A stretch of 27,058 nucleotides of DNA from a virus, in the IMG/VR virus record IMGVR_UViG_3300020478_000052, positions 1 to 27,058 of that record; one strand, given 5' to 3'. This document shows, in pieces, positions 1-27,058 of this stretch. A program made the position numbers and the translations under genes. How positions within the stretch are numbered: the stretch's first letter is position 1; every line of letters starts with the position of its first letter. Under the pieces are notes generated by a model. The model saw nothing but the letters and a program-made list of their open reading frames with translations. It did not search any database and was not told the origin of the DNA.

Positions 1-1
1 C

Positions 2-415
2 TATGTGCAGATTATTAAAGATAAGGATTATGTTTACAAAGATCATTTTGCACCACATGACATTGAAGTTACAGATTTTAGTAATGGTAAGACCAGGAGA
101 GAGGTCGCATATCAATTAGGAGTTAGGTTTAAAGTCGTACCAAAAATTCCATTAGAAGATGGTATACACGCAACCACAATGACCTTGCCTAGATGCTGGA
201 TTGATACTGACCATTGCAAAAAGTTAATAGATGCGTTAAGACATTACCACAGGAAGTATATTGATAAAAATAGAATGTTTAGATCGAAACCTGTACATGA
301 TTGGAGTTCCCATGCTTGTGATGCCATGAGGTATCTAAGTGTAGGACTACAAGAAATTAATGATAGACAAACTGCTCCACAAAGTGTAGCAGATAATGAA
401 TATAGGATTTTATAA
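2..415 (+). CDS. terL: Terminase large subunit, C-terminal part (5' truncated)
   Basis: This is the C-terminal end of the phage DNA-packaging motor subunit. The frame is open to the left edge of the window, so the start is outside; the GTG at 5 is not treated as a real start. The visible piece corresponds to the end of the RNase H-like nuclease domain. The motif HDWSSHACDAMRYLSVG, about 30 residues before the C-terminus, matches the conserved His/Asp-Ala-Arg-Tyr helix that ends many terminase nuclease domains and carries a metal-binding Asp. The upstream segment HFAPHDIEV fits the preceding nuclease core strand. In the cell it would cut concatemers and pump DNA through the portal encoded just downstream. 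Terminase before portal differs from T7, where the terminase genes lie at the end of the late region. The ATPase half cannot be assessed here. Confidence 0.88.
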   Translation, partial: YVQIIKDKDYVYKDHFAPHDIEVTDFSNGKTRREVAYQLGVRFKVVPKIPLEDGIHATTMTLPRCWIDTDHCKKLIDALRHYHRKYIDKNRMFRSKPVHDWSSHACDAMRYLSVGLQEINDRQTAPQSVADNEYRIL

Positions 416-417
416 TT

Positions 418-639
418 ATGGGATCATTATTTAGACCAAAAATGCCACCGCTACCACCAGTTCAACCTTTGCCTGAACCGCCTAAAGCAGAACTTTCACA
501 GGCAGAAAAAGACAAAATTGCGGCAGAGCAAAGAGCTATGGAAAGAAAAAGAAAAGGTAGAAAGTCTACAATTTTAACTGGACCATTAGGTGCTGAAGAA
601 GAAGCTGAGACAGAAAAGAAAACTTTATTAGGTAAATAA
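418..639 (+). CDS. Small Pro-rich protein with ILTGP and KKTLLG motifs
   Basis: A 73-aa protein of unknown function starting two bases after the terminase stop, with AGGA about 10 nt before its ATG. It begins MGS, continues with a proline-rich segment (residues 8-22) and a charged helix, then carries GRKSTILTGPLGAEEE and ends KKTLLGK. The same MGS start, ILTGP core and KK(T/S)LLG tail recur in the gene at 1022-1246, so the two are paralogues. Small ILTG-type proteins between terminase and portal are common in podovirus head modules, but I know of no proven function; a virion or packaging accessory role is inference from position. The codons for the terminal LLG (TTATTAGG, 625-632) also form a Shine-Dalgarno-like AGG 8 nt before the next start. 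Confidence 0.75.
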   Translation: MGSLFRPKMPPLPPVQPLPEPPKAELSQAEKDKIAAEQRAMERKRKGRKSTILTGPLGAEEEAETEKKTLLGK

Positions 640-640
640 T

Positions 641-841
641 ATGATTGGTAAAATGATTCCAAAATTAATAAACAAACCAGAAGTAAAAAAATTATTTACA
701 AAAATAAAAAAAAAAAATACTTTAATACCAAAAGAAAAACCAATAAAATATATTTCTTCAAATAAAAGTGGAATAGTAACTTCTAAAGGTTTATTATCAA
801 ATAATATAAAAACATCTAAAAAAACTTTATTAGGATCATAA
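641..841 (+). CDS. Small Lys-rich protein with terminal KKTLLG
   Basis: A 66-aa, very basic protein without a recognised domain. It starts one base after the preceding stop, and its own stop shares a base with the next ATG. The C-terminus TSKKTLLGS repeats the terminal motif of both neighbours. A diverged version of the ILTGP region may be present (SGIVTSKG, around residues 43-50), so it may be a degenerate third paralogue. A run of twelve A residues (706-717) lies inside the coding region and encodes part of KIKKKN; such runs are prone to polymerase slippage. Function unknown; a head-module accessory role is inferred only from location between terminase and portal. Confidence 0.6.
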   Translation: MIGKMIPKLINKPEVKKLFTKIKKKNTLIPKEKPIKYISSNKSGIVTSKGLLSNNIKTSKKTLLGS

Positions 842-1020
842 TGTTAGAAAAAATTAAAAAAATATTTAAAAAAAAACCAAAGGCAAAACCTAAAAAGGTA
901 GAAGAAGCTTTAGTATTAGATGAAGATAAAACTTTTGAAAACGAAGTTAAGAAACCAGAAGCAAAAGTAAAAACAAAAGATACTAAAGAAACTAAATCAT
1001 CATTAACATTTGGAGTATAA
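841..1020 (+). CDS. Small highly charged protein (59 aa)
   Basis: A 59-aa open frame beginning on the last A of the preceding TAA (TAATG). The product starts MLEKIKKIFKKKPKAKPKK, then alternates acidic and basic stretches and ends SSLTFGV. There is no TM segment or known domain. An A9 run (868-876) lies near its start. It shares the lysine-rich style of the previous gene but lacks the KKTLLG tail; instead the coding end (TTTGGAGTATAA) supplies GGAG for the next gene at 1022. The reading frame, spacing and coupling on both sides support a real gene. Function unknown. Confidence 0.55.
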   Translation: MLEKIKKIFKKKPKAKPKKVEEALVLDEDKTFENEVKKPEAKVKTKDTKETKSSLTFGV

Positions 1021-1021
1021 T

Positions 1022-1246
1022 ATGGGATCAGTAGTAGGAAAACCACTCGTTAAATTATTTAAAGAAAAAGCATCAGCACCAACACCTACAGCACCAGAAG
1101 TTTCACAAGCTACAGCAACTGCAATGGATGGTTACGATGCAAGAAAGACTAAAGCAAGAGGTAGATCAACTACAATTTTAACAGGACCTGAAGGTGTAGA
1201 AGAACAAACATTAACATTAGGTAAGAAAAGTTTATTAGGAAGATAA
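1022..1246 (+). CDS. Small ILTGP/KKSLLG protein, paralogue of the 418-639 gene
   Basis: A 74-aa protein. The ATG at 1022 is chosen over the in-frame TTG at 1010 because GGAG sits at 1012-1015 with normal spacing and because the resulting MGS N-terminus matches the paralogue at 418. It carries a Pro/Thr/Ala-rich middle, then RGRSTTILTGPEGVEEQ and a KKSLLGR C-terminus. The terminal TTATTAGG (1232-1239) doubles as a Shine-Dalgarno-like element for the portal, whose ATG overlaps this gene's stop. Function is unknown. The position directly before the portal and tight coupling suggest it is made with the portal and could be a connector or packaging accessory; that is inference. Confidence 0.75.
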   Translation: MGSVVGKPLVKLFKEKASAPTPTAPEVSQATATAMDGYDARKTKARGRSTTILTGPEGVEEQTLTLGKKSLLGR

Positions 1247-2874
1247 TGGCTCGAACAGATTTAACAAAAGGTTTATTATCTAGGTTTGAAAAACTTGAAA
1301 GTCAAAGACAAAACTGGGAAACACATTGGCAAGATGTTGCAGATTATATGCAACCAAGAAAAGCTGATGTAACAAAACAAAGAGCTAGAGGTGATAAAAG
1401 AATGGAACAAGTCTTTGACTCATCACCTATACAAGCAGTAGAATTATTAGCAGCATCTTTACATGGTATGCTAACAAACCCATCTACTCCTTGGTTTACT
1501 TTAAGATTTAAAGATGAAGAAGTTGACAATGAAGATGATGCAAAACTTTGGTTAGAGTCAGCAACTGATGTAATGTACACAGCATTTAACAGATCAAACT
1601 TTCAACAAGAAATATTTGAATTGTACCATGACCTTATTACTTTTGGTACAGCAGCAATGTTTATTGAAGAAGATAATGATGATTTAATTAAATTTTCAAC
1701 AAGACATATCAATGAAGTATTTATTGCAGAAAATGACAAAGGAAGAATAGATACAATATTTAGAAAGTTTAAATTAAGTGCTAGATCATCATTACAAAAA
1801 TTTGGTAATAAAGTGTCAAGTGAAATACAATCAAAAGCACAAAAGAATCCTTATGAAGAAATAGAAATATTACACGCAGTTTATCCAAGAACAGATTTTA
1901 ATCCTAATAAAAAAGATAAACAAAATATGCCATTTGAATCTGTTTATTTAGAATTTAAAAATGGTAACGAATTATCTGTATCAGGTTTTAAAGAATTTCC
2001 ATTTGTTGTACCAAGATACTTAAAAGCATCAAATGAAATCTATGGTCGATCACCAGCAATGACAGCTTTACCAGATGTTAAGATGTTAAATGAAATGTCA
2101 AAAACAACTATTAAAGCTGCACAGAAACAAGTAGACCCACCACTATTAGTTCCTGATGATGGATTCTTATTACCAGTTAGAACTGTACCAGGTGGATTAA
2201 ATTTTTATAGATCAGGTACAAGAGATAGAATTGAACCATTAAACATTGGTGCAAATAATCCATTAGGTTTAAATATGGAGGATCAAAGACGAGATAGTAT
2301 TAGAGCTGTGTTTTATGTAAATCAATTAATGATGCAACAAGGTCCACAAATGACAGCAACAGAGGTCATACAAAGAAACGAAGAAAAGATGAGATTGTTA
2401 GGACCGGTATTAGGTAGACTACAATCAGAATTATTAAAACCATTGATTGATAGAGTGTTTGCAATATTACTTCGTAACAATATGTTACCACAAGCTCCAG
2501 AATTTTTATCAGGTAGAGATATAGAAATAGAATATGTTTCACCACTTGCTAAAGCACAAAAGTCTACAGAACTACAATCTATTATGAGAGCAATAGAAAT
2601 ATTAGGATCACTGGCAAATGTAGCACCAGTATTTGATTATGTTAATTTTGACAACCTTGTAAAACACTTGGCAGACATTGTTGGTGTGCCACAAAAAATA
2701 TTAAAATCACAAAGTCAAGTAAATGCGGAAAGACAACAAGCAGCACAACAACAAGAACAAATGCAACAGATGCAACAACTACAACAAGTTGCTAAAGCAG
2801 GAAGAGATGTAGCACCACTAGTGAAAGCCTTGCCAGACGAAGCAAAAGCTGTAGCAAATGCTGAAGTGGAATAG
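1246..2874 (+). CDS. Portal protein (T7-type head-to-tail connector)
   Basis: At 542 aa this matches the length and sequence style of the T7 gp8-like head-tail connecting family. The N-terminus reads as typical for the family: a charged helix with RQNWETHWQDVADYMQPRK, then VFDSSPIQAVELLAASLHG followed by LTNPSTPWFTLRF. The stretch MQQGPQMTATEVIQRNEEKM (around residues 363-382) is the conserved long-helix region near the DNA channel. The C-terminus is rich in Gln and Ala (about residues 487-540), a disordered or coiled-coil tail. As a dodecamer it would form the vertex through which the terminase packages DNA and onto which the tubular proteins at 5864 and 6449 assemble. The start overlaps the previous stop by one base, so it is probably translationally coupled. 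Confidence 0.95.
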   Translation: MARTDLTKGLLSRFEKLESQRQNWETHWQDVADYMQPRKADVTKQRARGDKRMEQVFDSSPIQAVELLAASLHGMLTNPSTPWFTLRFKDEEVDNEDDAKLWLESATDVMYTAFNRSNFQQEIFELYHDLITFGTAAMFIEEDNDDLIKFSTRHINEVFIAENDKGRIDTIFRKFKLSARSSLQKFGNKVSSEIQSKAQKNPYEEIEILHAVYPRTDFNPNKKDKQNMPFESVYLEFKNGNELSVSGFKEFPFVVPRYLKASNEIYGRSPAMTALPDVKMLNEMSKTTIKAAQKQVDPPLLVPDDGFLLPVRTVPGGLNFYRSGTRDRIEPLNIGANNPLGLNMEDQRRDSIRAVFYVNQLMMQQGPQMTATEVIQRNEEKMRLLGPVLGRLQSELLKPLIDRVFAILLRNNMLPQAPEFLSGRDIEIEYVSPLAKAQKSTELQSIMRAIEILGSLANVAPVFDYVNFDNLVKHLADIVGVPQKILKSQSQVNAERQQAAQQQEQMQQMQQLQQVAKAGRDVAPLVKALPDEAKAVANAEVE

Positions 2875-2875
2875 T

Positions 2876-3112
2876 ATGTCAGAAACAAAACAACTAGAAA
2901 AATTAATTAATAGATTAAAAACAAATTATAAATATATATTCAATACAGACGAAGGCAAAGAAGTCTTAGTCGATCTTGAAAAAAGATGTCATTATCATTC
3001 TACCACTAATGTAAAAGGTGATAGTCATGAAAGTGCATACATGGAAGGACAACGCAGCGTTCTTCTATTTATTAAATCAATGCTGCAAAAGGAAAATGAA
3101 AAAGGAAGATAA
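2876..3112 (+). CDS. Bbp19-like small phage protein
   Basis: A 78-aa protein. ATG 2876 is preferred over an upstream in-frame start inside the portal gene because it begins directly after the portal stop. The pattern NTDEGKEVLVDLEKRCHYHS followed by AYMEGQRSVLLFIKSML resembles the Bbp19 family named after Bordetella phage BPP-1: a 'T-x-x-G' helix, a Cys in the middle, and a 'Y-x-E-G-x-R' helix before hydrophobic residues. The family's role is not established; it is repeatedly found between portal and scaffold genes, as here. Gene order portal, Bbp19-like, scaffold, capsid agrees with that head module. Family assignment is from remembered motif style. Confidence 0.72.
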   Translation: MSETKQLEKLINRLKTNYKYIFNTDEGKEVLVDLEKRCHYHSTTNVKGDSHESAYMEGQRSVLLFIKSMLQKENEKGR

Positions 3113-3114
3113 CT

Positions 3115-3999
3115 ATGTCAAGCGAACAGATAACACAGGAAACTGTGCCTGTAGAACAAAAGACAACTACAGAAACAGAAACACCAACAACACAACCAAC
3201 TACTGAAACAAAACCAGAAGTTACTACAACAACCACTACGACAACATCATCTTGGAAAGATTCTATAAGCGAAGCATATAGAAATGATCCTAACATTGAA
3301 AAGTTTACAGAGATAGATGCGTTAGCAAAATCTTATATCAATGCTACAAAAATGATTGGTCAAGATAAAGTTGTTATTCCAACTAATAATTCTACAGAAG
3401 AAGCATGGAATGAAGTATATGATAAACTAGGTAGACCAGAGTCTGCTGATAAATATACTTTAGATGCAAAATCTGAAGTAATAAACTTAGATGAAAATGC
3501 AATAAAACAATTTGCAGAACAATCACATAAACTAGGTTTAAACAATAAACAAGCTCAAGGTATTTTAGAGTTCTATAAAAATAATATGGAAGGTACTGCA
3601 CAACAATCAAAGATTGATACAGAAACTGCTCAAGCTCAAGCTGAACAACAGTTAAGGCAAGAATGGGGTAGAGATTTTGAAGGTAAAGTTAAACAAGCTG
3701 GTGCATTAGCAAAAGCTAATATTAATGCAGAAGTTTTAGATATGACTTTATCAAATGGTACAAGACTTGGAGATCATCCAGAGATTATAAAAGGTTTTGC
3801 AAAGATAGCAGATATGATGCAAGAAGATAAAATTGTTTCTACAGAATCTGAAAATGTAAATACAATGAAGGATATTGAATCTGAAATTGCTAGTATTACT
3901 AATGATAAAGCTAATCCTTATTGGAATAAACAGCATCCAGATCATGATAAAATGGTACAACAAGTCTATACATTAAGAGAAATGTTAAATGCCAAGTAA
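3115..3999 (+). CDS. Scaffolding / capsid assembly protein
   Basis: A 294-aa protein lying immediately before the capsid gene, the usual scaffold position. It has a Thr/Glu/Pro-rich, probably disordered N-terminus (residues 5-46, with a run of eight Thr), then SSWKDSISEAYRNDPNIEKF and the recurrent pattern MIGQDKVVIP ... EEAWNEVYDKLGRPESADKY seen in many podovirus scaffold-like proteins. The rest is predicted mainly helical with Gln/Ala-rich segments (AQAEQQLRQEWG) and an amphipathic C-terminal helix that could dock onto capsid subunits. It would guide procapsid assembly and then leave the head. No serine-protease motif is evident, so I do not call a maturation protease. The 3' end overlaps a small ORF starting at 3989. 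Confidence 0.85.
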   Translation: MSSEQITQETVPVEQKTTTETETPTTQPTTETKPEVTTTTTTTTSSWKDSISEAYRNDPNIEKFTEIDALAKSYINATKMIGQDKVVIPTNNSTEEAWNEVYDKLGRPESADKYTLDAKSEVINLDENAIKQFAEQSHKLGLNNKQAQGILEFYKNNMEGTAQQSKIDTETAQAQAEQQLRQEWGRDFEGKVKQAGALAKANINAEVLDMTLSNGTRLGDHPEIIKGFAKIADMMQEDKIVSTESENVNTMKDIESEIASITNDKANPYWNKQHPDHDKMVQQVYTLREMLNAK

Positions 4000-4159
4000 C
4001 AATCTAAACGATAAAGAAATTAGATTAAAAATATTGCGGTTGATTAAGGAGTTTGGTTCTGAATTACAGAAAAATAACCCCTTGCCAACCGCAGATATTT
4101 ATTATAAGTGGATAAATGGTAAGACAATTCGTAAGAACCTTATTGACAAAAAGGAATAG
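3989..4159 (+). CDS. Small hypothetical protein between scaffold and capsid (56 aa)
   Basis: A 56-aa open frame that starts 11 bases inside the end of the scaffold gene, in a different frame. The product begins MPSNNLNDKEIRLKILRLIK and ends with PTADIYYKWINGKTIRKN followed by a short charged tail. It reads as a compact helical basic protein with no TM segment. Support: it fills otherwise unexplained space, runs in the operon direction and has a sensible amino-acid composition. Against: no clear Shine-Dalgarno and small size. If real, it could be a scaffold-linked regulator or minor head protein. Function unknown. Confidence 0.45.
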   Translation: MPSNNLNDKEIRLKILRLIKEFGSELQKNNPLPTADIYYKWINGKTIRKNLIDKKE

Positions 4160-4258
4160 ACTCTAGTCTAAAAGACTTTAAATCCAAGAGATGCCTACTA
4201 TTATTTAGTGGAGAACCTTTCTGATTATTTTAACTAACAATAATATGGAGAGACAAAT
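4143..4258 (+). promoter_or_regulatory. Noncoding leader upstream of capsid gene, possible promoter and hairpins
   Basis: From 4160 to 4258 there is no gene; it is the longest untranslated gap in the late operon. TTGACA at 4143-4148 (inside the end of the small ORF) lies 18 nt from TCTAAA, a weak sigma-70-like match with a perfect -35 but a poor -10. The same spot contains three short copies, AGACT-AGTCT-AGACT (about 4158-4175), which can pair in two alternative hairpins. A clear GGAG at 4247-4250 serves the capsid ATG. A promoter or processing site here, paired with the terminator at 5636, would make a separate capsid/cement transcript; this is inference. Confidence 0.25.
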
Positions 4259-5113
4259 ATGTCATCAAATATAACTACAGCTTTTGTACAGCAGTATTCT
4301 GCTAATGTACAAATGCTATCTCAACAAATGGGATCGTTATTAAGAGACAAAGTCAGAGTTGAATCTGTGGTTGGGAAAAATGCTTTTTTTGACCAAGTTG
4401 GCTCAGTAACTGCTGTTGAAAAAACTAGCAGACATTCAGACACTCCACAAATAGACACACCTCATGCGAGAAGAAGAGTGTCTCTTGCGGATTATGAATT
4501 TGCTGATTTAATAGATCAACAAGACAAAGTTAGGCTCTTAATAGATCCGACTTCATCTTATGCTCAAGCTGCTGCTATGGCAATGGGAAGAGCAATAGAT
4601 GATGTGATCATATCTGCTGCACTGGGTACTGCGTACACTGGTGAGACAGGATCAACTAGCACAGCTAATGCGAATACAATCGCACATGGTTCTGGTGGTT
4701 TAACTATCGCTAAGTTAAGAACTGCAAAACAGACTCTTGATTTAAACGATGTAGATCCTTCAATTCCTAGACACATAATCGTGTCTCCGAAACAGATCAC
4801 TGATCTTTTAGGAACAACTGAGGTTACAAGTTCTGACTTCAACACTGTCAAAGCATTGGCAAATGGTGAAGTAAACTCGTTTCTTGGTTTTAATTTCATT
4901 GTATCAAACAGACTTTCATTATCTAGCACAACTAGATCATGTATAGCTTTTGCACAAGATGGAATCGCTTTAGGTATTGGCAAAGATGTCAATGCTCGTA
5001 TAGACGAAAGAAGCGACAAATCTTATGCTACTCAAGTGTACTACTGCATGAGCATTGGTGCTACTAGAATGGAAGAAGATAAAGTTGTTGAAGTACAATG
5101 TACAGAATCGTAA
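4259..5113 (+). CDS. Major capsid protein (BPP-1-like)
   Basis: A 284-aa protein placed between scaffold and a small structural gene. The sequence starts ITTAFVQQYSANVQMLSQQ, followed by SRHSDTPQIDTPHARRRVSL, ADLIDQQDKVRLLIDPTS and AMGRAIDDVIISAALG. This series resembles the capsid family that includes the Bordetella BPP-1 major capsid protein, which has an HK97-related fold with altered topology. The C-terminal part contains IIVSPKQITDLL and a closing segment GATRMEEDKVVEVQC. It would form the icosahedral shell. A good GGAG at 4247 precedes the ATG. G/C-ending codons look more frequent here than in neighbouring genes, as expected for a highly expressed virion gene. The gene is short for a capsid protein but appears complete. 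Confidence 0.93.
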   Translation: MSSNITTAFVQQYSANVQMLSQQMGSLLRDKVRVESVVGKNAFFDQVGSVTAVEKTSRHSDTPQIDTPHARRRVSLADYEFADLIDQQDKVRLLIDPTSSYAQAAAMAMGRAIDDVIISAALGTAYTGETGSTSTANANTIAHGSGGLTIAKLRTAKQTLDLNDVDPSIPRHIIVSPKQITDLLGTTEVTSSDFNTVKALANGEVNSFLGFNFIVSNRLSLSSTTRSCIAFAQDGIALGIGKDVNARIDERSDKSYATQVYYCMSIGATRMEEDKVVEVQCTES

Positions 5114-5125
5114 TAGGAGGAATAT

Positions 5126-5623
5126 ATGGCGAATGTTAATACAGATCTTGTTACAAATTTTGTAGCAACTCCGCAGGTCAAAAATGATTCTCAACAGTTA
5201 CATGGCGTTAAGCGTGTAGCTCAAGGAACTATTGCTTTGGCTTCTGGAGATTTATCATCTAGTGATACAGTTATGTTAGCTCCAATTCCAACTAATGCTA
5301 GTATTACATCAATCAAATTGTTTAATGACGATTTAGATTCTGGAACTACTAACACTTGCGATGTTGGATTGTATACAACAGCTATTGCTGCGGTAGACGA
5401 TGACGCTTATGCTTCTGCAATTACAGACCTTAGAGGTGCTGTAACAACAGGAACTGAAGTAGCGTTTGAAGCTAGAAACATCAATACTATGGGACAAAAA
5501 GTTTGGGAAGATGCAGGACAATCTTCTGATCCTGGTGGTTACTACTATGTTGGATTAACTTTTGATGCAGCAGGTGATACTGCTGGAGATTTAAGTTTCA
5601 TTATTGAATATATTGTAGACTAA
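5126..5623 (+). CDS. Probable capsid cement / head-stabilising protein
   Basis: A 165-aa protein directly after the capsid gene, with a full AGGAGG Shine-Dalgarno (5115-5120), the strongest ribosome site in this part of the window. It contains ALASGDLSSSDTVMLAPIP, NASITSIKLFNDDLDSGTT and GGYYYVGLTFDAAGD, giving a beta-rich profile with Gly/Asp/Thr turns. BPP-1-like phages encode a jelly-roll cement protein next to the capsid gene, and the position and style match; the fold itself is inferred. It would decorate or clamp the shell. The strong ribosome site, shared unit with the capsid gene and following terminator indicate near-stoichiometric production with the capsid protein. Another minor head protein remains possible. 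Confidence 0.7.
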   Translation: MANVNTDLVTNFVATPQVKNDSQQLHGVKRVAQGTIALASGDLSSSDTVMLAPIPTNASITSIKLFNDDLDSGTTNTCDVGLYTTAIAAVDDDAYASAITDLRGAVTTGTEVAFEARNINTMGQKVWEDAGQSSDPGGYYYVGLTFDAAGDTAGDLSFIIEYIVD

Positions 5624-5635
5624 TCAATAGATATT

Positions 5636-5661
5636 AGGTGGGGAGTAATCCCCACCTTTTT
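5636..5661 (+). terminator. Strong intrinsic terminator after capsid/cement genes
   Basis: A perfect 9-bp GC-rich stem (AGGTGGGGA, 5636-5644, pairing with TCCCCACCT, 5649-5657), tetraloop GTAA and a five-T tract to 5661. It follows the cement gene by 12 bases. Readthrough would still be needed for the downstream tail genes, so it probably reduces rather than stops transcription, as the terminator after gene 10 does in T7. Confidence 0.93.
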
Positions 5662-5862
5662 ATGAAAAAGATTCAAGATTTAAAAACTGTACTACATTTT
5701 AAAAAAAATGATTATGTGTACAGATATGTTTTGGTAGACAGATTTAAACATACTTCTAAGTATCATTATGGATTTGATGCCAAAGAAGAGAGAACAGAAG
5801 AAGAAATTTTTGCTTTAGAAAAAGATAGACATATAAGGCGAAAATATATAATAAGGAAATAG
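5662..5862 (+). CDS. Small hypothetical protein with VYRYVLVD motif
   Basis: A 66-aa basic protein. I place the start at ATG 5662, immediately after the terminator T-tract; the longer frame starting with GTG 5638 would run through the terminator stem and is unlikely. No normal Shine-Dalgarno precedes the ATG except G-rich bases in the stem itself, so translation may depend on readthrough transcripts and be weak. The product has VLHFKKNDYVYRYVLVDRFK and later RTEEEIFALEKDRHIRRKY. The first segment resembles the gene at 22426 (VYRYALVD), so the two look like paralogues. It lies one base before the tail tubular protein A gene. Function unknown. Confidence 0.7.
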   Translation: MKKIQDLKTVLHFKKNDYVYRYVLVDRFKHTSKYHYGFDAKEERTEEEIFALEKDRHIRRKYIIRK

Positions 5863-5863
5863 T

Positions 5864-6445
5864 ATGGCATCAGTAGTAGATATTTGTAATGGAGCATTAA
5901 ATCAATTAGGTGCATCAACTATCCTTTCATTAACCGAAGATTCAAAAAACGCTAGACTTTGCAATTCAAGATATACACAAGTAAGAGATAGTATATTTAG
6001 ATCACATCCATGGAATTGCTTACAAAAAAGAGTAGAACTAGCAGCAGATACTGATGCTCCTGCATGGGGTTTTAGTTATGCTTATACATTACCAGCAGAT
6101 TGTTTAAGATTACTTAGAATTTTAGATTATGATTCAAACTACAAAGTAGAAGGTAGAAAAATTTTAAGTAATACTTCTACTATGAAAATATTATATATTG
6201 GTAGGATTACTGATCCCAATGAGTATGATGAATTATTAAGAGAAACTTTATCTGCTGCTTTAGGTGCTGACATAGCTTTTGCAGTTACTTCTAACAATCA
6301 AACAGCAACTAATATGTACAATTTATTTCAAGATAAATTAAAAGATGCTAGATTTGTAGATTCAACTGAAGGTCAAAATATAGATCAAGACCTAGGTATG
6401 TCAGATCAAGTAGATGCAGGTACATTTATAAATTCAAGGTTTTAA
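5864..6445 (+). CDS. Tail tubular protein A (T7 gp11-like)
   Basis: A 193-aa protein matching the size and opening of gp11-like adaptor proteins: VVDICNGALNQLGASTILSL, then ARLCNSRYTQVRDSIFRSHPW and YAYTLPADCLRLLRI. These three segments are the usual landmarks of the family: a helix naming the number of layers, the R-D helix, and the 'lPaDclr' strand. The C-terminal half is helical (LLRETLSAALGADIAFAVT). The protein forms a dodecameric ring under the portal that grips the nozzle protein encoded next. AAGGAAATAGT before the ATG acts as ribosome site. Context (followed by a gp12-like gene) strongly supports the call. Confidence 0.92.
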   Translation: MASVVDICNGALNQLGASTILSLTEDSKNARLCNSRYTQVRDSIFRSHPWNCLQKRVELAADTDAPAWGFSYAYTLPADCLRLLRILDYDSNYKVEGRKILSNTSTMKILYIGRITDPNEYDELLRETLSAALGADIAFAVTSNNQTATNMYNLFQDKLKDARFVDSTEGQNIDQDLGMSDQVDAGTFINSRF

Positions 6446-6448
6446 TAA

Positions 6449-9013
6449 ATGGCTAGGGTTGCTGTTGAATTAACAAACTTTACAGGTGGTGAGCTATCGC
6501 CAAGATTAGATGGAAGAACTGATCTAACTAAATATACATCTGGTTGCTCAACCTTAGAAAATTTAGTGATATATCCACATGGATCAGCAGCTCGTAGACC
6601 AGGTTCTACATTTGTAGCAGAAGTTGCTGATAGCGATAATAAAACAAGATTAATTCCTTTTGAATTTTCAACAACACAAACTTATATGCTTGAGTTTTCA
6701 AATTTAAAAATGAGAGTGTATAAAGATAGTGGTGCTGTGTTAGAAGGAGATAAAACTATATCTGGAATTACTGCTGCCAATCCTGCTGTTGTAACTGCAA
6801 CTTCACATGGTTATGAAAATGGTGATGAAGTATTGATTAGTGGTGTTTCTGGTATGACAGAAGTTAATAATAAAAGATTTTTAGTTGCAGACAAAACTAC
6901 TAATACATTTGAACTACAAGATAAAGATGGAGTTGATATAAATAGTTCAGGATATACTGCTTATAGTTCTGGTGGTGTGGCTAATAAAGTTTTTGAATTA
7001 ACAACACCTTATACTACTGCACAACTTTTTGATTTAAAATTTGCACAGAGTGCTGATGTTATGTACATCACACATCCTTCACATGAAGTAGAAAAACTAT
7101 CTCGTACTGCTCATACTACTTGGACATTGACAGATGTAGATTTTACCAAAGGACCAATGCAAGATGCTAACACAACTGACACAACTTTAAATCCAGGTCA
7201 ATCAGCAGTAGGTACAGGTATAGCTTTAGTTGCTTCTGCGGTTACTGGTATCAATAGTGGTAGTGGTTTTCTTTCAACAGATGTTGGAAGATTTGTTTAT
7301 TTAAGTGGAGGTTATGCAAAGATAACTGGAGTAACAAATACAACTAATGCAACCATTACAATTATTACAGCTTTAGATAGTGCTAGTGCTACAGCTAATT
7401 GGCAACTAGGAGCTTTCTCTGACACAACAGGTCATCCTTCAAGTGTAACTTTTTTTGAACAAAGATTAGTATTTGCAGGAACAACTGATCAACCACAAAC
7501 AATATTTTTTTCAAAGTCTGGTGATTATGAAAACATGGATGCAAACATTGGTGGTACTGTAGCTGATGATGATGCAATTATTTATACAATTGCATCTAAC
7601 CAAGTTAATGCTATCAGATTTATGACAGCAACTAGAACTTTAATTATTGGTACAGCAGGTGGTGAGTTTACTGTATCAGGAGGTGGTACTGATAGTGCAA
7701 TTACACCTACAAATATATTAATTAAAAAACAATCTAACCATGGCTCGGCAAATGTAGATGCTATAGCTGTAGGTAATGCTACATTATTTTTACAAAGAGC
7801 TAAAAGAAAAATAAGAGAATTAGCTTACAACTTTGATGTTGATGGTTATATTGCTCCTGACATGACTATCCTTGCTGAACATGTTACTGAAGGTGGTTTA
7901 ACACAAATTGCTTATCAACAAGAACCAAATCAAATTGTTTATGCTGCAAGAGGAGATGGTGAGTTAGTAGGATTAACTTATCAAAGAGAACAACAAGTAA
8001 CTGCTTGGCATAGACATATTTTTGGTGGTAGATTTGGTAATGCAACAGTTACAGTTACTGATTATGCAAATATTGCAAATGGTACAAGAATAGTTTTAAC
8101 AAAAGCAGATGGCACAACTACAACCTTTACATCTGCTACATCTTCTACAACTGGAAAATTTCATACAACAACAAGTAACAATCAAAGTGCAACAAACTTA
8201 AAAACATTAATAGATGCTGACTCGGATTTTACAGCAACAGTTAGTAGTAATGTAGTTACCATTACAGAAACATCACCATTGTCTACAGGATTTTTAACTA
8301 TTACATCTTTAGATGATTCTACTCGATTAGCAAAAACTAACGAAGGTAAAGCAGTATGTGAAAGTGTTGCAGTTATTCCAACTGATGATACTGAATATCA
8401 AGTTTATGTAATTGTTAAAAGAACAATCAATGGTGCAACTAGAAGATTTGTAGAAATATTAAATGTATTTGATTTTGATGAAACAGATAATACATCATTT
8501 AATTTTTTAGATAGTGCATTAAGTTATAGTGGTAGTGCTGCTACAACTATTTCTGGATTAGATCATCTTGAAGGACAAACAGTTTCTATATTAGCAGATG
8601 GTGCAACACATCCAGATAAAACTGTTAGTTCTGGTAGTGTAACTTTAGATCGTTCTGTAACAAATGCTAAAATAGGATTAGCTTATACATCTTTATTAAA
8701 AACTATGAGATTAAATGCTGGTTCACAGAATGGTACATCTCAAGGTAAGACAAAAAGAATATATGATATAACAGTTAGAATGTTTGAAACAATAGGTGTA
8801 GAAGTAGGACCTGATCTTTCAAATATGGAACGAATACCATTTAGAAGTTCTGCTGATTTAATGGATGAAGGTATATCACCTTTTACAGGAGATAAAGAAG
8901 TAGAATTTAGAGGAAACTATGAAACAGATGGTTTTATATTTGTTAGGCAAAGACAACCTTTACCTTTTACAATTTTATCGTTATACCCAAGATTAACTAC
9001 AAATGATGGATAA
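6449..9013 (+). CDS. Tail tubular protein B / nozzle (T7 gp12-like)
   Basis: An 854-aa protein, slightly longer than T7 gp12. Its N-terminus (LTNFTGGELSPRLDGRTDL, then YTSGCSTLENLVIYPHGSAARRPG) is highly typical of podovirus nozzle proteins. Residues about 105-180 (ITAANPAVVTATSHGYENGD and the following NNKRFLVADKTTNTFEL) form a small beta module like the FCCH-type insert often seen in these proteins. Further markers are HPSSVTFFEQRLVFAGT and HGSANVDAIAVGNATLFLQR. A Thr/Ser-rich insert at roughly residues 530-620 (TVTVTDYANIANGTR ...) looks like another added beta domain. The protein forms the tail tube tip and contacts the fibres encoded at 15149. It starts 3 bases after the gp11-like gene. 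Confidence 0.94.
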   Translation: MARVAVELTNFTGGELSPRLDGRTDLTKYTSGCSTLENLVIYPHGSAARRPGSTFVAEVADSDNKTRLIPFEFSTTQTYMLEFSNLKMRVYKDSGAVLEGDKTISGITAANPAVVTATSHGYENGDEVLISGVSGMTEVNNKRFLVADKTTNTFELQDKDGVDINSSGYTAYSSGGVANKVFELTTPYTTAQLFDLKFAQSADVMYITHPSHEVEKLSRTAHTTWTLTDVDFTKGPMQDANTTDTTLNPGQSAVGTGIALVASAVTGINSGSGFLSTDVGRFVYLSGGYAKITGVTNTTNATITIITALDSASATANWQLGAFSDTTGHPSSVTFFEQRLVFAGTTDQPQTIFFSKSGDYENMDANIGGTVADDDAIIYTIASNQVNAIRFMTATRTLIIGTAGGEFTVSGGGTDSAITPTNILIKKQSNHGSANVDAIAVGNATLFLQRAKRKIRELAYNFDVDGYIAPDMTILAEHVTEGGLTQIAYQQEPNQIVYAARGDGELVGLTYQREQQVTAWHRHIFGGRFGNATVTVTDYANIANGTRIVLTKADGTTTTFTSATSSTTGKFHTTTSNNQSATNLKTLIDADSDFTATVSSNVVTITETSPLSTGFLTITSLDDSTRLAKTNEGKAVCESVAVIPTDDTEYQVYVIVKRTINGATRRFVEILNVFDFDETDNTSFNFLDSALSYSGSAATTISGLDHLEGQTVSILADGATHPDKTVSSGSVTLDRSVTNAKIGLAYTSLLKTMRLNAGSQNGTSQGKTKRIYDITVRMFETIGVEVGPDLSNMERIPFRSSADLMDEGISPFTGDKEVEFRGNYETDGFIFVRQRQPLPFTILSLYPRLTTNDG

Positions 9014-9458
9014 TATGCTATATATAGTACCTTACACTGCTGAACATGGAAAATTTATTCTATCATGTCAAATGAATCATAAACTTATGGATAAGGATGC
9101 ACAGTTTGATGGAGATGCCATGAACCTTGTGCAAGACCACTTAGCTTTTACAGGATTAGTAAATAACAAACCAATCTTTGCCGCAGGTATGAAAATGATT
9201 TGGGGTCAGGTCGCAGAAGGTTGGGTTATTGCAACACAAGAAGTTTGGCAACATCCACTAGCTGTAGCAAAAGCAATCAAGAAAGATTTTGCAAAGGTTG
9301 CAACAAAATATAATATTAAAAGAGTTCAAACTGCTGTAAGAGCAGACTTTGACAAAGGTATAAGATTTGCAGAATGGTTAGGATTAGAGAACGAGGGATT
9401 AATGAAACACTATGGTTTTGATGGTTCAGACCAATACAGATATGCGAGGATATTTTAA
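9003..9458 (+). CDS. T7 gp13-like protein, GNAT-type fold
   Basis: Up to 151 aa. The first ATG (9003) overlaps the preceding gene by 11 bases; ATGs at 9006 and 9015 are alternatives, and 9015 would avoid the overlap. The product includes VNNKPIFAAGMKMIWGQVAE, followed by a helix LAVAKAIKKDFAKVATKYNI and RFAEWLGLENEGLMKHYGFD. This layout (strand, helix, strand, then 'W-L-G-F/L-x-x-E-G') is that of the acetyltransferase-like protein family that includes T7 gp13, a protein needed for virion maturation. Whether it acetylates anything is unknown; the acetyl-CoA loop is not clearly preserved. Position between nozzle and internal virion genes matches T7 gene order exactly. Confidence 0.82.
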   Translation: MMDNMLYIVPYTAEHGKFILSCQMNHKLMDKDAQFDGDAMNLVQDHLAFTGLVNNKPIFAAGMKMIWGQVAEGWVIATQEVWQHPLAVAKAIKKDFAKVATKYNIKRVQTAVRADFDKGIRFAEWLGLENEGLMKHYGFDGSDQYRYARIF

Positions 9459-9934
9459 TGTCATCAGCAATACCATTTATAGGACCAACAGTATCTTTAA
9501 TTCAAGCAAAGAACGCTACCGAAATAGGAAAATTTAATCAAAGAGTATTTAATAGAAATGCTGTAGTTGCTGAACAAGAAGCTGAAAGAATAAAACAAAA
9601 ATTAAATTTTGATATTGCAAGATTTGATGATCAATTTTTACGATTACAAGGTTCAACAAAAACAAGAATATTAAAATCGGGTGTAGAGCTTTCTGGTACT
9701 TCTTTAAAAATTTTAAGAAGTAATGTTGAACAAGCAGAAATTCAAAAAGATGTTATGGAGTATAATGCAAAAGTTGAAGAAAGCAGAAAACTTGAAGAAG
9801 CAAACTTTGCTAGAATAGAAGGCACTATGGCAAGAAACAGAGCAAGGATGCAAGCATTAGGATATATTGCAAGTGCTGGTTCAAGTTTATTAACTAACTT
9901 TGGTAATCCTTATGGAGGAAATACAAATGCCTAA
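9458..9934 (+). CDS. Internal virion / ejection protein (T7 gp14 position)
   Basis: A 158-aa protein starting on the final A of the previous stop, with GAGG 12 nt upstream. It is mostly helical and charged, with an N-terminal apolar stretch (AIPFIGPTVSLIQA), a long Glu/Lys/Arg helix (NAVVAEQEAERIKQKLNFDI) and a C-terminal Gly/Ser-rich segment ALGYIASAGSSLLTNFGNPY. The pattern matches the small ejection protein that precedes the two large ones in T7-like phages; in T7, gp14 forms the outer-membrane channel for DNA entry. Direct sequence similarity to gp14 is not claimed. The assignment rests on position, size and composition. Confidence 0.75.
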   Translation: MSSAIPFIGPTVSLIQAKNATEIGKFNQRVFNRNAVVAEQEAERIKQKLNFDIARFDDQFLRLQGSTKTRILKSGVELSGTSLKILRSNVEQAEIQKDVMEYNAKVEESRKLEEANFARIEGTMARNRARMQALGYIASAGSSLLTNFGNPYGGNTNA

Positions 9935-11765
9935 GATTCCTACATTTACAGCTACAGCAGAAATGACTAATAGATCATCTGCTATTCAAACTAAATTACA
10001 AGCTAGTATGAAAGATTCTCCTCTTACAGCTTTAGAACCTGCTATTGCTCAAACAACAAAATATTATTTAAAACAAAGAGATATATTAGAAAAAACAGAA
10101 GCAAAGAAAAAAGCATTAGAAGTATTTACTGAAGCAGATACTATTGTTGCAGATTTAGAAAACAACTCAAATGAAGAAGAAGCATTATCAATATTTAATG
10201 AAAAATTTAATACAATATTAAATACTAAACTAGGAACTACAGATAACGCTAGAATAAAAAGTTTATTACAAAATACAGTTGATATTAATTTACCAAAAAG
10301 AATTACAAATGTTAAAACTAATTCAAGAAACGCATTAGAAAAAGATTTAGAAATTACACACAACAATACACAGAATATTCTTTCTAATGAATATCTTGTT
10401 GCAACAGATGCTGAAACTAAAACAACAATATTAGATCAAGCAATTAATGAAGAAATAGATTATGGAAATCAAATAGGATTATCAAAAATTCAAACACAAA
10501 AAAATGTTGATAAAGTAAAACAAAGTTATTTAATATCAGATGTAAATAAATTAATAGAAAATAAACAATATGCTGCAGCAGATGCTATTTTAAAAAATAC
10601 AAAAGATTCTCCTTTTTTAGATGTTGAAGAAAGAAAAGATTTATTAGCAAAAGTTGAAGAAGGATTTAAAGAAGATTTAGCACAAGCTAATATTAATAAT
10701 TTAATAATAAACAAAGTTGGTTCAGAAGCGGTGGGAGCTGAATTAGAAAATGTTGATGGTAATAAGATTACTAAAAAAAATATATCTTCTGGTTTGAATA
10801 AATTACTTCTTGAAACTAATGATGATGGTTCTCCTAAATATTCAACATCACAAATGATAGAATTTTCAATAGGTAATAATGCTTCTGTGCCAAGTTATAA
10901 AGAATCATTAGTAGCAGGAGCAGCTAATATGACAGATACTGGAGATCAATCAAAAGTATTACAAGGATTTCAATTATATAAATTATTTAAAGTACAAAAC
11001 GCAGATGAAGTATTAATGAAAACTTATAACATATCTCAATCAGATATAGAAAGTTATGAGGCATTAGATTATTCAATTAATACATTAGGTGAAACATTTG
11101 AAGCAGCATTGAATAGACAAATAAGAACAAGAGCTGGTGATTTTAAAGAAAGAAATATTGATGATAAAAAAATTGATTCAAGAATAAATGAATTAGATTT
11201 TCAAGGTCAAGGTTTATTAGATTTTGGTTCTCCAGATGTAAATAATATTCAAGTTGTTGAAAATATTTTAAAATATACTGCTAATATGTATTATAAAGCT
11301 GGAGGTTCTGAAGATACTGCATTAGAAGCAGCAGAAAAATTTTTAGAAAAAAACTTTCGTATAGATAGTTTTGGTCAAGTAGTAAGAATTGATCCTAGAA
11401 TACCAGAGTATCATGATGAATCTATTAAATTATTTATTAAAACTTTATATGATGAAGGTAAAATTAATAAAGAAAAAAATGAATTAGAAGATATTATTCC
11501 TCAATACTATGATTATAGTAAATATAATATTCAAGGTTTTACCTTAATAAATAAACAAACTGGTGAACCATTATACTTACAATCAGAAGATTTTGATGAA
11601 GAACCTTATTCTGTTGGAAGATTTACTCAAGCACAAATAGAAGAAGTTATTTATAAACCATTTAAGTCAAATGAATACGAGAAATTTAAAATTGAGTTTG
11701 AAAAAAGAAAACAAATGAAACTAGAAGCTGAGAATTTTGGTTTAGGAATATATGATGGTCCATAA
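9927..11765 (+). CDS. Internal virion protein (T7 gp15 position)
   Basis: A 612-aa, helix-rich, acidic/asparagine-rich protein. The ATG at 9927 is chosen over one at 9900 because GGAGG lies at 9914-9918 with normal spacing; it then overlaps the preceding gene by 8 bases. Landmarks: IPTFTATAEMTNRSSAIQTK at the N-terminus, repeated charged helices, and no TM segments or enzymatic motifs. In T7-like virions the second ejection protein forms a periplasmic tunnel with the third, and this gene sits between the small and very large ejection genes. Codon use is extremely AT-rich compared with the capsid gene. The function is assigned by position and architecture only. Confidence 0.75.
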   Translation: MPKIPTFTATAEMTNRSSAIQTKLQASMKDSPLTALEPAIAQTTKYYLKQRDILEKTEAKKKALEVFTEADTIVADLENNSNEEEALSIFNEKFNTILNTKLGTTDNARIKSLLQNTVDINLPKRITNVKTNSRNALEKDLEITHNNTQNILSNEYLVATDAETKTTILDQAINEEIDYGNQIGLSKIQTQKNVDKVKQSYLISDVNKLIENKQYAAADAILKNTKDSPFLDVEERKDLLAKVEEGFKEDLAQANINNLIINKVGSEAVGAELENVDGNKITKKNISSGLNKLLLETNDDGSPKYSTSQMIEFSIGNNASVPSYKESLVAGAANMTDTGDQSKVLQGFQLYKLFKVQNADEVLMKTYNISQSDIESYEALDYSINTLGETFEAALNRQIRTRAGDFKERNIDDKKIDSRINELDFQGQGLLDFGSPDVNNIQVVENILKYTANMYYKAGGSEDTALEAAEKFLEKNFRIDSFGQVVRIDPRIPEYHDESIKLFIKTLYDEGKINKEKNELEDIIPQYYDYSKYNIQGFTLINKQTGEPLYLQSEDFDEEPYSVGRFTQAQIEEVIYKPFKSNEYEKFKIEFEKRKQMKLEAENFGLGIYDGP

Positions 11766-14700
11766 TGTCTAGTGAAAATTTAAACATAGATGTAAATCCT
11801 TTAGAAGAAAAATCTGATAAAATAGAGTTTACTGTAGATAAACTTGGTTTAACTAATCCTGCCAAAACTATTCCTACAGATATAGACTACTTTATAAGAA
11901 AACAACAAGGTGATTTAGAAAGTAAATATACATTTCCTCAAGCTGTTAAAAAAGCATTTGAGATAGATAATTTATTTGTATCAGGAATAACTAAATTAAA
12001 TCAACCACAAGGACCAGATATAGATTTTGATTTTGTTCCAACAGAGGAGATGTTTAATATTATAGAAACATATCCTGATTATATGAAAAACGCTTTCTTT
12101 GAAGCAAGAAGTGAATCTCATTTTTATAATATTAAAAGTCAAGTAGATGAAAGAGTAGAGGTAGAAAAAGAAATAGCCAAGTTAGGTTTTGCAGGTTTTG
12201 GTGCAAGGATGATTGCTGCTGTGCTTGATCCTGCTGCAATAGGATTATCAATAGCAACAATACCTTTGGGTGGTTTTGGTGCGTATGCAACAGTACCAAC
12301 AAAGATTATGAGATTAAAAAGAGCATTAAAATTTGGTGCAATCGTTGGTGCAGAAAATGCTGCTATAGAAGCAGGTTTAGTTGCACTTGATCCTCTTAAA
12401 AATCCAAACGATATTAAGTATGCAATGTTAGCTGGATTTACTTTAGGTTCTCCTGCTGGTTGGTTTGGTAGAGTTGGTGTTAAAAAAAATAAAGTTCCAG
12501 ATGATATTGTTAAGTCATATCAAAAAACTGATTATGCAGCTAGGAAGATGCAAAAGAATTTAGAGCTTGAAGATGTGCAAAAGTTTGCTGCTGAAAATGA
12601 TTTTGAATTAAATGCTAATTACATAAAGAATCAAAGAATGAAACTATCAAAAGAAACAAATGTTATGAACGCAAAGATCATTGAAGATCCAAGAAATGCT
12701 CCCGAAGTTGGAACATATTGGGAAGAGTTTTTTAAAAATACATTTTTTAGATATGATATTGCTGGTGATTTAAACAGATCAAAAATTCCAATAGTAAAAA
12801 GATTTAGAGAAGTTGCTGTATCTGATCCTGTTGTAGGTAATCCAAGAGGAGATACTGCAGTTGAGTGGGTTCAAAGAACAAGAATAGAAACTATGAACGC
12901 TTACAATAATTATAGAGAGATAGCTTTACGATCTTTTAAAAAATTAAACAAAGATGTTTCATTTAAAAACACACATGAAATAGAAGAAAAATTTGAATCA
13001 ATAATGTCAGACCTAAAAGAATATCCAGATATGTATAGATTTTCAAATCAAGTTACGGAAGAAATGAGAAAACTTGCAGGGTATGCTACAAAAGCATTTG
13101 ATGATACTTTAGATATTGTTGGACAAACTGGAAGAGAAGGTTGGCAAGAAATAGCAGGATATAGACAAAAAAATTATATTCCTCATGTACATTCATCAGA
13201 AAAATTAATTAAAGCATTAGATTCTTATGGACCAAAACAAGTAAAAGAAGTTTATGCAAATGCTTTAAGAGCAATGAAAGCAGATTTAGGCGATGATCTT
13301 TTTAATGAAATGATTGACAAGATGATTAAAAAAATATCAACGCCAAGAGTTTTTGGACAAGAAGCAGATATAGCAAGAGTATTTCAAGGATCAAACATTG
13401 TAGTTATTAGAGAATTTCTTGAAGATATTGGATTAAAAACAGATCAAATAGATAAAATTATTGCTAAAATAGAAAAAGGTTCTGGTAATACTTTAGATAG
13501 AAATGCAAATAGAAGATTGCCTTTTGATCTTAATGCAAGAATAGATGTTAAAAATTTAAAAACAAATGAGATTCAATCTTTATCTGTAAAAGATTTAACA
13601 GATAGAAACCTAACAAGATTATTAAAAATGTATAATCAACAAGTATTAGGTTCAGCAGCAATGGCTAGATTTTTTAATTTTAAAAATAATAAAGAGTTTA
13701 GAGATTTTATGAAACAGGTTGAATCTGAAGGAAGAAATTTAGGATGGGAAAAAACATATAGAGATATAGAGAATATAGAAGTAGTTGTTGCTTCTATTAC
13801 TGGCAGACAATCACCTTTAGAAAAAGGTGGCGATCCAAATGGATTTATGAGAAGAATGGCAAGATTAGTTCAAGACTATAACTTTCTTAGATTATTTGGT
13901 CAAGTTGGTTTTGCTCAAGGTGCTGAATTATATACAGGTATTTCTGAAATAGGTTTGAAAACATTTTTAAAATCTAATCCAGCTTTTTCTGAAATATTAA
14001 ATAAAATAAGAGCAGGTAAAATAGAATTTGACGATCCTATATTAGAAGAATTAAGATCACAAGGATTACCAGTTGGTCTTGATAAATTTATGCACACACC
14101 AACAGGTAGATTTGATAATGAATTAGATATACCTTTAGGTGGCACAGGAAGTAGATTAGATAATATTGAATTAGTTTCAGGAAAAGCTAAAAGAGTTGTT
14201 GCTGATATATCATTCTTAAATCCTATGACAATGTATACACAAATTATTTTAGGAAGAGGTATGGCTCTTAAAATATCAGATATAGTAAATGACTATGTAA
14301 AAAAATTTGGAACAACAAAAATATACAATAAACTTTCTAAAGGAGATCAAGTAAGATTTAAAACTTTAGGTTGGAGAGAAGATGAATTTAATAGAATAGC
14401 AGACCAAATAAAAAAACATTCTGTTTATAAGGATGGTAAATATCAAGCAATAGGATTAGAAGATTGGACACCAGAAGCAAGAGCTAATTACAATGTTGGT
14501 ATGCAAAGATTTATAGATAGAGTAGTTCAAAGAAATGATGTTGGTTCTATGAGTAGATTTTTTACAACTGATTATACTAGAATACTTACTCAGTTTAGAA
14601 CATTTACATTAGGTTCATATACAAAACAATTAATGAATAGATTATATGTTCTTGCAGAAACAAGAGGTAAAGACTATCATACATACGCAGCATTTATTGC

Positions 14701-15130
14701 ATCTATGGCAGGTGCTGTTCAATTCTACGCTGTTCAACAATATCTAAACTCTTTTGGTAGAGATGATAGAAAAAAGTTTTTAGAAAAAAAATTATCAGTA
14801 GAAAATTTAGCAAAAGTAGGATTCATGAGATCATCATGGTCATCATTGATACCAGGAGCAATAGATACCGCTATGTACCCTTTTATGGAAAAATCACCTT
14901 TTAGTTATGGTAGAAATACTGAACTAGCATCACAATTTATTAGTGGTATTCCTACAGTTAATCTATTAAATACAACAGTAGACACAGTAAGAACTGGTGT
15001 TAAGTTAGGATTTACAGACTATCAAGCATCAAAAAGAGATGTACAAAAATTTCTTTCTTTGATAGCACTACAAAATGCTTTAATAATAAAAAATGTCAAT
15101 AATATAATTGTTGATGAATTAGGAGAATAA
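11765..15130 (+). CDS. Large internal virion / ejection protein (T7 gp16 position)
   Basis: An 1121-aa protein starting on the last A of the previous TAA. Unlike T7 gp16 there is no recognisable lytic transglycosylase motif at its N-terminus, which begins with a charged, acidic segment. Residues about 140-178 (FAGFGARMIAAVLDPAAIGL ...) and 189-235 form long apolar Gly/Ala-rich regions that could insert into the host inner membrane. The C-terminal third has RFFTTDYTRILTQFRTFTLG and further amphipathic helices, with GAIDTAMYPFMEKSPF and ASQFISGIPTVNLLN near the end. Such proteins ratchet DNA through the envelope. With no murein hydrolase visible, cell-wall entry activity may be elsewhere in the virion. 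Position after two other ejection genes supports the role. Confidence 0.82.
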   Translation: MSSENLNIDVNPLEEKSDKIEFTVDKLGLTNPAKTIPTDIDYFIRKQQGDLESKYTFPQAVKKAFEIDNLFVSGITKLNQPQGPDIDFDFVPTEEMFNIIETYPDYMKNAFFEARSESHFYNIKSQVDERVEVEKEIAKLGFAGFGARMIAAVLDPAAIGLSIATIPLGGFGAYATVPTKIMRLKRALKFGAIVGAENAAIEAGLVALDPLKNPNDIKYAMLAGFTLGSPAGWFGRVGVKKNKVPDDIVKSYQKTDYAARKMQKNLELEDVQKFAAENDFELNANYIKNQRMKLSKETNVMNAKIIEDPRNAPEVGTYWEEFFKNTFFRYDIAGDLNRSKIPIVKRFREVAVSDPVVGNPRGDTAVEWVQRTRIETMNAYNNYREIALRSFKKLNKDVSFKNTHEIEEKFESIMSDLKEYPDMYRFSNQVTEEMRKLAGYATKAFDDTLDIVGQTGREGWQEIAGYRQKNYIPHVHSSEKLIKALDSYGPKQVKEVYANALRAMKADLGDDLFNEMIDKMIKKISTPRVFGQEADIARVFQGSNIVVIREFLEDIGLKTDQIDKIIAKIEKGSGNTLDRNANRRLPFDLNARIDVKNLKTNEIQSLSVKDLTDRNLTRLLKMYNQQVLGSAAMARFFNFKNNKEFRDFMKQVESEGRNLGWEKTYRDIENIEVVVASITGRQSPLEKGGDPNGFMRRMARLVQDYNFLRLFGQVGFAQGAELYTGISEIGLKTFLKSNPAFSEILNKIRAGKIEFDDPILEELRSQGLPVGLDKFMHTPTGRFDNELDIPLGGTGSRLDNIELVSGKAKRVVADISFLNPMTMYTQIILGRGMALKISDIVNDYVKKFGTTKIYNKLSKGDQVRFKTLGWREDEFNRIADQIKKHSVYKDGKYQAIGLEDWTPEARANYNVGMQRFIDRVVQRNDVGSMSRFFTTDYTRILTQFRTFTLGSYTKQLMNRLYVLAETRGKDYHTYAAFIASMAGAVQFYAVQQYLNSFGRDDRKKFLEKKLSVENLAKVGFMRSSWSSLIPGAIDTAMYPFMEKSPFSYGRNTELASQFISGIPTVNLLNTTVDTVRTGVKLGFTDYQASKRDVQKFLSLIALQNALIIKNVNNIIVDELGE

Positions 15131-15148
15131 TAATATACAGAAACTAAT

Positions 15149-17590
15149 ATGACAATATCTTCAACTACAGTAAAAAATTCCTATTCAGGTAATTCAAGCA
15201 CAACAGCTTTTGCCTATACCTTTAAGATTTTTGCGGACACAGATTTACAAGTAATTATCAGATCCTCTACAGGAACTGAAACGACCAAAACTCTAACCAC
15301 GCACTACACAGTATCTGGTGCTGGAGATGCGTCAGGTGGTAATGTTACATTTACATCTGGGAATACTCCTGCAACTGGTGAAACAGTTGTAATTAGAAGA
15401 GGTGTTCCGCAAACTCAAGCGATAGATTATATCGCTAATGATCCATTCCCTGCGGAATCACATGAAGAGGGTTTGGATCGTGCAACTATGACTATCCAAC
15501 AGATGCAAGAGGAATTAGATAGATCGTTTAAAGTTTCAAGAACAAATACAATTACTACACCAGAATTTACAGATGATGCTACGACTAGAGCTTCAAAAAC
15601 TTTAGGATTTGATAGCGATGGTAACTTAACAACAGTAGCAGATTTTTTACCTGCTGGTGGAGACTCTGCTCAATTTACATATTCGACAACAACATCAGAC
15701 GCTGACCCAGGATCAGGAATTTTTAGATTAAATAATGCAACAGTTTCTAGTGCAACTGAAATGTACATTGATGATTTAGAAGCTAATGGAACTGATGTGA
15801 GTGCCTGGGTACAAAGTTGGGATGATGTAAGTGGTAATGATACCAATAGAGGAAGAATAAGAATTTCAAAAGCAAATACTTTAGATACTTGGATGGTATT
15901 TAAAGTAAGTGGAAGTATTACAGATGCAAGTGGTTATTCAAAAATAACTTTAGTTCATATTGATAGTGCTGGTACTTTTGCTAATGAAGATAAAGTATTT
16001 ATATCTTTTGTAGCATCTGGAGAAGATGGTGCAATTCCAGGTTACTACTATAAATTTGCAACATCAACTACTGATAGTGATCCTGGAGGCGGATATTTAA
16101 GATTTAATAATGGTACTTATGCCTCAGCAACAGCAATCTACATTGATGATGCTGATGCAAATGGATCAACAACACAAGCTGACACAATTACTTGGGATGA
16201 TAGCACATCAACAATTAAAGGTTATCTTCACATAGTAGATATTAACGACAGTTCAACATACGCAAGATTTTCCATAACTGGTAGCTCTACTGATGCTAGT
16301 GGTTATAATAAATTAGCGGTTACTCATTTAGTTTCAAATAATACTTTTTCAGCAGATGACGAATTATCTGTTCACTTTACAAGAGTTGGCGATAAAGGTG
16401 ACACTGGTTCGACTGGTTCGACTGGAAGCACAGGATCAACTGGTTCAACTGGAGCAAGTGGAACTAACTCTCAACTTTCAATGACTTGGAGTTCATCAAC
16501 GAGTGATGCTGATCCAGGAGCTGGTAAAATAGCTTTTAATAATGGTACTGTTGGTTCAGTTTCAATTTTATATGTAGATGATGCAGATGACGCATCTGCT
16601 GACATTTCTGGTTTTGTTCAATCTTGGGATGATGTCTCAAACACAACAGCAAGAGGAATTGTAACTATAACTAAAGAAGGAACAGCATCAACTTACGCTG
16701 TCTTTAAAGTATCTGGAGCTGTAACGGATGCTTCTGGTTATACAAAAGTTCCAGTTACACACATTGTTTCTAATGGTTCATTTTCAAATACTGATGGAGT
16801 AGGAGTTCACTTTCAATATAGCGGTAACGATGGTTCTGGAGATATGTCGGACTTAGTTGATGATACTTCTCCTCAACTTGGTGGAAATTTAGATACCAAC
16901 TCACATAATATAATAATTGATGATGCTCATTATATTTCAGATGAAAATAATAACGAACAAATAATATTTCAAACAACTGCGTCAGCAGTAAACGAATTAG
17001 AAATTACAAATGGAGCAACAGGAAATGGACCTATACTTGGAGCAAGTGGAGAAACTAATGTTGATCTTCATATCAAACCAAAGGGGTCAGGAAAAACAGT
17101 TATAGGTTCTGCTGGTGCTTCTGCTTATTTAACAACAAGTGGAACATACGATTTAGTTTTAGATACAAATAAAGGAACAAACTCAGGAAACATTACAATA
17201 ACTGATGGAGCAAATGGAGATATAGATATTACTACAAATGGAACAGGAACAATTAAATTTAATGATTTAGCTTATATTCCACAACAAGCATTAACTTCAT
17301 CATCGAACGCAGTTGCCTGGGATGCTCAAGCTAAACCAAACGCCTATCATCAGACATCAGAAAATACGACTTTCTCTGCACCAAGTAATGCAACAGAAGG
17401 TGCGTTTATTTGTTTAGAATTAAATTATAATGGTTCTCATACTATTGGTTGGAATACAGTATTTGAATTTGCGGCATCAACAGAACCAACTGAAACTGCA
17501 ACGGATGGAAAAACTGACATCCATGTATTTAGATACAATGGAGCAGTTTGGCAAGAAGTTGGAAGAACAATGAATTTAAGTGAGAGTTAA
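15149..17590 (+). CDS. Tail fibre protein with T7-type N-terminus
   Basis: An 813-aa fibre. Residues 1-130 match the T7-like fibre anchor domain (FAYTFKIFADTDLQVIIRSS, HYTVSGAGDASGGNVTF, PFPAESHEEGLDRATMTIQQ), which binds the tail tube. Residues 176-294, 302-417 and 444-562 are three diverged copies of a ~118-aa beta module. A collagen-like Gly-X-Y stretch (GSTGSTGSTG, about 414-438) separates copies two and three. The C-terminus (DLAYIPQQALTSSSNAVAWD, then FRYNGAVWQEVGR) is a fibre-tip type domain. No chaperone-autoprotease motif is obvious. No clear Shine-Dalgarno precedes the ATG. The first ~500 bp use more G/C-ending codons than the rest, hinting that the anchor and distal parts have different histories. 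Confidence 0.93.
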   Translation: MTISSTTVKNSYSGNSSTTAFAYTFKIFADTDLQVIIRSSTGTETTKTLTTHYTVSGAGDASGGNVTFTSGNTPATGETVVIRRGVPQTQAIDYIANDPFPAESHEEGLDRATMTIQQMQEELDRSFKVSRTNTITTPEFTDDATTRASKTLGFDSDGNLTTVADFLPAGGDSAQFTYSTTTSDADPGSGIFRLNNATVSSATEMYIDDLEANGTDVSAWVQSWDDVSGNDTNRGRIRISKANTLDTWMVFKVSGSITDASGYSKITLVHIDSAGTFANEDKVFISFVASGEDGAIPGYYYKFATSTTDSDPGGGYLRFNNGTYASATAIYIDDADANGSTTQADTITWDDSTSTIKGYLHIVDINDSSTYARFSITGSSTDASGYNKLAVTHLVSNNTFSADDELSVHFTRVGDKGDTGSTGSTGSTGSTGSTGASGTNSQLSMTWSSSTSDADPGAGKIAFNNGTVGSVSILYVDDADDASADISGFVQSWDDVSNTTARGIVTITKEGTASTYAVFKVSGAVTDASGYTKVPVTHIVSNGSFSNTDGVGVHFQYSGNDGSGDMSDLVDDTSPQLGGNLDTNSHNIIIDDAHYISDENNNEQIIFQTTASAVNELEITNGATGNGPILGASGETNVDLHIKPKGSGKTVIGSAGASAYLTTSGTYDLVLDTNKGTNSGNITITDGANGDIDITTNGTGTIKFNDLAYIPQQALTSSSNAVAWDAQAKPNAYHQTSENTTFSAPSNATEGAFICLELNYNGSHTIGWNTVFEFAASTEPTETATDGKTDIHVFRYNGAVWQEVGRTMNLSES
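15674..16834 (+). repeat. Three tandem ~118-aa repeat modules in the tail fibre
   Basis: Copies at 15674-16030, 16052-16399 and 16478-16834. Shared landmarks in each: a start T(S/T)(D/T)xDxDPGxG, then NN(A/G)T with Y(I/V)DD(A/L), WDD(V/S), a 'V/I-SGS-x-TDASGY' loop and a final strand before G(E/D/N)DG or GDKG. They diverge enough at nucleotide level that recent duplication is unlikely. Confidence 0.85.
16391..16462 (+). repeat. Collagen-like Gly-X-Y segment in the tail fibre
   Basis: DNA repeats of ggttcgactgg/ggttcaactgg type encode GDTGSTGSTGSTGSTGSTGA. Such triplets form a trimeric helical rod and commonly link globular fibre modules. The near-identical DNA units could change in number by slippage, altering fibre length. 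Confidence 0.85.
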
Positions 17591-17604
17591 TAGGAGTTAA
17601 ATAT

Positions 17605-18267
17605 ATGTGGGGATTAGTACAAGACGGATCAATTACAAAAATAATTAATAAACCAAGAGGTATAGTTATTGACGATGTTCGTTATTCAAGAAAAATATTT
17701 GAATTATGGAGCAAAGCAGAACTAGAAGCTAAAGGTATTTATGAAGTAGTATTTGATAATTCAAATAAAAAAGATGAAGCATATTACATTAATACAGATC
17801 AATCTTTTGATTATGCAGATGGTCAAGTTACAGCTTCTTATGGAACTGCAACACCAAAACAATTAGCAGATAGTTTATGGACACAAGAAGATTCTGATAA
17901 TGGAGACATGCCTGACGATAAAGAAGTAGGTGATGTTAAAGTTAAAGGATTAAAAACTTTAAAAAAAGAAATTATAAAAAATCAAGCTAGTGGTTTATTA
18001 GCACCGACAGATTGGTATGTAATTAAAGCAACTGATGTAGCAGAATATAATGTTCCAAGTGCAGTATCAACTTTTAGAGCAGATGTAAGAACAAAATCAA
18101 ACGAAATGGAAACTGCTATTGACAATGCAAGTGATGTAGATGCTTTAGCAGCTCTTTACGAATATGTTAATACAGCAACAAAAATAGAAGATGGTGTAGA
18201 AGTTGAGGATGAAGATAATCCTGTTTTTGAAAGACCATTAGGCGAATTTCCAACATTGGAGATTTAA
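17605..18267 (+). CDS. Fibre-associated protein with DUF4376-like C-terminal region
   Basis: A 220-aa protein after the fibre, with TAGGAG ahead of its ATG. The N-terminal third (GLVQDGSITKIINKPRGIVI, RYSRKIFELWSKAELEAKGI) resembles the start of many phage fibre-assembly-type proteins that begin by describing an expected position or value. The C-terminal part LLAPTDWYVIKATDVAEYNV then TFRADVRTKSNEMETAIDNA is the common 'll-TDWyv-R...p.......fR..lR' pattern of DUF4376-like domains. It is acidic overall. A chaperone for fibre assembly or a minor tip component are both plausible; neither is shown. The stop lies two bases before the next ATG. Confidence 0.68.
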   Translation: MWGLVQDGSITKIINKPRGIVIDDVRYSRKIFELWSKAELEAKGIYEVVFDNSNKKDEAYYINTDQSFDYADGQVTASYGTATPKQLADSLWTQEDSDNGDMPDDKEVGDVKVKGLKTLKKEIIKNQASGLLAPTDWYVIKATDVAEYNVPSAVSTFRADVRTKSNEMETAIDNASDVDALAALYEYVNTATKIEDGVEVEDEDNPVFERPLGEFPTLEI

Positions 18268-18269
18268 AA

Positions 18270-19727
18270 ATGCCTTTACCAATAATTCTATCAGGTAATG
18301 TAGCTTCAGCAACAGCTAGTACAGATATAGTTTCAAACTCTTGTAGGTTTAATGACAATGATACTGCTTATATGCACAAAACACCAAGCTCATCAGGTAG
18401 CCAAAGAACATTTACATTTTCAACTTGGTGGAAACAAGGAGATTTAGCAAGTTCAAGTGTTATATTTTCAAGCGGTGAAAGTGATGGTGATCCTAATTTT
18501 GCAATTTATTATAATAGTTCTCAACAATTAAATGTTTTATATTATGAGGGAAGTTCTCTTTTACAATTAGTTACTAACGCACAATATCGTGATCCTTCTG
18601 CTTGGTACCACATTTGCGTTGCAATAGACACAACACAAAGCACTAATACGAACAGAGCCAAAATTTATATTAATGGCTCACAAGTTACATCATTAGCCAC
18701 TGCAACTTATTGTAATCAAAATGTTGATATATCTATTAATACAAGTAGTTATAGAATGGCAATAGGAGCTGGTGTTGGTAATGGAGATGTCGCTGATGGT
18801 TATGCGGCAGAAGTGGTATTTCTGGATGGAACTGCTGCAAGTCCAACTTCATTCGGTGAATTTGATGATGACACACCTTCTGTGTTCAAGCCGATAGATG
18901 TATCAGGATTATCAGGTTCAAAAGGTACAAATGGATTCTATCTTGACTTTGAAGATAGTAGTAATTTAGGAAATGATGTTTGGGGTGGAACAGATTTAAC
19001 AGAAGTTAATCTAGCCGCAGCAGATCAAAGTTTAGATACACCAATTAATAATTTTTGTACTATGAACTCTTTGGATAATTATCCACTTTCAACGCAAGGT
19101 ACTTTTTCTGAAGGAAACTGTATAGTAGTTACTGGTCAAGGATCAAGTTCTTCTAATGGATATTCTCATTTTACAGGAACATTTGGATTAACTGCTGGAA
19201 AATGGTATTGGGAAGCAAAATGTACTGATACAGGAGCTGCTTCTTTAATTGGAATAGTAGATAAACCAGCAGATGCCGCTAATGCATCTTTAAATGCATA
19301 TACTTATGGATATGCTTATAGGCATAGTAACGGACAAATATATAATAATGGTTCAGGTGCGTCTTATGGGGATAGTTATGGAACTTCAGATATAATTGGA
19401 GTAGCATTAGATTTAGATAATAACAAATTATATTTTTCAAAAGGTGGAACATGGCAAAATTCTGGTGATCCAACTTCTGGCTCAACAGGAACAGGTGCTA
19501 AATCTATAACAGCAGCAGCAAGTACAAATACAGGAGTTTATTTTCCTGTAGTTGGAGATACAGATTACTCTGATACTTCAACTTTTCAATTAAACTTTGG
19601 TGGTTGTCCAGCATTTAGTATTTCATCAGGAAACGCAGATGATAATGGCTATGGAAATTTTGAATATGATGTTCCTACTGGCTATCTTGCTCTTTGCACA
19701 AAAAATTTAGGAAGTGATGGAGGATAA
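18270..19727 (+). CDS. LamG-like and SPRY-like adhesion protein
   Basis: A 485-aa protein with GGAG 9 nt before the ATG. Residues ~45-200 form a LamG/concanavalin-like jelly-roll: RTFTFSTWWKQGDL, WYHICVAIDTT, AKIYINGSQVT, YAAEVVFLDGTAASPTSFGE. Then a linker with GTNGFYLDFEDSSNLGNDV, and at ~300-480 a SPRY-like domain: GKWYWEAKC, IGVALDLDNNKLYFSKGGTW, VYFPVVGD. These domains bind carbohydrate or protein ligands and occur in phage receptor-binding proteins. The stop (TAA 19725-19727) is immediately followed in the same frame by the next gene's ATG. In my recollection, many phages carry the two parts as one polypeptide (SPRY end 'GYLALCTxNL' running on into 'YFDTxLYTG'), so this may be half of a split protein. 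Confidence 0.85.
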   Translation: MPLPIILSGNVASATASTDIVSNSCRFNDNDTAYMHKTPSSSGSQRTFTFSTWWKQGDLASSSVIFSSGESDGDPNFAIYYNSSQQLNVLYYEGSSLLQLVTNAQYRDPSAWYHICVAIDTTQSTNTNRAKIYINGSQVTSLATATYCNQNVDISINTSSYRMAIGAGVGNGDVADGYAAEVVFLDGTAASPTSFGEFDDDTPSVFKPIDVSGLSGSKGTNGFYLDFEDSSNLGNDVWGGTDLTEVNLAAADQSLDTPINNFCTMNSLDNYPLSTQGTFSEGNCIVVTGQGSSSSNGYSHFTGTFGLTAGKWYWEAKCTDTGAASLIGIVDKPADAANASLNAYTYGYAYRHSNGQIYNNGSGASYGDSYGTSDIIGVALDLDNNKLYFSKGGTWQNSGDPTSGSTGTGAKSITAAASTNTGVYFPVVGDTDYSDTSTFQLNFGGCPAFSISSGNADDNGYGNFEYDVPTGYLALCTKNLGSDGG

Positions 19728-20777
19728 ATGGCAGCTTATACAACAATAGACGATCCAAGTTTGTATTTTGATACACTTAGTTATACTGGAGATATGTCAA
19801 CAGACAGAGATATAACAGGTTTAGGTTTTCAACCTGATTTCGTTTGGGTTAAAAATAGAGCTACAACAAATTATCATAATATTAAAGATAGTGTTAGAGG
19901 CACATCGGTGGTTATTTTTGCAAATAATAGCGATGCAGAAATATCAGATTCAGATAGAGTTACTGCATTTTTATCCAATGGCTTTACAGTAAGTAATAGT
20001 GCCGATACAAATGGAAGTGGAAATAGTATGGTAGCTTGGTGCTGGAAAGCTGGAACTACATCAGGAATAACTACAACAAGTTCAACAATAACTCATATAG
20101 GATATTCATTTAATCAAACAAGTGGCTTTAGCATAGTTCGTTATCACGGAAATGAAACTGCTGGTGCAAAAATACCTCATGGGTTGGCTCAAAAACCAGC
20201 TATGATTATTTTAAAAAATTTAAATAATACTGAACAATGGTGCGTATATCATCACAAAAATACTTCAGCACCAGCAACAGATTATTTACTTTTAGATGTA
20301 AATTCCGCAACTGCTGATGATAATACTATTTGGAATGATACTGAACCAGATACAGTCAATGTTACTTTAGGTGGTGATGATATTGTTAATAAAAATGGAG
20401 AAGATTTAGTTGGTTATATTTTTGCAGAAAAGCAAGGTTATAGCAAGTTTGGCTCATACTCAGGAAATAATAATTCAAATGGTCCGATGATCTGGACTGG
20501 CATGAAACCAGCTTTTGTTATGACGAAAAAGTCAGATGGTACTGATAACTGGATTTTGTTTGATAACAAGAGATCACCATTTAATCCTGTTGACGATCAG
20601 TTATATGCAGATCTTCCTGATGCTGAAGCAGATGCTAATGCTGTAGATTTTTTATCTAATGGTTTTAAATTTAGAGGAAATGGTGGCGGTTATAACGGAA
20701 ATAATGATTATATATACATGGCTTTTGCAGAAGCACCTTTCGTAAATTCTAATGGAGTACCTTGTAATGCTAGGTAA
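19728..20777 (+). CDS. DUF7483-like adhesion protein
   Basis: A 349-aa protein starting in frame directly after the stop of the LamG/SPRY gene, with GGAGG (19719-19723) as ribosome site. It has three internal modules marked by GLGFQPDFVWVKNR (res. 31-44), HGLAQKPAMIILKN (151-164) and TGMKPAFVMTKKSD (257-270), each followed by a short W/Y-rich strand and ending in VAWCWKAG, VGYIFAEKQG or IYMAFAEAPF. The C-terminus FVNSNGVPCNAR is a familiar ending in marine phage adhesion proteins. It probably forms part of the receptor-binding tip with the previous product. Its stop codon lies in a hairpin (20770-20789). No enzymatic motif is seen. Confidence 0.82.
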   Translation: MAAYTTIDDPSLYFDTLSYTGDMSTDRDITGLGFQPDFVWVKNRATTNYHNIKDSVRGTSVVIFANNSDAEISDSDRVTAFLSNGFTVSNSADTNGSGNSMVAWCWKAGTTSGITTTSSTITHIGYSFNQTSGFSIVRYHGNETAGAKIPHGLAQKPAMIILKNLNNTEQWCVYHHKNTSAPATDYLLLDVNSATADDNTIWNDTEPDTVNVTLGGDDIVNKNGEDLVGYIFAEKQGYSKFGSYSGNNNSNGPMIWTGMKPAFVMTKKSDGTDNWILFDNKRSPFNPVDDQLYADLPDAEADANAVDFLSNGFKFRGNGGGYNGNNDYIYMAFAEAPFVNSNGVPCNAR

Positions 20778-20789
20778 CAAGTTACCTAG
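20770..20789 (+). other. Perfect inverted repeat over the stop codon (RNA hairpin)
   Basis: CTAGGTAAC (20770-20778), AA, GTTACCTAG (20781-20789). As RNA it gives an 8-bp stem with CAAG loop that contains the stop codon of the adhesion gene. No T-tract follows, so it is not a standard intrinsic terminator. It may stabilise the 3' end, mark a processing site between fibre and lysis genes, or attenuate transcription. Confidence 0.6.
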
Positions 20790-20810
20790 AAGCTACGCAG
20801 CGAGATAGTT

Positions 20811-21044
20811 ATGAAGTATCTTTTAATTTTATATATGTGTTCAACAATAACTGGTCAGTGTCCATCTAGTTCACTTTCAGGTCATCAATTTGATAATCAT
20901 TATGACTGCGTAACTATGGGTTACAGAGTTGCATATAATACATTTTTAAACTTAAAAGAATTAGAAGAATTTGAAAGAGACTACATAGAAAGAGAAAAAA
21001 TTGTAGTTAAGTTTGAATGTAGGGAGATAAAAAATAATGCCTAG
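20811..21044 (+). CDS. Small secreted/membrane-anchored Cys-containing protein
   Basis: A 77-aa protein starting MKYLLILYMCSTITGQCPSS, which reads as a short signal peptide or membrane anchor. Four cysteines follow in the rest of the sequence (Cys10, Cys17, Cys33, Cys71), allowing disulfides if exported. The middle contains HYDCVTMGYRVAYNTFLNL, and the C-terminal half is a Glu/Arg-rich helix. A lipoprotein is conceivable but no clean lipobox is present. It is the first gene of the lysis/accessory block and overlaps the next gene by 8 bases. Similar small exported proteins occur in this position in marine phages; function unknown. Confidence 0.65.
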   Translation: MKYLLILYMCSTITGQCPSSSLSGHQFDNHYDCVTMGYRVAYNTFLNLKELEEFERDYIEREKIVVKFECREIKNNA

Positions 21045-21282
21045 AAAAAAAACTTTAACAGCAAAAGAATTAACAAGTCAAATGACAGGTATGAGATTAT
21101 CAAAGCATGAAGCTATCTGTGCAGAAAGAATGAAAACATTATTTAAAGCAATAGATGAAATGAGAATAGAAATTAAACAACTAAGAACAGATGTAAGTAA
21201 AGGAAAAGGTGCTATTAACTTATTAATTATTCTTGGGGGTCTTGCAGGAGTCTTACTTGGCTTCTTCAAGTGGGATGGCTAG
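21037..21282 (+). CDS. Coiled-coil protein with C-terminal TM (holin-like)
   Basis: An 81-aa protein. Residues 20-55 form a charged helix (MRLSKHEAICAERMKTLFKA then EMRIEIKQLRTDV), and residues 59-78 an apolar helix, AINLLIILGGLAGVLLGFF. The short coiled coil plus C-terminal TM layout resembles XhlA-like hemolysin/holin-associated phage proteins. Upstream of the M15 endolysin it may help release or localise the lysin at the inner membrane. The start codon lies in the last bases of the preceding gene, with GGGAG upstream. Holin activity cannot be concluded from one TM segment alone. Confidence 0.7.
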   Translation: MPRKKTLTAKELTSQMTGMRLSKHEAICAERMKTLFKAIDEMRIEIKQLRTDVSKGKGAINLLIILGGLAGVLLGFFKWDG

Positions 21283-21580
21283 AAGAAAAAAGGCAGTTGC
21301 TGGTTTAACTTCTGAACTTGCAGCACAGCTTAACTTTGCTAAAGACCCAAATATATTGGTATTTACACCACTTGGAGGACTAGGACCTATTGACATTGTT
21401 ACTTTAAATATGTCTACTTGTGAGTATACTGCTTATGATGTTAAAAGTAAAAATTATAGAAAAAAAGATCACACACCTAGTGATGGCTATAAGAGAAAAA
21501 CTAAAGGATCTCTTATTAATAGGCAAACAACTACTGAACAAAAGAAACTAAAGGTAAAAATAATCTATGCAACTATCTAA
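21275..21580 (+). CDS. PD-(D/E)XK nuclease-like protein
   Basis: A 101-aa protein. ATG 21275 is used; the alternative TTG 21233 would lie inside the previous gene. The sequence contains GGLGPIDIVTLN followed by YTAYDVKSKNYRKK, giving Asp40, then Asp55-Val-Lys57, with a possible helix Glu14 before it. This arrangement is that of small PD-(D/E)XK endonucleases, such as Holliday-junction-resolvase-like or VSR-like enzymes. The tail is strongly basic. Its place between two lysis-type genes is unusual; it may resolve branched DNA before packaging or degrade host DNA. It overlaps the preceding gene by 8 bases and the endolysin by 14. The enzyme class is a motif-level call. Confidence 0.6.
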   Translation: MARRKKAVAGLTSELAAQLNFAKDPNILVFTPLGGLGPIDIVTLNMSTCEYTAYDVKSKNYRKKDHTPSDGYKRKTKGSLINRQTTTEQKKLKVKIIYATI

Positions 21581-22052
21581 ACATTTTAAATTAGAAGAAT
21601 TTACAAAGTCTATGACCGCAACTCGAAAAGGGATAGACAATACACCTGGAGCTGGTGATATTAAAAACCTTGAGAATGTATGCTATGAAATATTAGAACC
21701 AGTACGAGCTAAGTTTGACAAACCTATAACTGTAACATCAGGGTATAGATCAGAAGAATTATGTGAAGCTATTGGTAGTAAGAAAACTTCACAACACGCA
21801 AAGGGTCAGGCAGTTGACTTTGAGATAGCAGGAGTTCCTAATATACAAGTAGCATATTGGTTAGAAAATAATGTAGACTTCGATCAACTGATCCTCGAGT
21901 TCTACAATCCAGATGATCCTGCTGGTGGTTGGGTTCATGTATCTTACAATGAAAAAGGATCTAATAGAAAACAAGTCTTAACTTATGATGGTAAAAAATT
22001 TGACAATGGTTTACCAGAGATGAAGTGGAAAGATGGAAAGGTAGAAGGATAA
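21567..22052 (+). CDS. Endolysin, M15-family peptidase
   Basis: A 161-aa zinc peptidase that would cut the peptide bridges of peptidoglycan. The M15_3-type landmarks are all visible: ITVTSGYRSEELCEAIGS, then SQHAKGQAVDFEI giving zinc ligands His77 and Asp84, and GGWVHVSY with His124; Glu111 in LILEFYN is a candidate catalytic residue. No signal peptide is present, so it would need a holin or export help. It starts inside the end of the nuclease-like gene and its stop overlaps the next ATG, indicating a coupled lysis operon. The length is normal for this family. Confidence 0.92.
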   Translation: MQLSKHFKLEEFTKSMTATRKGIDNTPGAGDIKNLENVCYEILEPVRAKFDKPITVTSGYRSEELCEAIGSKKTSQHAKGQAVDFEIAGVPNIQVAYWLENNVDFDQLILEFYNPDDPAGGWVHVSYNEKGSNRKQVLTYDGKKFDNGLPEMKWKDGKVEG

Positions 22053-22429
22053 TGTGGTTGAATTTATTAAGTTTAGGTGTAAAGACTGGAGCTAAAATAT
22101 ATCAGAACAAGCAACGAACTAAACAGTTGATGTCAGATGCTCAGATGCTTCATGCTGAGAAAATGGCGAAAGGCGAGATTGAATATAAAGCGAAAGTTAT
22201 TGAGAGTAATGATCAAGGTTACAAAGACGAATTTGTCCTTATTCTCATTTCTATTCCTATTATTTTATTGGGTTGGTCTGTTTTTTCTGACGACCCTACG
22301 ATTCGTGATAGAATAGATTTATTTTTTGAATACTTTAAAAATCTTCCTTATTGGTATCAAGCTATATTCATTGGAGTAGTTTCTGCTATTTATGGTCTTA
22401 AAGGTGCAGACATTATGAGAAAGAAATGA
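22052..22429 (+). CDS. Holin-like membrane protein (3TM/GTA holin type)
   Basis: A 125-aa protein; ATG 22052 overlaps the endolysin stop and is preferred over the upstream in-frame ATG 22025. It has an N-terminal amphipathic segment, a charged helix (KQRTKQLMSDAQMLHAEKMA), then two clear apolar segments: FVLILISIPIILLGWSVF and FIGVVSAIYGLKG. The layout matches the family of holins called 3TM holins of phages and gene transfer agents. It would permeabilise the inner membrane and let the M15 peptidase reach its substrate. The close 3' coupling to the endolysin supports a holin role. Confidence 0.78.
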   Translation: MWLNLLSLGVKTGAKIYQNKQRTKQLMSDAQMLHAEKMAKGEIEYKAKVIESNDQGYKDEFVLILISIPIILLGWSVFSDDPTIRDRIDLFFEYFKNLPYWYQAIFIGVVSAIYGLKGADIMRKK

Positions 22430-22635
22430 CACTAGCCGCATTTGATCCAAGACTAATTGAACAATACGAAGAACCAAGATACTTAATTCATTTTCAATGG
22501 AGAGATAATACTAAAGTTTATAGATATGCATTAGTTGATATTATAAAACAAGAAGATATTGAGCCAACTTGTAAGCAGAAACAAGATGAAATAGGATTAA
22601 CTCAACAAGAAATATGGGAGAAGAAATACAAATGA
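22426..22635 (+). CDS. Small hypothetical protein with VYRYALVD motif
   Basis: A 69-aa protein joined to the previous gene by an ATGA overlap. It contains YLIHFQWRDNTKVYRYALVD and ends LTQQEIWEKKYK. The central motif and 'x-x-IHF' strand match the 66-aa protein at 5662 (VLHFKKNDYVYRYVLVD), and the end resembles that protein's TEEEIFALEK segment. The two seem to be paralogues in different modules, head/tail and lysis. No TM segment or enzymatic motif. Function unknown. Confidence 0.7.
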   Translation: MTLAAFDPRLIEQYEEPRYLIHFQWRDNTKVYRYALVDIIKQEDIEPTCKQKQDEIGLTQQEIWEKKYK

Positions 22636-22745
22636 AAAATATATCTAAATCATATTCACAACAATACAGTAGAAAAACAAGCATACTATCTCAACAAACT
22701 GGTAAGAAAAATAAAAAAAAACCTAAGTATAAAAAGAAAAAATAA
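22632..22745 (+). CDS. Tiny basic protein with Lys-rich tail (37 aa)
   Basis: A 37-aa open frame linked to the previous gene by ATGA and to the next by TAATG. It begins MKNISKSYSQQYSRKTSILS, and its last ~14 residues are almost all Lys. Coupling on both sides supports translation. It could bind nucleic acid or acidic surfaces; nothing more can be said. Confidence 0.5.
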   Translation: MKNISKSYSQQYSRKTSILSQQTGKKNKKKPKYKKKK

Positions 22746-22873
22746 TGGCTCGTGTTAAGTTTCTACATTTTGTACCTAGAGATAAACCACCTAAAAGACC
22801 AAGAAGGCATAAGAAAAATCTAAACAAATCAGAAGCTCGTAGCTTTAAAAAATACAATAGGCAAGGAAGATAA
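22745..22873 (+). CDS. Tiny Arg/Lys-rich protein (42 aa)
   Basis: A 42-aa open frame starting on the last A of the preceding stop. It contains KPPKRPRRHKKNLNKSEARS and ends FKKYNRQGR, a strongly basic sequence ending in a Tyr-x-x-x-Gly motif. The composition is consistent with a nucleic-acid-binding or virion-associated small protein. I have an impression of similar 'HKK-N/P-N-K-x-E' basic proteins in marine phages, but cannot verify it here. Function unknown. Confidence 0.55.
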   Translation: MARVKFLHFVPRDKPPKRPRRHKKNLNKSEARSFKKYNRQGR

Positions 22874-22878
22874 ACACC

Positions 22879-22906
22879 TTACAATTTTAAAAGAAAATGG
22901 TATACA
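22879..22906 (+). promoter_or_regulatory. Weak candidate promoter before the tiny TM gene
   Basis: TTACAA (22879-22884), 16 nt, then TGG-TATACA (22898-22906), an extended -10-like match. The predicted start site falls at the AGGAGG of the next gene, leaving almost no leader, which weakens the case. This gap (22874-22925) is the only untranslated space in the small-gene train. Confidence 0.2.
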
Positions 22907-22925
22907 CTTTTAGGAGGATAATATT

Positions 22926-23024
22926 ATGGACAAAATATTTGAAACAATTAAACACTTCTGGACAGACCATAAGGTTATTGCAGGTGTTGTTATATTAGTT
23001 GTTGTAATAGCAACTATTTTATAA
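22926..23024 (+). CDS. Single-TM micropeptide (32 aa)
   Basis: A 32-aa peptide preceded by a perfect AGGAGG (22912-22917). It has a short polar head (MDKIFETIKHFWTDHK) and an apolar helix VIAGVVILVVVIATIL to the C-terminus. The strong ribosome site indicates high expression. Its stop overlaps the next ATG (TAATG). Possible roles are a pinholin-like peptide or a lysis modulator; this is inference from size and topology. Confidence 0.65.
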   Translation: MDKIFETIKHFWTDHKVIAGVVILVVVIATIL

Positions 23025-23386
23025 TGAAGGTAAGCGAAAATACCTCAGTTGCCATGCCAATCAAAAATATGATTGGTATTGTTATAGCTGTAGCCATGGG
23101 TATATTTGCATACACCGAATTGACTTCTAGGTTGACTTCGTTAGAGACATCAAGAGAATTATTTAGTAGTGATTTACTTAAAAAGTCTGAGCAAGTTCCT
23201 ACTGACCAGGAACAGTTTATGTTGCTTGAACACATGGCTAGTCAAATAGAAGAGTTAGAAAAAGAAATGCAAGGCATGAGAAATAACACAGTTAATCTTA
23301 ATAGAGCTATGGAAGATATAAAAAATATAGAAGTAAACATAGAAAATATGAAAGATAAAATTAGAAATAATAATGGTAACTATTAA
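23024..23386 (+). CDS. TM + long coiled-coil protein (i-spanin-like candidate)
   Basis: A 120-aa protein. Residues 13-32 are apolar (KNMIGIVIAVAMGIFAYTEL); the rest is a long charged heptad-type helix with LTSRLTSLETSRELF, LEHMASQIEELEKEMQGM and NIENMKDKIRNN. An N-terminal membrane anchor followed by a periplasmic coiled coil is the architecture of inner-membrane spanins (Rz). A small lipoprotein (23592) lies two genes downstream, so a two-component spanin is possible. Similar 'MKVSENTSVxMP' proteins are familiar from marine phages, but without a proven role. Confidence 0.7.
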   Translation: MKVSENTSVAMPIKNMIGIVIAVAMGIFAYTELTSRLTSLETSRELFSSDLLKKSEQVPTDQEQFMLLEHMASQIEELEKEMQGMRNNTVNLNRAMEDIKNIEVNIENMKDKIRNNNGNY

Positions 23387-23595
23387 TGAACGATAAAATC
23401 ATTACAGTATTATTGGCTATTTTAATAGCACTATCTGGTTGGTCTTTATCCACAACAGTAGGTTTAAAATCAGATGTAGCAGTATTAAAAGAAAAGGTAT
23501 CTAAAATGGAAAAGGATATAGAAGAAGCTGTTTGGAATAGTATTGATTTAAGTAAAAAGAAAAAGAAGAAAAAGAATAAGAAGAAAAAGAAATGA
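23386..23595 (+). CDS. TM + coiled-coil protein with poly-Lys tail
   Basis: A 69-aa protein starting on the last base of the previous stop. N-terminal apolar helix IITVLLAILIALSGWSLS, then the heptad segment DVAVLKEKVSKMEKDIEEAV, and a tail made almost only of lysine (about residues 57-69). The first 45 residues align well with the gene at 23750 (LLIALGGWSLS ... AVLEDKVERLE), so the two are paralogues flanking the lipoprotein gene. It could be an inner-membrane spanin-like or lysis-regulator protein; the polycationic tail is unusual for Rz. Confidence 0.65.
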   Translation: MNDKIITVLLAILIALSGWSLSTTVGLKSDVAVLKEKVSKMEKDIEEAVWNSIDLSKKKKKKKNKKKKK

Positions 23596-23750
23596 AAATA
23601 ATATTTATAATTTTATTTATTATTTTAAGTGGTTGTGGTTATAATGTTAAACCTGATACAACAACTGTAGAGTATGGTACTTCTGAAAATGGTAAAGATA
23701 AAATTACTAAAGGAGTAAAGCAAACTTTTAAATGGGGTTGGAGTAAATAA
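23592..23750 (+). CDS. Mini-lipoprotein (52 aa), candidate outer-membrane spanin
   Basis: A 52-aa protein linked by ATGA to the previous gene and by TAATG to the next. It begins with an apolar signal peptide (MKIIFIILFIILSGCGYNVK) containing a textbook lipobox, Leu12-Ser-Gly-Cys15. The mature part would be about 38 residues and ends VKQTFKWGWSK. The size, lipobox and neighbouring TM/coiled-coil genes fit the o-spanin (Rz1-type) partner in a two-component spanin, which fuses inner and outer membranes at lysis. Mature o-spanins are often Pro-rich; this one is not, so a different envelope role is possible. Confidence 0.68.
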   Translation: MKIIFIILFIILSGCGYNVKPDTTTVEYGTSENGKDKITKGVKQTFKWGWSK

Positions 23751-24001
23751 TGATGGAAAAAATATTAACATTATTGGTTGGATTATTAATTGCTTTAGGA
23801 GGTTGGTCGCTTTCCAGAACATTTGAACTATCTACAGGTCAAGCAGTTCTTGAAGATAAAGTTGAAAGATTAGAAATGCAGCTAACATTAATAGATCAGA
23901 AGATGGATGAAATGTTTGATATGGATGAAGAGATTATGAAACAACACGAACAATTATTTAGAAAATTAGAACAAGGCAACACAGGGTATAGTTATAACTA
24001 A
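23750..24001 (+). CDS. TM + coiled-coil protein, paralogue of the 23386 gene
   Basis: An 83-aa protein starting on the last base of the lipoprotein stop (a second ATG follows immediately). It has an N-terminal apolar helix (ILTLLVGLLIALGGWSLS) and then an acidic heptad region, VLEDKVERLEMQLTLIDQKM and DEEIMKQHEQLFRKLEQ. It shares the 'LIAL-x-GWSLS ... AVL-x-x-KV-x-x-(L/M)E' pattern with the 23386 product but lacks the poly-lysine tail. Of the two paralogues it is the more typical i-spanin-type protein. Function otherwise unknown. Confidence 0.68.
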   Translation: MMEKILTLLVGLLIALGGWSLSRTFELSTGQAVLEDKVERLEMQLTLIDQKMDEMFDMDEEIMKQHEQLFRKLEQGNTGYSYN

Positions 24002-24087
24002 TGATATTAAGTATTTTATATGTAGGATTAATTTATTTATCTATAATTTTCTTACTTATAAAATGGAATAACGAGGAGATAAGATGA
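24001..24087 (+). CDS. Single-TM micropeptide (28 aa)
   Basis: A 28-aa peptide starting at the last base of the previous stop (TAATG) and overlapping the next ATG by ATGA. It is almost wholly apolar (ILSILYVGLIYLSIIFLLI), ending KWNNEEIR. Its last codons carry GAGGAG (24073-24078), the ribosome site of the next gene. It may be a true micropeptide or a leader kept for translational coupling. Confidence 0.45.
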   Translation: MILSILYVGLIYLSIIFLLIKWNNEEIR

Positions 24088-24299
24088 TAGAAGTTGTTTT
24101 TGCATTATTATTAATAGTAGATCACGAAATCAAGGAACATAGAATCCAAGATAGTTTGTCTAAATGTCTTAAAGCTAAAAGATATGCTATGAGAGATAAA
24201 AAAGCTGGAGATAGGGTTCAATATAAATGTATTAAATCAAAAGCTAACATAGAAATCTATATGGGAGAGAAGAAAATAACTTCTTTAATATTAGAATAA
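24084..24299 (+). CDS. Small protein with N-terminal apolar helix and two Cys
   Basis: A 71-aa protein with GAGGAG 5 nt upstream of ATG. The N-terminus MIEVVFALLLIVDHEIKEHR has a short apolar stretch that could be a signal peptide or anchor. Downstream are Cys28 (SLSKCLKAKRYAM) and Cys54 (RVQYKCIKSKANIEI), a spacing compatible with one disulfide in the periplasm. The pattern is familiar among marine podovirus/myovirus hypothetical proteins ('SLSxCLKAKR ... VxYxCxKSxA'), but I know of no function. It ends with TAATG coupling to the next gene. Confidence 0.7.
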   Translation: MIEVVFALLLIVDHEIKEHRIQDSLSKCLKAKRYAMRDKKAGDRVQYKCIKSKANIEIYMGEKKITSLILE

Positions 24300-24412
24300 T
24301 GATTGATAAAATTTTAATAAAATTCTTTGGTTTAATAGATGATCTAAATGAAAAGATAAGTAATCTATTAACCTTTAAATTATGTAGCTGTAAAAAAAAG
24401 AAAAAAAAATAA
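24299..24412 (+). CDS. Tiny protein with CxC and poly-Lys tail (37 aa)
   Basis: A 37-aa open frame coupled by TAATG. It reads as an amphipathic helix (MIDKILIKFFGLIDDLNEKI) followed by a CSC pair and a C-terminal run of six Lys. It is the third tiny product in this block with a lysine tail. The A-rich end (A8-G-A9) forms the T-tract of the leftward terminator on the opposite strand, so the coding sequence and terminator overlap. Translation is plausible but not certain. Confidence 0.45.
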   Translation: MIDKILIKFFGLIDDLNEKISNLLTFKLCSCKKKKKK

Positions 24413-24437
24413 GGCGACCATATTTCAGATCGCCTTA
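24410..24437. terminator. Bidirectional intrinsic terminator at the convergence point
   Basis: Stem TAAGGCGA (24410-24417) with TCGCCTTA (24430-24437), 12-nt loop. On the minus strand it is followed by a long T-tract (complement of the A-run before 24410), making a strong leftward terminator. On the plus strand the following TTAAATTTATTTAATC tract is weaker. It separates rightward late genes from the leftward 61-aa gene. Confidence 0.88.
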
Positions 24438-24444
24438 AATTTAT

Positions 24445-24630
24445 TTAATCTTTAATTTGTTTTTTATATTGCTTGATAAACTTTTCACTTCCAGTTTTAA
24501 AGTCATCATACAATATTCTCCAATAAACAGATAAATTGTTTTCAGAATATAATTTATCTATTTCTTCAAAGTAATTTAAACAAGCACTTGCGATAGCTTG
24601 TGCTTCTTTATCTTTTAATTTAAAGTTCAT
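24445..24630 (-). CDS. 61-aa protein driven by a consensus promoter
   Basis: A small leftward protein, MNFKLKDKEAQAIASACLNY followed by FEEIDKLYSENNLSVYWRIL, and a charged C-terminus. It looks helical and soluble, with no TM, zinc or clear HTH motif. Support for a real gene is strong: AGAAAGGA precedes the ATG, a perfect sigma-70 promoter lies at 24653-24681, and an intrinsic terminator begins 8 bases after its stop. Such a monocistronic unit resembles a phage 'moron' or an early host-modulating gene. Function unknown. It is opposite to the adjacent late operon and may be expressed immediately after infection by host polymerase. Confidence 0.8.
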   Translation of the reverse strand: MNFKLKDKEAQAIASACLNYFEEIDKLYSENNLSVYWRILYDDFKTGSEKFIKQYKKQIKD

Positions 24631-24652
24631 ATTGTTTTTCCTTTCTAAATCT

Positions 24653-24681
24653 ATTATATACTATTTGGATATGCTTGTCAA
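24653..24681 (-). promoter_or_regulatory. Perfect consensus sigma-70 promoter (leftward)
   Basis: Read on the minus strand: TTGACA (24681-24676), exactly 17 nt, then TATAAT (24658-24653). Both hexamers match consensus exactly. The predicted transcript starts near 24646 and leaves a 15-nt leader with AAAGGA before the ATG at 24630. No other promoter in the window comes near this quality. Confidence 0.9.
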
Positions 24682-24703
24682 GTGTTTTTTTTTATAGTAA
24701 AAT
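24675..24703 (+). promoter_or_regulatory. Possible divergent promoter sharing the -35 palindrome
   Basis: On the plus strand TTGTCA (24675-24680), 17 nt, then TAAAAT (24698-24703). The -35 lies within CTTGTCAAG, which also gives the leftward TTGACA. The predicted start site is at about 24710, at or next to the GTG of the following gene, so the message would be leaderless or the promoter is not the one used. Confidence 0.35.
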
Positions 24704-24708
24704 CAAGG

Positions 24709-24894
24709 GTGCAAAAAAAAACTTGGAATAAATCAAAGTTAAGAGAGTTTATTTGTGGTTATTGTAATTGGTGTAAGAAAGAATTATTAAATACCATGGG
24801 TGGATGGATTGTAAATGCAGAACACAAACACTTTTGCCATGATGGTAAGGATGGTTCTTGCTTTGATAAGTATTGTATATTTACTAAGAAATAA
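24709..24894 (+). CDS. Cys-rich, probably zinc-binding small protein
   Basis: About 61 aa from GTG 24709; the frame is open up to 24682 and the true start is unclear. The sequence includes FICGYCNWCKKEL (a C-x2-C-x2-C group), then EHKHFCHDGKDGSCFDKYC, rich in Cys and His and well suited to hold one or two zinc ions. That composition would be unlikely by chance in so AT-rich a genome and no better frame exists on the other strand. It lies between two leftward genes and its end overlaps the DnaA-like gene by 11 bases, tail to tail. A DNA- or protein-binding regulator is possible. No function is known to me. Confidence 0.6.
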   Translation: MQKKTWNKSKLREFICGYCNWCKKELLNTMGGWIVNAEHKHFCHDGKDGSCFDKYCIFTKK

Positions 24895-25417
24895 GTTCTT
24901 GAAACTCTTGCCAAATAGTTTGCTCATCACTCCAGAATCTTCTTTTATGCAGCTTCATTTCTATTGAATGTAAAACTGTAGTATGATCTTGTCCAAAAAT
25001 TCTACCTATATCTGATAGACTCATCTTATATTTTTCATTTAATATATTGTGAATAATATTTCTTGATCTAACAATATCTGTAGTTCTAGTCTTGGTAAAT
25101 AATTCTTTCTTACTTACTTCATACTTAATACAAACTTTATTAATTACAGAATCTATTTCTATTTTCTTAGGTTTTCTAAATTGATAACCAATAATCTTTC
25201 GTTCCATCTGTCTTGGTACAATATGTGTTTCTTTTATTTCTGTAATATGATTTGACATTTTTTGTTGTGCTAACTCAAAACCTTTTTTAAATCCTGCTTT
25301 ATACAACTTTAATTCTCTATCTGATAATAAATAAAAAGCTATCTTATGTTTATAAATAAAGTCATTGTTGTTTATTTTTTTAATATGTTTTTGAAATTCT
25401 TGTTTATATAAAGTCAT
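24884..25417 (-). CDS. DnaA domain-IV-like DNA-binding protein
   Basis: A 177-aa protein. ATG 25417 is chosen over an in-frame upstream ATG at 25453 because GGGGGA sits 4 bases before it. Residues ~88-160 carry the DnaA C-terminal DNA-binding signature: IEIDSVINKVCIKYEVSKKE, IVRSRNIIHNIL, MSLSDIGRIFGQDHTTVLHS. The GQDHTTVLH motif is the DnaA-box-contact helix. The AAA+ ATPase domain of DnaA is absent; in its place is a ~85-residue helical basic N-terminus with no recognised domain. It could mark the phage origin, recruit host replication proteins, or block host DnaA; none is proven. It belongs to the leftward replication group. Confidence 0.85.
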   Translation of the reverse strand: MTLYKQEFQKHIKKINNNDFIYKHKIAFYLLSDRELKLYKAGFKKGFELAQQKMSNHITEIKETHIVPRQMERKIIGYQFRKPKKIEIDSVINKVCIKYEVSKKELFTKTRTTDIVRSRNIIHNILNEKYKMSLSDIGRIFGQDHTTVLHSIEMKLHKRRFWSDEQTIWQEFQELIS

Positions 25418-25467
25418 AAATCCCCCTATAAATTTGTTTGTTTTTTTTATCAATGTAAACTAATGAG

Positions 25468-25632
25468 TTATGCTCTCATCAATTCTTCTTTTGCCTTCTC
25501 TATTTTCCAAATAAGTCTATAAGAATCTTTCTGATACTTATCTACTTTCCTTTTGGCTTCCAGGTACTTCTCGTGTTTCTTCTGTTGAAGATCCCTGTAC
25601 TTTTGAAGGCGAGTTCTCAACTCTTGTTCCAT
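25468..25632 (-). CDS. Small coiled-coil protein overlapping the upstream gene out of frame (54 aa)
   Basis: A 54-aa open frame read leftward, MEQELRTRLQKYRDLQQKKH then EKYLEAKRKVDKYQKDSYRL and a tail IWKIEKAKEELMRA. It is a strongly heptad-like amphipathic helix. AAGGAG lies 4 bases before its ATG. It starts 95 bases inside the 3' end of the 25538-25804 gene in another frame; the encoded C-terminus of that gene looks low-quality (SPSKVQGSSTEETREV) while this one looks protein-like. It fills the space before the DnaA-like gene and should count as real. Function unknown; perhaps a partner-binding helical protein. Confidence 0.6.
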   Translation of the reverse strand: MEQELRTRLQKYRDLQQKKHEKYLEAKRKVDKYQKDSYRLIWKIEKAKEELMRA

Positions 25633-25804
25633 TCTTCTCCTTTTTCACTTTGGTAAAGTCTATTTTAATTGCTGAGACTTTACATTCTACATACTCTCCT
25701 TGTGCGTCAGGATTAGCAGCTTTCTTTACATCATCAAATCTTTCAACCAGTTCAAAACTAGCTTCGCCAGATTTAATTCTTATATACTTATCGGTTTTTA
25801 TCAT
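25538..25804 (-). CDS. Small hypothetical protein of the replication group
   Basis: An 88-aa protein; the ATG lies within the end of the previous gene (17-base overlap), so it is probably coupled; no clear Shine-Dalgarno. The N-terminal 55 residues are well formed: KTDKYIRIKSGEASFELVER, then DAQGEYVECKVSAIKIDFTK. These suggest a compact alpha/beta fold. The last ~30 residues are Ser/Glu/Lys-rich and overlap, in another frame, the 54-aa coiled-coil gene, so this C-terminus is probably disordered. No known domain. Position suggests a DNA-replication accessory or a small binding protein. Confidence 0.6.
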   Translation of the reverse strand: MIKTDKYIRIKSGEASFELVERFDDVKKAANPDAQGEYVECKVSAIKIDFTKVKKEKNGTRVENSPSKVQGSSTEETREVPGSQKESR

Positions 25805-26087
25805 TTTTGTCTATATCTTTTTTGTGTAGGTCAAAAGTCATATCATTATATACTGATAAATCGTGATAATTGTCAGCTTTATATCCTCTTGTGCTTCTGA
25901 ATAATTTAAGTGTCATCATAAGCTGACCTACTTGATGTGGTTTTATTTTCTTTTTTAAATTGGCGGCTAATATTAAAGTAAATAGCTCGGCAAGTATAGC
26001 AAAATTGTATTGGTAATCGCCATATTCTTTTTGACGATCCGATACAATCTTCTTCTTAATCTCTTTGTCTATGTCTGTAATTTTCAT
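25788..26087 (-). CDS. DUF6378-like protein
   Basis: A 99-aa protein. I use ATG 26087 rather than an upstream in-frame ATG at 26159, whose first 24 residues (MLPLSFLGNAPSLFVFF) look like noncoding translation. Landmarks: VSDRQKEYGDYQYNFAILAE, then KPHQVGQLMMTLKLFRSTRG and DNYHDLSVYNDMTFDL. The 'R-x-x-YGD-x-x-x-NF ... V-x-x-x-MM-x-x-K-x-x-R ... Dn-x-DLxxY' pattern matches the DUF6378 family found in phages and related to small MazG-like folds in style. Role unknown; a nucleotide-metabolism link is speculative. The 124-base gap upstream (26088-26211) holds only a small inverted repeat (TTGCC ... GGCAA, 26134-26156). Confidence 0.72.
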   Translation of the reverse strand: MKITDIDKEIKKKIVSDRQKEYGDYQYNFAILAELFTLILAANLKKKIKPHQVGQLMMTLKLFRSTRGYKADNYHDLSVYNDMTFDLHKKDIDKNDKNR

Positions 26088-26211
26088 ATTGTTTTTAAAG
26101 GTATGGCAGAAGAAAACAAATAAAGAGGGAGCATTGCCAAGAAAGGAAAGAGGCAACATGATTCGCTACTCAAAAAAACTTCCGCCACACCATTGAACCA
26201 CAAAATCTAAA

Positions 26212-26544
26212 TTAGTATTTGTAGTTCTGTTTGTTATAACCTGATCCTTGACCTTTTGCAAACTTGTTTGGTGCAAAAGACGACTGCGGTCCTCTCGGCT
26301 TTGCAGGTGCTGAACCAGTATTCGATGGTGTCAAGACTACATTAATAATCCCTGTGGGATTACCTTGTTCGTCAAGATCATCAAATCCTGCTTGGTTGTA
26401 CCATGTTTCTCCAATTTTTACACCTATTCTCCAGGTTTTTCCTTCTGGTGAATTTGGATTTATTGGTGCAACAAATATAGGTCTATTATCTCCTTGCTGC
26501 TTATCTGGATTTTGTGATAACTTTATATATATCTTATCACTCAT
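26212..26544 (-). CDS. Small protein with Gly/Asn/Gln-rich tail, possible ssDNA-binding role
   Basis: A 110-aa protein with AGGAG upstream and a 4-base overlap with the annealing-protein gene. The N-terminal ~70 residues (KIYIKLSQNPDKQQGDNRPI, EGKTWRIGVKIGETWYNQAG, IINVVLTPSN) read as a small beta domain. The tail (PAKPRGPQSSFAPNKFAKGQ, then GSGYNKQNYKY) is disordered, basic and Gly/Gln/Asn-rich. Pairing with an ERF-type annealing protein suggests an ssDNA-binding or recombination accessory protein. No true OB-fold SSB motif or acidic C-terminal tip is seen, so that is inference only. Confidence 0.7.
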   Translation of the reverse strand: MSDKIYIKLSQNPDKQQGDNRPIFVAPINPNSPEGKTWRIGVKIGETWYNQAGFDDLDEQGNPTGIINVVLTPSNTGSAPAKPRGPQSSFAPNKFAKGQGSGYNKQNYKY

Positions 26545-27058
26545 TGTGTTACTCCTTGTCTATTGAGTTGTGTTTCATGTGTTTCATATAGATCAGTAAT
26601 CTGTCTATACACACGAACATTATTATTAGGATCAAATAAGTTAGGATTTTGTTTTCTAAATTTCCTAAGAGCATAAATATCATTAATAGATTTTATAGCT
26701 TCTCTTACTTGATTCATATCAATGTCTATATCAACATTGGCATGATCTGTACCACTTCGTTGTGGAATTTTATTAAAAGGTTTTGCCTTGTAGCCATCTT
26801 CATTATCTAAACCTGTCTTTAAATGTAAAGCATTTAGGTAAGCATACTTCTTAGCATAGCTCATACCATTACCTGTACCAAACTTATCTAAGTTTCCCAT
26901 TGCACTACAACCTGATACTTCTATAAATTGTTTTGCATCTTCAACATCATGTATCTTCATGTTGCAAGTAACCAATATAAAATTATCTGTTAGTTGATTG
27001 TCGTATGTACAGATAGGATATAATCCATTGTTAAGTAATGCTTCCATTGCCACTCTCT
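26541..27058 (-). CDS. ERF-family single-strand annealing protein (5' truncated)
   Basis: The frame is open to the right edge, so the N-terminus lies outside; the visible part is about 170 residues. The conserved ERF segment is present: GTGNGMSYAKKYAYLNALHL followed by KTGLDNEDGYKAKPF, corresponding to the 'G-x-x-x-(S/T)YA-(K/R)-(K/R)Y-x-L ... L-D-x-x-D-G' pattern. Upstream, NNGLYPICTYDNQLTDNFIL and VTCNMKIHD fit the fold's early strands. The C-terminal ~75 residues (NIDIDMNQVREAIKSIND ...) are helical. These recombinases anneal complementary single strands for phage recombination and concatemer repair. It is the most upstream member of the leftward cluster in this window. Confidence 0.85.
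   Translation of the reverse strand, partial: RVAMEALLNNGLYPICTYDNQLTDNFILVTCNMKIHDVEDAKQFIEVSGCSAMGNLDKFGTGNGMSYAKKYAYLNALHLKTGLDNEDGYKAKPFNKIPQRSGTDHANVDIDIDMNQVREAIKSINDIYALRKFRKQNPNLFDPNNNVRVYRQITDLYETHETQLNRQGVTQ

Follow-up and report, generated by a model that had tools for sequence, protein, structure and literature searches.

An antisense unit within the late genes

The window, that is, the whole stretch of 27,058 nucleotides analysed here, is a 27-kb fragment of an HTVC010P-type pelagiphage, a virus of the commonest bacteria in the ocean. Its major capsid, portal and large tail proteins are 97%, 92% and 91% identical, respectively, to those of HTVC010P. The unit under study spans positions 24681–24401 on the minus strand and consists of a promoter, a Shine-Dalgarno sequence, an ORF of 61 aa, a hairpin and a T tract. 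A sequence-only reading of the window had described an exact TTGACA-17-TATAAT promoter, a leader with AAAGGA, the 61-aa ORF and a terminator with a T tract, and each of these elements was confirmed in the sequence.

The left border is formed by a late gene on the plus strand (24299–24412, clustered as context D1), which encodes a protein of 37 aa with KKKKKK at its C-terminus. The TAA stop codon of this gene (24410–24412) forms part of the hairpin stem. A C-terminal lysine run, KKKKKKKKNKKKKK, is also seen in a small membrane-like protein encoded at 23386–23595 on the plus strand. The right border is a second plus-strand late gene (24709–24894, GTG start), encoding a Cys/His-rich protein of 61 aa with relatives at the equivalent position in HTVC010P, 034P, 035P, 203P, 204P, 100P, 024P and Skadi-4; we judge this ORF to be a genuine late gene. 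With late genes on both sides, the unit thus lies antisense inside the late operon, near its end. The earlier placement of the unit at the convergence of the two operons was incorrect, as the late gene at 24709–24894 separates it from the convergent, early DnaA-like gene (24884–25453, minus strand; Bac_DnaA_C, 1e-17). The sole recognised part of the DnaA-like protein is the C-terminal DNA-binding domain, no ATPase domain being found in it. Such a protein might possibly compete for, or mark, replication origins.

The −35 hexamer TTGACA (24676–24681) and the −10 hexamer TATAAT (24653–24658) lie on the minus strand with a 17-base spacer between them. The surrounding 28-mer, CTTGACAAGCATATCCAAATAGTATATA, is also present in 11 other contigs, and most relatives have TATACT as the −10 hexamer. 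The promoter scores 12/12 against TTGACA-17-TATAAT and is the only exact copy in the window. The claim that the window has no equally good host-type promoter was upheld: the only other site scoring at least 11/12 is TTGACA-17-TGTAAT at 1819 on the minus strand, within the portal gene. Under a first-order Markov model of the window, 0.09 exact promoters per window would be expected by chance, so that the exact match alone is suggestive and not decisive. Chance can be excluded for the unit, however, because the promoter sequence occurs in 11 other contigs and the hairpin in 100. The Shine-Dalgarno sequence AAAGGA (24639–24644, minus strand) is 8 bases 3′ of the −10 hexamer and 8 bases 5′ of the ATG at 24630.

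Properties of the 61-aa protein

The ORF carried by the unit (24445–24630, minus strand), referred to below as the cargo, is an accessory gene with a G+C content of 23.1%, compared with 31.1% for the late region and 32% for the window. Its product matched no Pfam family above the cut-off and has three predicted helices. An AlphaFold2 model made from 13 sequences contained three helices (pLDDT 83, pTM 0.62); the best E value in a fold search with this model was 0.6, and no solved inhibitor was structurally similar. A tblastn search against named phages gave no convincing match.

The dN/dS ratio of the gene was 0.25 relative to its nearest relative, a closest pair with only 12 substitutions, and 0.1–0.7 for most pairs. 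On these codon comparisons, purifying selection acts on the gene. Absence of the gene together with a dN/dS near 1 had been named beforehand as the outcome that would speak against a functional unit; the value of 0.25 for the nearest relative is of the opposite kind.

Relatives of the 61-aa protein were found in cassette loci L197, L206, L207, L208 and L210/L211, the last two being nearly identical. Locus L209 has the promoter and a relative of the protein, on a contig that stops at the stop codon. Other relatives sit in operons of unrelated phages. Those in L198/L199 immediately precede a gene whose copy in L003 has ArdcN and MPTase-PolyVal (zincin) domains and which, by this domain content, is that of an ArdC-type anti-restriction protein. 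L003 and L198 are the same contig, and the ArdC link thus comprises two contigs in which the relative sits in an operon and not in a cassette. The 61-aa protein itself had no homology to known counter-defence proteins.

A putative terminator hairpin with a constant stem

The putative terminator hairpin (24410–24437, minus strand) has a 10-bp stem and an octaloop, around GGCGATC-TGAAATAT-GGTCGCC. It starts 7 bases past the stop codon of the 61-aa ORF, shares bases with the TAA of the 37-aa late gene on the plus strand, and is followed by a T tract (T9, 24401–24409, minus strand). The hairpin energy is −16.2 kcal/mol, as against −4.2 ± 2.1 kcal/mol for shuffled sequences (z = −5.7), and none of 200 shuffles equalled it.

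A scan of 2.9 million viral contigs with the pattern GGCNNTCTGAAATATGGNNGCC matched 100 contigs, and the free stem positions paired at 101/101 distinct viral sites, window included. A control scan with a permuted loop matched no viral contigs. Scanning with an AGAAAT loop gave at least 120 contigs, and 117 of 122 sites were paired among the matches listed. At cassette sites the loop varies (AGAAAT, TATAT) and the stem is constant. Rfam contained no family at the gathering score, and a relaxed search gave sub-threshold chance matches only. The hairpin was therefore interpreted as a terminator in which a GAAA-type loop is favoured. The same observations led us to drop the 12-base loop TCTGAAATATGG as a candidate conserved RNA motif, a reading first suggested by the perfect pairing at all 101 sites. 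A reading of the loop as a tRNA anticodon or as lambda boxB was dropped, as stem register and position do not suit it. A text search of the literature for the loop sequence returned human-gene papers only, as judged by their titles. Matches of a short DNA query in Klebsiella, Vibrio and Salmonella covered the query in part and were treated as chance.

The balance between the two strands may differ among phages. In HTVC106P-like contexts, few T residues follow the hairpin on the cargo strand (mean 3.3/10), so that the hairpin there may serve mainly the late strand. The T content of the late strand beside the hairpin is 5.5–6.5/10.

Octaloop hairpins of the form UC-UGAAAUAU-GG (or UGAAACAU) are also found at the ends of genes in numerous unrelated phages. 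Besides that of the window at 24410–24437, examples are found in L020, L033, L041, L049, L065, L077 and L091, and further ones in L095, L104, L110, L118, L124, L126 and L193. They probably also act as gene ends in bacterial chromosomes, where the genes before them presumably resemble those for ribosomal protein S20 and phosphotransacetylase. To our knowledge, a favoured terminator octaloop of this kind has not been described before.

Empty and occupied sites in isolates

The late genes that flank the unit are contiguous or overlapping in HTVC010P, 034P, 203P, 204P, 100P, 024P and Skadi-4, and no antisense gene is annotated at the site in these seven isolates. The site is occupied in HTVC035P by gp28, a gene for a protein of 138 aa that is unrelated to the window cargo and has the identical hairpin, GGCGATCTGAAATATGGTCGCC. 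HTVC111P carries a lone opposite-strand gene, gp32, between the portal gene and gp33, the next head gene. This gene terminates in GGCGATC-TATAT-GGTCGCC beside the portal stop codon, and no good promoter was found for it. The portal, capsid and tail proteins of the window had no match in HTVC106P or HTVC111P. For Skadi-1, promoters but no terminators have been reported (PMC10504331), which fits an empty slot in the HTVC010P-type group, the slot of Skadi-4 being empty here. The hypervariable region reported in that paper is a different one, made up of virion and tail genes (PMC10504331).

Constant ends and variable cargo across viral contigs

Among the matches listed from IMG/VR, at least 93 paired hairpin sites adjoin five late-gene contexts. 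These contexts correspond to three pelagiphage groups, HTVC010P-type, HTVC106P-like and HTVC111P-type, an assignment made from neighbouring genes and named isolates and partly inferential. The loci are mostly metagenome contigs, some of them near-identical to one another. Upstream of the hairpins lie at least 21 mutually unrelated small cargo families (BLAST E 1e-4), and at least eight families are shared by two or more contexts, each spanning at least two of the three groups. No convincing match to the cargo families was found in Pfam, PHROGs, PDB or fold searches. The geometry of the site is well kept: among the matches listed, the cargo stop codon lies 7–12 bases before the hairpin core at 84 of 91 sites, and a late-gene stop codon comes immediately after the hairpin at 70 of 93.

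The opposite end is also shared. The window-type promoter stands 5′ of seven unrelated ORF families (61/68, 77, 86, 94, 98, 123 and 148 aa). A second exact TTGACA-17-TATAAT promoter, TTGACAAATGATTTACAATATGTTATAAT, with 29 identical bases, stands 5′ of two families in one backbone, namely a 69-aa member of the window family in L257/L211 and a 137-aa gene in L227, with syntenic surroundings. The 137-aa family of L227 is also found behind the window-type promoter in L027. In five loci of the same group, identity to the window is 90–96% across the 50 bases upstream of the promoter, drops to 35–55% from 10 bases past the 27-base promoter block, and picks up again about 10 bases before the hairpin. 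The break in homology at the promoter end falls at the −10 box. The sequence-only reading had named conservation of the promoter–gene–terminator block in related phages as a check. Across the loci, promoter and hairpin are kept and the gene enclosed by them changes, a feature that could not be seen from the window alone.

Not every locus has both ends. L195 has the window promoter and lacks the cassette hairpin, and several two-gene HTVC106P-like loci have cargo without a good promoter. In the window, a hairpin and a promoter of these types each occur once, on either side of the cargo gene. L127 (PBPJ01000001.1), a pelagiphage cassette locus whose hairpin is flanked by sequence similar to that in L090, is filed under a Woesearchaeota MAG, which is probably a binning error.

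A probable moron-type cassette in an exchange slot

At the level of sequence, the anatomy of the unit, the empty sites, the swapping of ORFs between constant ends, the presence of cargo families across unrelated backbones and purifying selection can be regarded as established. We consider it likely that the unit is a moron-type cassette, in which a host-type sigma-70 promoter and an intrinsic terminator enclose a single small ORF that can be interchanged, and which sits antisense at a gene boundary of the late operon.

The comparison with morons, made already in the sequence-only reading, proved apt. As in morons known from lambdoid and other phages (Juhala et al. 2000; Hendrix et al. 1999, as cited in PMC7067206 and PMC2784084), a single accessory gene with its own promoter and terminator, antisense to the lytic genes and of a base composition unlike its surroundings (here a lower G+C), lies between genes that are contiguous in relatives. 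The site is empty in the seven isolates, and the gene is also present in unrelated phages. Judged by its sequence features, the unit has those that define a moron. It differs in that the same promoter and hairpin enclose different genes from locus to locus, and in that the gene families span SAR11-infecting phage groups with unrelated structural genes. Among the papers searched, none contained both the words moron and pelagiphage.

In such a cassette, host RNA polymerase would transcribe the cargo from the cassette promoter, independently of phage timing, so that the cargo could be made as soon as the genome enters the cell, or from a prophage if lysogeny occurs. The hairpin would end the cargo transcript and would probably also damp read-through on the late strand. 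The ORF may be swapped by homologous or single-strand-annealing recombination, the two cassette ends, promoter and hairpin, serving as short homology arms; we infer recombination at the cassette ends from the boundaries of identity. An ERF annealing protein is encoded in the window, and ERF-family proteins are of a kind able to use short homologies.

Ordinary mosaicism is the best of the competing explanations, and appears rather doubtful. It would require a tolerant spot, a promoter belonging to the backbone and a common intrinsic terminator, with no role for the ends in exchange. The promoter type does follow the backbone, being window-type in HTVC010P-type loci and of the TGTGGTATAAT type in HTVC106P-like loci. 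GAAA-bearing terminator hairpins are also common, as seen in the 120 or more contigs with an AGAAAT loop, and the same loop occurs in probable chromosomal terminators of bacterial genomes. Mosaicism of this kind accords poorly, however, with the recurrence of ORF families in three unrelated backbones, in a similar place and with the same hairpin sequence, with the tight spacing from stop codon to hairpin, or with the finding that the loop with its bases reordered was in no viral contig.

It is unlikely that the 61-aa protein is an immediate-early takeover factor, made first and binding a piece of host machinery, RNA polymerase for example. Most isolated relatives lack the gene, and unrelated genes can take its place, which argues that it is not essential to takeover, and its model resembles no solved inhibitor structure. 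A consensus host promoter of a compatible type, a short leader, a small protein predicted to be helical and purifying selection would nevertheless all suit such a role. Improbable to a similar degree is lysogenic conversion, whereby the gene would be expressed from a prophage and would protect or alter the host, as classical morons do. The late operon of a close relative, the isolate HTVC028P, includes an integrase gene close to its end (L190 388–1665, equal to HTVC028P 8887–10164), so that some HTVC010P-type members may be temperate, and morons in prophages often lie antisense to the lytic genes and carry a promoter of their own (PMC7067206); HTVC010P and HTVC034P, however, have no annotated integrase. 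That the hairpin itself is the functional part, its conserved loop belonging to a regulatory RNA or a protein-binding site and the ORF being incidental, is very unlikely, for although the UC-UGAAAUAU-GG loop and its freely covarying stem recur in unrelated phages (101/101 distinct viral sites), the loop at cassette sites is replaced by AGAAAT or TATAT on an unchanged stem, no Rfam family reached the gathering score, and the ORF is under selection.

Possible roles of the cargo

For a moron-type cassette of this kind, the cargo would most likely act in counter-defence or superinfection exclusion, with one gene per phage, quickly replaced. A more tentative proposal, to which we give somewhat less than even weight, is that unrelated pelagiphages trade single-gene weapons via a shared slot. 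The promoter and the GGCGATC/GGTCGCC terminator would then be the recombination arms, so that any gene landing between the slot ends would be expressed at once, as in an integron without an integrase.

Pelagiphages are among the sea's most abundant viruses, and their accessory genes are nearly all without known function. With a slot recognisable by its promoter, hairpin and fixed position, small ORFs that were anonymous before can be grouped into at least 21 defined cargo families, and further cargo genes can be collected by the same marks. If the cargo does act in counter-defence or exclusion, it would offer a direct way into SAR11 immunity, a little-known field. If phages do draw on a shared pool of such genes, integron-like exchange without a dedicated integrase would be taking place in the most abundant marine phages.

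Relation to other promoter-bordered gene systems

At anti-CRISPR loci, a strong conserved acr promoter precedes varied small counter-defence ORFs. The cassette is similar in that a strong promoter is retained while small ORFs vary, and different in that it has no aca-type HTH regulator gene. We know of no anti-CRISPR activity for cassette cargo.

Promoter early stem-loops (PeSLs) are composite elements, with a terminator next to a promoter in one intergenic spot and many copies per genome. In T4-type phages, the promoter and terminator stem-loop border exchangeable small genes and have been proposed to mediate their shuffling (Arbiol et al. 2010; Comeau et al. 2014, as cited in PMC4503421 and PMC3950731), a likeness to the present unit. 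Here, in contrast, the gene separates the promoter from the hairpin, and each genome has a single copy, oriented antisense within the late operon. If a PeSL is defined as composite and multi-copy, as generally understood and as the citing papers give it, the cassette is not one. The cassette carries the concept of promoter-terminator-bordered gene exchange over from T4-type phages to small phages whose hosts are streamlined. Separately, the sequence GGCAGGT-TGAAATAT-ACCTGCC followed by CTTTGTGCTATAATA is common to several phage contigs (L130, L131, L138, L148 and others). In these L130-type contigs, a terminator-like hairpin directly abuts an extended −10 promoter-like sequence, forming a composite unit that does resemble a PeSL.
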